From Pseudomonadota bacterium (GTDB lineage: Bacteria; Pseudomonadota; Gammaproteobacteria; Acidithiobacillales; Acidithiobacillaceae), in NCBI GenBank assembly GCA_021821885.1, contig JAKARO010000003.1:1-64000 (forward strand): a stretch of 64,000 bases of DNA. Direction: 5' to 3'. The stretch's first letter is position 1, and each line of letters starts with the position of its first letter. The notes beneath the pieces were generated by a model. That model ran no database searches and was not told the origin of the DNA. It saw only the letters and a list, made by a program, of their open reading frames with translations. Shown in pieces: positions 1-64,000 of the stretch. Both the position numbers and the translations under genes were made by a program.

Positions 1-137
1 AAATGGGCATCAGCTGGAACCGCGCCAAGGCAGACTTCCAGGAATACCTGAAACAGGTGGAACAGGGCAATGTGGAATACCTCTACAACCCGGAACTCGC
101 CACCAACCAGCAGATCAACATGAATACGCGCGCTTAA
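1..137 (+). CDS. C-terminal tail of upstream sHdr subunit, probably HdrB1 (partial)
   Basis: The frame is open from the left edge and ends at TAA 135-137, 12 bases before hdrA. The visible tail contains MGISWNRAKADFQEY, which resembles the LSMGLSPRKV stretch near the end of HdrB2 further downstream. Known sHdr loci run hdrC1-hdrB1-hdrA-hyp-hdrC2-hdrB2, so an HdrB1 end is expected here. No CCG cysteine motif lies in the visible part, so the call rests on position and weak similarity. Confidence 0.5.
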   Translation, partial: MGISWNRAKADFQEYLKQVEQGNVEYLYNPELATNQQINMNTRA

Positions 138-149
138 GGAGAACAGTCA

Positions 150-1205
150 GTGAGTGCACAAGATACGGTTCTGATAGTAGGTGCAGGTCCTGCAGGCCTT
201 TCGGCTGCGGCTACAGTGACGTCAATGGGCAAGAAGGCTGTTGTGGTCGAGAAGGAAGATATCCTTGGCGGTGCCCCAATCATTTCCGGCTATGCCAAGC
301 TGGTTCCATCCGGTGAGTGGGCCAAGGACGCCATCGGCAGGATGGTCAGCCGGGTGGAAGGGGATGGGAATGTCAGCGTTCACAAATCCAGCCGGGTGAC
401 CCAGCTGGATGGTGAGGCGGGCAATTTTACCGCACACCTGAGTAACGGAGAGAAAGTGGGGGCAGGTTCCATTGTGCTGGCGACGGGGTTTACCCATTTC
501 GACTCCATCAACAAGCCGGAATGGGGATTTGGCACTTATGAGGATGTGCTGACTACCACACAGATGGAGCAGATGGTGGCGAGTGGCAAGATCCGCTGCC
601 CTTCGGATGGCCGGGTTCCGGAACGGGTAGCGATCCTCCTGTGCGTTGGCTCACGTGACCGCCAGATCGGACGTGAATGGTGTTCCAAGATCTGCTGTAC
701 GGTTTCCACCAACCTCGCGATGGAAATCAAGGAATTGTCCCCGAGTACGGATGTGTTCATCTATTATATGGACATTCGTACATTTGGTCTCTACGAGGAC
801 AAGTTTTACTGGAAGAGCCAGGAAGAGTTCAAGACCAAGTTTGTCAAAGCGCGCATTGCTGAAGTCACCAGATCCCCAGATGGCCGGCTGCTGGTCAAGG
901 GTGAGGATACGTTGGTCAAGCGGCCCATCGTGATCCCCATGGACCTTGTGGTTCACGCCATTGGTATGGACCCCAACGTGCTGAATCCTGAAATTGCAAA
1001 AATCTTTGGCATCGGTCTGGAAAAGCACGGATTTATTGACCGTGCAGAGCAGTACACCAACAGCCAGGGCACTACCCGCAAGGGAGTTTATGTCTGCGGT
1101 GCGGCTACCGGACCGGAAGACATAGATTCATCCATTGCGCAGGGCCAGTCTGCAGCATCCCGTGCTGTAGCCGACCTCTACGGAATGCAGAAAGTTGCCG
1201 TCTGA
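150..1205 (+). CDS. hdrA: sHdr subunit HdrA, FAD-binding iron-sulfur protein
   Basis: Flavin-binding core subunit of the sulfur-oxidising heterodisulfide-reductase-like complex, a cytoplasmic system that oxidises protein-bound sulfane sulfur. The 351-residue protein opens with a Rossmann motif GAGPAG at residues 11-16. It has a cysteine cluster at C165, C178, C182 and C183 (CVGSRD...WCSKICC) typical of HdrA, and a second nucleotide-binding region near the C-terminus (VYVCGAATGPEDI). The length fits the short sHdr-type HdrA, not the long methanogen type. The GTG start at 150 has AAGGAG about 8 bases upstream. It lies between the hdrB1 tail and a conserved hypothetical that overlaps its end. 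Confidence 0.93.
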   Translation: MSAQDTVLIVGAGPAGLSAAATVTSMGKKAVVVEKEDILGGAPIISGYAKLVPSGEWAKDAIGRMVSRVEGDGNVSVHKSSRVTQLDGEAGNFTAHLSNGEKVGAGSIVLATGFTHFDSINKPEWGFGTYEDVLTTTQMEQMVASGKIRCPSDGRVPERVAILLCVGSRDRQIGREWCSKICCTVSTNLAMEIKELSPSTDVFIYYMDIRTFGLYEDKFYWKSQEEFKTKFVKARIAEVTRSPDGRLLVKGEDTLVKRPIVIPMDLVVHAIGMDPNVLNPEIAKIFGIGLEKHGFIDRAEQYTNSQGTTRKGVYVCGAATGPEDIDSSIAQGQSAASRAVADLYGMQKVAV

Positions 1206-2010
1206 GAATTTCCATGCAGGGGATGAGCGGATTATCCCCGGAAAGCTGCCAGTTGATCTGGATATGGGCCTCCTCCGGAAGTCTTTCTATGAACTTGAGG
1301 AAGCTTTTGAGGGACAGGAGGGCCTGTCGGATCTGGTAGTGCTGCTGGAAGAAAAGGCAGGGATTTTCCAGGAAATTCTGGGCAGAAGCAGCCAGCCCCT
1401 CGCCGGAAAAGATTTGGAGGTCTTGGTAGAGCGCATGTTTACTGCCAGAAGGAAAATCTGGCCTGCTGTAGTAGAGGCCAGTCCCCCGGTGGTAACGGTC
1501 GCAATCCATGATCTTCTGACTGGCTATGGTGACATCAGGCAGAGGCTTCAACGGTTTGGGGAGGCGATTCCAGCGGCAGGAAAGGCAAGGCGCGCCCTTC
1601 GGGACATGGGGGCCGAGCTCCTCCACTTTTCGGATCCGGAACGGTATCCACTGATGACGCGGTGGGTATGGGACCAGGAGACAACCTCTGGTGCCATTCG
1701 TGAGTATGTCCGGGGCGGGGACTACCTGACGGATTTTCCATTTGGAGAGGCCCCCGAGATGTTCGAAGGGGTTCGGCAGTGGATGCGGGAGGGGCTGGGC
1801 GAGCTTGGGGTGTACCGGAATCTGCCCTTTCTGATCGATACGCTTCTGGCCTACCAATATTCCCAATACCTGCGGGCTATGGCGGAGGGTTTTCTGCGGT
1901 CGGACTTTGGCGGACAGTCGGATTTCACCGAGCAGATCCGGAAACTTCTGGGTGTTGAGACCAAACGTCGCTTCGGTGGGACACGCATCAAGCGAGACGG
2001 TCTTCATTAA
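1195..2010 (+). CDS. sHdr-locus conserved hypothetical protein
   Basis: A 271-residue acidic, probably alpha-helical protein with no motif I recognise. It occupies the slot between hdrA and hdrC2 in which sHdr loci carry a conserved protein of unknown function, so I assign it by position. The TTG start at 1195 overlaps the hdrA stop by 11 bases; an internal ATG at 1264 is another possible start. No signal peptide or membrane segment is visible, so it should act in the cytoplasm with the complex. Confidence 0.8.
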   Translation: MPSENFHAGDERIIPGKLPVDLDMGLLRKSFYELEEAFEGQEGLSDLVVLLEEKAGIFQEILGRSSQPLAGKDLEVLVERMFTARRKIWPAVVEASPPVVTVAIHDLLTGYGDIRQRLQRFGEAIPAAGKARRALRDMGAELLHFSDPERYPLMTRWVWDQETTSGAIREYVRGGDYLTDFPFGEAPEMFEGVRQWMREGLGELGVYRNLPFLIDTLLAYQYSQYLRAMAEGFLRSDFGGQSDFTEQIRKLLGVETKRRFGGTRIKRDGLH

Positions 2011-2034
2011 GGCTTTACTCAAGTAGGAGCGGTT

Positions 2035-2754
2035 ATGGCTATTCACGAGAAGACACTGATCGATCCGGATCGCATTCTCCAGCATGATCACCTGGTGGTC
2101 GATGGAGTGGACGTTTCGGGATCCTGGAACACCATGATTTCCCCCCGTACCCTTACAGATTACGAGCCGGATTTCGAGAAAATCATCCAGGGCTATTCTG
2201 GTGGGGAAAATGTACACCGCTGCTGGCAGTGCGGCTCCTGCACCAATTCGTGCACGATGTATGCGCAGAACGTGGACTTCAATCCCCGGTACTGGATCTA
2301 CCTGATCCGGCTGGGGCTGAAAAGTGAGCTTCTCAAGGACAAGGATATCATCTGGCAGTGCGTTTCCTGCAACAAGTGCACGAATATCTGCCCGAAGGAC
2401 GTCCGGCCTGAGGGAGTGATGAAGGCAACAGCCCACTGGCTGGAAGAAAACGGCCTTACTCCGAAAACCCTTTCGACTCATTTTGATGAGGAATTTACCC
2501 ATCAGTGCCTTGAATATGGCCGTATTGAGGACACTGAGGTCATGATGGGATTTTACAAGCGCTCAGGGCAGCCGCTGGTCCAGACATGGATTATCGAGTT
2601 CGGCAAAAATCTTGCCCGCCATCTTCCGCTTGGGCAGCTGGCCAAAATGGGGCTGAATGCAGTGTTCCGGCCCAGAACGAAATCTTGGGGGCGTACCGGC
2701 CATGTACTTGCTGAATACGTCAAGGCCCAGAAGGAGGCGGCTCATCATGGCTAA
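2035..2754 (+). CDS. hdrC2: sHdr subunit HdrC2, double [4Fe-4S] protein
   Basis: Electron-transfer subunit of the sHdr complex. It carries two ferredoxin-type cysteine sets: C63-x2-C66-x2-C69-x3-C73 (CWQCGSCTNSC) and C109-x2-C112-x2-C115-x3-C119 followed by proline. Its 239 residues are typical for HdrC. The end overlaps the start of hdrB2 by 8 bases, which suggests coupled translation; HdrC and HdrB form a module in the family. It is the second copy if the window starts inside hdrB1. Confidence 0.92.
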   Translation: MAIHEKTLIDPDRILQHDHLVVDGVDVSGSWNTMISPRTLTDYEPDFEKIIQGYSGGENVHRCWQCGSCTNSCTMYAQNVDFNPRYWIYLIRLGLKSELLKDKDIIWQCVSCNKCTNICPKDVRPEGVMKATAHWLEENGLTPKTLSTHFDEEFTHQCLEYGRIEDTEVMMGFYKRSGQPLVQTWIIEFGKNLARHLPLGQLAKMGLNAVFRPRTKSWGRTGHVLAEYVKAQKEAAHHG

Positions 2755-3658
2755 GGTAGCATACTATCCCGGTTGTGCGCTGGAAGGCTCCGGCGGCCCG
2801 TATGACAAATCTACGCGCGTGCTTGTCAAGGAACTCGGGCTTGAGATGGAAAACCTTGAAGACTACAACTGCTGCGGTGCGATGGAAGTCAAAAACATCC
2901 ACCCTATGCTGCAGACCTACATGTCTGCCCGGAATCTTGCAATTGCAAGCAAACTGCAGGGCTGTGATACCGTCATGGCCCCTTGCAACGGCTGCTACCG
3001 GAACCTGAAGCAGGCCGAGTATGAGTGTGCGACGTCCGAGGAAACGATGAAGACCGTCCATGACCTCGCTGAGAAGTCGGGAGACCCGGTTTACGATGGG
3101 GATGTGCGTACACTGCACGCCCTCGAATGGTTCATGGAGGAGATTGGCCCGGAAGGCATCCAGAGCCGGGTCAAGAAAAGCCTGAATGGCCTGAAGATAG
3201 CCAACTATTATGGGTGCATGTATACACGCCCCAGGCAGATCTTCCCGGAAAAGGACCAGGGGCCAGGTTCGGAATCCAGCTATGCACCCCATTTTATGGA
3301 CGATCTGCTGAATGCCGCAGGTGCGGTGGCCGTCGACTTTCCGCTCAAGACGGCCTGTTGCGGAGGGGCACATACCCTTTCCGATTCAGACACCTCTACC
3401 CAGCTGGTTCTGAATATTCTCCAGGCTGCTGAAGATGCAGGGGCAGAGGTAATTGCAACGGAATGCCCCACATGCCACTCCGGCTTGGAAATGCACCAGG
3501 TTCGGGCCGAAGTCGAATTCGGGATCAAGACAAGCGTAAAGGTGATCTATTTCACCCAGCTGCTGGGGCTTTCCATGGGACTTTCTCCACGGAAGGTCGG
3601 GATTCCGGACAATGTCAGCGACTCCATGGATCTTCTTGCGTCCAAGGGGATTGTGTAA
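2747..3658 (+). CDS. hdrB2: sHdr subunit HdrB2, CCG-domain protein
   Basis: Catalytic-type HdrB subunit, expected to bind noncubane iron-sulfur clusters through CCG domains and to handle disulfide or persulfide substrate. Both CCG regions are visible: CALEGSG near residue 8 with NCCGAME and APCNGC, then YYGCMYTRPR with ACCGGAH and ECPTCHSG. The ATG at 2747 has AAGGAGG ten bases upstream and overlaps hdrC2; an upstream in-frame extension is a shadow of hdrC2. The length is 303 residues. A terminator follows directly. Confidence 0.92.
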   Translation: MAKVAYYPGCALEGSGGPYDKSTRVLVKELGLEMENLEDYNCCGAMEVKNIHPMLQTYMSARNLAIASKLQGCDTVMAPCNGCYRNLKQAEYECATSEETMKTVHDLAEKSGDPVYDGDVRTLHALEWFMEEIGPEGIQSRVKKSLNGLKIANYYGCMYTRPRQIFPEKDQGPGSESSYAPHFMDDLLNAAGAVAVDFPLKTACCGGAHTLSDSDTSTQLVLNILQAAEDAGAEVIATECPTCHSGLEMHQVRAEVEFGIKTSVKVIYFTQLLGLSMGLSPRKVGIPDNVSDSMDLLASKGIV

Positions 3659-3670
3659 CTGCTGGCTGGG

Positions 3671-3702
3671 AAAGCCCCTGTTTGTCAGGGGCTTTTTTTT
3701 GC
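3671..3702 (+). terminator. Intrinsic terminator after hdrB2
   Basis: A 10-bp perfect stem (AAAGCCCCTG / CAGGGGCTTT) with loop TTTGT runs directly into a T tract. It splits the sHdr structural genes from the downstream lbpA/lip genes and could act as a partial attenuator. Confidence 0.85.
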
Positions 3703-3728
3703 AGTCTGCAGGCTGATGGGGGAAGGCC

Positions 3729-4175
3729 ATGGAATGTAACGGCTGTGAATTCCGTGCCGAACTTTATTACGACAGGGAATGCCAGATATGGGTCAGGAGA
3801 GAGGAAGATGCCACCCTGACGGTCGGTATGACCGACATTTCCCAGTCTATTGCGGGCAAGATTCTTCATGTCCGTGTCCGCCGTCCCGGTACCCGCCGTC
3901 CGATTGGCAAGCCTGTGGCGACTATAGAAAGCGGGAAATGGGCAGGACCTGTTCCAAATGTGTTCGACTGCGTCATTGAGATGGCGAACGAGGATGTGCT
4001 GGAAGATCCCAACCTTCTGAATATCGAACCCTATGAGGCGTGGATCGCCAGGGTGCGTCCGGTTGCCGGAGTCGATGCGGCGCTAAAGGATCTGGTTACT
4101 GGGGATGGTGCCCTTGAATTATACAGGACACGCTGTATCAGGGATGACATTCACTGTGAAAGGGGGGGGCGGTGA
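3729..4175 (+). CDS. lbpA: Lipoate-binding protein LbpA (first copy, divergent), GcvH-like
   Basis: A 148-residue GcvH-like lipoyl-carrier protein of the type dedicated to sHdr sulfur oxidation. The lipoyl-lysine motif ATIESGKWAG is intact, with K70 as the attachment residue. This copy differs from the second one by a CxxC pair at its N-terminus (residues 3-6) and a cysteine-containing basic tail (CIRDDIHCERGGR). Its GTG-starting dsrE neighbour overlaps its stop by 4 bases. It lies just behind the hdrB2 terminator and GGGGGAAGG precedes the ATG. Confidence 0.88.
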   Translation: MECNGCEFRAELYYDRECQIWVRREEDATLTVGMTDISQSIAGKILHVRVRRPGTRRPIGKPVATIESGKWAGPVPNVFDCVIEMANEDVLEDPNLLNIEPYEAWIARVRPVAGVDAALKDLVTGDGALELYRTRCIRDDIHCERGGR

Positions 4176-4567
4176 GCGGGCACTATCTTGAGGATGATGG
4201 TGAAAAAAAAGTTGTGATTGTCATGACTAGTGGGCCAAGTACACCCCACCGCTGTGCAACCCCTTTCTATCTGGGGTCGCTGTTGTCTTCGATGGATGCG
4301 GAGGTTAAGATTTTTTGTACCATGGAAGCAGTAAAACTGATGCACAGGGGGGTTCCCGACCAACTTTCAGCCATGACAGGTGGCAAACGGATTATCGAAT
4401 TCATCCGTGACGCCAAAAATGCCGGGGTGGAGCTCTGTGTCTGCCGGCCTGCGCTTCCCGGCTATGAGATCGAGGAAGTGGAACTGATAGATGAAGTGGA
4501 CCAGGTAGCTTCCGCGGGTGATCTTGCCGACCTCATACTGTCGGTAGACCGTCTTCTGTTTTTTTAG
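4172..4567 (+). CDS. DsrE-family sulfur carrier protein
   Basis: A 131-residue DsrE/DsrF-like protein, expected to accept and pass on sulfane sulfur as a cysteine persulfide in the cytoplasm. The fold is suggested by VVIVMTSGPSTPHR, FYLGSLLSSM and IIEFIRDAKNAGVEL. Candidate reactive cysteines are C89 and C91 (ELCVCRPAL), at the usual DsrE cysteine position. It sits between two lbpA genes, so lipoyl-LbpA is a natural candidate partner; that partnership is inference. Start is GTG, overlapping lbpA by 4 bases. Confidence 0.85.
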   Translation: MSGHYLEDDGEKKVVIVMTSGPSTPHRCATPFYLGSLLSSMDAEVKIFCTMEAVKLMHRGVPDQLSAMTGGKRIIEFIRDAKNAGVELCVCRPALPGYEIEEVELIDEVDQVASAGDLADLILSVDRLLFF

Positions 4568-4619
4568 TGGGCCCTGCCCCGCAGTTATGCGTGATATTCA
4601 AGAAAACCCTAAGGAGGGC

Positions 4620-5060
4620 ATGATGGGAACTGTTCGTGGTTGTGAAATTCCTGAAGACCTGATGTATAACGTGGACAACAATGTCTGGCTTCGCCGGGAA
4701 GATGACGGTTCAGTCACCATCGGCATGACCTCCTATGCCTGTGCCCTGGCTGGCCAGATCGTTTCCTATACCCCAAAGGGTGTTGGCAAAGACATCAAAA
4801 AGGACAAGTCGGCGGCGACGGTTGAATCCGGGAAATGGGTGGGCCCCCTCAAGAGCCCCGTGAGTGGTTCCGTGGTGGCGACCAATGAGGAAGTTGCCAA
4901 GGAGCCGGGTCTGATCAACAAGGATCCCTATGGGAGTGGCTGGGTAGCCCGGCTGAATCCGGCGGATTACGCTGCAGATGCGACTGAACTCAAGACTGGT
5001 GGCGATGCCCTTGCGGCCTTTGAAGAAAAAATGAACACCGACGGGTTCGGTGGCTGCTGA
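4620..5060 (+). CDS. lbpA: Lipoate-binding protein LbpA (second copy), GcvH-like
   Basis: A second GcvH-like lipoyl carrier of the sHdr system, 146 residues from the first of two adjacent ATG codons. ATG 4623 is better spaced behind the AAGGAGG site and is an equally good start. The lipoyl motif ATVESGKWVG places the modified lysine at about K72. It shares the RREDD...GMT core with the first copy but lacks that copy's N-terminal CxxC and cysteine tail. It lies 52 bases after dsrE. Confidence 0.9.
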   Translation: MMGTVRGCEIPEDLMYNVDNNVWLRREDDGSVTIGMTSYACALAGQIVSYTPKGVGKDIKKDKSAATVESGKWVGPLKSPVSGSVVATNEEVAKEPGLINKDPYGSGWVARLNPADYAADATELKTGGDALAAFEEKMNTDGFGGC

Positions 5061-5083
5061 GTTCCGCTGTCTGGCGGTAACGT

Positions 5084-5112
5084 GCGGCCGCATCAGCGGC
5101 CGCCGCCTTTCT
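5084..5112 (+). terminator. Strong GC hairpin between lbpA and lipS1
   Basis: A perfect 8-bp inverted repeat GCGGCCGC-ATCA-GCGGCCGC is followed by a pyrimidine-rich CGCCTTTCTCTCCC without a clean T run. It may be a weak terminator, processing site or 3'-end stabiliser between the carrier gene and the lipoate-assembly genes. Confidence 0.5.
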
Positions 5113-5137
5113 CTCCCTTGTCCCGGATGGATGTGCC

Positions 5138-6259
5138 ATGAACTCTTGGTTGGATGCGGTAGCCCAGGTAGAAGCATTGGAAGATCTGCATCTGGATGAA
5201 AATCTGGTTGCTTCGATGCGGGAACGCTGGCAGGGCCTTTCCGGGTCCCAAGTTGGCCGGATCAACTTCTATACGCCTTCTTTCCGGCATCATGAAACCT
5301 CTGAAGTTTCTGCCTGTGGAAAAAATGCCTTTCCCGCGATTTCGATTACGGGAGGGGAATGCAAGCTGCAGTGCGACCACTGCAAGGCAAAAATTCTCGA
5401 ACCGATGATCCCCGTGCGCTCTCCAGAGGAACTGGACGGACTTGTAGACCAGATCGTGCTGGATGGCGGACGCGGGTTATTGTTGTCGGGGGGCTCGGAC
5501 CACCAGAACGTGGTTCATTATGAACCGTATTTCCCTACCATCCGCAGGATAAAAGACAGACACCCATATCTGCAAATTGCCATGCACACCGGAATTGCCA
5601 CGCCAGAATTTTCACGTGGGATGGAAGACGCAGGTGTGGATGTGGCAATGATGGATATTATCGGTGCACAGGACACCATTTCCCAGGTTTATCACCTACG
5701 GCGTTCCGTAGACGATTTCGAGGCCGCACTGGAGTCTCTTGTCTCAACCCAGATGAAGGTCGTACCTCACATTGTAATCGGACTGCATTATGGAGAGATG
5801 TTAGGGGAATGGAATGCCCTGGAAATAGTCCAGCGTCACCTGCCCAGCGCGCTAGTCCTCGTTGTGATCATGCCCCAGTACGCCAGCCAGAGCCGACCTT
5901 TTGCAACTCCCCCGACGGGGGATGTCGGCCGTTTCTTCATGGACGCCCGGGCTGCCCTGCCCGATACGCCGGTCCTGCTTGGCTGTGCGCGACCTGCTGG
6001 GGTACACCGGTCGATCACCGACACCTACGCGGTCATGGCCGGCCTGAATGGGGTTGCGTTTCCTTCTGACGGCATGCTTGCGCTGGCCAAGCGGCTGGAC
6101 CGCGACGTATTCGTTACCCCATCCTGCTGCTCTATGATTGTTGGCGAAGAGGTTCTGGTCCTGGGGGAAGAATCTGGAGCGAAGCCATTGGACCATATTC
6201 CAGAGGCACCAAGGCGGCGCGCAGCCCTTCGTGACATTCCCATCGTCGTGTCTGTCTGA
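5138..6259 (+). CDS. lipS1: Radical-SAM lipoyl synthase-like protein LipS1
   Basis: A 373-residue radical-SAM enzyme with the cluster motif CKLQCDHCKAK (C-x3-C-x2-C). In the sLpl(AB)-LipS1/LipS2 pathway described for sHdr organisms, two radical-SAM proteins insert the two sulfur atoms into octanoyl-LbpA. The second (LipS2) is encoded 2.2 kb downstream, and the genes between supply the ligase and a flavoprotein. The next gene starts directly at its stop. The call relies on motif plus this very characteristic context. Confidence 0.87.
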   Translation: MNSWLDAVAQVEALEDLHLDENLVASMRERWQGLSGSQVGRINFYTPSFRHHETSEVSACGKNAFPAISITGGECKLQCDHCKAKILEPMIPVRSPEELDGLVDQIVLDGGRGLLLSGGSDHQNVVHYEPYFPTIRRIKDRHPYLQIAMHTGIATPEFSRGMEDAGVDVAMMDIIGAQDTISQVYHLRRSVDDFEAALESLVSTQMKVVPHIVIGLHYGEMLGEWNALEIVQRHLPSALVLVVIMPQYASQSRPFATPPTGDVGRFFMDARAALPDTPVLLGCARPAGVHRSITDTYAVMAGLNGVAFPSDGMLALAKRLDRDVFVTPSCCSMIVGEEVLVLGEESGAKPLDHIPEAPRRRAALRDIPIVVSV

Positions 6260-7381
6260 ATGCCTCCAGCAACAACTGTGGTGGGTGTGTCTGCGCGTAT
6301 GGATACGGGCCCGGGAAAGATTCCAATGCAGAAAGTCTGGACCGTGGTGGATACGGGATTGCGGCCTGCCGATGAAAACATTGCGATCGACCAGGCCATT
6401 CTCCGGACCACGGGAGAAGGCCTTACAGGTCCTGTTTTCCGTTTTTTACATTTCCAGGAATGCGCTCTGCTGGGATATCACCAGTCAGCTGCCCAGGAGC
6501 TGGATCTGGACTTCTGCCGGGAACAGGGCATAGAAGTCCAGAGACGGATGACGGGAGGCGGGGCCATCATATTCGATCCCACCCATCTTGGCTGGGAGAT
6601 CGTTTGTCCCCGCGACCTGCTTCCGGCCGGGGACATGACGCGCCTGTCCGAAGAAATCTGTGAAGCGGCAGTCCTTGGGCTATCGGCACTGGGTGTCCGC
6701 GCGCAGTTCCGTCCACGGAATGATATTGAGGTGGAAGGCAGAAAACTTTCTGGAACTGGCGGGATACTGGACGGTAAGGCGCTTCTGTTCCAGGGGACCG
6801 TGCTGGTTGAGCTGGATATTCCACGCATGCTGCGAGTTCTCCGCGTCCCAGCGGAAAAACTGGACGCGCATGCGATCGCCAGCGTGGCCGAGCGGGTCAC
6901 GAGCCTGCGCACTCTGTTGGGGAAGACCCCTGCCGTGGAGGAGGTCCAGAGCGCGCTGCTCTCTGGGTTCCGGGAACACTTTGGCTGGCGTATGGATTGG
7001 TCAGCATCTCTCCCGGATGCGGTATGGGACCGCTTTCCCGAAGCGTTGAAGACGATACGCAGCGCTGAGTGGCTTGGGGTGCAGGACCGGCCCCGTGAGG
7101 AGCTCCCGTTCCGGCAGGCGGTGCTGCGGACCCCTGGTGGAACCCTGCGCGCCAATATTCTCTGGGATACCTTCGGAAAAAGGATCAAACAGCTCCACTT
7201 TTCCGGCGACTACTTTATCCAGCCGCGCCGCGCTGTGGTTGATCTGGAAGCGGCCCTGCGTAATGCCCATATCCAGGATGTGGATGGGGTCGTACAGGCC
7301 TGGTTCGAGCGTGGGCAGATCGATGCATTCGGTCTTGAACCCTGCCATTTCGTTCAGGTTCTCCGGCAGGCGGTCGCCTGA
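6260..7381 (+). CDS. Lipoate:protein ligase of the sLpl(AB) type
   Basis: An LplA-fold ligase, expected to activate lipoate or octanoate and load it on LbpA. Catalytic landmarks are intact: RRMTGGGAI at residues 95-103 and NDIEVEGRKLSG, with lysine K162 at the acyl-adenylate site. The 373 residues include a C-terminal domain (TPGGTLRANILWDT), so the A and B parts may be fused. The first ATG touches the lipS1 stop; ATG 6299 or 6326 are alternative starts because the first ~20 residues look non-conserved and no clear ribosome site is seen. Confidence 0.87.
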   Translation: MPPATTVVGVSARMDTGPGKIPMQKVWTVVDTGLRPADENIAIDQAILRTTGEGLTGPVFRFLHFQECALLGYHQSAAQELDLDFCREQGIEVQRRMTGGGAIIFDPTHLGWEIVCPRDLLPAGDMTRLSEEICEAAVLGLSALGVRAQFRPRNDIEVEGRKLSGTGGILDGKALLFQGTVLVELDIPRMLRVLRVPAEKLDAHAIASVAERVTSLRTLLGKTPAVEEVQSALLSGFREHFGWRMDWSASLPDAVWDRFPEALKTIRSAEWLGVQDRPREELPFRQAVLRTPGGTLRANILWDTFGKRIKQLHFSGDYFIQPRRAVVDLEAALRNAHIQDVDGVVQAWFERGQIDAFGLEPCHFVQVLRQAVA

Positions 7382-7383
7382 AA

Positions 7384-8442
7384 ATGGAAATGGTTGACTA
7401 CGACGTTCTGGTGGTCGGCGCCGGCCCCGCAGGGGCGTCGGCGGCCCGGGTTCTGGCAGGTGCAGGGCAGAAAGTACTGATGGTCGACCGTCGGCAGGCA
7501 GTTGGCCTTCCAGTGCAGTGTGCCGAATTCGTTCCTATGCCGCTTATGCGTACGGTGCATGAAACAGGTTCCAGGATCCAGACCGTGTCTGGCATGCTGA
7601 CGGTGCTTCCTTCCGGTGCCAAGAACCATAGCGAATTTCCAGGGATCATCATAGACCGGGCCCGCTTCGACCAGGGACTGGCCGATCAGGCCGCACAGGC
7701 GGGAGCAGAAATCTGGCTTCGTGCCCGTTTCTGTTCGTGGGATGGGGATCTGGCCAGAATTGTCCGCAACAGCAGGGAAATAGGGGTCCGTCCCCGGTTT
7801 CTGGTAGGCGCGGATGGTCCGCACAGTCCTGTGGCAGAATCGCTGGGACTTCCCTCCCAAAAAGTCGTGTTTACCAGACAATATACAGTACCCCTGCTCA
7901 GTCCCTACAGGGATACCGACATTTTTCTCTCGGATGCCTTTCCGGGTGGCTATGGATGGCTTTTCCCGCGTGGCCCAGTGGCCAATCTTGGCTTGGGGGC
8001 GGACCGGCGGTTTGAAAACGATCTCAAATCCCCCCTTGAGGACCTCCATGGCCAGATGCAGGAACGCGGGATTATTGGTCCTGAGGTTCTCGGGCGGACA
8101 GGAGGAGGAATTCCGGTGGGAGGCATCCGTCCGATGATTCATGACCGCGCTGTCCTGGTAGGAGATGCCGCCGGTCTGACACATCCCATAACCGGGGCTG
8201 GCATTCCGGCGGCGGTGATCAGCGGTACAGCCGCTGGCTGGGCTGTAGCTGCCTTTCTGGGTGGAGATTCCGGCGCTCTGGAGAGCTATGCGGAAGACAT
8301 GATGGACCAGTTTGGGCCGGCCATTTCACGGGCGGTTCAGCGGCGTAGATCACTGGAATCCGTATGGCGCAAGCCTGCGGCCGGTGAGGACCGCGCGATG
8401 CGGCGGGGATGGATTGCCTTTGAGGAATATTTTGCCGCCTGA
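7384..8442 (+). CDS. lipT: Geranylgeranyl-reductase-like FAD oxidoreductase LipT
   Basis: A 352-residue flavoprotein of the geranylgeranyl reductase family. The N-terminal dinucleotide motif is VVGAGPAGASAARVL, and a second FAD motif reads VLVGDAAGLTHPITGAG. This family member is a constant companion of lipS1, sLpl and lipS2 in sHdr loci, where it was named LipT; a redox role in lipoate assembly or lipoyl-LbpA recycling is suggested by context. It starts 3 bases after the ligase stop and is followed by lipS2. Confidence 0.85.
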   Translation: MEMVDYDVLVVGAGPAGASAARVLAGAGQKVLMVDRRQAVGLPVQCAEFVPMPLMRTVHETGSRIQTVSGMLTVLPSGAKNHSEFPGIIIDRARFDQGLADQAAQAGAEIWLRARFCSWDGDLARIVRNSREIGVRPRFLVGADGPHSPVAESLGLPSQKVVFTRQYTVPLLSPYRDTDIFLSDAFPGGYGWLFPRGPVANLGLGADRRFENDLKSPLEDLHGQMQERGIIGPEVLGRTGGGIPVGGIRPMIHDRAVLVGDAAGLTHPITGAGIPAAVISGTAAGWAVAAFLGGDSGALESYAEDMMDQFGPAISRAVQRRRSLESVWRKPAAGEDRAMRRGWIAFEEYFAA

Positions 8443-8469
8443 GGCGGACTGGATTGAGGAGGATTAGCC

Positions 8470-9603
8470 ATGAATGCGATAGCGCCGGAGACTCAAACCC
8501 TGAATTTTTACCGTCCTGACTATTTCGTCAAGACACCCGCGATGCGTTCTCCAGAGTATGTCCAGCTAAGCACGGCAGCTGCCATTACCCTCGGACTGGT
8601 TCCGGGAGTAATGCACCGCACGAGCTGCACCCACTGCCTTAATCTTCTGATGACCTATCCGGAAGGATGCCGTGCGAACTGCACCTACTGCGGGCTGGCC
8701 CGTCACCGGGAAGAAAGTCGCGATTATGCCGACCGCAATTTTATCCGTGTCGACTGGCCAACGGTCAGGGTGGAAGAAATGCTGGAAAGAATCGCGGCAG
8801 AAAGTGACCGGGGGCAGTTCCAGCGGATGTGCATCAGCATGATTACCCATCCTGATTCTGACCATGATACGCGGTTACTCCTTAAGCGCTGGATGGAAGC
8901 AGCTCCCCATATCCCCGTATCCATCCTTTCAAATCCGACAACCATGGAAAAAGAGGACCTGATAACGCTCAGGGAGCTCGGCGCGGATATTTTTACCGTC
9001 GCCCTGGACGCCGTAACGCCAGAAATATTTGAGCGGACCCGTGGAAAAACCGTTCAGAGCCCGCACAGCTGGGAAAAATACTGGCAGGCCATTGAATGGG
9101 CAGCCGAGATTTATGGCCCAGAGAAATTCGGTGCCCACCTGATATGCGGGATGGGAGAAACGGAACAGGAAATTCTGGAAGTCTGCCAGAAAATCAGGGA
9201 CATGGGTGGCCATAACCACATGTTTGCCTTTTTTCCCGAAAAGGGATCCATGATGGAAGACTGGGATCCTGTCCCGCAGGACCACTGGCGCAGGGTCCAG
9301 CTTGGCCGCTTTCTCATTGATTATGCAGGGGGACGTGTGGAGGACATGGCATTCGACAGCTATGGCCGGATAGAGGATTTTGGTTATCCCAAGGCTGAAC
9401 TGGACGATATCATCAGTTCCGGAAAACCCTTTCAGACATCCGGCTGTCCTGGCAAGGATGATGAGGAAATCAGTGCGTGCAACCGGCCCTATGGTGATTC
9501 CTCACCTTCGGATATCCGGTCTTTCCCGTTTATGCTGAACCGGCAGGATGTAGAAGTGGTTCGACGCCAGATGCGCCTGCTGGAGATGCAGACGGGAAAA
9601 TGA
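8470..9603 (+). CDS. lipS2: Radical-SAM lipoyl synthase-like protein LipS2
   Basis: A 377-residue radical-SAM protein, partner of LipS1 in the two-enzyme sulfur-insertion route to lipoate. The motif CRANCTYCGL supplies C-x3-C-x2-C. Extra cysteines (CTHCLNL just upstream and SGCPGKDDEEISACNRP near the C-terminus) could bind an auxiliary cluster, as in canonical LipA. GAGGAGGATTAGCC precedes the ATG. A terminator 22 bases after the stop closes the sHdr/lipoate locus. Confidence 0.87.
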   Translation: MNAIAPETQTLNFYRPDYFVKTPAMRSPEYVQLSTAAAITLGLVPGVMHRTSCTHCLNLLMTYPEGCRANCTYCGLARHREESRDYADRNFIRVDWPTVRVEEMLERIAAESDRGQFQRMCISMITHPDSDHDTRLLLKRWMEAAPHIPVSILSNPTTMEKEDLITLRELGADIFTVALDAVTPEIFERTRGKTVQSPHSWEKYWQAIEWAAEIYGPEKFGAHLICGMGETEQEILEVCQKIRDMGGHNHMFAFFPEKGSMMEDWDPVPQDHWRRVQLGRFLIDYAGGRVEDMAFDSYGRIEDFGYPKAELDDIISSGKPFQTSGCPGKDDEEISACNRPYGDSSPSDIRSFPFMLNRQDVEVVRRQMRLLEMQTGK

Positions 9604-9624
9604 GCACCTATTTTCTCATGGTAA

Positions 9625-9649
9625 GGGAGGGCCCATGGCCCTCTTTTTT
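9625..9649 (+). terminator. Intrinsic terminator closing the sHdr/lip locus
   Basis: A perfect 7-bp stem GAGGGCC-CAT-GGCCCTC is followed by TTTTTT, beginning 22 bases past the lipS2 stop. Confidence 0.85.
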
Positions 9650-9915
9650 ATGGGAACCGCCAGTACGAGAACTTTCTGGTATTGGCTTGTCTCAGGGAGA
9701 TCGTGGCGGCTCAGGTACCTGGCGGCATTGCTGGAGCATCTGGTCCCTGCTGTGCTTGTTGTGTGACCGGGAAAAGAGGGCGCATAAATCTTGGATAGGC
9801 AGAAAGCATGACGGTAAAAGCCTGTGGACCGCACGGAAGAGCCAGATACAGTTACAGTCTGCCACAGACTGGGTGTTCTTCCCGGACGGCCAGCCATTTT
9901 CAGCACAGTTGTTCA

Positions 9916-9952
9916 AAAACAGATGCGACGCTGGATACGGCACATCTGTTTT
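9916..9952. repeat. Inverted repeat, possible bidirectional terminator
   Basis: AAAACAGATG and CATCTGTTTT form a 10-bp stem with a 17-base loop inside the 550-base gap between lipS2 and the fadL-like gene. The flanks supply A runs on one side and T runs on the other, so it could stop transcription in either direction. I see no gene in 9650-10077; the open frames there lack ribosome sites. Confidence 0.45.
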
Positions 9953-10047
9953 GGCTATAAACCAGATAATAATAAAGTTGTTTGGTAATTTCTCTTATAA
10001 AAAGAAAGCAGGCTTCTAATAATCTATATTATAAAAAATATTGTGCA

Positions 10048-10135
10048 AACCGGTAACCTGACAAAAAAAATCTATCATTGCAGTTATTGCAACACTGTTC
10101 CTCTTGAGCCACAATCTTGGGTAATAACCGGTTAC
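10048..10135 (+). promoter_or_regulatory. Two near-identical boxes flanking the fadL-like promoter
   Basis: The decamers AACCGGTAAC (10048-10057) and AACCGGTTAC (10126-10135) are 78 bases apart and differ at one position. They bracket the predicted promoter, so they could be paired binding sites for one regulator, perhaps with looping. This is purely a sequence observation. Confidence 0.4.
10078..10115 (+). promoter_or_regulatory. Predicted promoter with overlapping operator, fadL-like gene
   Basis: TTGCAA (10087-10092), a 17-base spacer and CACAAT (10110-10115) form a plausible sigma70 promoter 45 bases before the ATG. The perfect palindrome TTGCA-GTTAT-TGCAA (10078-10092) overlaps the -35 element and fits the T-N11-A pattern of LysR-type sites. 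The surroundings (10000-10080) are unusually AT-rich for this window. Confidence 0.5.
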
Positions 10136-10160
10136 AACAGAAACAAAGGGGCGGAGTAAA

Positions 10161-11420
10161 ATGAAGAATAAAGCGGGGTTGATTGTGCTGGCAGTTTCAG
10201 CTGCGCTGGCAGCCGGATTTTCAGGGAGCGCCATGGCCACCAATGGCTACCAGCTCATTGGTATAGGCCAGTATGCTGTTGGTATGGGTGGTGCCGTGGT
10301 GGCGGCTCCGGATGATCCACTTTCTGCCGCTATCAGCAATCCAGCGGGTCTGGCGAATATCCGTCCCCAGGCAGCCTATTCCGCAGAAATTTTTAACCCG
10401 ATACGTAAAACCAATTTTGGATTTGGCGAATTTGGAAGTCACAGCAATGTCTATGGTGTACCGGCCATAGGATGGGTGGCGCCGGCTTTTGGAGATGGCA
10501 TTGTATTTGGTGGTGGGGTATACGGATCTTCTGGCCTTGGAACAAATTATTTGCAGTCGACGCCCTATGGTACCATCCAGGCCTACAGCAATATCATGTT
10601 TATGCAGATGGCACCTTCTCTGGCGATGAAAGTCAACCATCATCTTTCTTTGGGTGTGTCGCTTAATATTTCTGCAGAACAGGCCTCTTTCCAGCAGACA
10701 TTTGGTGGGGCTGGCCTCAATCTTGCCAGTCCTTCCTGGGCTTATGGTGTAGGTGCGACAATAGGTGCGCTCTATAAGGTGAACAATATGGTCACGCTGG
10801 GGTTTACCTATAAAACGCCTATCGCCTTTACACCGCTGACATGGCAGGAGACTGGCCAGGAAGTCCCAACTGGTCCGGGTACCTTCCTCGCCGGGAATGC
10901 GGGCCAGTACAGCGGCCATCTCAATTACCCACAGCAGATAGCACTGGGTCTGGCTATCCGCCCCATTCCGCAGTGGCTGATCAGTGTTGAAGGGCAGTGG
11001 ATCAACTGGCACGCGACCATGAACAACTTTACCATTTATGGACCGTGGAATGGGCCCAACAGCATTGCCCTCCCAATGCACTGGAAGAATGAATGGGTAG
11101 CAAATATTGGTACCCAGTACGATGTAAACCACTGGCTGCAGGTCCGTATGGGTTATGCCTACGGGACCAATCCAATCAGCAGCAGCAATATTGGGAATAA
11201 CCTGATTTTCCCGGCCATTGTGGAAAATGCCATTACCTTTGGTTCGACCCAGAAGCTGGGTATGGGATGGAAACTGACCGAAGCGTATATGCATGAATTT
11301 AGCAATACCGTAACTGGCACATCGCCTTTTGCACAGGTTTTTCCGCCCAATTCTCTGCAGCCCGCAAGTGCGACCCTGTCCGAGAACTCTTATGGTATCC
11401 AGGTCGGTTACGATTTCTGA
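10161..11420 (+). CDS. Outer-membrane channel, OMPP1/FadL/TodX family
   Basis: A 419-residue outer-membrane beta-barrel. A signal peptide (residues 1-26, basic start, hydrophobic core, cleavage after SAMA) is followed by the FadL-type N-terminus ATNGYQLIGIGQYAVGMGGA and by AISNPAGLANI. The C-terminus ends in aromatic F (GIQVGYDF), as barrels do. Family members import hydrophobic compounds; next to a sulfur-oxidation locus, uptake of hydrophobic or polymeric sulfur is possible but unproven. GGGGCGGAG precedes the ATG. It is monocistronic, with its own promoter and a strong terminator. Confidence 0.88.
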   Translation: MKNKAGLIVLAVSAALAAGFSGSAMATNGYQLIGIGQYAVGMGGAVVAAPDDPLSAAISNPAGLANIRPQAAYSAEIFNPIRKTNFGFGEFGSHSNVYGVPAIGWVAPAFGDGIVFGGGVYGSSGLGTNYLQSTPYGTIQAYSNIMFMQMAPSLAMKVNHHLSLGVSLNISAEQASFQQTFGGAGLNLASPSWAYGVGATIGALYKVNNMVTLGFTYKTPIAFTPLTWQETGQEVPTGPGTFLAGNAGQYSGHLNYPQQIALGLAIRPIPQWLISVEGQWINWHATMNNFTIYGPWNGPNSIALPMHWKNEWVANIGTQYDVNHWLQVRMGYAYGTNPISSSNIGNNLIFPAIVENAITFGSTQKLGMGWKLTEAYMHEFSNTVTGTSPFAQVFPPNSLQPASATLSENSYGIQVGYDF

Positions 11421-11446
11421 CCAGAAAGTTACCCTCCTCAAGGGCC

Positions 11447-11480
11447 GGGGGAGACGGGAAACCGTCTCCCCCAATTTTTT
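11447..11480 (+). terminator. Strong terminator after the fadL-like gene
   Basis: An 11-bp perfect stem GGGGGAGACGG / CCGTCTCCCCC is capped by a GAAA tetraloop and followed by AATTTTTT. Such stability suggests an abundant transcript. Confidence 0.9.
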
Positions 11481-11570
11481 GCGGCATTGGGGAAGAAGGA
11501 TGTGCTCTCTTCTTGCATCCTGGCTGGCGGAGATAGACACTAGAACCAGAAGTTGTTGATCGAGACCATC

Positions 11571-11960
11571 ATGAAAAGTATCCCCATCGCTGATGTAAGC
11601 AGTATCCGTAATGAGCTAAACCGTTATAAGAGAGGGAAAAAGCTGGAGATTCCACGGTTCAACCAGGTGGCCAGGATGGCCTATCTGGGCCACCTGGTGA
11701 TGTCTCCCCTGGATCCTGAAGACACGGAGTGCCAGTCCTTCCTGGTCCACTTGCAGGAGCCCAAGGGGCTGGCGGCCCATTTTATCGAACTGGATGAGGA
11801 TCTCCGGGATGCCATTCTTGTCCTGGACGGGGAACAGGCCATGGCGATGGCAGCGATCATGCAGCAGGGTGTTCAGGACCGGGCCCGATGGCACGAAGAG
11901 CTGAACCAGCGCGATTTCTACTTCAGCGCGTTCTACCGTCCAGGGCAAAAGGCGGAATAG
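11571..11960 (+). CDS. Small protein of unknown function
   Basis: A 129-residue protein I do not recognise. It is charged and probably helical, with a conserved-looking core (VARMAYLGHLVMSPLDPEDTE, LQEPKGLAAHFIELDEDL) and a C-terminal helix containing QGVQDRARWHEELNQRDFYF. No signal peptide or membrane segment. The ATG at 11571 has only a weak ribosome site; a TTG at 11553 would add six residues. It ends 15 bases before the lipoate-ligase-like gene, so the two are probably co-transcribed. Confidence 0.65.
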   Translation: MKSIPIADVSSIRNELNRYKRGKKLEIPRFNQVARMAYLGHLVMSPLDPEDTECQSFLVHLQEPKGLAAHFIELDEDLRDAILVLDGEQAMAMAAIMQQGVQDRARWHEELNQRDFYFSAFYRPGQKAE

Positions 11961-11975
11961 ACTCTTCTGGAATCC

Positions 11976-13019
11976 ATGCAGTTGGGAACGGTTTCAGGAA
12001 AAGCCCACCCGGGAGCATTACGGTTTCTTTACTTGGGTCACCTGCCGGCCGACAGTCTGCACCGTTCCTATGCCGGTCTGGCTGAGGCACGACAGGCCGG
12101 TGATCCGCCGCTGCTGCTTCTTGCCACAGCCGATACCCACCTGACGGTCGGGGCTGCCCAGACGGCGGGTGCCGAGCTGGACTTCGATTCCTGCCAAAGG
12201 CTACAAATTCCGGTAATCCAGCGAGGTCTTGGCGGTGGGACCGTCTGGGTAGAGCCTGCCCATCTCAATTATTTTCTGATGGCAGGTTTGGGTTCTCCCT
12301 TCCGCCGCCCCCAGGATCTCCTGAATGCATTTGCACCCGCTTTCCTGTCTGTGCACCGCCATTTTGGGCTTGATGTCCAGATGGTGGGGGGGCAGGATTT
12401 CACCTGTGCAGGGCGTCGGATTGGGAGTACGGGTGCCGCGACTCTTGGCAGAAGCCTGGTGCTGGGAGGGAGCTTCCTTCTTGCCGGGGAATGGTCAACT
12501 TTTACCGAGGCTCTTGCTGTACCCTCTCCTGGGTTTCGGGTCTGGGTCCTGGAAGCGTTGGAGCAGCTCATGACGACCTGGGATGCAGAACTGGGAAGAA
12601 CGCCTGCGCCCGGGCTGGTCATGGAAAGACTGCATCAGGAACTGGCGGAGCTGGGCTGGGAAATTGTTGAATCCTGCCCTACGGAGCTGGAGCTGGAGGC
12701 CATGGAGGCTGTGGAACTGGAGATGCCTGACTGGACAGCATCGGCAGGCCGGCGGGTCCCCTGCGGGATCAAAGTGCGCCTGGACAGTTTCCTGACCGAA
12801 AGGCGGTGGGGGAGGAACTTTTTGCGCATCTGGACGGAAAATGGGTGTTTCCGGCGGATTGCCGGGACGGTTTTCCCGGAGGAGCTGGAAGAGGCCATTG
12901 CAGGACTGCAAAAGGATTCTCCAATGCTCGATCTCCTTCTTGAAAGATATCTGGGCCATGGTCCGGCTTCTCTCTGGCGGGAGCGCATCCGGTCCTTGGC
13001 AGTCTGGACGGATATTTAG
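11976..13019 (+). CDS. Lipoate-ligase-fold protein lacking the catalytic lysine
   Basis: A 347-residue LplA/BPL-fold protein. It keeps the substrate loop as QRGLGGGTVW (residues 82-91), but at the acyl-adenylate site it reads CAGRRIGSTGA: R148 stands where the active ligase of the sHdr locus has K162 (GRKLSG). The usual NDI before that site is GQDF here. It is therefore probably not a normal ligase; options are a lipoyl/octanoyl-binding chaperone, regulator, transferase using C144, or decaying paralogue. A C-terminal domain of about 120 residues is present. It lies 2.4 kb downstream of the lipoate-assembly genes. Confidence 0.75.
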   Translation: MQLGTVSGKAHPGALRFLYLGHLPADSLHRSYAGLAEARQAGDPPLLLLATADTHLTVGAAQTAGAELDFDSCQRLQIPVIQRGLGGGTVWVEPAHLNYFLMAGLGSPFRRPQDLLNAFAPAFLSVHRHFGLDVQMVGGQDFTCAGRRIGSTGAATLGRSLVLGGSFLLAGEWSTFTEALAVPSPGFRVWVLEALEQLMTTWDAELGRTPAPGLVMERLHQELAELGWEIVESCPTELELEAMEAVELEMPDWTASAGRRVPCGIKVRLDSFLTERRWGRNFLRIWTENGCFRRIAGTVFPEELEEAIAGLQKDSPMLDLLLERYLGHGPASLWRERIRSLAVWTDI

Positions 13020-13036
13020 TATTTGCGAGGTAATGT

Positions 13037-13414
13037 ATGCCCAGTATTGATGACCGGCTGAAAAAACGCGTACTCTGGATAGGCAGTGACCAGGAGCTGG
13101 TGGCAGACGCCAGGTCCGTGCTGCCGGAGGGTTGGCAACTGAATTCCGGCGGCAGCCTTGGGGATTTTGGGGAATGGCAGGATATCCTGCTTTACCGTTT
13201 CCTGGTGCTGGATCTGGACGCTGAGCTGGCCGAAGACCCTGTAGAGATAGTGGATACGGTCCGCCGGGAATACCAGATAAATATTCCAATTTTCTGTTAT
13301 GGGGGACGCCCGGATCAGCGTGCGGCTGCGCGTTCTGCCGGGGCAGACAGGTTCTTCGAACGGAGCGAGATTCTCCTGCGCCTGCAGGATTTTGTCCGCC
13401 AGTTTGGCTGGTAA
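13037..13414 (+). CDS. Degenerate receiver-domain protein (pseudo-receiver)
   Basis: A 125-residue single-domain protein with the CheY-like alternation: beta-strand KRVLWIGSDQE, then FLVLDLDAEL, then IPIFCYGG, then AGADRFFERSE. An aspartate is present at the phosphoacceptor strand (D59 or D61). The switch Thr/Ser is replaced by YGG, and the invariant Lys-Pro position reads FFER, so phosphorylation signalling is doubtful. The ATG at 13037 has GCGAGG upstream. It follows the ligase-like gene by 17 bases and is probably in its operon. Confidence 0.6.
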   Translation: MPSIDDRLKKRVLWIGSDQELVADARSVLPEGWQLNSGGSLGDFGEWQDILLYRFLVLDLDAELAEDPVEIVDTVRREYQINIPIFCYGGRPDQRAAARSAGADRFFERSEILLRLQDFVRQFGW

Positions 13415-13462
13415 ACGCCGCTGGCCCGTTCAGGGAATCCGGGCAGGCCAGCAGAAGACCGG

Positions 13463-13786
13463 TCAGCCAACTTTTGCGTGGGCTTCGGTATCCAGAAGGA
13501 TATCTCGGCTTTCGGTCTGCCCGCCACCCTCGGCAGTCAGGGTAGCAATGCGTACGCCAGCATCCCTGAATGAAATTTCGTAGGAAAATACTCCAGGCAG
13601 GGAGATTGAGGCTTCCTTCAGGGTCTTGCCTTCGCAGGTTACGGTTACCCTGGCTGAGCCACTGCCTTCCAGCATGGCCTGGATCCGGAAAGGATGGCCT
13701 GCAACCCGGCGGTAGACCTGGGGGTCGCGATTGGTGTTGTACTGCAGGTTGTTCAGCTTGACCATCTTGATGAGATTCGCGCTCAT
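13463..13786 (-). CDS. Small beta-rich protein of unknown function
   Basis: A 107-residue protein encoded against its neighbours. Its composition and alternation (HPFRIQAMLEG, ARVTVTCEGKTL, FSYEISFRDAGVRIATLTAE) suggest an Ig-like or SoxZ-like beta-sandwich, but it lacks the SoxZ signature and I do not assign a function. No signal peptide. AAAGGGG stands upstream of the ATG. It shares a 120-base divergent intergenic region with the gene in front of cbbQ. Confidence 0.6.
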   Translation of the reverse strand: MSANLIKMVKLNNLQYNTNRDPQVYRRVAGHPFRIQAMLEGSGSARVTVTCEGKTLKEASISLPGVFSYEISFRDAGVRIATLTAEGGGQTESRDILLDTEAHAKVG

Positions 13787-13907
13787 GAAAACCCCTTTAA
13801 TCGCACCATAAAATTGGTTTCGGAGAATTTTGGGTAAAACAGCCTTATCCTAGATGAATGCCGTAGAAAAGAATAGTTTTGGGTGGCCAAACAGAAAGAG
13901 GTACGAA

Positions 13908-14315
13908 ATGGGCGATCGAGCACTTGCCCTGGAGCGTCTGGATAGGCTTCAGGAAAGAATTGAAACGCTGGCCGGCCAGCAGCGGTGTCCGGATGCCGCA
14001 GAGCTGTCCGTGCTGGTGGACAAGGGGCTGCAAATCGCCCGGGAACTGCTGATGGCCGTTCTAGAGGAGGAACACCGGCCGTACGATCTCTCTGCAGATC
14101 TGCTGGAACTCTGGAAATCCCTGGTCAGGGGCGCACCACACTGGAATACCATTCGCGACAACTGCCGGGAATTGGTCTATTACCGCAACTGCCTGGACAT
14201 GAAACAGATGGATGCACTGCCGCACGGACCTGAGAAAATGCTGGTCCACACCCTGCGCCATCTGTACCTGTATCTGCGTAGCCATATGGAACAGTCGCTG
14301 GAGGAGAAGTCATGA
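13908..14315 (+). CDS. Small helical protein preceding cbbQ
   Basis: A 135-residue helical protein with no motif I recognise. The ATG at 13908 has AGAAAGAGG in front and is preferred over the ATG at 13854. Leucine- and arginine-rich stretches ([16 protein letters not shown]) suggest a coiled coil or bundle. Its stop overlaps the cbbQ start by 4 bases (ATGA), which makes translational coupling with the AAA+ gene likely. Confidence 0.65.
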
Positions 14316-15139
14316 GCCATCATGTCCAGGCACATCCAGACAGGCAGCTCCGTTATGTCACTGCAGAACCTTTCTATCAGCCAGTGGGAAGCGAAGTAGG
14401 GGTTTTTATGGCCGCCTGGAGCCGGAGGCTTCCTGTAATGCTCAAAGGTCCGACGGGATGCGGGAAAACCCGTTTTCTTGAGCACATGGCCTGGCGTCTG
14501 AAGCGCCCGCTCATAACGGTTTCCTGCCATGAGGACCTGACGAGCTCGGATCTCGTGGGCCGTTTCTTGATTGAGGGGGATGCAACCGTCTGGCAGGATG
14601 GTCCACTGACCCGTGCCGTACGGGAGGGCGCAATCTGCTATCTGGATGAAATCGTTGAGGCCAGAACCGACACAACCGTTGTCATCCATCCGCTGACCGA
14701 CCATCGCCGCCATTTGCCCATCGACAAGCTGGGTACGGAAATTGCCGCCCATCCGGATTTTCTGCTTGTGATTTCCTACAATCCCGGGTACCAGACTGTA
14801 CTGAAAGATCTGAAACCTTCCACCAAGCAGCGTTTTGTCGGGATGAATTTCAGCTATCCATCGCCAGCAGTGGAATCCGGGATTGTCATGAAAGAGGCCG
14901 GGATAGATACCCGTCGTTCTGCCAGGCTGGTTGAGGCCGCTGCGCGTGCCCGGAATCTTAGGGATCAGGGATTGCAGGAGGTAACTTCCACGCGTGCTCT
15001 TGTCTATGCAGGCACGTTAATGGCAGCGGGTCTGGAGCCCATGGAAGCGGTCGAGGCGGCGATTGTCAGTCCGCAGACGGATGACGTCGAACTGGCCTCT
15101 GCCCTGCGGGAGATTTTTCAGGCCTTTTTCCCTGACTGA
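14312..15139 (+). CDS. cbbQ: CbbQ/NorQ-family MoxR AAA+ ATPase
   Basis: A 275-residue MoxR-type AAA+ ATPase of the CbbQ/NirQ/NorQ family. Walker A is GPTGCGKT (residues 46-53), Walker B is [10 protein letters not shown] with D112-E113, and sensor-type ISYNPGYQ follows. Together with CbbO such ATPases form Rubisco activases in autotrophs, while NorQD matures nitric-oxide reductase. No Rubisco or nor gene is present in the window, so the client is unknown. It starts by a 4-base overlap and is followed 8 bases later by the VWA partner. Confidence 0.87.
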
Positions 15140-15147
15140 GGTGATGC

Positions 15148-17640
15148 GTGCCAGCGCAGACAGAGGAAATACTTGAACACCTGGATGCCATCAGCTTTGT
15201 GGCCGGCCGGGACGCACGGGCGGCTCTCCCGGCAGTTGGCCATCTGGGGGATTCTGCCTGTCTGCGTTACCTGGAGGCCGGACGTGACCTGTTTTTCTAC
15301 GACCGGGAAGCAGGTAAGGCCTTTTTCCATGCTACCCCGGATCTTGTCCGGGCATTTGGTGGTCTGGAGCCCTGGCTGGACCAGTCACGGATTTTTCTGA
15401 CCCAGCGGGGCACGTTCCGTGCCGCCGTGGGATATTTTGGGCAGGCTGCGGCTGTGCGGGAGCATTTCGGTCCCGAAGGGGAAAAACTGTGGTATGGACT
15501 AGGTTCTGAGTGGATCCCGCGCCATGTCGACAGTGCCGCCGCCTATTTCCAGATGCCTGTTGCCACGCTGGTTGGAGCCTTTCCGGTCGGGGAGCTGGAA
15601 CGTCTGGTGGCGCCGGCCCGGGAACTGGCCAGTGGCCGGCCCGGGTTGGCTACCTATCTGGAAGGGGCGGTACGGGTCCGGGCCATTTGCGGCCTGGACG
15701 GCATTGCGGAATGGGCATGGCGCGGAAAAGATGTTCTGGCGGCAGGCCGGATCCGTGGCGAGGCCTGGTACCGGCTGGAAAGCGACGAGGCGCGGAGTTT
15801 TGTACTGGACATGCTTCCAGGGTTTCATCTGGGTCCGCACAGGCGGCTTTTCACACTGCTTTTGCAGGCATGGACCGGATTGGCTCTCCCCTTCGAGGAT
15901 GGAGCGTGGAGCATGGAGGGTGGCCGGGCATTTCTGGAAACAGACGGACGCAGCCTCTTTGTCCCCGCCGTGATGCCGGACCGGGAGGAGGCCATTCTGG
16001 CGCTATACCATACCGGTGCCCATCTGGCCTTTGGAAGTTATGACCAGGATGCCATTCATGCCCTTTTCCGGGAGATCGGCATGGAGCACCCGCCGCTGGA
16101 TCCCGGGCAGCGTATTACCTGGCGTCCCCTATTTGCCAGATTTGGCGGCGACCTGCTCCGCTTCCAGCTGGTTTTCGACCTGTGCGAGGACCTCCGGGTA
16201 GACGCAGCCATGGAATGCAGAATGCCAGGCTATCTGGACCGCATTCTGGCGGCCGCCAGCCGCCAGCCGGTTCCTGCAGGAGCAGCTGGTGCATATTGGA
16301 AGGAAGCGGTACGTTTTCTGGATGACTGCCTGCGAGGTACCGTGGATGAGGACCTAAAGCCACTGCTTTCTCCTGGAGCGGGGATTCTGGAATCCTTCCG
16401 GGTGGCCCTGGGCCGGTATGCCACCACAGCGCTCCCTGCAATTACCATGGCCGAACGTCCGGCAGCCTTCCTGCCTGGACATTCCCCCAATGCTGCCAGA
16501 CCTGTCTATCCCCGCCATGGGGGCGCGGCCGTGCCTGTCGACCTGGATGACGTTGCCCCCCCTGGAGCTAGCGGACCGAGGGAAAAGCCGCGGGAGATCC
16601 CGCAGCAGGCGGATGGCAGCGATGCCGATCTGGAAATTCCGCCAGAAGACCTGCAGGGCCGGGGGGGTCGGGTTGGCGTAGGGATCCCTATTCCTGCAAA
16701 GGCGAACGGTTCCGGCAGGGGAGTGAAGGGGCCGGCTGGCGGGTGTCCGTATCCGGAATGGGACTATCGGCAGCAGCGGTACAAGGAGGGGTGGGCCCGG
16801 GTGCATGAGAGGAAACTGGCAGAGCGGGATGGAATCCGTGCGATGGCCATTGCCTCCGAATATGAAGGGACCCTGCGCCGCCTGAAAAAGGCCCTGCAGG
16901 CCCAGAAACCGGCGCGAATGGCACCCCTGCGCCGCCAGTACGACGGAGATGAGCCGGATATTGATGCGGCCGTCCAGTTTGTGGTGGAACGCCGGGCTGG
17001 ACACAGTCCCCGTTCCAGCATTTACCGGCAGAGACGTCCCCAGCGCCGGGATACCGCTGTTCTGCTGCTTGCGGATCTCTCAACATCTATCATGGCGGAG
17101 GCCGGAGATACGGGGGTCCGGGTTGTCGACCGCCTCCGTGCAGCCATGATGCTTTTTGGTGAGGCCCTGATGGAAGTGGGGGATCCCTTTGCACTCTATG
17201 GATTCGCCAGCAAATACCATCATGAGGTACTGCTGTATCCCATCAAGCGGTTTGAGGACCAGTTCGATAGCCAGGTGCGTGCGGTCCTGGGTGGCCTGAG
17301 TGGGCGGCTGGCTACGCGCATGGGAGCAGCTGTCCGCCACGCAACACGCCAGATGGTCCGGAATCCGGCACATCACCGTCTTCTCCTGATCCTGTCGGAT
17401 GGCCGTCCGGCTGATTACGATGACGGCGGGGATCCCCGGTATCTCCAGGAAGATACCCGAATGGCCCTGCGCGAGGCGCAGGATCACGGCGTGCACGCCT
17501 TCTGCATCAGCCTGGATCCGGGAGGCGGGGAATACCTGCCACGGGTTTTTGGGCAGGGACACTATCTGGTGCTGTCCCATATTGACCACCTTCCAGCCCG
17601 GCTTCCAGAAATCTATTTGCGTCTGCGGGGGCATGCATGA
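15148..17640 (+). CDS. cbbO: CbbO/NorD-family VWA-domain protein
   Basis: An 830-residue partner of the MoxR ATPase. The C-terminal von Willebrand A domain carries the MIDAS motif DLSTS (about residues 642-646) and DGRPADYDDG further on. The first ~450 residues are the helical CbbO/NorD part, and a low-complexity Pro/Gly linker lies at about 455-545. In CbbQO complexes CbbO bridges the ATPase hexamer to its target by a metal-bound acidic residue on the client. Start is GTG after GAGGTGAT. It overlaps the deacylase gene by 4 bases. Confidence 0.83.
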   Translation: MPAQTEEILEHLDAISFVAGRDARAALPAVGHLGDSACLRYLEAGRDLFFYDREAGKAFFHATPDLVRAFGGLEPWLDQSRIFLTQRGTFRAAVGYFGQAAAVREHFGPEGEKLWYGLGSEWIPRHVDSAAAYFQMPVATLVGAFPVGELERLVAPARELASGRPGLATYLEGAVRVRAICGLDGIAEWAWRGKDVLAAGRIRGEAWYRLESDEARSFVLDMLPGFHLGPHRRLFTLLLQAWTGLALPFEDGAWSMEGGRAFLETDGRSLFVPAVMPDREEAILALYHTGAHLAFGSYDQDAIHALFREIGMEHPPLDPGQRITWRPLFARFGGDLLRFQLVFDLCEDLRVDAAMECRMPGYLDRILAAASRQPVPAGAAGAYWKEAVRFLDDCLRGTVDEDLKPLLSPGAGILESFRVALGRYATTALPAITMAERPAAFLPGHSPNAARPVYPRHGGAAVPVDLDDVAPPGASGPREKPREIPQQADGSDADLEIPPEDLQGRGGRVGVGIPIPAKANGSGRGVKGPAGGCPYPEWDYRQQRYKEGWARVHERKLAERDGIRAMAIASEYEGTLRRLKKALQAQKPARMAPLRRQYDGDEPDIDAAVQFVVERRAGHSPRSSIYRQRRPQRRDTAVLLLADLSTSIMAEAGDTGVRVVDRLRAAMMLFGEALMEVGDPFALYGFASKYHHEVLLYPIKRFEDQFDSQVRAVLGGLSGRLATRMGAAVRHATRQMVRNPAHHRLLLILSDGRPADYDDGGDPRYLQEDTRMALREAQDHGVHAFCISLDPGGGEYLPRVFGQGHYLVLSHIDHLPARLPEIYLRLRGHA

Positions 17641-18818
17641 ACGAGGCAGATTTTCTGTGTCCACAGATTCCACCCACCCGGACTGCCGTTTTTGTGGGGG
17701 AATCACGCTACCGCCGGGCGAGTTATGGCAGCAACCATCCCCTGGCCATTCCACGTGTCTCCCTCACGCTTGACCTGCTCAACGCCTACGGTGCCATGGG
17801 TCCGGAGGAATATGTTACAGGGCGTCCTGCCAGCCACCAGGAGCTTTGGGGATTCCATGGCCGTGATTACATTCTGGCCTACGAGCGTGCCCAGTTCCGG
17901 GGCAGGGTTACGGAACCGGACCGGCGGCTCTTCCATCTTGGCACACTGGAAAATCCATATTTCCCCGGGTTTTTTGATACCCCCAATCTTGCCGCAGGAT
18001 CCAGTATCCTGGCCGCAGAATGGGTCCTCAAAGGAACTTCCGCCTTCAGTCCCTCTGGGGGAATGCATCACGCCGGTCCCCATCAGGCAAGAGGTTTCTG
18101 TTATCTGAATGATCCGGTTCTGGCCATCCAGCGCCTTCGGAAAGAAGGTTTGCGGGTGCTCTACTGGGATATGGATGCCCATCATGGGGATGGTGTGGAG
18201 GCGGCATTTGTGGAAGATACAGATGTGCTGACAGTATCTATCCACATGGACACTAGCTATGCCTACCCCTTCCGGGGGGGGGATATTGGGGACTGTTCCG
18301 GGGGAGCGGTCAACATGCCCCTGCCTCCGGGAATAAACGACAGTGAATATGGGCTGGTATTCAACCGGCTCTGGCCAGAGGTTTTGGTGCGGTTTTCACC
18401 GGATGCTGTGGTACTGCAGGCCGGAACCGACATTCTGGCTCCTGACCCGCTCAGCCGGTTTCAAGTCAGTAACGTCTGTTTCTGGAGCATGGTACGCCGT
18501 ATCGTGGAAGACAGTCCACGCCTTCTGGTGCTTGGGGGAGGGGGATACCACCCGGTTGCTCTGGCCCGCTGCTGGGCGGGTGTCTGGGCCATACTTAGCG
18601 GCCGCCGGCTCGGGGATCTTCTCCCGGAGAGCGGAGTGGCCCTCCTGAGATCAGTTGACTGGGAGCTGGATGATGAGGAGGTACCCGACTACTCTGACCA
18701 GTTTGTCCATCTGGAAGATCTTCCCCGGAAGGGGCCGGTCCGTCCCCAGGTCCAGGCAGCGCTACAGCAGCTTTTCCAGGAACATCCCCTGCTTTCCCCA
18801 AGGAGTATTCAGGCATGA
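17637..18818 (+). CDS. Class I histone-deacetylase-like deacylase (AcuC-like)
   Basis: A 393-residue zinc-dependent deacetylase/deacylase of the HDAC superfamily. The catalytic set is complete: GGMHHAGP (H144, H145), GFCYLND, the metal site DMDAHHGDG, QAGTDILAPDPLS, and the tyrosine loop LGGGGYHP. Bacterial members remove acetyl groups from lysines (AcuC acts on acetyl-CoA synthetase) or from small amines. No acs gene is adjacent; it is coupled by 4-base overlaps to cbbO upstream and to the aldo/keto reductase downstream. The true substrate is unknown. Confidence 0.85.
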   Translation: MNEADFLCPQIPPTRTAVFVGESRYRRASYGSNHPLAIPRVSLTLDLLNAYGAMGPEEYVTGRPASHQELWGFHGRDYILAYERAQFRGRVTEPDRRLFHLGTLENPYFPGFFDTPNLAAGSSILAAEWVLKGTSAFSPSGGMHHAGPHQARGFCYLNDPVLAIQRLRKEGLRVLYWDMDAHHGDGVEAAFVEDTDVLTVSIHMDTSYAYPFRGGDIGDCSGGAVNMPLPPGINDSEYGLVFNRLWPEVLVRFSPDAVVLQAGTDILAPDPLSRFQVSNVCFWSMVRRIVEDSPRLLVLGGGGYHPVALARCWAGVWAILSGRRLGDLLPESGVALLRSVDWELDDEEVPDYSDQFVHLEDLPRKGPVRPQVQAALQQLFQEHPLLSPRSIQA

Positions 18819-19966
18819 CTGCCCAGACCTCCCCTGGTTTCCTGATTCCTGGTGCTGCGACCAGCCTGGCTACCAAGGCCTATGCAGCCAGGCATGTGGA
18901 GCAGTTGCCTGAGGGACACTTTAGTGATTTCCTCAATACCCGGATCAAGCTTTCCTCCTTGGGGGTGGGCACTTTCCCGGGGCCAGTGGATGAAGTGACG
19001 GATTTGGCGGTTGCGGCAATTGTGGCGCAGGCGCTGCAGTCAGGTATCAATGTCGTTGACACTGGCGCCAATTACCGCTACGGGCATGCGGGTCGTGCGG
19101 TGGGAGCCGGAATTTCCAGGGCCATGTCCGCAGGGATACGGCGCGAGGAATTTTTTGTGATTGGGAAAGGTGGGTTCCTCACTTTTCCGGATGGGCGCCC
19201 CCAGGACCTGGGGCAGTTTTTCCGGGATCAGGTGGTGGCCAAGGGGTTCGGGAAAGAGGAGGATCTGGTTCAGGGAGTCCACTGCCTTAGCCCGGAATAT
19301 CTGTCCTGGCAGCTGGATGAACTTCGCAGCCAGATGGGACTCGAGACACTGGATGTTTTTCTGGTAGACCAGCCGGAAGTGCATGTGCCGGCCATAGGCA
19401 AGGAGCAGATGCACCGCAAGCTTCTGGCGGTTTTTGCCATGCTGGAGGATGCGGTAGCGGCAGGCAGGCTGCGGTATTATGGCATTTCCACTTTCCATGC
19501 CTGCCGTGTGGAGACGGACAATCCGCTGTTCCAGTCGATGACCAGTTTGCTGGGTCTGGCGGAAAAGGCGGCTGGTGAAGGGGGCCGGCACCACCTGCGG
19601 GTGGTGGAGCTTCCATTTAATGCCCTTATGCCCGAGGCTTATACTAGGTTCAGCCAGGTGACAGGACAGGGCAACATTGGTTCGACCATACAGGCCGCCT
19701 TTCAGCTAAAGCTTACAATAATGGCAAGCCATCCCCTTGGTAAGGGGATCCTGGCACGGGAGGGAATCCCTGCCCTCGGTGCAGCCATGCCGGATCTGGC
19801 CAGTCCGGCCCAGAGGGCCATGCAGTTTGTACGCTCTACTCCGGGGATTGCGGTAACGCTGGTGGGGATGAGCAGCCCCCTGCATCTCGCCGATGTCCTG
19901 GCCGTGGCACAGCAGGCTCCCTTGGACCGCGACAGGTATCTGGCCCTGTTTGAAAGGGAAAAATAG
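18815..19966 (+). CDS. Aldo/keto reductase-like protein with altered catalytic site
   Basis: A 383-residue TIM-barrel protein of the aldo/keto reductase superfamily. VVDTGANYRYGHAG supplies the Asp and Tyr of the tetrad and VIGKGG the Lys. Where active enzymes have His in LLHNP, this protein reads LVDQP, so the histidine is replaced by Asp. A C-terminal cofactor region (AVTLVGMSSPLHLADVLA) is retained. It starts 4 bases inside the deacylase gene, so the HDAC-like protein and this one form one translational unit. Function unknown. Confidence 0.78.
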   Translation: MTAQTSPGFLIPGAATSLATKAYAARHVEQLPEGHFSDFLNTRIKLSSLGVGTFPGPVDEVTDLAVAAIVAQALQSGINVVDTGANYRYGHAGRAVGAGISRAMSAGIRREEFFVIGKGGFLTFPDGRPQDLGQFFRDQVVAKGFGKEEDLVQGVHCLSPEYLSWQLDELRSQMGLETLDVFLVDQPEVHVPAIGKEQMHRKLLAVFAMLEDAVAAGRLRYYGISTFHACRVETDNPLFQSMTSLLGLAEKAAGEGGRHHLRVVELPFNALMPEAYTRFSQVTGQGNIGSTIQAAFQLKLTIMASHPLGKGILAREGIPALGAAMPDLASPAQRAMQFVRSTPGIAVTLVGMSSPLHLADVLAVAQQAPLDRDRYLALFEREK

Positions 19967-19981
19967 TGTTGTGCAGCCTGT

Positions 19982-20593
19982 CTATCCGGAAGAAGCCGCT
20001 GGCGGTTCTCCATCTGCGCTGCCTGTTTTTCCGGAATCCTTGGCGATTGTGGCCAGCAGCCGTTCCTGTTCGGCAAAAGAAAGCATGCGCTGCCCCTGGC
20101 CAAACCTTTTTGTTGCGGAAGGAGTTTTTCCCGCTGGATGGCCTGCTCGTTCTGTTTCCTTGATTTCTGCATACTGCTTCAGGTCTGTTTCCCACCGTGC
20201 TTCCCCTTCCAGATTTTCCGGCCGCCCCTGATAGTGCCCAGGAGCCGGTGGCGTTTTCTGGGAAAACCAGGCTTTCTTCCGCTGGATACGGTTATATTCG
20301 GATATCCATACCTGCAGGCGGGGGAGATCGGCCAGCGCGGCTATCAGGGGCGCTGTTGCGGTGACGGCAAAAAGTATGAGTGAACCAGTTATGGCAGCCA
20401 GTCCGGCCACCGCCGTTCCTGCCGGATAAAGCCAGGCAAACCTCTGGTGCAGGTAGAAGCGGTGCAGCCCCAGTGGAAAAAGGCACCAATAGAAATAGGC
20501 AGTGGTCTTTTTTTTCTGGAGCTTCTTTAGCCGGATCTGCAGACTCTGCAGGCCTTCTCCCTGCAGATCCATTTTCTCCCAGGCGCTGGGCAT
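19982..20593 (-). CDS. TM2-domain membrane protein
   Basis: About 203 residues. Two hydrophobic segments (around YFYWCLFPLGLHRFYLHQRF and LAAITGSLILFAVTATAPL) with the GLHRFYLHQ signature make this a TM2 protein, a small bitopic family of unknown role. A charged cytoplasmic tail of ~110 residues is rich in Lys, Glu and Gln. ATG 20593 has GGAGAG at good spacing; ATG 20608 would add five residues but has no ribosome site. It is convergent with the aldo/keto reductase gene. Confidence 0.65.
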   Translation of the reverse strand: MPSAWEKMDLQGEGLQSLQIRLKKLQKKKTTAYFYWCLFPLGLHRFYLHQRFAWLYPAGTAVAGLAAITGSLILFAVTATAPLIAALADLPRLQVWISEYNRIQRKKAWFSQKTPPAPGHYQGRPENLEGEARWETDLKQYAEIKETERAGHPAGKTPSATKRFGQGQRMLSFAEQERLLATIAKDSGKTGSADGEPPAASSG

Positions 20594-20677
20594 GGACAGG
20601 CTCTCCATGAAGTACTGTATTGAAGCAATCGGATATTACCCCTAAACTCAGCAAAAGTCGCGAGCGGCGGAAAATAC

Positions 20678-21616
20678 ATGGCTGATAGACGATTACAGGT
20701 TTTCCACACGGTTGCCCGCCTGCTGAGCTTTACCAAGGCAGCGGAAACACTGCACATGACCCAGCCGGCTGTCACCTTTCAGGTGAAACAGCTGGAAGAG
20801 CAGTTTAATACCCGCCTTTTTGACCGTACTCACAATCGTATCAGCCTGACGGAAGCGGGTATGGTGGTCTATGAATACTCCGAGCGGATTCTTTCCCTCT
20901 ACCTGGAAATGTCCAACCGTGTCGGGGAAATGACCGGAGATCTCCGGGGACATTTGCTAATCGGTGCCAGTACGACCATTGCCGAATACATGCTCCCTCG
21001 TGTGCTCGGGGATTTCAAGATGAAGTACCCGGATGTCCAGGTGCGTCTCCATGTCGGAAATACCGACCGGATTGTCCACATGATTGAGGACAACAGTATA
21101 GATCTGGGACTTGTGGAAGGCGTCGTAACCAACAAGAGCCTTGCGACCCTCAAGTGCTGCATGGACAACATGGTGGTGATCGCCCCTGTAGACCATCCGC
21201 TCGTGGACCATCAGAGTGTAACTCCACGTGAACTGCTTGATTATCCTTTCGTCTCCAGGGAAGAGGGATCGGGTACACGGGAAGTGGCCATGGAATATCT
21301 GCACCAGGTTGGCATTGACCCGGAAGACTTGCACATTACCATGGAACTGGGCAGTCCGGAGGCCGTCAAGGGGGCGGTCGAAGGCGGCCTTGGCATAGCG
21401 GTGGTTTCCGAGGCGACCGTTCTCAAGGAACTCGCTCTTGGAACAATTTTTGCCCGTCCCCTGAACCCCCCCCTGGCGCGCCCCTACTTTTTTGTCTACC
21501 AGAAGCAGAAATTCCGCAGTTTGGTCATGGACGAATTCCTGGAGTTTGCCAAAAACCGTTGCAGCACGGATTTTCTTGCCCTCCCGGTCGCACGCAGGGA
21601 AGGAGTCCGCCCTTGA
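20678..21616 (+). CDS. LysR-family transcriptional regulator (CysL/CbbR-like)
   Basis: A 312-residue LysR regulator. The N-terminal winged helix reads FHTVARLLSFTKAAETLHMTQPAVTFQVKQLE (read in two parts, residues 9-40), followed by the effector-binding domain (GHLLIGASTTIAEYMLP, EEGSGTREV). The overall pattern resembles CysL/CbbR-type regulators; the effector is unknown. Divergent from the TM2 gene with a 84-base gap. Its stop overlaps the TTG start of the next gene, so it is co-translated with the amidotransferase-like protein. Confidence 0.85.
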   Translation: MADRRLQVFHTVARLLSFTKAAETLHMTQPAVTFQVKQLEEQFNTRLFDRTHNRISLTEAGMVVYEYSERILSLYLEMSNRVGEMTGDLRGHLLIGASTTIAEYMLPRVLGDFKMKYPDVQVRLHVGNTDRIVHMIEDNSIDLGLVEGVVTNKSLATLKCCMDNMVVIAPVDHPLVDHQSVTPRELLDYPFVSREEGSGTREVAMEYLHQVGIDPEDLHITMELGSPEAVKGAVEGGLGIAVVSEATVLKELALGTIFARPLNPPLARPYFFVYQKQKFRSLVMDEFLEFAKNRCSTDFLALPVARREGVRP

Positions 21617-22362
21617 AGCATTTTGCCGTTATCCAGCACAGCTACTCGGAATTTCTCGGAACTATCGAGTCGCAGCTGGAGAAACGGGATATCGGGTTCA
21701 GCTATTTTCGCGTATTCCTGAACCATGAGCTTCCGGGGAGTGCGCAGACTTATGATGCCCTGTTTCTTCTGGGGGGAGGCATGTCGCCTCTGGAAACCGA
21801 AAGCTATCCCTGGCTGGAAAAAGAACTGCAGACCATTGCCGCATTTCGCAGGGCTGGCAGGCCTGTTGTGGGCTTTGGGCTGGGTGGACTCCTTCTGGCC
21901 CAGTATGAAGGAGCTGTACTGCACCGGGATCCCTACCACAATGCGTATTTTACGACGGCCCATGCTACGGAGGCTGGCAGAGACGATCCTTTGGCCCGGG
22001 CAGTCGATGGGCGGCAGGTCATGGTATGGTCCCCAGGCACTGCGGAGCTGCCGGAACACATAAAACCCCTGGTGGTAGACGATGAGGGGCGATGGATTGC
22101 GTTCCGCCACGAAGACGGTGTTATGGCCCTGCTGTTCCGGCCGGAAATGAAACCCGGTCTTATTGAGGACATTCTGATGGAAGAAGACCGTGATGTACCG
22201 GGAAACATCACGTTTCTGCTGGAACAGGCCAGGGAGAAATGGCCGGAAATGCAGGTAACGACCGACCGGGTTCTGGTCGCCCTGGTCCGGGAGCTTTCGC
22301 TTATGTCCGAACGCCGTAAACCCCGGGTTTTTCTGCTCAATGTTGATCCTGGTGATCATTGA
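21613..22362 (+). CDS. Class I glutamine-amidotransferase-like protein, catalytically dead
   Basis: A 249-residue protein with the GATase1 fold: YDALFLLGGGMSP, then the nucleophile elbow PVVGFGLGGLLLA, then MALLFRPEM. The elbow has G89 where active enzymes have the nucleophilic Cys (G-x-C-x-G), and R176 replaces the catalytic His of the FHPE motif; only E178 remains. It should bind but not hydrolyse glutamine or a related ligand. TTG start at 21613 with GGAAGGAG upstream, overlapping the lysR stop. Co-expression with LysR suggests a ligand sensor or partner role, which is inference. Confidence 0.78.
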   Translation: MKHFAVIQHSYSEFLGTIESQLEKRDIGFSYFRVFLNHELPGSAQTYDALFLLGGGMSPLETESYPWLEKELQTIAAFRRAGRPVVGFGLGGLLLAQYEGAVLHRDPYHNAYFTTAHATEAGRDDPLARAVDGRQVMVWSPGTAELPEHIKPLVVDDEGRWIAFRHEDGVMALLFRPEMKPGLIEDILMEEDRDVPGNITFLLEQAREKWPEMQVTTDRVLVALVRELSLMSERRKPRVFLLNVDPGDH

Positions 22363-22727
22363 TGAACAGCCATGACCGCCGTCTGCTCCGGGCTGTCAGA
22401 AAACTGGATGAGAGCCAGAGAGAACAGGTTCTGGCCTTTGCCGAGTTTTTGGAAAGCCGCCAGAAAAGCGCGTCTGCTGCCCGCAGCAGTCCCCAGGACC
22501 CCAGCCCGCTACCACGGAGGGAAGGAGAGACCGTAGTGGGCGCTATTAAACGGCTGCGCGAGACTTACTACATGCTGGATGTCAGGAATATGCTCAATGA
22601 AACCGCGGCACTCATGTCCCGGCATGCCGTGGGGGGAGCTCCCGCACATGAGGTTATCACTGAACTCGAAGTGCTTTTCCACCGTAGCTACGCACAGTAT
22701 CGGGACGATTTCCAGGATCTCTCATGA
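22362..22727 (+). CDS. Small protein with DUF2281-like N-terminus
   Basis: A 121-residue protein. Its first 40 residues (LRAVRKLDESQREQVLAFAEFLE) match the style of DUF2281/antitoxin-like helices, then a Ser/Pro-rich linker and a C-terminal helical part (AIKRLRETYYMLDVRNMLNETAALMSRH). I do not know its function. The ATG overlaps the stop of the amidotransferase-like gene by one base, and a DedA gene follows 9 bases after its stop. Confidence 0.65.
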   Translation: MNSHDRRLLRAVRKLDESQREQVLAFAEFLESRQKSASAARSSPQDPSPLPRREGETVVGAIKRLRETYYMLDVRNMLNETAALMSRHAVGGAPAHEVITELEVLFHRSYAQYRDDFQDLS

Positions 22728-22736
22728 TCGGCAGAC

Positions 22737-23384
22737 ATGGCTATGTCTCCTGACCAGCTGTTGAATATCCTGCTGCACTTCGACCGGTTTCTGGGCCTTT
22801 TTCTCCAGGAATACGGAAACTGGGTGTATGCAGCCCTATTCCTTGTTGTCTTCGCAGAAACCGGGCTGGTGTTCACTCCTGTCCTGCCTGGAGATTCGAT
22901 GCTGTTTGTCTGTGGAACCCTGGCCGGTTCGGGGAAGATGTCCCTTATGGTCCTGCTACCGCTGCTGATTGTTGCGGCGATTCTGGGAGATGCTGTCAAT
23001 TATGCACTGGGCCGCACCTGGGGTGTCCGTCTTTTTTCTGGCCGCTGGCGCCTGCAGCAGAAGCATCTGGTGCAGACGGAGGCGTTTTACCGCCTGCATG
23101 GAGGAAAAACGGTAATTATCGGACGTTTTCTCCCGGTGATCCGGACTTTCGTGCCTTTTGTGGCAGGCACGGCCAAAATGGGCTATTTCCGGTTTTTTGG
23201 TTTCAATGTTTCTGGAGCCCTGCTCTGGGTGGGGGGACTGCTGTCCGCCGGCTTTTTCCTGGGTAGATTGCCTTGGGTAAAATCATGGCTTTCCCCCATC
23301 CTGGTGGTGCTGGTTGTGCTGTCCCTTCTGCCTGCAGCCGCCACATTTGCCCAGAGTTATCGGGCGCGTCGCAAAAATGCATAG
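22737..23384 (+). CDS. DedA-family membrane protein
   Basis: A 215-residue inner-membrane protein with four to five hydrophobic segments. DedA hallmarks are present: FAETGLVFTPVLPGDSMLF, GDAVNYALGRTWG, the reentrant-loop arginines in GRFLPVIRTFVPFVAG, and the terminal basic tail. DedA proteins are undecaprenyl-phosphate or phospholipid translocases linked to membrane potential homeostasis. It closes the lysR-led gene set. The ribosome site is weak. Confidence 0.88.
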   Translation: MAMSPDQLLNILLHFDRFLGLFLQEYGNWVYAALFLVVFAETGLVFTPVLPGDSMLFVCGTLAGSGKMSLMVLLPLLIVAAILGDAVNYALGRTWGVRLFSGRWRLQQKHLVQTEAFYRLHGGKTVIIGRFLPVIRTFVPFVAGTAKMGYFRFFGFNVSGALLWVGGLLSAGFFLGRLPWVKSWLSPILVVLVVLSLLPAAATFAQSYRARRKNA

Positions 23385-23484
23385 GCGTTCTGGTGTGGAA
23401 GATCACATGTGCTTCCCGGTCCAGGAAGACACTCCCAGAGGCATTCTGCCAGGGCTGCATGGCGGAGTGGGGGGATAGCTGGAA

Positions 23485-23859
23485 GTGCGGATTTCCAGAC
23501 AGGAACAGGAATGCCCAATGGACCAGCTTCTGCGCCTGCTGATGGGACCATGGACAACCTATATTCTCTGGGTACTCGAGTTCCAGGGAGCCAAGCGTTT
23601 TGGAGCCCTCAGACGGTCGGTTCCCGGTATTTCTTCCCGGCTTCTGACCGATCGCCTCCGGAGTCTCGAGGCTGCAGGAATTGTTTTCCGCGACTGCCTT
23701 GCCACAGTTCCCCCGCAGGTTACCTATGGGCTGACGGTGCGCGGCCGGGAACTGGGCACCGTGCTGCAGTCACTTAACGTAGTGGCCAGACGGTGGGCAG
23801 AAGAAGATCGCCCACCGATTCCTGAGGATCTTCCCGGGAACTGGAACTGCAGCGCCTGA
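23485..23859 (+). CDS. HxlR-family transcriptional regulator
   Basis: A 124-residue winged-helix protein. The family signature is clear: CPMDQLLRLLMGPWTTYILW, RFGALRRSVPGISSRLLTDRL, LEAAGIVFRD. The Cys before Pro-Met (about residue 10) is the position used for redox sensing in some HxlR proteins. Start GTG 23485 keeps this cysteine. Convergent with the carbamoylputrescine amidase gene 52 bases downstream; the target is unknown. Confidence 0.8.
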   Translation: MRISRQEQECPMDQLLRLLMGPWTTYILWVLEFQGAKRFGALRRSVPGISSRLLTDRLRSLEAAGIVFRDCLATVPPQVTYGLTVRGRELGTVLQSLNVVARRWAEEDRPPIPEDLPGNWNCSA

Positions 23860-23911
23860 GCCCAAGTGGCCGGCATCCTGTACTGGGGGCGGGCAAGCTG
23901 GAAGCCCAGCG

Positions 23912-24781
23912 CTATTTTCGGGAAAATCCATCCAGTGTCCCGATTGCCCCATAAAGATCCGGTCGGCGGTCCCTGAACATTCCCCATTCTGTCCGATCTT
24001 TTTCAAGCGCCGACAGGTCCAGTTCTGCGCTGACCAGACCTTCTGCAAGATCGGCACGGGCAAGTAAAGCGCCAGTCCCGTCGGTGATGAAGGAACCCCC
24101 ATAGAACGTTATTTCTGCGCTCTTCCCAGTTTCCCGGCCAACCCGGTTCGCGGCAATGACCGGTATCATGTTGGCAGCCGCATGCCCCTGCATGACCCGG
24201 GTCCAATGGTCCCGGCTCTGGACTTCCGGATGCTCAGGTTCGGAACCAATGGCTGTAGGGTAAAGCAGGATTTCGGCGCCCTGCAGGGCCATGCACCGTG
24301 CAGCTTCAGGAAACCACTGGTCCCAGCAGATGGCAACGCCCAACCGGCCATAATGGGTAGAAAAGACGCGAAACCCGGTATCCCCCGGACTGAAATAGAA
24401 TTTTTCCTGGTAACCTGGTCCATCAGGAATATGGGCCTTCCGGTACAGGCCCAGGTTGCGGCCGTCCGCATCAAATACTATGAGACTGTTGAAGAAGGTG
24501 GTGCCGGCACGCTCATAGAAACTGGTGGGGAGGACCACCTGGAGTTCCCTGGAAAGTGCCTGCATGCGCCGGAGTGCCGGGTCCTGTTCCCGGAGATGTG
24601 CCAGACCAAAATGGGCAGGATCCTGGTCCTTGCAGAAATAGGGAGTGCTGAACAGTTCCTGCAGCAGAATGATCTGGGCACCTTGGGCGGCTGCCCGACG
24701 GACCCAGTGTTCCGCTTTTTCCAGGTTCTGCTCCGGATTTTCACCAACAGCCATCTGAATGGCGGCGACATGGACACGCAT
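23912..24781 (-). CDS. aguB: N-carbamoylputrescine amidase
   Basis: A 289-residue carbon-nitrogen hydrolase converting N-carbamoylputrescine to putrescine, CO2 and ammonia. The Glu-Lys-Cys triad is visible: LLQELFSTPYFC, GLYRKAHIPDGPGYQEKFYF, and GVAICWDQWFPEAAR. Length and the QWFPEAAR motif fit AguB, not nitrilases in general. The partner agmatine deiminase is encoded 12 kb away on the same strand, so the agmatine-to-putrescine route is complete but split. Confidence 0.88.
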   Translation of the reverse strand: MRVHVAAIQMAVGENPEQNLEKAEHWVRRAAAQGAQIILLQELFSTPYFCKDQDPAHFGLAHLREQDPALRRMQALSRELQVVLPTSFYERAGTTFFNSLIVFDADGRNLGLYRKAHIPDGPGYQEKFYFSPGDTGFRVFSTHYGRLGVAICWDQWFPEAARCMALQGAEILLYPTAIGSEPEHPEVQSRDHWTRVMQGHAAANMIPVIAANRVGRETGKSAEITFYGGSFITDGTGALLARADLAEGLVSAELDLSALEKDRTEWGMFRDRRPDLYGAIGTLDGFSRK

Positions 24782-24854
24782 CTTGACCGGTTCTCCCTCT
24801 GTTTTCCGGAAGAATACGCCTGCCGGCGGCCCGCATTCAACGTCCGGCGGCAGG

Positions 24855-25496
24855 TCAGTCGCCAGCTCCCGTAAGGACTTGCCGGAGACTGTGACTTCCT
24901 AGGGCACCGTGAATGATCTGTATCCGGCCACGGCGATCGCGATAGACCATCGTTGGGACGAGTTTCTGTCCGCTGGCCTTGAGCAGATTAAGGTTCTGTG
25001 CCATTTCCCTGCGGCTCCTGGGGGTGGGAAGTGTGCCGGAAATCCCACCATAATGGGACCTGCTGAATCCCTGTTCATTTTTCTGCAGGGCGGCCAATGG
25101 ATCTGGCGCTTCCAGGATGCTGGCCGCCTTGTCCGGACTGCTGGCGGAAAGAAAACCTACAACAATATAGCGGACTTGTAGGCCAAGGCGCCCTATATCA
25201 GGCTGCAGTTCGTTGTAGAGCAGGTGACAGTAGGGACAGTTGGGGTCAAGAATATCGTATACGACCTTTTTGCCATGTCCCTGGGCAATCCAGTGGGACT
25301 CCCCCAGGCGTTTCCAGAAGGGCCCAGGAGGATGCGCGCTGACCGAACCGGTGGCCCAGACCATGCCAGATGGGAGCAGGGTTCCCGTCACCAGCAGGCA
25401 CACGGAGGCCAGCAGCGCCCGCATGAACGCGACAGACCGGAATCCATGCAGCCCGCTGGATCGTGTGCAGGGCTCTTGTGCGGGCAGGCTCGGCAT
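24855..25496 (-). CDS. DsbC/DsbG-like periplasmic thiol:disulfide protein
   Basis: A 213-residue thioredoxin-fold protein exported by a signal sequence with an unusually long N-region: hydrophobic MRALLASVCLLVTGTLLP starts at residue 25. The active site DPNCPYCHLL has CPYC as in DsbC/DsbG, and VPTMVYRDRRGR gives the cis-proline. The dimerisation domain is short compared with DsbC. The ATG at 25496 has AGGGAGA at good spacing, so the long N-region appears real. A palindrome lies just upstream of the start. No DsbD is nearby. Confidence 0.75.
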   Translation of the reverse strand: MPSLPAQEPCTRSSGLHGFRSVAFMRALLASVCLLVTGTLLPSGMVWATGSVSAHPPGPFWKRLGESHWIAQGHGKKVVYDILDPNCPYCHLLYNELQPDIGRLGLQVRYIVVGFLSASSPDKAASILEAPDPLAALQKNEQGFSRSHYGGISGTLPTPRSRREMAQNLNLLKASGQKLVPTMVYRDRRGRIQIIHGALGSHSLRQVLTGAGD

Positions 25497-25514
25497 AATG
25501 TATCTCCCTAGGGC

Positions 25515-25530
25515 GGACAGGTTTCTGTCC
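25515..25530. promoter_or_regulatory. Palindrome upstream of dsbC/G-like gene
   Basis: GGACAG-GTTT-CTGTCC is a perfect 6-bp inverted repeat, 18 bases before the ATG on the minus strand. It may be an operator or a 5'-leader hairpin. Confidence 0.4.
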
Positions 25531-25917
25531 AGAAAGAAAGCAAAAGTTGCGCCATGGCATAAAAGGTGATCCAGTTGCCTGGATTTCGGCCCTGTTTCAA
25601 AGTCGAAATAGCATGTTGCATGCTTGGCGGTTTCCCCCTATATTCCCAAACATGAGATATGGGGCATACATGATGCTTATGGCTAATATTCTGTATGGTG
25701 CCAGTTTCGGTCATGCACAGAACTGGCTGCGGAGGCTGGATGCTGTTGGCATCCTATAGTCTTCTGGAGGCCGATGCTGCGACATCGGCCTTTCTGTATG
25801 GATGCCTGCCGTACGGGCCAGCCTGTTGTGGGGCAGTGAAACAAAGTATGGCAATGCTGGCGCATAATCCGGGTCTGGGTCGGATTGCGCAGCAGCATTT
25901 CCCTGGGAGGAACCTGG
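25531..25917. other. Intergenic stretch with hairpin, no convincing gene
   Basis: No supported CDS in 387 bases. The region holds GCATG-TTG-CATGC near 25616 and a perfect 8-bp stem GGCCGATG-CTGCGA-CATCGGCC at 25769-25790 followed by TTTCTG, which could terminate a short transcript. The short open frames lack ribosome sites. The 3' part should contain the promoter and leader of the NlpC/P60 gene. Confidence 0.4.
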
Positions 25918-27015
25918 ATGCATAGGCGGCTGCGACAGTGGCGGGTGGTGCTGGCCATTCCGGTATTGCTGGCAGGAAACGCGTGGGCTAGTGCCCATGT
26001 ACTCCATAATGGAATTCCCCACTCCCGGGTAATCGGCAAAATCCATGCCGGAACAAAATATTCCCGGGCCAGAATCTATGGGGAGCACCGGCGCTATAAA
26101 AGGTCCGCAAGGGCAGGCAGAAACCGGCTCCACAAGGAAACGGCGGCCTATGATTCCCTCACGCCTGGGGCACTACAGCTCATGCATCTCTCCCCGGTGC
26201 AGTTTGCCCGGGTGGGGGCAGCCCCCCAGCCCTCATTTCTTGTCCCTTTCCATGTCCAGGATGTTGCCCCAGCTGCGTTGTCTGTGACATCACCGGAGTT
26301 CATCAACCGCTCCCTTGTGATGGCAAGATATGGTGTGGTGGCCGCAGAAGTGACAGCGGCTGCCCGGCCTCCGGCGGGAGGTCCGGCTGAACCTGCATCT
26401 ATTGGATCTGTTACAGCAAACCCTGTCCGCCAGGTACCGCATCTGACACTTGCCCTGGAAATGCTCGCCAGCCGGGCCTACCATTGGGCCAGACATCCCC
26501 TTGAAACCCTGGAACAGAGCGGAGACGCGGCTGTGGGTGCCAAGGCTGCCGCAGAACTGGGAAGCGAGATTGCCAAAGCGGCACGCCGGGCCGCAGAAAG
26601 TGGCAGGACGTCTCCGGACAGCTGGTTCTCACCAAGAGGCCTGGTGAGCGCTGCGCTGAAATTTATAGGCGCTCCCTACCGCTGGGGAGGCGCGAGCCCG
26701 GCCTCTGGTTTTGACTGCAGTGGCTTTGTCCATTATGTCCTGGCAAAATTTGACGTTTCTGTTCCCCGAACTTCCTATGCCCAGGCGGTTTCCCTGCCGA
26801 GAATATCGGAGAGTCAGCTCAGACCGGGTGATCTGGTGTTTTTTGATACGCTCAACCGCCCCTATTCCCATGTGGGAATCTACATCGGGCACGACCGGTT
26901 TGTAAGTGCCCAGACTCCCTCGACCGGTGTACAGGTGGCAAACCTCAGGGATCCGTACTGGGCGGCCCGGTTTGATGGAGCCCGGAGGGTGCCTGGAATT
27001 TTTCATGTTTCCTGA
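25918..27015 (+). CDS. NlpC/P60-family cell-wall hydrolase
   Basis: A 365-residue exported protein. The signal peptide spans residues 1-24 (RRLRQWRVVLAIPVLLAGNAWA), then ~220 residues of low-conservation spacer, then a C-terminal NlpC/P60 endopeptidase domain. Catalytic landmarks are GASPASGFDCSGFVHYVL (Cys), RPGDLVFFDT, and YSHVGIYIGHDRFV (His). Such enzymes cleave peptide crosslinks or stem peptides in the periplasm. ATG 25918 has GGGAGG 7 bases upstream; an upstream GTG is less likely. The spacer may bind wall polymers but shows no LysM motif. Confidence 0.85.
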   Translation: MHRRLRQWRVVLAIPVLLAGNAWASAHVLHNGIPHSRVIGKIHAGTKYSRARIYGEHRRYKRSARAGRNRLHKETAAYDSLTPGALQLMHLSPVQFARVGAAPQPSFLVPFHVQDVAPAALSVTSPEFINRSLVMARYGVVAAEVTAAARPPAGGPAEPASIGSVTANPVRQVPHLTLALEMLASRAYHWARHPLETLEQSGDAAVGAKAAAELGSEIAKAARRAAESGRTSPDSWFSPRGLVSAALKFIGAPYRWGGASPASGFDCSGFVHYVLAKFDVSVPRTSYAQAVSLPRISESQLRPGDLVFFDTLNRPYSHVGIYIGHDRFVSAQTPSTGVQVANLRDPYWAARFDGARRVPGIFHVS

Positions 27016-27362
27016 AGAATCCGGTTTTTCCAGGCAATTCTAGCCGCAACGCTTCCCGGAAGGCCGGTTGCATGAATGCTTCCGGGCAGCGATCTAACTG
27101 TTTCCGGGCAACAACGGCGGAAAGATGGCGGGCACAGATCGCGGATGCAGTTTTTCCGGGAAGGCGTGTCCGGCCAGGATGCGCACAGACCGCTCCTTCC
27201 AGTGCTGCACCTGGCCCAAAATTCTGCGATACTGGTGACAGGTCCACGGAACCGGAAAAGGGGATCCAGGTGCCAGCGCCGGCGATACCACTGCGGACAC
27301 TGGAACTCTGGACAAATACGGCCAAAGACCGGCGTTAGATCTGTGCCGTTTCTGCCTGCAGG
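27016..27362. other. Intergenic region, possible gene remnant on minus strand
   Basis: Nothing convincing. Two overlapping minus-strand frames have protein-like stretches (LGQVQHWKERSVRILAGHAFPEK and CARHLSAVVARKQLDRCPEAF) but in different frames and without ribosome sites, as a frameshifted remnant would. No terminator of the classic form was found after the NlpC gene. Confidence 0.3.
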
Positions 27363-27707
27363 TCAGTCCTCTGGCAGGCTGTTCTTCCTTCTCCCGGGAG
27401 GGTTACTCTGGTCCAGACGTGCCATGAGCCGGAACCCTCCGACCATTCCTTCAATGCGTTCTTCGAGCCGCTTCTGCCAGTTGCTACCCAGAGCCCAGGA
27501 TTTGCATGGTATGGCGGCAGTGCCAGAGGCCTGGGCCGGGCAGGGGCTGTCTAGGACGACGAGAAGATCCGCCTCGTGGCCGGTTGGGGTACCCGCTTCA
27601 GCTTCCAGCCATTCCCCTCCTATCGCTGCCGCCATGAGTGCGGCAGCACTGGCGATCTCGGGCCGGTGGGGGTGGTGGAACCGTATGCGTGCAGGGCGCT
27701 TGTACAT
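27363..27707 (-). CDS. Possible degenerate low-molecular-weight phosphatase-like protein
   Basis: A 114-residue protein. Its layout (RIRFHHPHRPEIASAAAL, GHEADLLVVLD, PCKSWALGSNWQKRLEERIEGMV) recalls LMW tyrosine phosphatases and arsenate reductases, in which a first strand leads to CX5R, a later strand gives ADLV, and a basic helix closes the domain. The CX5R nucleophile loop is absent, so it would be inactive. The match is weak and it may be an unrelated hypothetical. It is divergent from the helicase gene. Confidence 0.5.
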   Translation of the reverse strand: MYKRPARIRFHHPHRPEIASAAALMAAAIGGEWLEAEAGTPTGHEADLLVVLDSPCPAQASGTAAIPCKSWALGSNWQKRLEERIEGMVGGFRLMARLDQSNPPGRRKNSLPED

Positions 27708-27744
27708 GCTGGCAGAATAGCAATCGTAGGGTGGATACGAAAGG

Positions 27745-29682
27745 ATGGATGAAAAACTCTGGGAATACCGGCTGGGCGCTTCTGGTCCCCTGGCGCAGCT
27801 GTTTCCCGGTTTCCGGCCGCGTTCGCAGCAGCAGGCTATGGCCGCCAGGGTTGCCGTTATTCTTGAGCATGGGGGGGTTGGACTCCTCGAAGCAGGAACG
27901 GGAACAGGAAAAAGCTTTGCCTACCTTCTTCCTGCCCTGCATTCAGGGCGCAAGGTGCTGGTTTCGACCGGAAGCAGGGCCCTGCAGGACCAGATTCTGG
28001 AAAAGGACCTTCCGGTCCTGCTGAAGGCTGTGCCGCAAAAAGTGCGTGCTGTCCGCCTCAAGGGTCGGGGGAATTATCTGTGTCATTACCGTTTTGGCCG
28101 GGCATTGCGGGAAGGGGTTCCTCACGGCATTGCCAGCGATCTCCAGAAGGTAGCCCATTGGGCAGGATGGAGCCGCGAGGGAGATATTGCGGAACTGGTG
28201 GGAATTGGAGAGGATTCCGCTGTCTGGCCAATGGTTACGTCCACCAGGGAGAACTGTCTGGGCAGTGAATGCCCGGACCAGGGAAAATGCCATGTACTGG
28301 AAGCCAGGCGCCGTGCTCAGGAAGCCGAGCTTGTAGTCGTCAACCACCATCTGCTTCTTTCCGATCTCGCGCTGAAAGCGGGCGGAAAGGGGGATCTTCT
28401 TCCTCGTACGGACGCTGTAATTATTGATGAGGCACACCAGCTGCCCGACCTGGCCAGCCAGTATCTTGGGCAGCATCTTGGGGCATATCAGCTCCTTGAG
28501 TGGGTGAGGGATACCCGTGATGCCATGCTGGCCGAGGCACCCGATGATTCTGGACTTCTCGGGGCCTGTGATGTCCTAGAGGGACAACTGGAGAAATGGC
28601 TGCAGTGGGGCCGGGGACATCTGGAAGGACGCAGGGAATGGCGTCCAGACCGGTCAGGACCACTGGAAACGGAATTTGCGGAACTTGTTCCTCTGGTGTC
28701 CGGGCTGACAGCCTATCTCTCAGAAGCTGGAGACCGTGGCAGGCTCCTCGACCAGTGTCGTACCAGGGGGGACGCTCTGGAGGGTAGCGTGTGTTTTTTT
28801 GCGGATCCAGAGGTGGTGGAGACCAAGGTCCGCTGGCTGGAGAGGCGCGGGCGCAGCCTGATCCTGCACGCTACGCCCCTGGATATGGCCGAGATTCTGC
28901 AGAAGGTACTGTTTGCAACGGTCCCGGCCATCATTCTTACCAGTGCAACGCTTGCCGTAGAAGGAAATTTTTCCTCGCTTGAGCAGAGCCTGGGACTCTC
29001 TGGCAGTGTGTGTCTGGTGGCTGGATCGTCCTTTGATTACAGCCGCCAGACTCTGCTCTATCTTCCGGAGGGTCTTTCTGCCCCGGCTGATCCGGATTAT
29101 GTCCGTCAGTGCGTGGAGGCGGTTCTGCCAGTAATTCGTGCAAGCAGGGGGCGGAGTTTCTTCCTCTTTACAAGTCACCGTGCTCTGAGAGAGGCAGCGG
29201 CGCTTCTGCGGGACAGTCTGGAATATCCTCTTCTGGTGCAGGGGGAGATGCCACGCCCTCGCCTCCTGGAACAGTTCCGGCGTTCTGGAAATGCCGTTCT
29301 GTTGGGTGCAGCCAGTTTCTGGGAAGGAGTCGATGTGCAGGGAGAAGTGCTTTCTACGGTCATTATCGACAAGCTGCCCTTTGCGAGTCCAGGGGATCCG
29401 GTGCTACAGGCGCGCATGGAGAGAGTTCTCGCCCAGGGAGGAGACCCTTTTCTTGCCATCCAGGTACCACAGGCTGTGATTGCTCTGCGTCAGGGGGTGG
29501 GCCGTCTGATCCGTTCAGAAAGTGATCGGGGAGTGCTTGTGATTTGTGATCCCCGGCTGCGCAGCAGGGGATACGGACGTATTTTTCTGCGCAGTTTGCC
29601 ACCAATGCCGGTTACCTGCGATGTATTGGACGTGGGGGCATTCTGGGAAAAGGAATCGGATGAAAACCTGGCTTGCAATTGA
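27745..29682 (+). CDS. DinG/YoaA-family ATP-dependent DNA helicase
   Basis: A 645-residue superfamily 2 helicase with XPD-like iron-sulfur cluster. Walker A is AGTGTGKSFAYLLPAL, the DEAH box is AVIIDEAHQLPDL, and four cysteines (GNYLCHYR, then NCLGSECPDQGKCHV) sit between motifs I and II. Later motifs are ILTSATL and QGVGRLIRSESDRG. It should unwind DNA 5' to 3'. The length fits YoaA more than the ~715-residue DinG. Its end overlaps tsaB by 23 bases. Confidence 0.88.
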   Translation: MDEKLWEYRLGASGPLAQLFPGFRPRSQQQAMAARVAVILEHGGVGLLEAGTGTGKSFAYLLPALHSGRKVLVSTGSRALQDQILEKDLPVLLKAVPQKVRAVRLKGRGNYLCHYRFGRALREGVPHGIASDLQKVAHWAGWSREGDIAELVGIGEDSAVWPMVTSTRENCLGSECPDQGKCHVLEARRRAQEAELVVVNHHLLLSDLALKAGGKGDLLPRTDAVIIDEAHQLPDLASQYLGQHLGAYQLLEWVRDTRDAMLAEAPDDSGLLGACDVLEGQLEKWLQWGRGHLEGRREWRPDRSGPLETEFAELVPLVSGLTAYLSEAGDRGRLLDQCRTRGDALEGSVCFFADPEVVETKVRWLERRGRSLILHATPLDMAEILQKVLFATVPAIILTSATLAVEGNFSSLEQSLGLSGSVCLVAGSSFDYSRQTLLYLPEGLSAPADPDYVRQCVEAVLPVIRASRGRSFFLFTSHRALREAAALLRDSLEYPLLVQGEMPRPRLLEQFRRSGNAVLLGAASFWEGVDVQGEVLSTVIIDKLPFASPGDPVLQARMERVLAQGGDPFLAIQVPQAVIALRQGVGRLIRSESDRGVLVICDPRLRSRGYGRIFLRSLPPMPVTCDVLDVGAFWEKESDENLACN

Positions 29683-30349
29683 TACGGCAACGGAAGCCTG
29701 CTCTGTAGCCCTGGCTTGTGGCGACCGGCTATGGGAGGACTCCAGAATTGCCGCACCCAACCAGCATGGCCAGCTTCTTCTGCCCATGATTCATGGGGTT
29801 CTGGGGCAGGGAGGTTTGTCCCTGGAGGAAGTGGACGCCATAGCCTGTGGAATTGGGCCCGGCGGTTTTACAGCCGTCCGGCTGGGGATCAGTACTGCCC
29901 AGGGACTTGCACAGGCCTTGGACAGACCGGTCTTCCCTGTATCCAGTCTGCAGGCCTTGGCTGCAGGAGACCCCCAACCTGCCACTTTGGTTGCGGTGGA
30001 TGCGCGCCGATCCGAAGTCTATGCGGCAGCCTTCTATCGGGATGGGGACGGTATTCCCCAGCTGCTGGGCCAGGAACGGGTGAGCCGGCCGGAAGATCTT
30101 GCATGGCCCCCCCCTCTTCCAGCCGGTGCCGGGTCGTGGGCAGGCACCGGGTCTGGCTGGGACCTGTATGCCAGTTTTTGGCAGGGAGGGAGCCCTCCTA
30201 TTGCGTGGGTTGCCGGACGCTATCCCCTGGCCAGGGAAGTGCTCTCCCTGGCCAGATACCGCTGGTGGGCCAGAAAAGACCAGGGAATTTCACCAGAGGC
30301 CATGGAACCGCACTATATCCGTCCTTCCCAGGCCGAGGAAAAGCGATGA
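29660..30349 (+). CDS. tsaB: tRNA threonylcarbamoyladenosine modification protein TsaB
   Basis: A 229-residue Kae1-fold protein that partners TsaD and TsaE in making t6A37 of ANN-decoding tRNAs. Family hallmarks are LAIDTATEACSVAL at the N-terminus and CGIGPGGFTAVRLGISTAQGLA. ATG 29660 is preferred because the ASKHA fold begins there; it lies inside the helicase gene, whose stop is at 29682. RimI follows with a 4-base overlap, the common tsaB-rimI pair. Confidence 0.93.
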   Translation: MKTWLAIDTATEACSVALACGDRLWEDSRIAAPNQHGQLLLPMIHGVLGQGGLSLEEVDAIACGIGPGGFTAVRLGISTAQGLAQALDRPVFPVSSLQALAAGDPQPATLVAVDARRSEVYAAAFYRDGDGIPQLLGQERVSRPEDLAWPPPLPAGAGSWAGTGSGWDLYASFWQGGSPPIAWVAGRYPLAREVLSLARYRWWARKDQGISPEAMEPHYIRPSQAEEKR

Positions 30350-30819
30350 CGCAGCTTCGTCCGATGCAGGCAGGAGACCTGGACGCGGTTGCGGAACTGG
30401 AAGCACGAATTTCTCCTGGTCCCTGGACCCGGGGGATCTTCCGCGACTGCCTGGTGGCAGGGTATGATGCGTGGATCGCTACAGATGGCCATGCTGCTCT
30501 TCTCGGCTTTGGGGTGCTTTCCGTTGGGGCTTCGGAAGCCCACATCCTTAATCTTGGGGTGGATCCAGGATTTCGCCGCCGTGGCCACGGTCGCCAGATC
30601 CTGCAACACCTGCTTGGCAGGGCCTGGCAGCTGGGTGCAGAAAGGGCTTTTCTTGAGGTTCGTGTTTCCAACCACGGTGCCCAGTGTCTTTACCATTCCT
30701 TTGGCTTCCATGAAATCGGCGTACGCTTGAATTATTATCGTAATCCGGATGGCCGGGAGGACGCGCTGGTGCTGTCCCTTTCCTTGGACCATCCCCTGAT
30801 GTCGACAGCAGAGAGCTAG
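30346..30819 (+). CDS. rimI: Ribosomal-protein-alanine N-acetyltransferase RimI
   Basis: A 157-residue GNAT acetyltransferase. Acetyl-CoA-binding motif A reads [21 protein letters not shown], and the C-terminal [20 protein letters not shown] gives the RimI-type helix and Tyr. It acetylates the N-terminus of S18 in E. coli. ATG 30346 overlaps the tsaB stop (ATGA). Confidence 0.88.
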
Positions 30820-30823
30820 TTCC

Positions 30824-32440
30824 ATGTCCCAGACCACAGAGGCGCCACGCCTTCCGTCCCTGCAGGACGAGATCCGGCGCCGCCGTACATTTGCCATAAT
30901 TTCCCATCCAGATGCCGGAAAAACCACCCTGACCGAAAAGCTCCTTCTTTTTGGTGGCGCAATCCAGATGGCAGGCACAGTAAAGGCTAGGAAAAGTGGC
31001 CGCCATGCCACCAGTGACTGGATGGCCATTGAAAAAAACCGGGGTATTTCTGTCGCCAGCTCCGTAATGCAGTTTGAATATGTTGGCCATGTAATCAACC
31101 TGCTGGATACGCCTGGGCACCAGGATTTCTCTGAGGATACCTACCGGGTGCTCACAGCGGTAGATTCCGCACTGATGGTTATCGATGGCGGCAATGGGGT
31201 TGAAGCGCAAACTATCCGCCTTCTGGAGGTCTGCCGGTTGCGGGATACACCCATTATTACGTTCATGAACAAGTTTGACCGGGAAAGCCGTGACCCGACA
31301 GAACTCATGGATGAAGTGGAATCGGTCCTTGGCATCCAGTGCGCCCCAGTAACCTGGCCGGTCGGGATGGGCCGGCATTTCCGGGGAGTCTATCACCTGC
31401 TCCATGATGAAATGCTGGTTTTTGCCCCTGGCCAGGAGGGCCGTGACCAGGAACTGGAACGCATCGCCGGGCTCACGAATCCGGAGCTTGACCGACGGTT
31501 TCCGGACGAAATCGAGGAACTCCGGGAGACTGTTGAACTCCTGCGTGCAGCAGGGCATCCGTTTGATGCGCAGGCTTTTCTTTCCGGCCAGCAGACACCG
31601 GTTTTCTTTGGTTCGGCGATAAACAATTTCGGTGTCCGGGAACTTCTGCAGGCGCTTATTGATTGGGCACCGGGGCCGCGCCCAAGACCTGCGACGGACC
31701 GGGAAGTGCGCCCGGAAGAGGCGGAATTTTCGGGTTTTGTTTTCAAGATCCAGGCCAATATGGATCCGCAGCATCGTGACCGTGTGGCTTTTCTCCGTAT
31801 CTGTTCGGGACATTTCCGGCGTGGAATGCGGATTCGCCATCTCCGGCTCGGGAGGGACCTGCAGGTCCATAATCCCATCACTTTTCTAGCCAGGGAGCGG
31901 GAGCTGGTGGAGGATGCGTATGCCGGGGATATCATTGGCCTGCACAACCATGGCAGTATCCAGATCGGAGACAGTTTCAGCACCGGTGAAGTGCTGCAGT
32001 TCACGGGGATCCCCTACTTCGCGCCTGAACTTTTCCGCCGAGTCCGCCTGCGCAATCCCCTGAAGGCAAAACAGCTGCAGAAAGGTCTGCAGCAGCTGGC
32101 AGAAGAAGGTGCGACCCAGGTTTTCCGACCCTTGGGTGGCGGAGACCTGATTCTGGGCGCAGTGGGTATTTTGCAGTTTGATGTGGTGGCCGAGCGGCTG
32201 AGGAGCGAATATGCAGTCGAAGCAGCCTTTGATCCCGCCAGCATACAGACTGCCCGATGGATTGACTGTCCCGACAGCCGGATGCTGGAGGATTTCGTGC
32301 GCCGGCATGAGGAACATCTGGCAGAGGATGCGGGTGGCCGCCTGGCTTATCTGGCACCTACCCGTGTCAATCTGGACCTGACAATAGAACGCTGGCCACA
32401 GATCCTGTTTCACAGCACACGGGAACACGCAACAGGATGA
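30824..32440 (+). CDS. prfC: Peptide chain release factor 3
   Basis: A 538-residue translational GTPase that recycles RF1/RF2. G motifs are [29 protein letters not shown] and [12 protein letters not shown]. The length and C-terminal domain are normal for RF3 (E. coli 529). It follows rimI by 4 bases; its stop overlaps the Sel1-protein start by 4 bases. Confidence 0.95.
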
Positions 32441-32940
32441 AACCCGGCACTGGTGCGGCAGGAGTAGGGGGGCTCGTACTATTCTGTCTGGTGGCCATTA
32501 TGCCTGCCGGGGCCAGTTCAAGGTGGGAAACGCTTCGGAATCGTGCCGAAAAAAATGTCAGCGCCCTGAACCAGCTGCAGAAAGCCGCCTTGGAGGGGCA
32601 GGGCAAGGCTCCCTTCTATCTGGGGACACTGTACGCCCCTCCAATTACCAGAACGGAAATTACCGTGAGAAAAAACTGGAAAAAAGCACTGCACTGGTAC
32701 CGTATGGCCTCGAAGCAGAACTCTGCCAGAGCGGACTTCGATCTTGGGATGGCCTATGAGGAGGGTTTGGGCGTCGCGCGGAATCTTGCTCTTTCCCGGT
32801 ACTATTTCCACCGCATGAGGGGCATCGCAGAACGTCGGGCTACGGCTGGACTGCCAGTGGCAGGAGGTCTGCGGCCAACTCTCCCACACGGAAGCACAGG
32901 CCGGTTCCAGGTTGCCCGACGGGCCATTCCAGGCTATTGA
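32437..32940 (+). CDS. Secreted Sel1-repeat protein
   Basis: A 167-residue protein with an N-terminal hydrophobic export signal ([18 protein letters not shown]) and one to two Sel1-type repeats ([48 protein letters not shown]). It ends soon after the last repeat with an unrelated basic tail, so it may be truncated. Sel1 proteins are adaptor scaffolds; its role is unknown. ATG overlaps the prfC stop. Confidence 0.68.
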
Positions 32941-32965
32941 CAGACAGGGGGTCCCTAGTCAAAAT
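32937..32965 (+). promoter_or_regulatory. rpsT: Predicted rpsT promoter
   Basis: A consensus TTGACA (32937-32942), 17-base spacer and CAAAAT (32960-32965) lie at the end of the Sel1-protein gene, giving a leader of about 45 bases before the GTG of rpsT. Confidence 0.6.
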
Positions 32966-33018
32966 GGCGGACTTGGTTTTACCCGTTTCCCCGGGTGGAT
33001 GAATGCAAGGAGCAAAGA

Positions 33019-33297
33019 GTGGCAAATTCAGCACAGGCGCGCAAGCGCGCGCTTCAAAACCAGAAACGGCGTCTGCATAACACTAGCCTGCGCTCCCGCC
33101 TGCGCACGTATGTAAGGCACGTCCTGCGCGCTGTACGCAATGGCGACCAGGAGCAGGCCCGCACGGCCCTGCGCAGTGCTGAGTCCATTATTGACAGAAC
33201 CGCAGGGAAAGGTATTGTTCATCGCAATGTTGCGGCACGGACAAAAAGCCGCCTGTCCGCCCGAGTCAAGGCCATGGTCCAGACTGTGGCCTATTGA
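33019..33297 (+). CDS. rpsT: Small ribosomal subunit protein S20
   Basis: A 92-residue very basic helical protein starting VANSAQARKRALQNQKRR, the standard S20 N-terminus. GTG start at 33019 with AAGGAG 6 bases upstream; upstream residues of the open frame do not match S20. Carries its own promoter and terminator. A non-ATG start is usual for rpsT in several gammaproteobacteria and limits its expression. Confidence 0.95.
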   Translation: MANSAQARKRALQNQKRRLHNTSLRSRLRTYVRHVLRAVRNGDQEQARTALRSAESIIDRTAGKGIVHRNVAARTKSRLSARVKAMVQTVAY

Positions 33298-33326
33298 ACA
33301 GGCCGGGCAGCATCTTTCTACTGAAG

Positions 33327-33355
33327 AGGCCAGGCACCCCAGCCTGGCCTTTTTC
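33327..33355 (+). terminator. Terminator after rpsT
   Basis: A perfect 9-bp stem AGGCCAGGC / GCCTGGCCT with loop ACCCCA is followed by TTTTT. Confidence 0.9.
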
Positions 33356-33457
33356 ACGTTCTCTTTCTGTTTCGTGCTGGAGGCGCCAGGCCTGACCGGC
33401 AATAAGTCAGGCTGCCAGCCGGGCAGTTGAGTTGTGCGGAGATGGGTCCGGCCTTTA

Positions 33458-35461
33458 TCAGCCTTCCGGGTTTGCCTGGCTGTCAAGAATAGCCCGCAGA
33501 CGGGCAAAGGCATCTTTCTGATCCATTTCCGGGGATTCCTGTTCGCCTTTCCAGTCCAGCAGGTCTCCGGGAATTTCCTGCAGGAACCGTGAAGGCTCTG
33601 GAGCTATATGCTCGCCATAGCGGCGGCGTCTGCTGCAGAAAGTCAGGGTAAGATGGTAGCGTGCGCGGGTTAGGCCCACATAGAAAAGGCGCCGTTCTTC
33701 TTCAATCTGTTCCGGGGTTTCACTATTCCGGTGCGGGATCAGTTCCTCCTCTGCCCCGACCAGAAAAACATTGGGAAATTCAAGTCCTTTGGCAGCGTGC
33801 AGGGTTGAAAGCCTGACCACATCGCGGTCCTCGTCTTCCTCCCGCTCAAGCATGTTGTACAGCATAAGCTGTTGCAGCAGCTGGGACAGGTCTGCAGGGC
33901 CTTCATCCTGCCTGGTCAGCCGTTCCATCCAGTCCAGAAGCTCCTGCAGGTTTTCCCACCGCCTTCTGGCTTCCCGCTCTTCTCCTTCCGCCTGCAGATG
34001 GTTCCAGTAGTCTATTTCCTCCGGCACACTACGCAACGCCGGGATCATCTCCGACTTGCGGATTTCGTCCCCCTTGAGATTGATCCACTGCGCGAAGTCC
34101 ATCAGGGCATCCCGCGGCCTGTCCTGGATACCGGTTCCATCCTCGAAAATTGCGGCAAACAGGGAAATCCCCTGTTGCCGTGCAAACTGTCCCAGACGTT
34201 CGAGGGTGCTACTGCCAATCCCGCGCCTCGGAGTATTGACGGCGCGCAGGAATGCCGGGTCATCGTCCGGGTTTTGCAGGAGCCGGAAATAGGCCAGAAG
34301 ATCCTTGATTTCGCTTCGGTCAAAAAAGGAGATTCCACCCGTTAGCTGGTATGGGATCCGCGCGGCACGCAGGGCAGATTCCAGCGGCCTTGACTGGTGG
34401 TTGCTACGGTACAGGATGGCGTAATCCCGGTATTCCCCATTTCTCTGGAAGCGGTCCCGCAGGATGGCGCTTGCGATCTGCTCTGCCTCATCAGTTTCGT
34501 CCCCGCAGCGCCAGACCGGAATCGCATGCCCTTCTCCCATGTCGCTCCAGAGCCGCTTTTCGAACAGGTGTACATTCTGGGCAATAACCGCATTGGCTGC
34601 ACGCAGAATTCTCCCGGTAGAACGGTAATTCTGTTCCAGCTTGATGACCCGAAGGTCGGGAAAATCAGTAGTGAGCCGGTGGATGTTGTTTGCAGCAGCA
34701 CCGCGCCAGGAATAGATGCTCTGGTCATCATCCCCCACGGCTGTCAGGTTCTGCCTTTTCTGCAGCAGGTTATGCAGGAAGCGGTACTGGGCGCCATTGC
34801 TGTCCTGGTATTCATCTACCAGTATATGGCGCAGCCGTTCCTGCCAGCGTTCTGCAGCAGCAGTATCGTTCTGGAAGATCTGTACGGGGAGAAAAATGAG
34901 ATCATCCAGGTCGACGGCATTGCAGGCCTTCAATGCGCGCTGGTAATCACTGTAAATTCCGCGGGCTTCTTCGGACAGCTGGTCACCCGGAATAATTTCT
35001 TCCGGCAGAAGCCCGTCATTTTTGAACCGGGAGATCCTTGCCTGGATAGCTTCAGCCATTTCTGCCTGGCCATTGCGCTCACGCAGCAGGCTGCGGACCA
35101 GTGCCAGGCTGTCGCCAGGATCGATGACGCTGAAATTCGCTCCATAACCGTGATGCTCGAGTTCCCTGCGTAGAATCCCGAGACCAAGTCGATGGAAGGT
35201 GGAAACGGTCAGCCCGCGGTATTTTCTGCCTTCCAGTACTTGGGAAACCCGCGACTTCATTTCCTTTGCGGCTTTGTTGGTAAAGGTTACGGCGCAGATG
35301 TGCCGGGGATCCACCTGGTGATCATTGATCAGGTGAATGATTTTGCTGGTAATTACGCGGGTTTTCCCGGAACCGGCGCCCGCAAGGACCAGCAGCGGGC
35401 CGTGGACATGCCGGACAGCCTCGGTCTGCGGGACGTTGAGGCGGAGACGGTCCTGGCTCAA
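33458..35461 (-). CDS. rep: ATP-dependent DNA helicase Rep (UvrD/Rep family)
   Basis: A 667-residue superfamily 1A helicase translocating 3' to 5'. Motifs in order: Walker A LAGAGSGKTRVITSKI, ILVDEYQDSN (motif II), AVGDDDQSIYSWRGA (III), IKLEQNYRST (IV), and VVRLSTLHAAKGLEFPNVF with LFYVGLTRARYHLTLT (V-VI). The length and SWRGA motif fit Rep better than UvrD (720 residues). It overlaps lgt, whose stop lies 4 bases inside this gene's start. Confidence 0.88.
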   Translation of the reverse strand: MSQDRLRLNVPQTEAVRHVHGPLLVLAGAGSGKTRVITSKIIHLINDHQVDPRHICAVTFTNKAAKEMKSRVSQVLEGRKYRGLTVSTFHRLGLGILRRELEHHGYGANFSVIDPGDSLALVRSLLRERNGQAEMAEAIQARISRFKNDGLLPEEIIPGDQLSEEARGIYSDYQRALKACNAVDLDDLIFLPVQIFQNDTAAAERWQERLRHILVDEYQDSNGAQYRFLHNLLQKRQNLTAVGDDDQSIYSWRGAAANNIHRLTTDFPDLRVIKLEQNYRSTGRILRAANAVIAQNVHLFEKRLWSDMGEGHAIPVWRCGDETDEAEQIASAILRDRFQRNGEYRDYAILYRSNHQSRPLESALRAARIPYQLTGGISFFDRSEIKDLLAYFRLLQNPDDDPAFLRAVNTPRRGIGSSTLERLGQFARQQGISLFAAIFEDGTGIQDRPRDALMDFAQWINLKGDEIRKSEMIPALRSVPEEIDYWNHLQAEGEEREARRRWENLQELLDWMERLTRQDEGPADLSQLLQQLMLYNMLEREEDEDRDVVRLSTLHAAKGLEFPNVFLVGAEEELIPHRNSETPEQIEEERRLFYVGLTRARYHLTLTFCSRRRRYGEHIAPEPSRFLQEIPGDLLDWKGEQESPEMDQKDAFARLRAILDSQANPEG

Positions 35462-36294
35462 TTTTCCGCTACGGCGGTTTCAGACGCCGCTGTTTCCGCC
35501 CGGCTATTGATGGTGAAGGTCCTGCGGTAGGCAAGCCATATGATGGCAGGTCCAGCAAGAATCATGGGTACGGAGAGTACCTGTCCCATGGTGAAGTGCC
35601 CCAGGACAAACCCAAGCTGGATGTCCGGCTGTCGGGTGAATTCTACAGCGAAACGGAATACCCCATACAGAAATACAAAAGCACCACCCACGGCGCCTGC
35701 GGGTCTCGGCCTGTGGCTGTAGATGGCCAGAATGAGAAAGAGCAAAACTCCTTCCAGAAGGAATTCATAAATCTGGGAAGGCTGTCTTGGCTGGGGTCCT
35801 CCAGCAGGGAACACCATGGCCCAGGGGAGGTGGCTTACCCTTCCAAAAAGCTGGTCATTGATGAAATTGGCAATGCGGCCCAGTCCCAGGCCGATGGGGA
35901 CTGCGGGTGCGATAAAGTCGAGGGTGGGCATAAAGTGGTGGGTTTTATTCCCTCTGGAAAATATCCAGCAGGCCAGGACAACGCCGAGCAGTCCGCCATG
36001 GAAGGACATGCCCCCATCCCAGATGGATAGCATCCGGACGGGATTCCCGAGATAGTAGGGAAGGTTGTACCAGACAATGTAGCCCGCCCTTCCGCCCAGA
36101 ATGGCTCCAATAGCCACATAGAATTCCAGGTCCACAACTTCGGCCCGTTTCCACTGCCAGTGGGGCTTCTGTCCGCGGGCAGCCAGCCAGATGGTGGCAA
36201 TGACGAAACTGATAATTTCCAGAAGTCCATACCAGTGAATGGTGATGGGGCCGATCTGGAAGCCGACTGGATTGATATCAGGGTAATGGAACAT
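35458..36294 (-). CDS. lgt: Prolipoprotein diacylglyceryl transferase
   Basis: A 278-residue polytopic inner-membrane enzyme that attaches diacylglycerol to the lipobox cysteine of prelipoproteins. Conserved features are SFHGGLLG and the Lgt signature GRIANFINDQLFGR, plus seven hydrophobic stretches. The start at 36294 (MFHYPDINPVGFQIGPITIHWYG) is the family N-terminus; the longer open frame adds non-conserved residues. The stop overlaps rep. Confidence 0.94.
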   Translation of the reverse strand: MFHYPDINPVGFQIGPITIHWYGLLEIISFVIATIWLAARGQKPHWQWKRAEVVDLEFYVAIGAILGGRAGYIVWYNLPYYLGNPVRMLSIWDGGMSFHGGLLGVVLACWIFSRGNKTHHFMPTLDFIAPAVPIGLGLGRIANFINDQLFGRVSHLPWAMVFPAGGPQPRQPSQIYEFLLEGVLLFLILAIYSHRPRPAGAVGGAFVFLYGVFRFAVEFTRQPDIQLGFVLGHFTMGQVLSVPMILAGPAIIWLAYRRTFTINSRAETAASETAVAEN

Positions 36295-36396
36295 AGGCTC
36301 CCCACAAGGAGGCTCCAAGATGGCGGAGGGAAAAGTGCCTGTCAAGGTCCCGGGTCTGCAGGTTCTCTTGGGGGAGATGCGCCTCCGGAATTCTGT

Positions 36397-37428
36397 TCAG
36401 GCCGGGATCTGCATGGTGACACAATGGAGGCTTCCGTGCTGGTGCGCCAGTTCCAGGCAGGGAACGACAGTGATCTCCCGTCCGGGAAACGCCTCCGCCA
36501 GGCGCTCTGCGGCCACGGCATCCATGGGATCCTCGTAACCGGGAAGGAGTATGGCATGATTGAGGATCAGAAAATTGGCATAGCTCAGTGGCAGGCGGTT
36601 CCCTGACCCGTCAAAGCGCGCCTGTGGCCAGGGGAGGGGGATCAGGTGGTAGGGTTGTCCATCTTCCCTGGGAAACGACGCAAGCTCTGCTGCCATCTGC
36701 TGGAGGGCAGCAAAGTGGGTGTCCATGGGATCGTCGCAGGACTGGTATGCGATAGTGCCGGTACTGCAAAACCGTGCCAGAGTATCAATATGTGCATCTG
36801 TATCATCCCCCTCCAGATATCCGGACTGGAGCCAGAAAATCCGTTCTGCGCCCAGAAGTTCACAAAGATGTTGGGTGATTTCTTCCCGGGACCATTGGGG
36901 ATTACGGTTAGGTGAAAGAAGGCAGGTGCTTGTGGTAAGGAGGGTGCCGGAACCGTCGCTGTCAATGCTGCCACCCTCCAGGATCATCCCCTGGATCTCC
37001 AGCGGCAGGTTGCCATAGGCCCCAAGGGCGTGCAGGCGGCGCGTGACCTGGTTGTCCAGGTCTGCCGGGAATTTCAGTCCCCACGCATTGAATCCAAAAT
37101 CAACCAGTTTCCGCCGCCCATCCGGGTGGCGGATCGTGATGGGACCAAAATCCCTGGTCCAGGAATCATTGCTGGGGACCACATAAAGATGGCAGCGGAC
37201 CATGTCCGCACCATCCTTCTCCAGCCGTCTTCGGCAGTCTGCCAGAACCTGGCTGTTGTGGCAGACCACCAGTACGTCCTCATGCCTGCTTGTTTCGACC
37301 GCGATCCGCGTAAAAACTTCCATCACTTCCGGAAGGCGTGGAGCCCAGTCGGTACGAGGGTGTGGCCAGGTGATCTGTAATGCCGCCTGGGGGAACCATT
37401 CGGCGGGCATGATGAATCCGGCGGACAT
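36397..37428 (-). CDS. aguA: Agmatine deiminase
   Basis: A 343-residue guanidino-group hydrolase making N-carbamoylputrescine from agmatine. Family motifs are AEWFPQAALQITWPHPRTDW, NDSWTRDFGPI, GGSIDSDG, GDDTDAHIDTLARF, and the C-terminal catalytic Cys in HGSLHCVTMQIP. ATG 37428 has GGAG 8 bases upstream; the longer frame upstream reads through the rsuA side of the divergent region. The partner amidase gene is near 24 kb. Putrescine supply or acid tolerance are known reasons for this route. Confidence 0.92.
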   Translation of the reverse strand: MSAGFIMPAEWFPQAALQITWPHPRTDWAPRLPEVMEVFTRIAVETSRHEDVLVVCHNSQVLADCRRRLEKDGADMVRCHLYVVPSNDSWTRDFGPITIRHPDGRRKLVDFGFNAWGLKFPADLDNQVTRRLHALGAYGNLPLEIQGMILEGGSIDSDGSGTLLTTSTCLLSPNRNPQWSREEITQHLCELLGAERIFWLQSGYLEGDDTDAHIDTLARFCSTGTIAYQSCDDPMDTHFAALQQMAAELASFPREDGQPYHLIPLPWPQARFDGSGNRLPLSYANFLILNHAILLPGYEDPMDAVAAERLAEAFPGREITVVPCLELAHQHGSLHCVTMQIPA

Positions 37429-37439
37429 TGTTGGAGACT

Positions 37440-37480
37440 CCAGAGAACGTTTATATGGTATTCTAGACCCATAAGTGCCT
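37440..37480 (-). promoter_or_regulatory. Candidate aguA promoter in divergent region
   Basis: On the minus strand, TAGAAT lies 17 bases behind ATGACG, giving a moderate sigma70 match in the gap between aguA and rsuA. The same AT-rich stretch (GTTTATATGGTATTCT) may also serve rsuA. Confidence 0.4.
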
Positions 37481-37515
37481 TGCGTCATGATTTGTCCACG
37501 GGGTTTGGGGTTCCC

Positions 37516-38241
37516 ATGATTCTGTTGCCAGAACGGCTGGACCATCTTCTTTCCCGTCTGGGGTACTGCAGCCGCTCGGAGGTCCGTCACTGGATCCGCG
37601 AGGGGAGGGTAACTGCGGAGGAGGGCCCGGTACGGCCCGCCACCCGGGTTCATCCCGAAGGAGTCCGTATTGATGGACAGCCCCTGGACCACCCTGGGCC
37701 TATCTACCTAGTGTACTACAAAGAGGCTGGAACAGTCTGCGCCCAGGGCGATCCGCGGAGTATCTACCATGATTTCCCGCCGCGCTGGTCCTGCCGCCGT
37801 CCAGCCCTGAGCAGTGTCGGCCGGCTGGACAGGGACACCTCCGGGATACTGCTGCTAACGGACGACGGAGACTGGCTGCATCGCTGGATCCACCCACGGC
37901 ACCAGACGCCCCGCCAATACCGTGTACATCTGGCAGAACCGCTCGTGGAAAACGCTGGGGTGGTTCTGTCGTCCGGAAATCTTCAGCTGGAAGGGGACAG
38001 CAAACCCTGCAGGCCGGCCGGGTTCCTTCGCTGCTCCGACACGGAAATTTTGCTGACCCTGCAGGAAGGGCGGTATCATGAAGTGCGCCGCATGATGGCC
38101 GCGCTCGGCAACCATGTGGTGGCACTGCATCGCGAGCGTTTTGGGCCTTATGGCCTGAAGGGCCTGATGCCCGGTGAATGGCGTCTGCTATCTCTGGAAG
38201 AAGCTGGAAAGGAGCAGGAATGCAGTGGACTCCCCATGTGA
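37516..38241 (+). CDS. RsuA-family rRNA pseudouridine synthase
   Basis: A 241-residue pseudouridine synthase with an N-terminal S4 domain (ERLDHLLSRLGYCSRSEV) and the catalytic Asp in VGRLDRDTSGILLLTDDG. The HEVRRMMAALGNHV motif follows. The extended spacer (residues 60-95) and small size place it in the RsuA/RluE/RluB group; I cannot decide which rRNA position it modifies. ATG 37516 is preferred because the S4 domain begins there. NudJ follows with a 22-base overlap. Confidence 0.85.
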   Translation: MILLPERLDHLLSRLGYCSRSEVRHWIREGRVTAEEGPVRPATRVHPEGVRIDGQPLDHPGPIYLVYYKEAGTVCAQGDPRSIYHDFPPRWSCRRPALSSVGRLDRDTSGILLLTDDGDWLHRWIHPRHQTPRQYRVHLAEPLVENAGVVLSSGNLQLEGDSKPCRPAGFLRCSDTEILLTLQEGRYHEVRRMMAALGNHVVALHRERFGPYGLKGLMPGEWRLLSLEEAGKEQECSGLPM

Positions 38242-38666
38242 CGGTTGCAGCCATAGCCCAGGATTCCAGCGGGCGTTTCCTGCTGGTGGAAGAGGAAGTT
38301 GAGGGAAGACGCTGTTTCAACCAGCCAGCAGGCCATTGGGAAGAGGGAGAAACCCTTTCTGAGGCTGCTGTCCGCGAAACCTTGGAAGAAACCGGATTCC
38401 GTTTCTTTCCGCAATACCTGGTTGGGATCTACCACTGGAAACATCCCATGCGGGATTTGGTCTACCTGCGTTTTGCCTTTGCCGGTGAAGTGGACTGCGC
38501 CGGGCCAGCCAGCGGTCTGGATGCAGGAATTATTGGCCCGGTGTGGATGGACCTGGCAGAAATCCGCAGCCGGGCGAAAGAAATGCGCAGCAGTATGGTG
38601 GAACGCTGCATATGGGATTTCCTGCAGGGACAGCACTTCCCTCTTGAACTGGTCCGGTCTGTCTGA
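38220..38666 (+). CDS. nudJ: Nudix hydrolase, NudJ-type phosphatase
   Basis: A 148-residue Nudix protein with the complete box GHWEEGETLSEAAVRETLEETG, split here as GHWEEGETL and REtLEETG. The N-terminus (WTPHVTVAAIAQDSSGRFLLVEE) and length match NudJ, which removes phosphate from thiamine pyrophosphate-type and nucleotide substrates. The start overlaps rsuA, a gene order also seen around rluE-nudJ in enterobacteria. AAGGAGCAGG precedes ATG. Confidence 0.85.
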   Translation: MQWTPHVTVAAIAQDSSGRFLLVEEEVEGRRCFNQPAGHWEEGETLSEAAVRETLEETGFRFFPQYLVGIYHWKHPMRDLVYLRFAFAGEVDCAGPASGLDAGIIGPVWMDLAEIRSRAKEMRSSMVERCIWDFLQGQHFPLELVRSV

Positions 38667-38729
38667 CTCGTGCCTGACGGGTGCCGGGCTTTTTGCTATA
38701 TTCCTTGGAAATTCAATCTGGATGCGAAG

Positions 38730-39296
38730 ATGATTGACGCAGACGGCTATCGTCCCAATGTGGGCATGATTATCTGTAACCAGCAGAATCAGGTGCTCTG
38801 GGCCAAGCGGGTTGGCGAAAATGCCTGGCAGTTCCCGCAGGGGGGCATTGACGGCAGTGAAACCCCTGAGCAGGCCATGTTCCGAGAACTGCAGGAAGAG
38901 GTGGGTACCAGCAAGGTCTGCATCTTGGGCCGCACCCGAGGGTGGCTGCGTTATGAGGTGCCCTGCTCACGTAATCGCCCGGTGCGGAGGCATTACCGGG
39001 GACAGAAACAGATCTGGTTTCTTCTGCGGTTTGAGGGAGAGGAAACGGAGATCAATCTCAAGACTGAACATCCTGAATTCGAGGATTGGCAATGGGTTGA
39101 CTACTGGCGGCCCGTCAACGAAATCATTGCGTTCAAGCGCCGGGTATACTGGCAGGCCCTGCAGGAGCTGGCCCCGCTGATCAATATGGACCCTCCTCCC
39201 ATGTCTCTGCCCTGGGGCTGCGGACCAAGGGGGAACAGGCGCCGCCGACGCCGTCCAGCGGGCCAGCAGCGCAATACGGTCCTTACCGGCTCCTAG
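38730..39296 (+). CDS. rppH: RNA pyrophosphohydrolase
   Basis: A 188-residue Nudix enzyme that removes pyrophosphate from the 5' end of mRNA and so triggers decay. The N-terminus [15 protein letters not shown] and [21 protein letters not shown] are diagnostic. A basic, Arg-rich tail ([12 protein letters not shown]) extends beyond the enterobacterial length. ATG 38730 matches the family start. Confidence 0.92.
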
Positions 39297-39406
39297 ATTC
39301 CCCGCTGTGTCTGTCCCGCTCTCTTGGCCCATCCCCTTTCTCCGGGAAAAAGGCCTTTCTGCTCAAGATTCCCGATATGGGCACGACACCAGGAAAAGCA
39401 GGGGGA

Positions 39407-39661
39407 TTATTTGGGGATAATCCGTCTTTTCCTGACTTCCACAGTCACATGTCTGGCCGCTGCCTTGTCTGCGGAAGAAGCAGGAGCCAGAATCTGCGGG
39501 TCTTCCGGGATCGGCAGGTCTTTTGGGTACCAGAAATGCGGACGTTTCGGCTGGGGTTCCTGTTGTATCTTGGCTTCACTTTGAGCAGGAATAAACTCCT
39601 GCGTTTCCCGGCCCTTCTTGCGGTCCGGTGTGATGCCATACTGCGGTGCAACTATGGGCAT
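39407..39661 (-). CDS. Small proline-rich basic protein of unknown function
   Basis: An 84-residue protein rich in Pro, Lys and Gln (QQEPQPKRPHFWYPKDLPIPEDPQ), probably disordered, without signal peptide. The ATG has AGGGAG 5 bases upstream, better than most spurious frames. It lies alone in a 700-base region between rppH and the ydcH-like gene. No function can be assigned. Confidence 0.45.
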   Translation of the reverse strand: MPIVAPQYGITPDRKKGRETQEFIPAQSEAKIQQEPQPKRPHFWYPKDLPIPEDPQILAPASSADKAAARHVTVEVRKRRIIPK

Positions 39662-40012
39662 AACGCTCCCTTGCGTAGGATAAGGATTTCCTCACAGGCG
39701 CTTTATCCATGGGGTGGCTTTTCTATTGAGGTTCCGGTTCCGGTTCCTGATAGACTGGGCGCGCCTGCTACAGGAAGGTTTTTTTACCAGAAAACGGAGG
39801 GAAGAGCAAAAACACCGGTTTTGCGCAGAGAGTTCTTTCGCGGCTAAACTGGAACAGGGGCCTGTCCATAGGCAGGGGAAATCGTACCCTTTCCTGTAAG
39901 GGGACGTGAGAGAAGACCTGTACAGGCCTGCTTGCGGCATTTCCCCGCGGCTGGGGATCATTCCAGGATCCTGATTTGTGTAGGCGATAACTGTGTCAAC
40001 GGGAGGATGCTC
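39662..40012. other. Intergenic region upstream of ydcH-like gene
   Basis: I see no supported gene. It holds a triple GTTCCG tandem at 39731-39748 and the palindrome CCTGTACAGG at 39917-39926. A 61-residue plus-strand frame from 39714 has no ribosome site. The promoter of the small minus-strand gene or the ydcH-like gene probably lies here, but none stands out. Confidence 0.4.
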
Positions 40013-40264
40013 ATGCAAACCGAACACCAGGACTTCCGAAAGGAATTTCCGGAACTTGTGGAACGCATTGAAGAACTCGAACGGAATAATCCCCATTTTG
40101 CAAAACTTTTGGCTGAGTTTGCTGCCATTACTGCGGAAATTGAGCGGACGGAGCGGAACACCCTGGCCAGCGGCGATCCGGATCTCCACGCCAGGAAAAA
40201 ACACCGCCTGGCTGTCAAAGACGAACTTTATGCGCTGCTGGGGACAGCTCAGCCTGTTTCCTGA
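40013..40264 (+). CDS. YdcH/DUF465-family small protein
   Basis: An 83-residue helical protein of the YdcH (DUF465) family. Diagnostic core: FPELVERIEELERNNPHFAKLLAEF and HARKKHRLAVKDELYALL. ATG 40013 sits 6 bases behind GGGAGG; a second ATG at 40007 overlaps that site. Function unknown. Confidence 0.78.
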   Translation: MQTEHQDFRKEFPELVERIEELERNNPHFAKLLAEFAAITAEIERTERNTLASGDPDLHARKKHRLAVKDELYALLGTAQPVS

Positions 40265-40401
40265 GGGGGCCCGCCAGCAGCTGGAGGTTGTGCCGCTTTC
40301 TGGAAGAACGCGGAAGTTGCTCCATATTCCCTGTGCCAGCCGCTGCGCGGATGGGGGGTCCAGGGGATGAAATGCTCCCCTCAGACTACACTATGGACAG
40401 A

Positions 40402-41493
40402 TCAGACGTTAAAACGGAAGTGTACGACATCCCCTTCCTGCAGGACGTAGTCTCTGCCCTCCAGACGCCATTTTCCGGCTTCCTTCGAGCCCTGCTCGCC
40501 TCCGCAGCCAACGTAGTCGTTGTAGGCGATGACCTCGGCACGAATGAAGCCTCTCTCGAAATCGGTATGAATGGCGCCCGCGGCCTGTGGAGCGGTGGCA
40601 CCTCGCCGGACAGTCCAGGCCCGCACCTCTTTCGGGCCAGCGGTAAAAAAAGTTTGCAGTCCGAGCAGGTCATATCCTGCCCGGATGACGCGATCGAGCC
40701 CTGGAGCAGTGAGGCCCATACTTTCCAGAAATTCTCCCTTGTCTTTCTCTTCCAGTTGTGCAATTTCCGCCTCTATGACGGCGCAGACGGGCACAACCAC
40801 CGCCCCCTCATTCCGGGCGATGACCTGTACCGCATCAAGCAGGGGATTGTTGTCAAACCCCTCTTCCTGGACATTGGCTATGTACATGAGAGGCTTGATG
40901 GTCAGCAGATGCAGGTCGCGCAGGAGCAGCTTCTCCTCTGCGACAGTTTCCAGGGTGCGCGCACTCAGCCCTTGGTCCAGATGTGCCTGCAGGCGCTCAA
41001 GCAGCGCTTTCCGGATCTGGGCATCCCGGTTGCCTGACTTGGCAGTCCGGGTGGCGCGGTCCAGGTTCCGTGCAACGGTATCCAGATCCGCCAGCACCAG
41101 TTCAGTGTTGACCGTTTCGATATCGTCCCCGGGATTTACCCGTCCAGAAACATGTATCACATCGTCATTTTCAAAACACCGGACAACCTGGGCGATGGCA
41201 TCTGTCTCGCGAATGTTAGCCAGAAACTGGTTGCCAAGCCCCTCACCCTCTGCAGCTCCCTTGACGAGTCCGGCGATATCCACAAATTCTACCGTCGCCG
41301 GCACAACCTGCTGGGGGTGTACCAGACCGGACAGGATATTGAGGCGGGGATCCGGGACGGGAACGGTACCCACGTTGGGCTCAATGGTGCAGAACGGGTA
41401 GTTCTCCGCAGCGATGGCGGATCTGGTAAGAGCATTGAAAAGAGTGGACTTGCCCACATTGGGCAGACCGACAATTCCACAGGCAAGGGACAT
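40402..41493 (-). CDS. ychF: YchF/OLA1-family nucleotide-binding GTPase
   Basis: A 363-residue Obg-related P-loop ATPase/GTPase linked to ribosome function and stress. G1 is [14 protein letters not shown], the switch region is [20 protein letters not shown], and a C-terminal TGS domain ends in [18 protein letters not shown] 41493 ([14 protein letters not shown]) is the family start. It lies 2 bases after pth, with rplY in front, the standard gammaproteobacterial order. Confidence 0.95.
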
Positions 41494-41495
41494 GG

Positions 41496-42071
41496 TCAGG
41501 ACTCCTGGGTATGCAAAATTTTTTGTGCCGAATCTGGAAGTCCGGCGAGAAACCCGGGCAGGACCGCAAGACTGCGTTCCATGGCCAGCCGGATTTGGCC
41601 GGCCTGTTCTGGAGAGGGAGGAGACAGCACATAGCCAGTCACCTGCTCCCTGTGGCCTGGATGTCCGATGCCGATGCGCAGGCGCCAGTAGTCCCGGGTT
41701 CCCAGGGCGCGGTCCAGATCCCGCAGGCCATTGTGCCCACCATGGCCGCCAGACCATTTGAGCCGGGCGGTGCCGGGGGGGAGGTCCAGGTCATCATGGA
41801 CGACCAGAAGTTGTGCGGGAGGGATTTTGTGGAAGGCTGTCATGGCCCGGACCGGCCCGCCGGAGCGGTTCATGTAATCCTGGGGAAGACAGAGTCCAAC
41901 ATCCAGCCCATCAACCCGGAACCGGGAGACTTTTGCTTTCCAGGATTTTTCCATCTGCCACTTCAGGCCCAGGGAGTCAGCCCACTGCTCCAGAAGCCAA
42001 AAACCCGCGTTATGGCGGGTTCGGGCATATTCCTGGCCAGGATTTCCGAGGCCGGCGACGAGCCAGTCCAT
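41496..42071 (-). CDS. pth: Peptidyl-tRNA hydrolase
   Basis: A 191-residue enzyme that releases peptidyl-tRNAs after premature termination. The N-terminus [21 protein letters not shown] includes the catalytic His, and [28 protein letters not shown] is complete (two blocks). It sits between rplY and ychF. Confidence 0.94.
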
Positions 42072-42086
42072 GGGGAAAACCCAGGT

Positions 42087-42695
42087 CTATCCGGCTGCAG
42101 GCGCCTCTTCCCCATCGCCAGTTCTGGCGCTGTGGATGGAGACAACTTCCTTGTCATCCCCATGCTGCAATGCTACCAGAACTGTCCCGGACGGGATGGA
42201 AACCTGTGACAGATGGCGGCTTTCCCCGATTTGGAGATTCCCAATATCCACTTCAATGGCTTCCGGGAGTTTGCCAACGGGGGCCTGAACTTCCACTTCC
42301 ACCAGGGCACGGTGCAGGATTCCGCCAGCTTTCAGGCCAGATGAAATGCTTTCGTTAAGCAGGTGAACTGGCACATGGAGCGTGACCATTTCTCCCTTGT
42401 GCACGCGCAGAAAATCCATATGGAGGACCTCATCCTTGTAGGGATGCATCTGAAGGTCACGGATCAGGGCGCTTTCCCTGCGGCCATCAATCTCCAGGGT
42501 AATGACACTGCTGTACACTCTGTCATCACCAAGAAAGCGCCGGAGGACGCGGGCTTCTACACTGATGGACTCGGCAGGTTTCCCGTCTCCGTAAAGCACG
42601 GCAGGGACGCGGCCCTCGCGGCGCATGCGGCGACTCGGACGGCGGCCATGGTGGTCGCGGGGTTCGACGGCGAGTGTGAATTCTGTATCTGTCAT
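42087..42695 (-). CDS. rplY: Large ribosomal subunit protein L25 (Ctc/TL5 form)
   Basis: A 202-residue L25 with an additional C-terminal TL5 domain. The N-terminus reads FTLAVEPRDHHGRRPSRRMRREGRVPAVLYGDG, followed by IRDLQMHPYKDEVLHMDFLRV. AAGGAG stands 9 bases before ATG. It starts the rplY-pth-ychF run; a prs or tRNA gene, often found before it, is absent here (the PBP2 gene ends 90 bases upstream). Confidence 0.94.
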   Translation of the reverse strand: MTDTEFTLAVEPRDHHGRRPSRRMRREGRVPAVLYGDGKPAESISVEARVLRRFLGDDRVYSSVITLEIDGRRESALIRDLQMHPYKDEVLHMDFLRVHKGEMVTLHVPVHLLNESISSGLKAGGILHRALVEVEVQAPVGKLPEAIEVDIGNLQIGESRHLSQVSIPSGTVLVALQHGDDKEVVSIHSARTGDGEEAPAAG

Positions 42696-42785
42696 TTGGG
42701 TATACTCCTTATGGATTTGTGCATTTGGGCAGGGCGAGGGTTGACAGGACCTTTCTCCCTTGGGGAGGTGGGCACTATACGGAGA

Positions 42786-44636
42786 CTACCCGCTTTTTGC
42801 AAGCTTTTCAGCGGGCTGCGCGTTCTTTCCCTTCCAGTCTGGCTGAAGATAGGAGCGGATGACCGCCCGGGCGACAGGAAGGGCCTGCCAGGCATTGTGT
42901 CCCCCGTATTCGACCACGACGGCTACCGCAATCTTCGGATGGTGGACGGGCGCCCAGCCGATAAACAGGGAGTCATTGTTATATATGGTGTGCCCGTTTT
43001 TGCGGCCAACCGGTACCTGCGCCGTTCCGGTCTTTCCGGCGATACTGATGCCCGGAATGCTTACGCTGCGGCAGGTGCCAGAGTTTACGCAGGCTTCCAT
43101 GCCCAGGTGGACGGCGTGCAGTGCCGTAGCAGAAATATGGAGATTTGCAGGCTCTGGATGGGGCAAGGGAGTTTTTTCTCCGTTGAGGGGATTGATTAGG
43201 GCCTTGCCAATTTGGGGCTGTACCAGGAATCCCCCATTCGCGAGGGAGGACACTGCGCGGACCAGCTGCAGTGGGGTTACCAAGAGATAGCCCTGGCCGA
43301 TACCCAGAATCACCGAATCCCCTGTATACCATGGTGCATGCAGATGTGACTTTTTCCATCGGGGCGTGGGAACAAAACCGGCTGCCCCACCCGGAAGATC
43401 AATCGCGGGACGCCTGCCAAAGCCAAAGCGCCATAGCGTCTGGTCCTGCATGCGTATGCCCATCTTGACGGCCAGCTTGTAGTAGAAAACATCCACCGAC
43501 CACGCCAGGGCCTTGGTCAGCCCGGTATTTCCAAAGCCGCTACGGTTCCAGTCCCAGTAGGTGTGGCCACCCAGCTGGAAGTTTCCTCTGCAGAATGTGT
43601 GGTAGTGTGGAGAAATGATCCCGTCCTGCAGGGCCTGGATGGAAAAGAAGGGTTTGGCGCAGGAGCCAGGCGGATAGAGTCCGTTGTCTGCCCGGTTCAT
43701 CAGGGGGCGTCCAGGATTCTGGAGTAGCGGTTCCCAGTGGGTGGTGCTGATCCCATCCACAAACCAGTTGGCATTGAAGCCTGGGCTGGTCACCATGGCC
43801 AGAACGGCTCCGGTATCCGGATTCATCGCAACCACCGCACCCCGGTAGCCTTTCCCCTGCAGGGCAGTCGCCGCTGCCTTCTGGACCCGCAGGCGCAGAT
43901 GGGTGATCAGCCGGTCTCCGGCCAATGGAGCCCGGCTGCGCAGAGTGCCGATCTGGAGACCGGCGGCGTTGATGTCCTTGATCTTGTAACCTACGGTGCC
44001 CCGGAGCTGCCGTTCATAAAAGCGTTCGAGGCCCGTTTTGCCAATGTAGTTGCGGCCGAGATAGCTTCGGGCCTGAAAATCCCGGAGATCGGCGGCCGTA
44101 ATGGGGCCGACATATCCCACGACGTGGGAGAACAGGGCCTCATAGGGGTAGTAGCGGTGCAGGACGGCAACTACCCTTACACCAGGCAGCTGCCAGGACC
44201 GTACGGCAATGGCGGCCACCTCAGGCTGGCTGAGGTCTGCCTTCAGTATTGCCGGATCAAATCCGGGCCGGCCAGCCAGCCGGCTGTGAAAACGCTGGAG
44301 GTCCCGGTGATCCAGCCGGATCAGTTTCTGCAGCCGATCCAGGGTGGCAGGGAGGTCGTGCACCTGATCTGGCGTAATTTCGACAGCGAAGGTGGGGCGG
44401 TTTTCTGCCAGAACTTCCCCGTGGTCGGCTACGATGTCCCCCCGGGGAGGGGCGACAGGGACCAGGGCTACATGGTTGTTGTGGGCCAGTGCCCGGAACT
44501 TTTTGTAATGCAGCACATCCAGGTCAACCAGTCTGGACAGCAGGGCCAGCAACATGATCACGATAAGCAGGCTGGCCGTCCAGAGACGGCTACGGAACGA
44601 GCTGGACTGCTGGAAAGGGGGCTTGGATGATGTCAT
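42786..44636 (-). CDS. mrdA: Penicillin-binding protein 2 (transpeptidase for elongation)
   Basis: A 616-residue class B PBP with a cytoplasmic tail, one N-terminal membrane helix (TASLLIVIMLLALLSRLVDL), a dimerisation domain and a C-terminal transpeptidase. The active-site serine motif is YPPGSCAKPF (SxxK as SCAK), the second motif reads SVD, and KTGTAQ is the third. ATG 44636 is taken over the longer frame. It works with RodA in side-wall synthesis; no rodA or mreB is visible next to it. It is divergent from the zapB-like gene. Confidence 0.9.
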   Translation of the reverse strand: MTSSKPPFQQSSSFRSRLWTASLLIVIMLLALLSRLVDLDVLHYKKFRALAHNNHVALVPVAPPRGDIVADHGEVLAENRPTFAVEITPDQVHDLPATLDRLQKLIRLDHRDLQRFHSRLAGRPGFDPAILKADLSQPEVAAIAVRSWQLPGVRVVAVLHRYYPYEALFSHVVGYVGPITAADLRDFQARSYLGRNYIGKTGLERFYERQLRGTVGYKIKDINAAGLQIGTLRSRAPLAGDRLITHLRLRVQKAAATALQGKGYRGAVVAMNPDTGAVLAMVTSPGFNANWFVDGISTTHWEPLLQNPGRPLMNRADNGLYPPGSCAKPFFSIQALQDGIISPHYHTFCRGNFQLGGHTYWDWNRSGFGNTGLTKALAWSVDVFYYKLAVKMGIRMQDQTLWRFGFGRRPAIDLPGGAAGFVPTPRWKKSHLHAPWYTGDSVILGIGQGYLLVTPLQLVRAVSSLANGGFLVQPQIGKALINPLNGEKTPLPHPEPANLHISATALHAVHLGMEACVNSGTCRSVSIPGISIAGKTGTAQVPVGRKNGHTIYNNDSLFIGWAPVHHPKIAVAVVVEYGGHNAWQALPVARAVIRSYLQPDWKGKNAQPAEKLAKSG

Positions 44637-44656
44637 GTTGGACGGGCAAAACCGGT

Positions 44657-44685
44657 TTGCAAAAGGGAGGGGTGCTCCGTACACT
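44657..44685 (+). promoter_or_regulatory. Predicted promoter of the zapB-like/zapA transcript
   Basis: TTGCAA (44657-44662), 17 bases, TACACT (44680-44685). The expected start near 44692 makes GTG 44702 or 44714, not the upstream frame start, the real initiation codon. Confidence 0.55.
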
Positions 44686-44713
44686 CACTGATTGCGTTAT
44701 CGTGGGGGCACCC

Positions 44714-44959
44714 GTGCTAGAACCGCGCTTTGAAAATCTCCTGGCCGAACTTGAACGTATGGTAACGGATTTTCGTGTCCTGCGTCGCGAAGTGCGTGAG
44801 GATCCGGATCATCATCTGGTCCAGCGCCTGTACCGACAGAGCCAGGCGCTGGAGGCGGAGAATGCGGTGCTGCGGCAGCGTCAGGGCCAGATATGTGACC
44901 GTCTTGCTGACCTCTTGGGACAGGTGGAAGAATGGGAAAAGCGGGAGGACCTGCCATGA
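44714..44959 (+). CDS. TIGR02449/ZapB-like cell-division coiled-coil protein
   Basis: An 81-residue heptad-rich coiled coil (FENLLAELERMVTDFRVLRREV, QSQALEAENAVLRQRQGQI). The position directly before zapA identifies it as the TIGR02449 protein of gamma-type loci. GTG 44714 lies behind a G-rich site, and the predicted promoter excludes earlier starts; GTG 44702 is possible. The stop overlaps zapA by 4 bases. Confidence 0.75.
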   Translation: MLEPRFENLLAELERMVTDFRVLRREVREDPDHHLVQRLYRQSQALEAENAVLRQRQGQICDRLADLLGQVEEWEKREDLP

Positions 44960-45252
44960 CAGAAGTCCAGACACCATCAGCAAGGGAGGTGATCAGTGCC
45001 CAGCTTCTGGGACAGCCTTACCAGATTTCCTGTACCTCGGAAGAGAGCGAGCTGCTCCACCGGGCTGTACGGCTGCTCCAGGACCGCCTGTCCGAGGCGT
45101 CTGTGCGCATGGAAAAAGGGGTGCTCAAAGAGCGGATGCTGCTGATGGTGGCTCTTAACCTGGCCGCCGATTTCCTGAAGGCCGCGCAGGAGCTGGATGT
45201 CCTTGAGCTGCATCTTCGCAGGCTGGTTGACATCGGCCGGGGTGCAGAGTAG
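44956..45252 (+). CDS. zapA: Cell division protein ZapA
   Basis: A 98-residue FtsZ-ring stabiliser. The globular part YQISCTSEESELLHRAVRLL is followed by ERMLLMVALNLAADFLKAAQEL and a short coiled coil. ATGA overlap with the preceding gene. 6S RNA starts right after its stop, the classical order. Confidence 0.92.
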   Translation: MTEVQTPSAREVISAQLLGQPYQISCTSEESELLHRAVRLLQDRLSEASVRMEKGVLKERMLLMVALNLAADFLKAAQELDVLELHLRRLVDIGRGAE

Positions 45253-45436
45253 TTTGGGAACTGCTCCCTGCGGGGCGCGTGTGGCCGGGATGATTCCTGA
45301 ACCAACATTGTCTAACCGGGGAATCCCCAATCATCACCGTGGTGTGCAGCTCCCCTGCGGAGCAGCCTGAAGCGGTGTGTGGATTCCCACCTGGCCTTCA
45401 GGTTCCGGGGACGACGGGCTGCACGACCTAGGCGGG
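45253..45436 (+). ncRNA. ssrS: 6S RNA
   Basis: Found by synteny between zapA and the 5-formyl-THF cyclo-ligase gene, and by sequence. Near the 5' end GCTCCCTGCGGGG and GCCGGGATGATTCCTGAACC match the consensus 5' arm; GTGGTGTGCAGCTC-CCCTGC-GGAGCAGCCTGAAG corresponds to the conserved hairpin plus AGCCTTAA-like segment; CCTTCAGGTTCCGG and GGGCTGCACGACC are the 3' arm. GGCGGGGAG at the end can pair with CTCCCTGCG at the start. 6S RNA mimics an open promoter and sequesters sigma70-RNA polymerase in stationary phase. Ends are estimates. Confidence 0.8.
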
Positions 45437-45444
45437 GAGTTTTT

Positions 45445-46038
45445 GTGGTTACAAAATCCGAGATACGGCGCAGGATGCGCCACTTGCGCCGGGACCTCAG
45501 TGCAAAGCAGCAGGCCCACGCACAGAAAAGCCTAGCCCGTCACCTAACCAGACTGCCGGCATTTCTTGGAGCCTCCCGCATTGGAATATACTGGCCCATG
45601 AATGGAGAGATCAGCCCACTGGGGCTGGTTGGCCACCGTCTCTCCCGGCACAAGACATATTATCTGCCCGCCCTTGCAGGGCGCCACCTCCAGGAACTGC
45701 GTTTTGCCCCATTCCACGGCCGCTGGGCCTGGCAGCAGAATGGACTGGGGATTCCCGAACCGCAGTCGCCGAGACGGCTTTGGCGATCGGCCAGGGAACT
45801 GGACCTGCTTGTCATTCCCCTGATGGCCTTTGACCCTCATGGACACCGCCTGGGCATGGGTGGTGGATACTATGACCGTACCTTGGGGATGCTGATCCAC
45901 CGCAAGCACTGGCGTCGTCCGCGTCTTGTTGGCGCTGCCCATGCTTTCCAGGAATGCCTGGAAATCCCTGTGGAACCTTGGGATGTATCCCTTCCCATGA
46001 TCTGCACGGAACTAGGGTGTAGGCGTTTTCCGGCATGA
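45445..46038 (+). CDS. 5-formyltetrahydrofolate cyclo-ligase
   Basis: A 197-residue ATP-dependent enzyme making 5,10-methenyl-THF from 5-formyl-THF (fau/ygfA product). The ATP/folate loop LGMGGGYYDRTLG is diagnostic, and MNGEISPLGL is at the usual place. GTG 45445 is chosen because GGCGGGGAG precedes it; the longer frame runs through the 6S RNA. The ribosome site is the last part of the RNA, so processing of 6S RNA and translation of this gene may compete. Confidence 0.9.
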   Translation: MVTKSEIRRRMRHLRRDLSAKQQAHAQKSLARHLTRLPAFLGASRIGIYWPMNGEISPLGLVGHRLSRHKTYYLPALAGRHLQELRFAPFHGRWAWQQNGLGIPEPQSPRRLWRSARELDLLVIPLMAFDPHGHRLGMGGGYYDRTLGMLIHRKHWRRPRLVGAAHAFQECLEIPVEPWDVSLPMICTELGCRRFPA

Positions 46039-46841
46039 TGGCGCGCCTGCTGTTTGTGGGCGATGTCATGGGGGCCGCCGGCCGCCATGCCCTGAAACTT
46101 GGGCTTGCGGATCTGCGGAACGATACGGGCCTGGATCTCGTGGTAGTCAATGGAGAGAACGCCGCAGGAGGCGCCGGCATCACCCCTGCAATCTTCCAGG
46201 AATTCCGCTCTTTTGGAGTGGATGTGGTGACCGCGGGCAACCATGTGTGGGACCGGAAGGAAATTATTCCTTTCATCAGATCGGAGCCCAGGCTGCTCCG
46301 GCCATACAACGCGCCGCCGGGCAACCCGGGAAGCGGATGGACTCTTCTTGAAATGCCGGGGGGATGGTCTGTGGGGGTTCTGAACCTCATGGGCCGGCTA
46401 TTCATGCATCCCATCTATGACTGCCCTTTTCGCGCGGCTGATGAGGCACTTGCCGCCAAACCGGAAAACTGCCGGGTCGTTCTGGTGGATCTTCATGCAG
46501 AGGCGACCAGTGAAAAATATGCCCTGGCCTGGCATCTGGATGGCCGTGTGTCGTCCGCTGTCGGAAGCCATACCCATGTTCCGACAGCGGACGAACGGAT
46601 TTTCCCTGGAGGAATGGCCTACCAGACCGATGCAGGGATGTGTGGCTGCTATGATTCTGTAATCGGGGTCGACCAGAAAATCGCCAGAAGACGTTTCATG
46701 GATGCCATGCCTGCACGGGCTCCCGTCGTTGAGGAGGGGACCACCAGTTTTTGCGGACTTCTGGTCGATGTTGATACTGAAACAGGGAGGGCCTGCGGCG
46801 TCAGGCGGATACGCCTGGACTATCCTTTCCCGGGCGAATAG
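46035..46841 (+). CDS. YmdB/TIGR00282-family metallophosphoesterase
   Basis: A 268-residue binuclear metal phosphodiesterase. LLFVGDVMGAAGRHAL, VVNGENAAGGAGITP, TAGNHVWDRKEI and VGSHTHVPTADERI supply the metal ligands. B. subtilis YmdB acts on cyclic nucleotides and RNA and affects biofilm and motility decisions. Two adjacent ATGs overlap the cyclo-ligase stop. It converges with the M61 peptidase gene by 41 bases. Confidence 0.88.
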   Translation: MMARLLFVGDVMGAAGRHALKLGLADLRNDTGLDLVVVNGENAAGGAGITPAIFQEFRSFGVDVVTAGNHVWDRKEIIPFIRSEPRLLRPYNAPPGNPGSGWTLLEMPGGWSVGVLNLMGRLFMHPIYDCPFRAADEALAAKPENCRVVLVDLHAEATSEKYALAWHLDGRVSSAVGSHTHVPTADERIFPGGMAYQTDAGMCGCYDSVIGVDQKIARRRFMDAMPARAPVVEEGTTSFCGLLVDVDTETGRACGVRRIRLDYPFPGE

Positions 46842-48612
46842 CCGGTCTGCCGCGTAGCCACTCCTGCCGGCGGGCGAGAAATCTCTCTTCGCAATTTGAG
46901 GGGTATTCCAGGTAGACTGTATCCAGGGGGGCCGGTCTGGGGTGCACCAGGCACTGCCGCAGGCGCCCATCCCGGAAAAAATGGAGACTGCGCGGAATTC
47001 CGGGAGCTACGGCGTCGAGCTGGTCCTGGAGGGTATCGCTGCTGCACTGCTCCTCATCAATGGCGAGGAGAATGTCGCCGGGGCAGAGGCCGGCGGCCTG
47101 GGCGGCTCCGTCCTGCAGGACAAGTCCGAGTTCGGCGCCTGTTGGCAGCGCCGGCCGTTTCCATTGGGCGCCAAGGCTGCAGCGGATGCCTCGCCCGGGT
47201 GTTCCACCACGGTCTCCAGATCCGCAGGATGCACGGCGCCGAACCTCTATCCCGACTGTTTCCAGTAGCGTTTCCAGCGGCAGCGCCGAGCGGGATGTTA
47301 TCCATTCCTCCAGTTCCCCGGCGACTTCATTCCCTGCCAACCGTGCCATAAGATTAGGGAATTCACCCTCGGGAAGAGGACGGTTGACCGCTCCATAGTC
47401 TTGCCACAGCCGGACCATTACCAGGTCAAGATTCAGGGAATTTCTGCTGCTTTCCCGCAGACGGAGATCAAGGCACAGGGCAGCTAGGGCTCCCTTGCCG
47501 TAATAGCTGATCTCAAAATTTGGGGAGGACGGTTGCGGGTGGTAAAACTTGATCCAGGCATCCTCGCTGGATTCCGCCAGGCTTTGCCATGCTTCTCCAT
47601 TCGACCGGGAAAGACGGGTCATTTCCTGTCCAAGTTCCCGCAGATAGTCGGATTCGGAAACCAGCCCGCTGCGGCACAGTGCAAGAGTGTCGTAGTAGGA
47701 GGTAATCCCCTCAAAAATCCATAGATCCCGGGTAAGGACTTCCCGTTCCCAGCAGATGCTGGCCATGGCGGCTGGACGGATCGCCTGGACCAGCCAGCTG
47801 TGAAAGTACTCATGGCTTGCCAGCCCCAGAAACTGTGCATAGCGTTCCGGCCTGGTGGGGATCAGGTCCTCCCGGCTGCACAGGAGAGCGGAAGAAGACC
47901 GGTGTTCTAGGCCTCCATAGCCGGTTTGCCTCCCCATGCAGAGGAAGTGGTATTCCCCGAAGGGGCTTTCTCCCCAGAATTCTTGGTGCCAGCGGCAGAG
48001 AGTGGTGAGATCGTGTCCGAGACGCTGCAAGTTTGCGCCTGGATGGCCGGCAAGCACCAGATGGTGCGGAAGCTCGCCCGTGTCAAAATCCGCCTGCGCC
48101 AGAAATCCCATGAGCACAGGGTAGTCGCAGAAGGCCTGGTATCCACAGGCAGTGAAGGTTCCCCAGGACCGGGGCTCACCCGCGATACGTGCCATCCCTG
48201 TGGCCACCTGCCAGGAACCGGGGCCCTGGATCTCCATCTGGTGCGTTGCTTCTTCCTGTCCCAGCACACGGAGAAACACGGCTGGTCCATTGAAGAACGC
48301 GTATTCGCTGTCCAGATAGGCTGTCCGGACGGAAGGGTCCAGGGCATGGAGGGTGTAATAAATTTCCAGCGGCCCGGCTACAGGATCCACCTTCCACCGG
48401 TCCTTGAAGATTTTTTCGATGCCCGTTTCCCTGCCCTGCGACATGGCATGGATGCCCACGATCTGTCTGGCAGGATCCCGGATGGTGTAGCTTCCGGGAA
48501 CCCAGGCGGGCAGGGCGACGATCTGCCCGTCTGGGTCTGGCTCAGGAATCCGCAGGCAGATCTGGAAGAAATGCCGGTACACGTCCAGGGTAACCGAATA
48601 CAGCAGCGTCAT
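46801..48612 (-). CDS. M61-family glycyl aminopeptidase-like protein
   Basis: A 603-residue metallopeptidase. The zinc site is HEYFHSWL (HExxH) with downstream FEGITSYYD, and a C-terminal PDZ domain follows (LGLVLQDGAAQAAGLCPGDILLAID). M61 enzymes prefer N-terminal Gly and Ala. No signal peptide is visible, so it should be cytoplasmic. It converges with the YmdB-like gene, and an isochorismatase-like gene precedes it by 6 bases. Confidence 0.87.
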   Translation of the reverse strand: MTLLYSVTLDVYRHFFQICLRIPEPDPDGQIVALPAWVPGSYTIRDPARQIVGIHAMSQGRETGIEKIFKDRWKVDPVAGPLEIYYTLHALDPSVRTAYLDSEYAFFNGPAVFLRVLGQEEATHQMEIQGPGSWQVATGMARIAGEPRSWGTFTACGYQAFCDYPVLMGFLAQADFDTGELPHHLVLAGHPGANLQRLGHDLTTLCRWHQEFWGESPFGEYHFLCMGRQTGYGGLEHRSSSALLCSREDLIPTRPERYAQFLGLASHEYFHSWLVQAIRPAAMASICWEREVLTRDLWIFEGITSYYDTLALCRSGLVSESDYLRELGQEMTRLSRSNGEAWQSLAESSEDAWIKFYHPQPSSPNFEISYYGKGALAALCLDLRLRESSRNSLNLDLVMVRLWQDYGAVNRPLPEGEFPNLMARLAGNEVAGELEEWITSRSALPLETLLETVGIEVRRRASCGSGDRGGTPGRGIRCSLGAQWKRPALPTGAELGLVLQDGAAQAAGLCPGDILLAIDEEQCSSDTLQDQLDAVAPGIPRSLHFFRDGRLRQCLVHPRPAPLDTVYLEYPSNCEERFLARRQEWLRGRPAIRPGKDSPGVSA

Positions 48613-48618
48613 GCAGGG

Positions 48619-49164
48619 CTACCGCCAATGGGGAGCAAGCTGCCGGAATGCAGGATGGGTGGCATCTCCGAGTGCTTCGTAAAAAACAGCTTCTGAGGTG
48701 GTGGTCGTCACTCCTGCCTGCCAGAGACGCCGGAAAGCCGATTCCCTGTTCCGGGGATCACGGCTTGCAACCACATCTTCAAGGACAACCGGTTCCCATC
48801 CCAGCGATTTGAGTTCCAGGGCGGTTTGCAGGACACAAATATGGGCCTCCAGTCCTAAAATCCAGACCTGGCGCCGTTCCGGGCGGGAATCCAGCCATTC
48901 CCGTATTTCCGGGTTGCGTGGACATGAGAACTGTGTTTTTTCAAGCTGGTCTTCGCAAAGACCCGTGATGCCTGCATCAACAGGACCCAGCCCTTGGGGG
49001 TACTGGGCGCAGGCCAGCCTGGGTATCCCCAGATGACTGGCTGCTTCCAGGACTTTCCGTGCCTGCAGGAGAAGTTTCTGCCGTTCTTCGGGAAGAAGCG
49101 TGGCGAGCAGGCGTTCCTGGAGATCTATGGCCAGCACGATACTGCGTTCAGGACGGATCCGCAT
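48619..49164 (-). CDS. Isochorismatase-family hydrolase (YcaC-like)
   Basis: A 181-residue cysteine hydrolase fold. IVLAIDLQERLL has the catalytic Asp, LEKTQFSC the Lys, and LGLEAHICVLQTAL the Cys; the cis-peptide region is EPVVLEDVVASRDPRNRESA. The substrate is unknown, as for YcaC. It sits 2 bases upstream of the Pcm stop and before the M61 peptidase, so all three may be one transcript. Confidence 0.85.
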   Translation of the reverse strand: MRIRPERSIVLAIDLQERLLATLLPEERQKLLLQARKVLEAASHLGIPRLACAQYPQGLGPVDAGITGLCEDQLEKTQFSCPRNPEIREWLDSRPERRQVWILGLEAHICVLQTALELKSLGWEPVVLEDVVASRDPRNRESAFRRLWQAGVTTTTSEAVFYEALGDATHPAFRQLAPHWR

Positions 49165-49166
49165 TT

Positions 49167-49829
49167 CTAGAACTGGAAAGCCGGTTCGTGAATGTGGTGG
49201 CGCAGGGGACGGATTTCGGTTTCAAAAAGATCGGTCTGGCGGACGGTACCTCCTCTGTCCCGGACGTATCGTCTCACCCGCATCGCAGGGCTGGTACCCA
49301 GAATGGCAACCATCCTGCCACCTGGACCCAGCTGGTCCAGAAAGGCTGTGGGAAGTGCGGGAAGGGACCCGGTGATGCAGATGGCATCATAGGGTGCATG
49401 GGAAGCCCAGCCTTCGGAGCCATCTCCATGATGCAGATGGATGTTCTGGACGCCCTGGAGATGCAGGCGTCCTTCTGCCATGCGCAGCATGTCCGCGTGG
49501 TCCTCCACGCTGTGCACCATACCACCCAGATGGGCCAGAAGGGCCGTCAGGTAGCCGGTACCCGTACCAATCTCGAGGACGCGGTCTTTTGTATCCAAAT
49601 CCAGTTCCTGCAGAACCCGCGCTTCCATTTTGGGGGTCCACATTTGTTCGCCATGTTCAAGAGGAATCTGGAAATCAGCGAACGCCAGATGCCGGAGGGG
49701 GGTGGGAACAAAGATCTCCCGTTTTATTTGGGCAAGACTGCCGAGGACCCTTGTATCCAGGACTTCCCAGGTCCGGATCTGGGTGTCAATCATTGTTTGG
49801 CGAAGGGTGTCGTATTGCATGGGAATCAT
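49167..49829 (-). CDS. Protein-L-isoaspartate O-methyltransferase-like protein
   Basis: A 220-residue SAM-dependent methyltransferase of the Pcm family, which repairs isoaspartyl residues. The SAM motif VLEIGTGTGYLTALLAHL follows GEQMWTPKMEARVLQEL; the loop DRVLEIGTG and NIHLHHGDGSEG are conserved. A strong promoter puts the transcript start near 49840, so ATG 49829 (MIPMQYDTLRQ), not 49847, is the likely start. Confidence 0.83.
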   Translation of the reverse strand: MIPMQYDTLRQTMIDTQIRTWEVLDTRVLGSLAQIKREIFVPTPLRHLAFADFQIPLEHGEQMWTPKMEARVLQELDLDTKDRVLEIGTGTGYLTALLAHLGGMVHSVEDHADMLRMAEGRLHLQGVQNIHLHHGDGSEGWASHAPYDAICITGSLPALPTAFLDQLGPGGRMVAILGTSPAMRVRRYVRDRGGTVRQTDLFETEIRPLRHHIHEPAFQF

Positions 49830-49846
49830 CCAGAAATCCTGATACA

Positions 49847-49874
49847 TTTATACATGCCAGACCCGGCAAGTCAA
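49847..49874 (-). promoter_or_regulatory. Predicted promoter of the pcm-like gene
   Basis: On the minus strand, TTGACT (49874-49869), 16 bases, TATAAA (49852-49847): near-consensus, facing the methyltransferase gene and lying between it and the divergent mlaD-like gene. The first ATG of the open frame falls inside the -10 element. Confidence 0.7.
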
Positions 49875-49887
49875 TTTCGGGAGCCCC

Positions 49888-50832
49888 GTGGAAAGCAGAG
49901 CCCACGCCTTTGTCGCCCTCGTTTTTGTCCTGGTCCTAGGATCTGCCCTTGGACTGGCCGGGATCTGGATGCGCCATGCCCAGCCCAAGGGGCAGCTTTA
50001 CAGTGTGGTCTCTCCCTTTAGCGTAGCTGGACTCACGGATGAGGCACCGGTGCGTTTCAAAGGAGTACGGGTAGGGAAGGTCGAACACATCGGTTTTGAT
50101 CCAGAAAACCCCCGGATGGTTCTTGTCCGTATCAGCATCAGTCCGGAAACTCCAGTAACCCGTGCAACCTTTGCCGAGATGTCCCCCCAAGGAGTTACCG
50201 GCCTCAGCTACCTTTCCCTGAGCGACGAGGGAAAAGATTTTTCGCCCCTTTCGCACCATCCGGGCCAGCTGCCAGTCATCCCCATGCATCCAAGCTTCCT
50301 GCATGTGCTTTCCCATAATGGAGAATCCCTGGTCAACCAGGGAAACGAGCTGGCGATCCGTCTGAACAGCCTGCTGGACACCCGGAACCGCCAGCATCTG
50401 GACAGGATCCTCGCCCATCTGGACCAGGCAAGCCAGGAGCTTGTTTCAATTGAGACCGCCATGCGGCCGGCACTTCGGACCCTTCCGTCCACGCTTCTGG
50501 CGACGCGATCCGCAATGACCGCCAGTACCCGGCTGATGGGGAATCTTGACAGGCTGGCCATGGCGGCAAAGACTCCGCTGAACAGCCTGACCAAAACTGC
50601 AGGCTCTCTCCGTGTGCTCAGTGCCACAAGCCAGCAAACCCTGAACACCCTCAACTATCGCGAACTGCCCCAGCTTAATCGCCTGACCCGCAATCTGCAG
50701 GCCAGCAGCGAAACGCTTACAGCCTTGGGCCAAACGCTGCAGCGGTCGCCACAATCGCTTCTCTATGGCCGTCGTGGCCCTCCCCCGGGGCCCGGAGAGC
50801 CGGGTTTTCATGACGGGAGAGGGGTCCAATGA
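49888..50832 (+). CDS. MlaD/MCE-domain lipid-transport protein
   Basis: A 314-residue protein with one N-terminal membrane helix (FVALVFVLVLGSALGLAGIW) and an MCE domain (LTDEAPVRFKGVRVGKVEHI, ATFAEMSPQGVTGLSYLSL), then long helical segments that would be periplasmic. MCE proteins form hexameric lipid channels with MlaEF-type ABC transporters. GTG start behind CGGGAG. The permease and ATPase genes, usually immediately upstream, are missing; the outer-membrane lipoprotein partner follows with a 4-base overlap. Confidence 0.82.
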   Translation: MESRAHAFVALVFVLVLGSALGLAGIWMRHAQPKGQLYSVVSPFSVAGLTDEAPVRFKGVRVGKVEHIGFDPENPRMVLVRISISPETPVTRATFAEMSPQGVTGLSYLSLSDEGKDFSPLSHHPGQLPVIPMHPSFLHVLSHNGESLVNQGNELAIRLNSLLDTRNRQHLDRILAHLDQASQELVSIETAMRPALRTLPSTLLATRSAMTASTRLMGNLDRLAMAAKTPLNSLTKTAGSLRVLSATSQQTLNTLNYRELPQLNRLTRNLQASSETLTALGQTLQRSPQSLLYGRRGPPPGPGEPGFHDGRGVQ

Positions 50833-51503
50833 GCCCGGATTTTTGGCAACGGAGATACCTGCCGGAGAGAGGAAGAATGGTCTTTCCCCTGCTGGCGGTC
50901 CTCGCGCTCTCCGCATGCGCGCCTGAGGCACCATGGCGGCAGCCTTATGGACTCGCCCCTGCATCCGCAGTGGCGCCTTCAGCACGGCATGGGAATGCCC
51001 CGGCAGGTCCGCGGTTGCCGGTCTTGGATCTCGGTACTGTGGAGGCCCCTTCCTGGCTGAACAGTACAAGATACCAGTACCGCCTTCAGTACCAGGATCC
51101 CCAAGCCATCCGCTATTATGCCACGGCCCGGTGGGAAGCTCCTCCAGGCCAGATGCTGCAGGTAGTGCTCGCCCATGATCTGCGGACTAGCAGAAGGTGG
51201 AGGGCGATTCTGACTGGAGAAGATGGCCAGGCGAAGCTGGTTCTGGCGGTGCGTTTGCACCATTTTTTGCTGCATTTTTCAGGACCTGCCCGGGGGAATG
51301 CCGAGGTAGGAGTCACGGCAACCCTGATGAAGGTCGCGGATTACCAGGTGCTGGCCCAGAAAGATTTTTTCTGCTCGGTGCCCATGAAATCCATCAGCCC
51401 TGCAGGCGGGGCAGCGGCTATGGCCGGGGCCTCCCGTAAGATTGCCCGGCATGTTGCCGCATGGGCGGCTGCCACGGCCGCCTCCGATATGCAGGATTAC
51501 TGA
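50829..51503 (+). CDS. ABC-transport auxiliary lipoprotein (PqiC/DUF330 type)
   Basis: A 224-residue lipoprotein. The type II signal ends in LLAVLALSACAPE, giving a lipobox cysteine near residue 28. The core (WLNSTRYQYRLQYQDPQAI, YYATARWEAPPGQML) matches the auxiliary lipoprotein partnered with MCE transporters. ATG overlaps the mlaD-like stop. It converges with the USP gene by 7 bases. Confidence 0.8.
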   Translation: MSPDFWQRRYLPERGRMVFPLLAVLALSACAPEAPWRQPYGLAPASAVAPSARHGNAPAGPRLPVLDLGTVEAPSWLNSTRYQYRLQYQDPQAIRYYATARWEAPPGQMLQVVLAHDLRTSRRWRAILTGEDGQAKLVLAVRLHHFLLHFSGPARGNAEVGVTATLMKVADYQVLAQKDFFCSVPMKSISPAGGAAAMAGASRKIARHVAAWAAATAASDMQDY

Positions 51504-51988
51504 CCTGCTTGTTCCCCTGCGGTTTCCCTGCTGCCCGTCCTGACCACCAGTACAGGGCAATGGGCGTGATGTACCACATCGGTTGCTACGGACCCCAAAA
51601 GCAGGCGGCCAATGACTCCCTGGCTGTGGCTGCCGATGACGATCAGGTCATGGCCATGCGTATGGGCATGCTGGATAATGGCCGTACCGAGCCTTTCGGC
51701 GCTGTCTTCCAGAACCGGGTGAACCCGTATTTCGGGGAGGAGAACGCCGGCGGCGAGGCTGGCCATCTGCTCTCCTGCCAGCTGGCGCAGGCGGCCCAGA
51801 AGTTCCATTGAGGAAGGAAGTATGTCTTCAGGAAGCTGAAGGTTCATTGCCTGTGGGCTGAAAATGTGCAGCAGGGTAAGATCGGCTTCATGGCGCTGGC
51901 ATTCGAGAACCGCCCAGTCGGTCACTTCCTGTGCGGCTGGTGAAAAATCGATAGCAGCAAGAATCTTGCGGAAAGGCTGGACAATCAT
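51497..51988 (-). CDS. Universal stress protein
   Basis: A 163-residue UspA-fold protein. Features are FRKILAAIDFSPAAQEV at the N-terminus and the ATP-binding IGSHSQGVIGRLLLGSVATDVVHHAHCPVLVV (G-2x-G-9x-G-S/T pattern). ATG 51988 follows GGAG and begins right after the proS stop; an ATG at 52003 lies inside the proS end. It is probably co-transcribed with proS. Confidence 0.88.
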   Translation of the reverse strand: MIVQPFRKILAAIDFSPAAQEVTDWAVLECQRHEADLTLLHIFSPQAMNLQLPEDILPSSMELLGRLRQLAGEQMASLAAGVLLPEIRVHPVLEDSAERLGTAIIQHAHTHGHDLIVIGSHSQGVIGRLLLGSVATDVVHHAHCPVLVVRTGSRETAGEQAGQ

Positions 51989-51989
51989 A

Positions 51990-53654
51990 TCAGTTTTCTC
52001 CATACAGCCGCGCCAGAATTTCTTCTTTTGGCAGGAACTCGTTTTCCGTACTTCGGCGGGACCGGTATTCCAGAATTCCCTGGGCCAGGGCCTTCTCACT
52101 GACAACGACACGGTGCGGCAGACCAATAAGGTCCAGGGTGGCAAACTGGACCCCCGGGCGCTCATCGCGGTCGTCAAGCAGGACGGAATAGCCCGCGGTC
52201 TCCAGTTCGTCATGCAGCTGGATGGCCGCAGCGAGGACCTCCATGGATTTGCGTGCGTTGATCGCGACAATGCCAAGATCAAAAGGGGCCATGGCGGTTG
52301 GCCAGCAGATGCCCCTTTCGTCTGAGTACTGCTCCACGGCCGCTGCCACTACCCGGGAAACACCGATTCCGTAACAGCCCATGACCAGCGTTTGCTCGTG
52401 TCCTTTTTCATTCTGGACAGTCACATGCATTCGGGTACTGTAACGGGTGCCCAGCTGGAACACATGCCCAACCTCTATTCCTCTCCTGATCTGGAGGATT
52501 CCTGTACCACACTGGGGACAGGTGTCTCCCGCCCCAACATTGCGCAGGTCCGCCACCGGTGGCAGATCCAGATCCCGATGCCAGTTCAGCTGAGTCCAGT
52601 ACCGGCCTTCCTGGTTTGCACCGGTGCAGAAATTCTGCAGGCTCTCCACCCTGTGGTCTACCAGGGTCCGGATCGAGACGAGGGTGTCCTTCGGTCCCAG
52701 AAATTCGGGAGAAACGCCCGTCAAATCCCGTACTTCTTCCGGAGATGCCTGACGAACGTCCTGGGTGTCGAGAATATGGCCGGCCTTGACCAGATTGGGT
52801 TCATCGCCATCCTGCAGCAGGAGTAGAACGGGTTCCCCATCGGCAATTATCAGGATCGGCCGGATTCTGGGACCAGAATCGGGCGTTTCGGCCAGTTGTG
52901 CGGGTCCCTGAGTGGGAGCAATTTTCTTTTCCTGGCCAGAACTGGTTGCAAGTTCCCGGTTGGCGGCATAACTGCAGGTGCCACAGAAGACAATGGAATC
53001 CTCCCCGGAATCCGCCAGCACATGAAATTCGTGCGATTTTTTTCCACCGATTGCTCCCGTGTCGGCTTCCACGGCACGGAAATCAAGCCCTAGCCTTGTG
53101 AAAATCCGTCCATAGGCGTCGTACATGGTACCGTAGGTCTGGTTGAGAGAATCTGCGTCCAGGTGGAAGGAGTAGGCATCTTTCATGATGAATTCCCGTG
53201 CCCGCATCAGCCCGAACCGTGGCCGGATCTCGTCCCGGAATTTTGTCTGGATCTGGTACAGGTTTATGGGGAGCTGGCGGTAGGAGCGGATTTCCCGGCG
53301 AGCCAGATCGCTGATAACTTCCTCATGCGTTGGACCGAGGCAGAAATCCCGCTGGTGACGGTCCTGGATGCGAAGAAGTTCCGGACCATACTGTTCCCAT
53401 CTCCCGGACTCCTCCCAGAGTTCTGCGGGCTGCACTACCGGCATTAGCACTTCCTGGGCCCCCGTGCGGTCCATTTCTTCCCGCACTATCGTTTCGACTC
53501 GGCGCAGGACCCGTAGACCTAGGGGAAGCCAGGTATAAAGTCCTGAAGACAGGCGCCGGATAAAACCTCCTCTGAGGAGCAGCTGATGACTCACTAGTTC
53601 TGCTTCTGCTGGGGTTTCTTTCAGGGTAGGCAGAAAAAACTGGCTTGCACGCAT
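51990..53654 (-). CDS. proS: Prolyl-tRNA synthetase
   Basis: A 554-residue class II synthetase of the bacterial type. MRASQFFLPTLKETPAEAELVSHQLLLRGGFIR is the family start; TGAQEVLMP, CLGPTHEEVISD, RDEIRPRFGLMRAREFIMKDAYSFH and GIGVSRVVAAAVEQ are motifs 1-3. The insertion domain (YbaK-like editing) is in the middle. ATG 53654 is chosen; the extension upstream does not match. Confidence 0.95.
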   Translation of the reverse strand: MRASQFFLPTLKETPAEAELVSHQLLLRGGFIRRLSSGLYTWLPLGLRVLRRVETIVREEMDRTGAQEVLMPVVQPAELWEESGRWEQYGPELLRIQDRHQRDFCLGPTHEEVISDLARREIRSYRQLPINLYQIQTKFRDEIRPRFGLMRAREFIMKDAYSFHLDADSLNQTYGTMYDAYGRIFTRLGLDFRAVEADTGAIGGKKSHEFHVLADSGEDSIVFCGTCSYAANRELATSSGQEKKIAPTQGPAQLAETPDSGPRIRPILIIADGEPVLLLLQDGDEPNLVKAGHILDTQDVRQASPEEVRDLTGVSPEFLGPKDTLVSIRTLVDHRVESLQNFCTGANQEGRYWTQLNWHRDLDLPPVADLRNVGAGDTCPQCGTGILQIRRGIEVGHVFQLGTRYSTRMHVTVQNEKGHEQTLVMGCYGIGVSRVVAAAVEQYSDERGICWPTAMAPFDLGIVAINARKSMEVLAAAIQLHDELETAGYSVLLDDRDERPGVQFATLDLIGLPHRVVVSEKALAQGILEYRSRRSTENEFLPKEEILARLYGEN

Positions 53655-53798
53655 GTGGTTTCCTGTTGAGCAGATTTGCCTGAAGTGTATGCAAAATGGG
53701 TATACCGGGAAAAGGGCCATACAGCACCAGATATCCGGCAGGAAAGAGAGCCAGTGACTTTCTGCAGGGAGACTGGATTGGAGAAAGGCATTTTCGAC

Positions 53799-54287
53799 TC
53801 ATCCCGCATGAGGGATTGGGCCCAGGCGGGGATGCAGCTCAAGCCCTTCGATATGCCAGCCGGGGGCATGCTCGGCAAGGATCTGGGTCAGGTCCTGTTC
53901 CAGTTTTCTGGACAGCGCCGCCTGTGTGGCCGGATTGGCCATCAGGGAACCCAGTCCCGGAAAACGCAGGAAATCGTTTGCAATGGTTTCCCGGACCTGT
54001 GCCGGGGGCAGGTCTTCTTTCCGCCAGATCCCGGAACCGCCCAGGACTGCCACCGGGGTGATAACCAGGGCCTCGGGCCGCCCATTCACCGGGACGCCAG
54101 ATCCATAGCTGCCCAGGCCTACTGTAACCCTGGCATTTGCGGGTGCCGGTATGGAGGTTTTTGGCTGGGACAGTGGCGGGGAAAGATGGCGGTGTACGGT
54201 TACGAACAGGGCGAGAACCACGATAAGAAAAGCAGCCAGCAGTCCCGGCCACCATCTGTGTTTCCCTGTTTTTCTCTTTCCGGCCAT
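53799..54287 (-). CDS. Membrane-anchored protein, weakly FliL-like
   Basis: A 162-residue protein with a basic start and one membrane helix (WWPGLLAAFLIVVLALFVTV), then a periplasmic part. The C-terminal half (QVRETIANDFLRFPGLGSL, LSRKLEQDLTQIL, HIEGLELHPRL) recalls FliL, whose C-terminal helix-strand packs against the flagellar stator, but no flagellar gene is nearby and the similarity is slight. Hypothetical is the safe call. Confidence 0.55.
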   Translation of the reverse strand: MAGKRKTGKHRWWPGLLAAFLIVVLALFVTVHRHLSPPLSQPKTSIPAPANARVTVGLGSYGSGVPVNGRPEALVITPVAVLGGSGIWRKEDLPPAQVRETIANDFLRFPGLGSLMANPATQAALSRKLEQDLTQILAEHAPGWHIEGLELHPRLGPIPHAG

Positions 54288-54682
54288 TCCGCTTCTCCTG
54301 CAAGTATCATGGCTGTTGTGGAGACTGCCTGTTACGAGTACCTGAAGCTTGACATCATCCTCATCCGGCAGCTGCCGCTCTTTTCAGACTGGAGAGGACG
54401 GCGGATTCCTTAACAGCATGCCACCAGACCACTGGAATTCGAAGCCCGGTATCTGTTTGGGCCTCCCCCAGCCCAGATCGGGAACGGGTTTGTTCAGTCC
54501 GGAATTCTGTCGGAAGACCAGAGAAAATGTGCTCCAGATGGTCTGCAACGCCCGCATGCGCCGTCAGGGCCATAATATCGAAAGAATGGCAAACGGCAGA
54601 ATTTTTGGGACAGCCTGTTCTTGGTCGGAAATGACAGGGATTTTCTCTCCTGGGTACTATGCCTCACCCATCTGGTGGCCTG
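54288..54682. other. Gap without a recognisable gene
   Basis: Nothing supported in ~395 bases between the membrane-anchored protein and the yajR-type exporter. Frames on both strands lack ribosome sites and protein-like composition. Confidence 0.5.
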
Positions 54683-56074
54683 CTAGGCTGGCTGTATGCT
54701 GCCGAGCACGGCCATTGCCTGTTCTTCGGAAAATAGTTGGCTGTCCACCTTGCAGTAGATGGCATTCTCATCCGCGAAAATGGCTACCTCAGAAACTCCG
54801 GGAAGTTCTACCAGGCGTTTTTCCAGAGATATACCGCGGTAGTCTGCAGGGAGGGAAAAGATGCGGGTGGAAAGGTAGGGGGGGGTCCGCATAGTGAGGG
54901 CCAGTACCAGCCAAAGGGCATAAATGACGGCAACCACCCAGAAAACAGTGCTGTAGTTGCGTGCCTCAGGGGCATAGAGCAATCCTCCCAGCAGACCACC
55001 ACAGAAAGCTCCGAAAAACTCGGATGAGGTATAGACGCCGGTTGCTGTCCCTTTGGCGCCAGGATGGCTGAATTTTGCAATGAGGGAGGGAAGACTGGCT
55101 TCCAGGATATTGAATCCTACAAAGAAAAGAAACAGGGAGAAGCCGATCCACGGGATACTGCCATGGGAGATGGCCATGAGGATGACGCCAGCCAGTAGTA
55201 CGGTTATGGCAAAAACAAAAATCTCTTTCAGCCTGCGTTTTGTCTCCCCGATTGCGATAAACGGGATCATGGCGATAAAAGACAGAAGCATGACCGGCAG
55301 ATAAAGCATCCACTGGTTTTTCATGGCAAGGAGCGGATGGGCCCCGCCTACAAGAACGAGGGGGAGTACGACAAAAATTGCCGTAAGTCCTGTGTGCAGG
55401 GCAAATATTCCAAAATCCAGTCTGAGGAGGTCAGGGTCCCGCAGCACATGGGACAGCATGGCGGGGTTCAGCTCAGCATCCCGGTGGAATTTGGCAGGTG
55501 AGGCAGGGATAACCAGGTAGAGTACGGCAATGGCCAGCAGAGACAGGATAGCGGTCAGCCAGAAAATTCCTGGAACACCGATCCAGTGGGTCAGGGGTGC
55601 GGAAAGCACTAGGGAAATGCTGAAGCTCACGCCGATCGTGATCCCAATGACAGCCATTGCCCGGGTCCAGCGTTCCTCCCTGACCAGATCGGCCGTGAGG
55701 GCAATGATGGCTGCAGCGATAGCCCCGGAACCCTGGATGACACGGCCAGCAAGCAGCCATCCTATGCTTGTTGACAGGGCGGCAATGATACTTCCAATGA
55801 AAAAAATGAAAAGCCCTAGTGCAATTATGGGCTTGCGTCCAAAGCGGTCAGAGAGTCTGCCAAAAGGAACCTGAAAGATAGCCTGGGTTAGACCATAAGC
55901 GCCCAGGGCGATGCCAACCAGTGCAGGGTCCGCATGGGCTCCATGCAGACTGTGGGCATAGACCGAAAAAACCGGAAGGACTAGGAATAGCCCAAGCAGA
56001 CGCAAACCGAAAATGGACGCTAGGGAAATTACGGAGCGGCGCTCACGGCGATCAAGATTTTTTTGTATGGACAA
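54683..56074 (-). CDS. YajR-type MFS transporter
   Basis: A 463-residue major facilitator with twelve membrane segments and a C-terminal HMA-like YAM domain (ELPGVSEVAIFADENAIYCKVD) typical of YajR. Motif A reads GRLSDRFGRKPIIALGLF. YajR substrates are unknown drug-like or metabolite exports. TTG 56074 (start LSIQKNLDRRERRSV) has AGGAAA upstream; an ATG at 56170 would add 32 non-conserved residues that overlap the preceding gene. Confidence 0.87.
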   Translation of the reverse strand: MSIQKNLDRRERRSVISLASIFGLRLLGLFLVLPVFSVYAHSLHGAHADPALVGIALGAYGLTQAIFQVPFGRLSDRFGRKPIIALGLFIFFIGSIIAALSTSIGWLLAGRVIQGSGAIAAAIIALTADLVREERWTRAMAVIGITIGVSFSISLVLSAPLTHWIGVPGIFWLTAILSLLAIAVLYLVIPASPAKFHRDAELNPAMLSHVLRDPDLLRLDFGIFALHTGLTAIFVVLPLVLVGGAHPLLAMKNQWMLYLPVMLLSFIAMIPFIAIGETKRRLKEIFVFAITVLLAGVILMAISHGSIPWIGFSLFLFFVGFNILEASLPSLIAKFSHPGAKGTATGVYTSSEFFGAFCGGLLGGLLYAPEARNYSTVFWVVAVIYALWLVLALTMRTPPYLSTRIFSLPADYRGISLEKRLVELPGVSEVAIFADENAIYCKVDSQLFSEEQAMAVLGSIQPA

Positions 56075-56417
56075 CGTGATTTTCCTGGTTCGACCTGGTG
56101 TTCCTGGATTCGACTCTATCATCTGGTTTAGGTTCCCGGCCACTCCATGTGCAGAGACTGGGTATGCCATATTGTTTCAGGCAGAATTGCTCGGGATTGT
56201 ATTCCTGGATTTGGTGGCGTGCTGGTATCTCTAGGCCCTGCTCCCGAAGAGGCAGGGTGTAGATGCTTGCCCGCAACTGGACGGCGGGCAGTGCCGGCGG
56301 GAGCACTGCATGGGTGGCTGTCGTGGCCGTAACCATTCCTGCCATGTCGCAGAGGAGAAAAAGTAGAAAGAGGCGGTGGACCAGAAAGCCTGTAAAAACC
56401 CCGGTGGGCACCTGCAA
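56052..56417 (-). CDS. Possible small secreted protein before yajR
   Basis: A 121-residue frame with a signal-peptide-like start (FLVHRLFLLFLLCDMAGMVTATTATHA) and a short tail. It ends 23 bases inside the yajR start, so it could be translationally linked. No ribosome site, no family match, and several overlapping frames in this stretch also look protein-like; may be spurious. Confidence 0.3.
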   Translation of the reverse strand: MQVPTGVFTGFLVHRLFLLFLLCDMAGMVTATTATHAVLPPALPAVQLRASIYTLPLREQGLEIPARHQIQEYNPEQFCLKQYGIPSLCTWSGREPKPDDRVESRNTRSNQENHVVHTKKS

Positions 56418-56880
56418 AAAAGAGGGGAGAGATTTTTATGCGACTCCCAATAAGTCGTGCAGTTTCAGGGGTTTTCAGGCACAGCAGGGCCAAGTGCATC
56501 GGAACCGGGTGACTTTTGCCCTCTGCTGGCGGGTGGTTCCGCAGAATGCCAGGAAAGGAAAAAAACAATGGCAGCTCTGGGGAAACTGATACAAGAGCCC
56601 ATCTGGGGTCCCAGAGAGATATGGAGCTATGAGAGTGGAGGTCCTGCACAGTCCGCCCATGCTGGCCTGCAGGTTGGAATTTTGAGTCCAGGGCGCGGAA
56701 GAGTGAAAGACCAGGAATGCCACCAGCAAGGAAAACGATAACCGCCGTGGAACTCCCGGTAAGTGGTGGAAGCAGAAAGGGGGTGGCGGGCGCATCTGTC
56801 CGAAAAGAGCACCATTATTTCGTGGAGGTTAGGCTGCGTATTTCCGGAAAGCATGACGTCCAACCCAGGGTTCTGTTGTC
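56418..56880. other. Unassigned stretch with conflicting frames
   Basis: No supported gene. A minus-strand frame from 56795 has a hydrophobic N-terminal core (RRLSFSLLVAFLVF) but no ribosome site; others are in different frames, as in a degraded small secreted-protein gene. No terminator after CinA-N or promoter was recognised. Confidence 0.35.
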
Positions 56881-57633
56881 CTAGAAGGAGGGCGACTCAA
56901 GTATTCCGGGGAAATAACCGCAATCTTCCAGCCCTGCCAGAAGGTCCGCCCACGCAGGAAGGAGCACACCGGGCATTCCCCGCAATCCCAGTTCTACTTG
57001 ATAGGTATCGTTCTTCATGCTTGGCAGACTGGAAAACTCTACGGCTGGATGACTGGTACAGAAGTTTTCCATGAGATTTACCAGCTGGCTTTCCCTGACT
57101 CCATCCAGCAAGATCCGCCCCTGGGAAGGAATTTCCCGTCGGGGAAAATGCTGTTCTAACACCCAGGTGGCCATGGGTGCCGCCATTTCCGGGAAACCCG
57201 GAAAAAAAAAGCCATTCTCCAGCTGGAATCCCGGAACCTGATTAATGGGGTTGGGAATGGTTGTGGAGGTTTCTGGCAGATCGGCCATACGGATGCGTAC
57301 AGGCTCTGCTTCCGATCCAAAATGTTCCCGAATCAGCTTTTCGGCGTACGCATGACGAACCAGCGGAACACCTGCTGCCTCGGCTGCGCACCCCCTGGTT
57401 AAATCATCAGGGGTTGTACCGAGACCTCCAAAAGAGAAAAAGGGACTGTCCTGGTGGAATGCCCAGCGCAGCTGCTGGACCATTTCTTCCCGACGGTCAG
57501 GGAGAATCAGGCACCAGGCGGCTTCATATCCCCGGTCCCGCAGCTGCTGCCGGCTTCGCACAAAATGTCGGTCTTCCCGTTTGCCCAGGAGGATCTCTGT
57601 GCCAATAACAAGGATCCCTATAGCCGGGTTCAC
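56881..57633 (-). CDS. CinA N-terminal (molybdopterin-binding-like) domain protein
   Basis: A 250-residue stand-alone MoaB/MogA-like CinA N-terminal domain. GILVIGTEILLGKRED and FSFGGLGTTPDDLTRG are diagnostic, and FPGFPEMAAPMATWVLE is the conserved distal block. The C-terminal nicotinamide-nucleotide amidase domain is absent. GTG 57633 overlaps the purN stop by 4 bases, so it is the distal gene of the purM-purN transcript. Role unknown. Confidence 0.85.
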   Translation of the reverse strand: MNPAIGILVIGTEILLGKREDRHFVRSRQQLRDRGYEAAWCLILPDRREEMVQQLRWAFHQDSPFFSFGGLGTTPDDLTRGCAAEAAGVPLVRHAYAEKLIREHFGSEAEPVRIRMADLPETSTTIPNPINQVPGFQLENGFFFPGFPEMAAPMATWVLEQHFPRREIPSQGRILLDGVRESQLVNLMENFCTSHPAVEFSSLPSMKNDTYQVELGLRGMPGVLLPAWADLLAGLEDCGYFPGILESPSF

Positions 57634-58319
57634 GGGATTCTGACCTCAGGATTGATCATGGGACCGGTTCTGGACAGAGGCGGAGGATAAGTCCAGTGAC
57701 TGTGGTTCTCCCGGAAGGTCACCTGTCCGGTAACCAGCCATGACAGTGCCTCGGGATAAAGCCTGTGTTCCAGGGCAAGGACTTTCTGGGCCAAGGAGTC
57801 TGCGCTGTCGTCCGGAGCTACCGGCAGGACCCCCTGTGCTATGATGGGCCCGGCATCCAGCTCCGCTGTCACAAAGTGTACGGTAGCCCCATGCCAGCAT
57901 ACTCCTGCCTCAATCGCGTGACGGTGGGTATGCAGCCCAGGGAACGATGGCAGGAGCGAGGGGTGGATATTGACCAGACGCCCCAGATAGTGTTCGACAA
58001 AACCGGGAGTAAGCTGGCGCATAAAACCGGCCAGCGCAATCCAGTCAGGCTCAAGACGGTCAATGGCCAGAGCCAGCGCGGAGTCAAACTGCTCCCGGCC
58101 AGAAAAATCCCGGTGGCTGAGACTCCGGGCAAAAATTCCCTGTTTCCGGCTCCAGTCGAGGCCAGGAGCATCCGGCCGGCTGCTGATCACACCTGTTACA
58201 TCACAGTCCGGAATTTTTCCATTTTTACAGGCATCCGCAATCGCCTGCAGATTGCTTCCGCGTCCGGAAATCAGTACTGCCAGACGCCGTCTAGTCAAGG
58301 AAGACAACTCCGGGTCCAT
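57630..58319 (-). CDS. purN: Phosphoribosylglycinamide formyltransferase
   Basis: A 229-residue GAR transformylase of purine synthesis. [18 protein letters not shown], the catalytic Asn-His set in [24 protein letters not shown], and [15 protein letters not shown] are all present. ATG 58319 (or GTG 58322) starts inside the end of purM, overlapping by 29 bases. The longer frame lies within purM. Confidence 0.93.
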
Positions 58320-59328
58320 CACCGCGATCGTGCAGCCGCCCGACAATATAGGCCTTCTCTCCGTGCTGATCCAGAATTGTGAGTGCCTCATCGCGCGCAT
58401 CCCAAGGGACAATGGCGATCATGCCGAGCCCCAGATTGAAAACCCGGCGCATCTCCTCCAGACCGATCTGGCCCTGTTCCTGCAGCCACCGGAACACTGC
58501 CGGCTGGGGCCAGGCATGGGGGTCCAGAATGGCAGCCAGGTTTCCTGGCAGGGACCGCGGCAGGTTTTCTGTGAGACCTCCTCCGGTGATGTGCGCCAGT
58601 GCATTGACCGAAATGCTTCGGCGAAGTGCCTGCACGGCCTGGACATATATGCGGGTAGGCCGGAGCAGCAGGTCAGCCAGGTTCTCCCCTTCCAATTGTA
58701 TATGCTGGTGGGCTCCAGAACGGACGAGAATTTCCCTGATGAGGGAATAACCGTTGCTGTGTGGGCCGGAGGAGGCCAGGCCAAGCACGGCATCCCCTGC
58801 GGTACAGAGCTTCCCATCCAGAATTTCTGAATGTTCTACAATGCCTACCGCAAAACCTGCCAGATCATAGTGGTCTCCGGGATACATGCCCGGCATCTCT
58901 GCGGTCTCTCCGCCAAGCAGGGCACAGCCTGCCTGCCTGCATCCTTCCGCAATCCCGGCAATGACAGTTTCGGCCACATCGACATCAAGGCGGCTGCAGG
59001 CATAGTAATCCAAAAACCAGAGTGGCTCTGCTCCTGACACCAGGATGTCGTTGACGCACATCGCTACAAGGTCGATCCCGATGCTGTCATGCTTCCTGGT
59101 TTCCAGTGCCAGGAGCAGTTTGGTACCGACACCATCCGTGCCAGAAACCAGCACCGGTTCCCGGTACCCGGCTGGCAGCCGGAAAAGTCCGCCAAACCCG
59201 CCCAGCCCTCCCAGTACTTCAGGGCGGCTGGCGGAACTTGCCAGTGGCCGGATACGGTCAACAAGCCTGTTTCCGGCATCAATATCGACACCAGCACTCC
59301 GGTATGTAAGAGGAGAAAATGGTTCCAC
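58291..59328 (-). CDS. purM: Phosphoribosylformylglycinamidine cyclo-ligase (AIR synthetase)
   Basis: A 345-residue ATP-dependent enzyme forming aminoimidazole ribonucleotide. [51 protein letters not shown] and [12 protein letters not shown] are family blocks. GTG 59328 ([14 protein letters not shown]) has GGAAAGGGG upstream and gives the standard length; the longer frame does not match. It overlaps purN. Confidence 0.94.
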
Positions 59329-59676
59329 GTGCAATGCCCCTTTCCAGTTCAAGAGCATGGTAAGGAGGCGGGCATGGGCTGTCAAAGAATCCTGACCTGT
59401 GACCAGCTCTTTCTGCCATTGGCGTGGGAGGACCACTTCCGGAGCTGCAGGGATCTGTTGCTGATCCGATGCAAGGGAAAGGCCAGTGCTGGTGAATGTC
59501 CAGATCCTTCAAGCGCACGTTCCATACTGACCGCCGTAAGGGCCAGACGGAATTCTGGTACAACGTACAGGGTTTGGTGCAGCGCATCCGCCACCGCTAT
59601 TATCTGCGCGTTAAGGAGTATCGGATATAATGGATAAATACAGGCCAAGATAGCCGACGACAAAGGAGATGCGGGA
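59329..59676. other. Divergent region between purM and DUF2892 gene
   Basis: No confirmed gene. A minus-strand frame (59382-59753) would end 54 bases before purM but has no clear ribosome site. TATAAT at 59626-59631 on the plus strand, without a good -35, may serve the DUF2892 gene. Confidence 0.4.
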
Positions 59677-59940
59677 ATGGGGCGGTCTTCGGCCGCCGTG
59701 CTATCCCTCCCTGGGCGGACACTGGGGTTTCCCGCGCAACAGATGAAGATCAATGAAGGTACCGCAGACCGGGCAATCAGGATTATCGTCGGACTGGTGC
59801 TGGTTGCACTCGTTTTTGTTGGTCCCAGAACGCCATGGGGATGGCTGGGTCTGCTCCCGCTTGTGACGGGAATTGCTGGGCGGTGTCCTGCCTACACACT
59901 CTTCGGCATCCGGACATGCAGGGTTTCCGGAAAATCCTGA
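59677..59940 (+). CDS. DUF2892 (YgaP-like) inner-membrane protein
   Basis: An 87-residue protein whose core KINEGTADRAIRIIVGLVLVAL and WGWLGLLPLVTGIAGRCPAYTLFGI is the DUF2892 domain: two membrane helices with Cys in GRCPAY and a second Cys near the end (IRTC). In other bacteria the domain is fused to rhodanese (YgaP). ATG 59677 follows AAAGGAG at 9 bases; ATG 59743 would be the domain-only start but lacks a site. Confidence 0.78.
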   Translation: MGRSSAAVLSLPGRTLGFPAQQMKINEGTADRAIRIIVGLVLVALVFVGPRTPWGWLGLLPLVTGIAGRCPAYTLFGIRTCRVSGKS

Positions 59941-59992
59941 ATTACGCCACCACAGACCTGGGGTTTCCTGCCGCAAGGGGCTGGCCGTGCGC

Positions 59993-60024
59993 AAAAAACC
60001 CTGGAACGATGCCATTTCCAGGGT
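59993..60024 (-). terminator. Terminator after the superoxide dismutase gene
   Basis: On the minus strand, stem ACCCTGGAA / TTCCAGGGT (9 bp, perfect) with a 9-base loop runs into TTTTTT, 43 bases beyond the stop. It also could stop the DUF2892 transcript from the other side. Confidence 0.82.
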
Positions 60025-60066
60025 CTGGGGAACCCTCCGCGTCAACCCGCGTACAGGACGGGGGAT

Positions 60067-60684
60067 TCAGAAGCGTTTGTATATCTGTCCATTTTTTGCC
60101 GCCTGGTACCGGGCTTCTACTACTGTCCAGTCCGTATTTTTGTGCAACGCGGCCAGGTAGTCGGCGCGGCCCATGGCTTTCCAGTCCACCATATATGCAT
60201 GCTCAAACACGTCAACTACTACCAGTGGAGAAAATCCGCCAATGTTGCCATCTTCATGCATCTGGACAAAATGGTTATTGATCTGGCCGGATGTGCCATC
60301 GTAATAGCAAATGGCCCATCCGATCCCGCGGCTTTTGGCGGCGGCTACGAGATCCTCATGCCAGCTTTCCGCACTTCCAAACTGGGCTGTGACCGAGGTC
60401 TTGAATCCAGGGGCCTGATCCATGGCAATTCCCGGTTTCATCTGCGCGAAATAATATTCATGCAGAACCATTCCATTGTACTCGAAGCCAAAGCGACGGC
60501 GGCGGTCTGCATAGGACAGGGAAGCAGATTTGCCGGCAGCACGCATTTCTTCAAGTTCCTTGCGCAGGGCATTGCTCTGGGCTACATAGCCCTTGTAAAG
60601 GCCCCAATGATCATTGATCTGGTCATCGCTAATTCCATCCAGGCCGCTCGGCTTCAATTCTTCGCGCACGGTGTATTCGGACAT
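60067..60684 (-). CDS. Iron/manganese superoxide dismutase
   Basis: A 205-residue Fe/Mn SOD. Metal ligands can be placed: His in NDHWGLYKGYV, His in GMVLHEYYFAQM, and Asp plus His in VVVDVFEHAYMVDW. The metal-discriminating region (GIGWAICYYDGTSGQINNHFVQMHEDG, read in two blocks) does not match the standard Fe or Mn pattern, so the metal is open. AGGAG precedes ATG. It has its own promoter and terminator. Confidence 0.88.
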   Translation of the reverse strand: MSEYTVREELKPSGLDGISDDQINDHWGLYKGYVAQSNALRKELEEMRAAGKSASLSYADRRRRFGFEYNGMVLHEYYFAQMKPGIAMDQAPGFKTSVTAQFGSAESWHEDLVAAAKSRGIGWAICYYDGTSGQINNHFVQMHEDGNIGGFSPLVVVDVFEHAYMVDWKAMGRADYLAALHKNTDWTVVEARYQAAKNGQIYKRF

Positions 60685-60732
60685 GTCCTCATCTCCTGTA
60701 GCTGCTGTTGGAAATTCTTCTTGAAGACGGGA

Positions 60733-60761
60733 ATTGTAGACGGCGCTTTCTGGTGCTGCAA
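60733..60761 (-). promoter_or_regulatory. Predicted promoter of the superoxide dismutase gene
   Basis: On the minus strand, TTGCAG (60761-60756), exactly 17 bases, TACAAT (60738-60733): a near-consensus sigma70 promoter with a leader of about 45 bases. Confidence 0.65.
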
Positions 60762-61248
60762 ACGATATGCAGGTCCTGTGATAGGTCGGGGTTCCTGCCT
60801 GTCCCTGCCAGGATGGCGTAATAGTCTGTAATGTGGGGTCCTGATCCGGGGACGGTTCCCGTGGCTCTGCAGGTGGCGGTCCATGACCGGTGCGAGTCCC
60901 ATTGCCCAGTTTCCGGGTCTCTCTCCTGGGGGGGGGGGCGGTTCTGGAATCACACCGGCGCTGGCGGCTGGCGGACTAGGGTATCCATGTCCATCCGTAT
61001 GGAGAACAATAATTGGGGCCTTAGGCCGGGCGCATTCTGTGCTCAGGCCATGAAGGGATGCTGGCGGTGTGCTGCTCCGGCAAGGCACGAATTGACAGGA
61101 TCTGCTGGGTAAGTCCGCTCCCTGCCCATGTTGGGTGTTTTCCGGGTGGCAGAAGCATGGCCTTCCAGGATCGGGCCCTGTTTCTTGGGAGAGCGGGCGG
61201 GCACTGCTAGAATGTGCAGTCATGGAGTATGCAAAGGTGAGGCAGGTC
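60762..61248 (+). promoter_or_regulatory. Gap upstream of the Hda-like gene with promoter
   Basis: No supported gene in about 490 bases; open frames are shadows. TTGGGA (61185-61190), 17 bases, TAGAAT (61208-61213) preceded by TGC (extended -10) is a good promoter for the Hda-like gene. A poly-G stretch near 60930 is the most unusual composition. Confidence 0.5.
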
Positions 61249-61959
61249 ATGGGCGCCAGTGGGGCCGGGCAGGAACCCTGTTCCCGTGGGCAGCAGTTAC
61301 TTCCGCTCGGCATGCAGAAAGTGCCAGGGGAATGGCCGTATCTACCCGGAATCAATGATGAAGCTGTATCCGGGCTGCTCGAGATGGTCCATGGCAGGTA
61401 CAGCGTATATCTCTATGGGCCTTCCGGGGTGGGAAAAACGCACCTGCTCCAGTGGGTGGCCCTCGGCCAGGAGCGCTGGGTACCCTATGTGGACTGTGAA
61501 CAGACGGATCCCGCAGATCTTGAGTCCTCTGGCATGGATGTGGTGCCGCTGCTCTGTCTGGATAATATCGGGGCCTGGGCAGGTCTGCGTAGGGCCGAGG
61601 ATATCCTGTTCAGGCTTTTCAATGCCCGGCAGCGGTCCGGATTTCCATGGCTTCTGGCTGGCCATGATATGCCACGGGAAATGCCCTGGATACTGCCTGA
61701 CTGGGCAAGCCGGCTGGCTGGCTGTATTGCATATGGTCTTCGAAGTCCAAATGATGAAGAGCGGCTGGCCATTCTGAAACATATAGCCCAGCGTCATGGA
61801 CAGCCCCTCCCGGAAGAGCTGGAGCGCTATCTGCTCCATCACTGCAGCCGCAATCTGGCGGATCTTGCGGTGTTGGTGGAGCGGTTCCAGCGGTGGCTCT
61901 GGCAGCACCATGCGTCTCCCAGTATTCCCCGGTGGCAGCGGTTTCTTCAGGAATTGTGA
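61249..61959 (+). CDS. hda: DnaA-related regulatory inactivator Hda
   Basis: A 236-residue AAA+ protein of the DnaA/Hda family, which stimulates DnaA-ATP hydrolysis with the beta clamp. Walker A is GPSGVGKTHLLQWVA and Walker B LLCLDNIGAWAG; the N-terminus contains QQLLPLG, resembling the clamp-binding QLxLP-like motif. ATG 61249 behind AAGGTGAGG is preferred; it keeps the clamp motif near the N-terminus. ATG 61222 is possible. Confidence 0.83.
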   Translation: MGASGAGQEPCSRGQQLLPLGMQKVPGEWPYLPGINDEAVSGLLEMVHGRYSVYLYGPSGVGKTHLLQWVALGQERWVPYVDCEQTDPADLESSGMDVVPLLCLDNIGAWAGLRRAEDILFRLFNARQRSGFPWLLAGHDMPREMPWILPDWASRLAGCIAYGLRSPNDEERLAILKHIAQRHGQPLPEELERYLLHHCSRNLADLAVLVERFQRWLWQHHASPSIPRWQRFLQEL

Positions 61960-62018
61960 GCACTAAAGGGACGCCGTCCGGCAGGTAGCAAGAAAACTTT
62001 TATGCCAGGGCATCGGCA

Positions 62019-62849
62019 ATGGTAAGGCGGGGGTGCCAAGCGGTGCGTTACCGGTTCGCTGGGGCAGTGCGGGGGTTCTTCCAGGATGGGTGTGTTGATC
62101 GGGCTTCGCTGCTGGCCTATACGACCCTGTTGGCCCTGGTGCCAGTAGTGGCGCTGATGTTCAGCCTCTGGAATGCCATTGGCTTCGGGGAAGACCGCCG
62201 GGCCCTTCTGGACCATTACATTCTCCAGAGCTTTGTCCCGAGGGTTGGCAGCACCGTTCTGCAGTACATTAGTGTGCTAGGTTCCCGTGGAGACGAGCTC
62301 GGACTTTTCGGGGCCTGTGGCTTGGTATTTACGGAGATCCTTCTGATCCATGAGGTTGAGCGACATTTCAATGCCATATGGGGAGAGAAGATCCGGTGCC
62401 AGCTGTGCAGGCCGGTGAGATACCTTTTTCTGATGGTGGCGGGCCCTGCAGGCATGGCATTGCTCATGCTGCTTCTGCTAGACCCGGTCCAGTGGGCATT
62501 CGCCCATCTGGCAAGACTGCCGAGGCTTCCCGGCTATCTTGACCTTGTGCTGGCCTTCTTTACCCAAACCGCCATGCTTGTGCTGCTGTACCAGATTTTG
62601 CCGGCAGCCAGGGTGCGCCTCGTGGATGCGTTTACCGGGGCGGTCACGGCTGCAGTACTGCTGAGCCTGAGCAGGGCTGTACTTGCCATCTATCTCCACT
62701 ATTCTTTTACGGCGGTCCTCTATGGAACCTTGGGAATGGTCCCGGTTTTTCTGATATGGCTTTACCTGGTCTGGCTTTCCGTACTCTTTGGGGCGGAGAT
62801 GGCAGCTGCCGGGAGAGAAACCCCTCCGGCCGTAGACCGGAGGGGTTAA
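62019..62849 (+). CDS. YihY/BrkB-family membrane protein
   Basis: A 276-residue polytopic inner-membrane protein. RASLLAYTTLLALVPVVAL is the conserved first segment, GTLGMVPVFLIWLYLVWLSVLFGAEMAAA the last. Substrate unknown; formerly mis-named ribonuclease BN. GTG or ATG choice: 62019 is used; the ribosome site is weak (GGTAAGGCGG lies within the gene). Its last codons form a hairpin. Confidence 0.83.
   Translation: MVRRGCQAVRYRFAGAVRGFFQDGCVDRASLLAYTTLLALVPVVALMFSLWNAIGFGEDRRALLDHYILQSFVPRVGSTVLQYISVLGSRGDELGLFGACGLVFTEILLIHEVERHFNAIWGEKIRCQLCRPVRYLFLMVAGPAGMALLMLLLLDPVQWAFAHLARLPRLPGYLDLVLAFFTQTAMLVLLYQILPAARVRLVDAFTGAVTAAVLLSLSRAVLAIYLHYSFTAVLYGTLGMVPVFLIWLYLVWLSVLFGAEMAAAGRETPPAVDRRG
62819..62847 (+). 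terminator. Hairpin over the stop of the yihY gene
   Basis: AACCCCTCCGG and CCGGAGGGGTT make a perfect 11-bp stem with loop CCGTAGA, encoding the last nine codons and part of the stop. No T run follows (AAGAGGGGG), so it is either a non-classical terminator or an RNA 3'-end stabiliser. Confidence 0.5.
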
Positions 62850-62907
62850 GAGGGGGTTTGGAAGCACTCTTTACTTGCATTCCCTCTCCCGATAATATGC
62901 CGCCCTT

Positions 62908-63393
62908 ATGTTTTCGCCAGATGCCCTTACCCTGCTGATTTCCCGGGTCTCTGCCGCCGGGGAGATCTTGCGCGGGGAGGCCGGATCAGGTGGCTGGCAG
63001 CGGATCCGGGATGCGGGATGCCATCTGGACGGGGCACACGTTGATCTGGTGCTGCAGCGCATCGGTGAGGTGGTGGTGGCGGATGGAATCATTGTTGTCC
63101 ACGGGAAAGTGCGGTGCGACCGCTGTCTGGACCCCACGCCCTGGACCGCCCGGATTGGGGTGCGGATCGGGGTGGCCGAATCGGAAGAAGCGGTAGAAAA
63201 AGTTGATCCTGACCGTGATCCTGTCCTCTCACATAATGGGGTGCTGGATCTGCAGGAATGGTTGGAGGAAGAGGTCTTGCTGTCCCTGCCAATGGCGCCG
63301 CGCTGTGTGGAGTGGGAAGCAGGATGTTGCCCGGTTTCCGGGGTTGAGGTACCTGCATGCGATGCGGTACCACAGAGTGAAGAACGGAGATAG
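62908..63393 (+). CDS. YceD/DUF177-family protein
   Basis: A 161-residue protein always found before rpmF. CDRCLDP gives the CxxC pair, and EEVLLSLPMAPRC with a second Cys pair (GCCPVSG) the distal part. In E. coli YceD is linked to 23S rRNA accumulation. It starts the yceD-rpmF-plsX run of the fatty-acid synthesis operon. Confidence 0.85.
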   Translation: MFSPDALTLLISRVSAAGEILRGEAGSGGWQRIRDAGCHLDGAHVDLVLQRIGEVVVADGIIVVHGKVRCDRCLDPTPWTARIGVRIGVAESEEAVEKVDPDRDPVLSHNGVLDLQEWLEEEVLLSLPMAPRCVEWEAGCCPVSGVEVPACDAVPQSEERR

Positions 63394-63396
63394 AAA

Positions 63397-63582
63397 ATGG
63401 CTGTTCCACAGAGTAAAACGTCCAAGTCTAAACGGGATATGCGCCGGGCCCATGATTTCCTTGAGGTGACCAGCCGTTCCAGCTGTGCAAATTGCGGAGC
63501 GGTCAAACTTTCCCACCACGTCTGCCCGGAGTGTGGTTTCTACCGGGGACGCGAGATGGTCAGGAAGGCTGCTGAAGCCTGA
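63397..63582 (+). CDS. rpmF: Large ribosomal subunit protein L32 (zinc-binding)
   Basis: A 61-residue ribosomal protein. [20 protein letters not shown] is the standard start. The four zinc cysteines are intact ([19 protein letters not shown]), so this is the C+ form, not the zinc-free stress paralogue. Starts 3 bases after yceD. Confidence 0.95.
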
Positions 63583-63619
63583 GTGGGTTTTTGGGCGCTT
63601 CTGCCATATAGGAAACACC

Positions 63620-64000
63620 TTGCCACAGATCGCGGTGGATGCCATGAGTGGCGACTCCGGTCCCAGGACCGTGGTCCGTGCCCTTGGGAGCCTGGTCAAG
63701 AGCTATCCGGATGTCCAGTTTCATCTGGTGGGCGATGAGGCCGTCCTCGGCCCTGAGCTGTCGCGTTCACGGCTAAAAGAATCCCCTCAAATTGTCGTCC
63801 GGCATGCCAGCCAGGTAATCGGCATGGAGGATGCCCCCTCTCAAGCCCTCAGGGGGAAGCGCGATTCTTCCATGCATGTGGCTGTAGGGCTGCTGCGTGA
63901 CGGGCAGGCAGATGCCGTAGTGAGCGCGGGCAATACTGGTGCGCTGATGGCCATGGGGAAGGTTTTTCTCCGTACCATTCCAGGCATTGACCGTCCAGCC
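63620..64000 (+). CDS. plsX: Phosphate acyltransferase PlsX (partial, runs off the window)
   Basis: The first 127 codons. IAVDAMSGDSGPRTVVRALG matches the PlsX N-terminus (usually DAMGGD), and VSAGNTGALMAMGKVFLRTIPGIDRPA is diagnostic. PlsX makes acyl-phosphate from acyl-ACP for phospholipid synthesis. TTG 63620 behind AGGAAA is the inferred start. The C-terminal part is beyond the window. Confidence 0.9.
   Translation, partial: MPQIAVDAMSGDSGPRTVVRALGSLVKSYPDVQFHLVGDEAVLGPELSRSRLKESPQIVVRHASQVIGMEDAPSQALRGKRDSSMHVAVGLLRDGQADAVVSAGNTGALMAMGKVFLRTIPGIDRPA

Follow-up and report, generated by a model that had tools for sequence, protein, structure and literature searches.

The locus studied here encodes, close to the lipoate-protein ligase sLpl, a second LplA-type protein, pLpl, with an arginine at the position of the catalytic lysine. 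Is pLpl a ligase, a protein that binds a ligand without catalysis, or neither, and does it belong with the lipoate assembly genes beside it? The sHdr literature describes an LplA-like ligase and radical-SAM lipoate assembly proteins (PMC6067878, PMC10332631). In the main texts of the articles on sHdr lipoate assembly we found no mention of pLpl or of the two genes flanking it, h135 and pREC, and a literature search gave no paper on pLpl.

Gene content of the locus

The window, i.e. the whole stretch of 64,000 nucleotides analysed (GCA_021821885.1, contig JAKARO010000003.1, positions 1 to 64,000), encodes up to position 11420 sHdr genes, two LbpA genes, a DsrE-like gene, LipS1, sLpl, a geranylgeranyl-reductase-like gene that is probably LipT, LipS2 and a FadL-type porin. 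The span 11571-13414 consists of three open reading frames on the same strand, h135, pLpl and pREC (Table 1), separated by gaps of 15 bases (h135/pLpl) and 17 bases (pLpl/pREC). The terminator-like stem-loop between fadL and h135 suggests that the three genes may form a separate transcript.

Table 1. Features of the window discussed in the text
Feature	Position	Strand	Remarks
sLpl, lipoate-protein ligase of the locus	6260..7381	+	GRKLSG intact
Terminator-like stem-loop between fadL and h135	11447..11472	+	11 pairs, then a T run; consensus match only
h135	11571..11960	+	Small protein, no family in Pfam or NCBIfam; constantly paired with pREC
pLpl	11976..13019	+	LplA-type two-domain protein, altered active site
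RGLGGG acyl-adenylate loop of pLpl (R83-G88)	12222..12239	+	Alignment with neighbouring ligase and E. coli LplA
R148 codon of pLpl	12417..12419	+	Opposite catalytic K133 of E. coli LplA in the alignment
pREC, pseudo-receiver	13037..13414	+	No switch Thr/Ser; Lys replaced by Arg
h107, small conserved protein	13463..13786	-	First gene of the block h107-h153-Q-O-HDAC-AKR flanking pREC

A conserved block at 13463-19966 encodes h107 (negative strand), h153, a MoxR/CbbQ-like ATPase, a VWA protein, a histone-deacetylase-like protein and an aldo/keto-reductase. Parts of this block are also present without h135, pLpl and pREC in Betaproteobacteria, e.g. Sulfuriferula. We used h107 as a marker in contig searches for further loci. 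Profiles of h107 and h135 gave no convincing match to solved structures, and no plasmid match was found. The 1.74 Mb assembly that contains the window encodes three LplA-B_cat proteins: sLpl, pLpl and a 235-residue protein that is probably LipB.

Fold and active site of pLpl

The preliminary description took pLpl for a paralogue with the lipoate ligase fold, and three lines of evidence agree with this. The Pfam LplA-B_cat domain is found with 67.2 bits, above the curated cut-off of 27, the AF2 model has a pLDDT of 94.6, and Foldseek ranks 1-30 are all lipoate ligases or lipoyltransferases; LipB structures also appear among the Foldseek matches. Identity to the ligase at 6260-7381 is 27% (E=4e-14). 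In the alignment, GRRIGSTG of pLpl is placed opposite GRKLSGTG of sLpl, and R148 takes the position of K133 in E. coli LplA.

The substrate loop had been described as reduced to RGLGGG. This is incorrect, as the loop has the same length in both proteins (QRGLGGGT in pLpl, RRMTGGGA in sLpl) and differs by substitutions only. One of these is T to L relative to the sLpl loop, at L85, the position of S72 in E. coli LplA. R83 and G86-G88 of the RxxGGG loop are invariant across all aligned rows of pLpl, sLpl and a further set of LplA proteins, group 'o', introduced below.

Proteins of the LipM, LipL and LipB type share the fold superfamily with pLpl, but pLpl has no conserved Cys nucleophile of its own. 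We found no catalytic Cys of the LipM/LipL type in pLpl; across the family only C73 is near-invariant, and it is common to the sLpl ligases. A LipM/LipL-type acyltransferase was therefore rejected.

Distribution of the lysine across the family

Residues were counted in 64 aligned pLpl sequences, 54 from outside the window's genus and 10 from within; the latter represent approximately seven genomes, as some genomes were entered under two locus identifiers. The genus is one that we infer to be Igneacidithiobacillus-like. Position 148 is K in all 54 sequences outside the genus and R in 10/10 within, and R is also found in an eighth genome of the genus (L010). Position 151 shows the same division, with G in 54/54 and S in 10/10 (G151S). 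D93E is fixed within the genus, with two exceptions outside, Q96H follows the same genus split with two exceptions, and D141 is replaced by E in 7 of the 10 sequences. The RxxGGG loop is retained in all 54 members outside the genus, and the basal members keep the ligase-like motifs RRETGGG and NDLW.

Loss of the lysine is thus one genus-specific change of the active site and not a property of the family. The earlier statement that the catalytic lysine is missing stands for the window and its genus, where R148 occupies the K133 site, and fails for the rest of the family. The idea of a pseudoligase family was rejected on these counts, since all 54 members outside the genus keep both Lys and loop.

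Ancestry and selection

In the phylogenetic tree, the 35 pLpl rows form one clade (support 100/99) that is nested in group 'o' of LplA and separate from sLpl. We therefore rejected pLpl as a duplicate of sLpl (6260-7381), and the descent from this neighbouring ligase implied by the preliminary description does not hold. The tree requires one K-to-R change within pLpl and one within group 'o'. By Pfam, the members of group 'o' are ordinary LplA catalytic domains. This group is the nearest relative of pLpl, and the two share GRKIGGTGAA and a C-terminal GIK/GVK...LTE segment. Unlike pLpl, group 'o' is also present in three genomes without sHdr, and we found no sHdr neighbours of its genes in the three loci inspected. 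The TIGR00545 model (LplA equivalog) gives 34 bits for the window's pLpl and 148 and 89 bits for group 'o'; sLpl itself reaches only 134.8 bits, all of these being below the cut-off of 280, so the model discriminates poorly. An unlinked, otherwise canonical LplA-like protein (L095:9218-10291) carries an independent Lys-to-Arg change (GERRIGGTG).

We estimated dN/dS by the method of Nei and Gojobori, with dS being high in some genes. Between the window and its nearest relative the values were 0.24 for pLpl, 0.07 for h135 and 0.06 for Q. Two other members of the genus gave 0.23 for pLpl and 0.07 for sLpl, and two Lys-bearing members gave 0.28 and 0.13, respectively. Hence, pLpl is under purifying selection with or without the lysine, although none of the other genes compared showed so little constraint. 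The values within the genus (0.23-0.24) led us to reject a decaying pseudogene.

Co-occurrence with sHdr genes

In the window's family, 28 of the 29 genomes searched encode pLpl, a count that includes the window's own genome. The two remaining genomes of the order also have it, as do Thioalkalivibrio, Acidihalobacter and further sulfur oxidisers. Among 369 genomes of the class, 17 encode pLpl in the h135-pREC setting and 22 encode sHdrB2 (E up to 1e-60). Of the 17 pLpl genomes, which span ten family codes in a count that ignores kinship, 16 carry sHdrB2; the exception is G364, a 75% complete genome that encodes LipS2. The proposed link to the lipoate assembly genes is borne out by this co-occurrence. 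A search for pLpl genomes lacking an LbpA/lipoate locus did not refute it either, as every genome found to encode pLpl also had sHdr or LipS genes. A functional tie of pLpl to the sHdr/LbpA/lipoate locus is thus supported.

Wherever the sequence covers both sides of pLpl, the gene has h135 on one side and pREC on the other. Linkage of the block to the sHdr locus is usual but not obligatory, since in G049 (L034, L035) the complete h135-to-AKR block is located approximately 190 kb from the sHdr-lipoate locus.

The receiver-like protein and h135

The preliminary description of pREC as a receiver-like protein without the switch Thr and the invariant Lys proved correct. The AF2 model (pLDDT 93.5) has a receiver fold, common to stand-alone receiver domains such as 3lte, its best PDB match (TM 0.76); Pfam gave no match. 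In contrast to such receivers, the switch position is Phe, Tyr, Leu or Ile in 24/24 aligned pREC members, the beta-5 Lys position is Arg in all 24, and the phospho-acceptor Asp is not strictly conserved (D in 19, N in 4 and S in 1).

Of 35 further genomes tested, 18 gave matches to h135, and these same 18 also gave matches to pREC; each of them carries sHdr or LipS genes. For one of the 18, G396, pREC is matched only weakly (55 bits) by a protein encoded on a different contig, which could be an ordinary receiver. Within the class, h135 and pREC are present in 20 of the 22 sHdrB2 genomes, including four of the window's order, and four of these 20 (G135, G219, G323 and G235) have no pLpl. Ectothiorhodospira and Acidiferrobacter-like loci have h135 and pREC adjacent and no pLpl, several of them beside lipoate genes; these are loci L110, L111, L140, L142-L145, L150, L153, L156, L157 and L159. 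In a sample of 398 genomes of the phylum, h135 occurs in two, both sHdr-positive, and five other sHdr genomes do not have it. The constant partner of pREC is accordingly h135 rather than pLpl. The supposed pairing of pREC with pLpl is not upheld, as the h135-pREC pair persists without pLpl.

Two side observations concern genomes without pLpl. G135 (L103), which has sHdr genes, h135 and pREC, gave no match to LipS2 with E up to 1e-40. All four genomes of the class sample with h135-pREC and without pLpl carry group 'o', an anti-association that is uncorrected for kinship and is not relied on here.

Comparison with known ligases

The fold of pLpl is that of canonical LplA from E. coli and Thermoplasma. 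With the sLpl or sLpl(AB) ligases (PMC6067878, PMC10332631) it shares the Pfam catalytic domain, the locus and the RxxGGG loop; it differs from sLpl by its separate clade, L for T in the loop, GTGAA for GTGG and, in the window's genus, the absent lysine. The sLpl homologue of Thioalkalivibrio, described as having no small domain, needs no second ligase to modify both LbpA1 and LbpA2 in vitro (PMC6067878). We also considered that pLpl could supply the small domain to sLpl in trans; this was set aside because the Thioalkalivibrio ligase is active alone (PMC6067878), a further point being the weak C-terminal LplB match in sLpl of the window. The PDB titles among the Foldseek matches include a related biotin ligase with a mutated lysine (K111A), crystallised with biotinyl-AMP. 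By analogy, ligand binding without catalysis is plausible, although this is no proof for pLpl.

Possible function of pLpl

Based on the observed fold, alignment, clade, residue distribution, selection, co-occurrence and gene order, we suggest that pLpl represents an LplA-type ligase subfamily, undescribed to date, that was recruited to the sHdr-LbpA locus next to h135 and pREC. As a second, accessory ligase-type protein, it would act on lipoyl or octanoyl adenylate destined for an acceptor of the sHdr system, probably LbpA; the intact RxxGGG loop together with the sHdr association makes this the most likely ligand and acceptor. In most lineages, where Lys and the adenylate loop are kept, pLpl is predicted to be catalytic. 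In the window's genus, the adenylation site would have been remodelled once (K148R, G151S, D93E and partly D141E). Judging from K148R and its companion changes, normal adenylation has most likely been lost there, being poor or nil, and the acyl group or adenylate is most likely still bound via the intact loop.

We hold this reading, an sHdr-dedicated second ligase-type protein with probable catalysis in most lineages and an altered or non-catalytic form in the window's genus, only tentatively, at slightly less than an even chance. In its favour are the two-domain LplA fold, the well supported clade within canonical LplA with a single K-to-R change, the split of K148 and G151 by genus, the invariant R83 and GGG, the ligase-like basal members, the dN/dS values of 0.23-0.28, the restriction of pLpl to genomes with sHdr or LipS genes, in ten family codes, and the fixed order with h135 and pREC. 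Against it, an sLpl homologue modifies both LbpAs alone (PMC6067878), so that the need for a second ligase is not evident; moreover, pLpl is the least constrained gene (0.23-0.28 compared to 0.07-0.13 for sLpl) and is absent from several sHdr lineages with h135-pREC.

The arginine itself may be compatible with activity. An active ligase with slower or altered chemistry, or with a changed acyl substrate, would fit the independent K-to-R change in the otherwise canonical L095 protein and a dN/dS in the R-lineage that is not above that of the K-lineage. However, K148R is joined by G151S, D93E and partial D141E at invariant or nearly invariant positions, which goes beyond a tolerated swap, and we regard this as somewhat unlikely. 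That pLpl is a pseudoenzyme in one genus only, binding lipoyl-LbpA or octanoyl-AMP and, with pREC and h135, tuning or assembling sHdr while its orthologues elsewhere are ligases, appears unlikely. Extending the pseudoligase to the whole family, as a sensor or chaperone for lipoyl-LbpA or octanoyl-AMP that works with pREC, would draw on K148R in the window's genus, the sHdr link and the pseudo-receiver nature of pREC; with the catalytic Lys kept everywhere else and h135 as the constant partner of pREC, this is very improbable.

The ligase fold could also be a mere scaffold in all lineages, with pLpl as a structural component of a complex that also includes h135 and pREC. Its position between these two genes wherever both flanks are present, and its faster evolution compared to the lipoate genes, are consistent with this. 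Unless ligand chemistry is involved, it is difficult to account for the strict conservation of the Lys, Asp, Gly and GGG loop in 54/54 sequences outside the genus. As h135 and pREC also persist without pLpl, we consider a scaffold quite unlikely. Finally, clade-specific loss of active site residues and the lowest constraint in the block could be signs of a functionless gene decaying in the window's genus. The open reading frame is open, dN/dS is 0.24 against the nearest relative and 0.23 between two other members, and pLpl is retained in every member of the genus searched, making decay extremely improbable.

Implications for the sHdr pathway

Sulfur oxidation by the sHdr-LbpA pathway is widespread, and the lipoate assembly set described in the article texts consulted ends at sLpl, LipS1, LipS2 and associated genes. 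To these our analysis adds a linked group of three genes that follow sHdr in Gammaproteobacteria, one of them encoding a protein with an LplA fold. The active site change in one genus is a natural experiment: comparing a Lys-bearing with an Arg-bearing orthologue would tell whether it is catalysis or binding that the pathway requires of pLpl.
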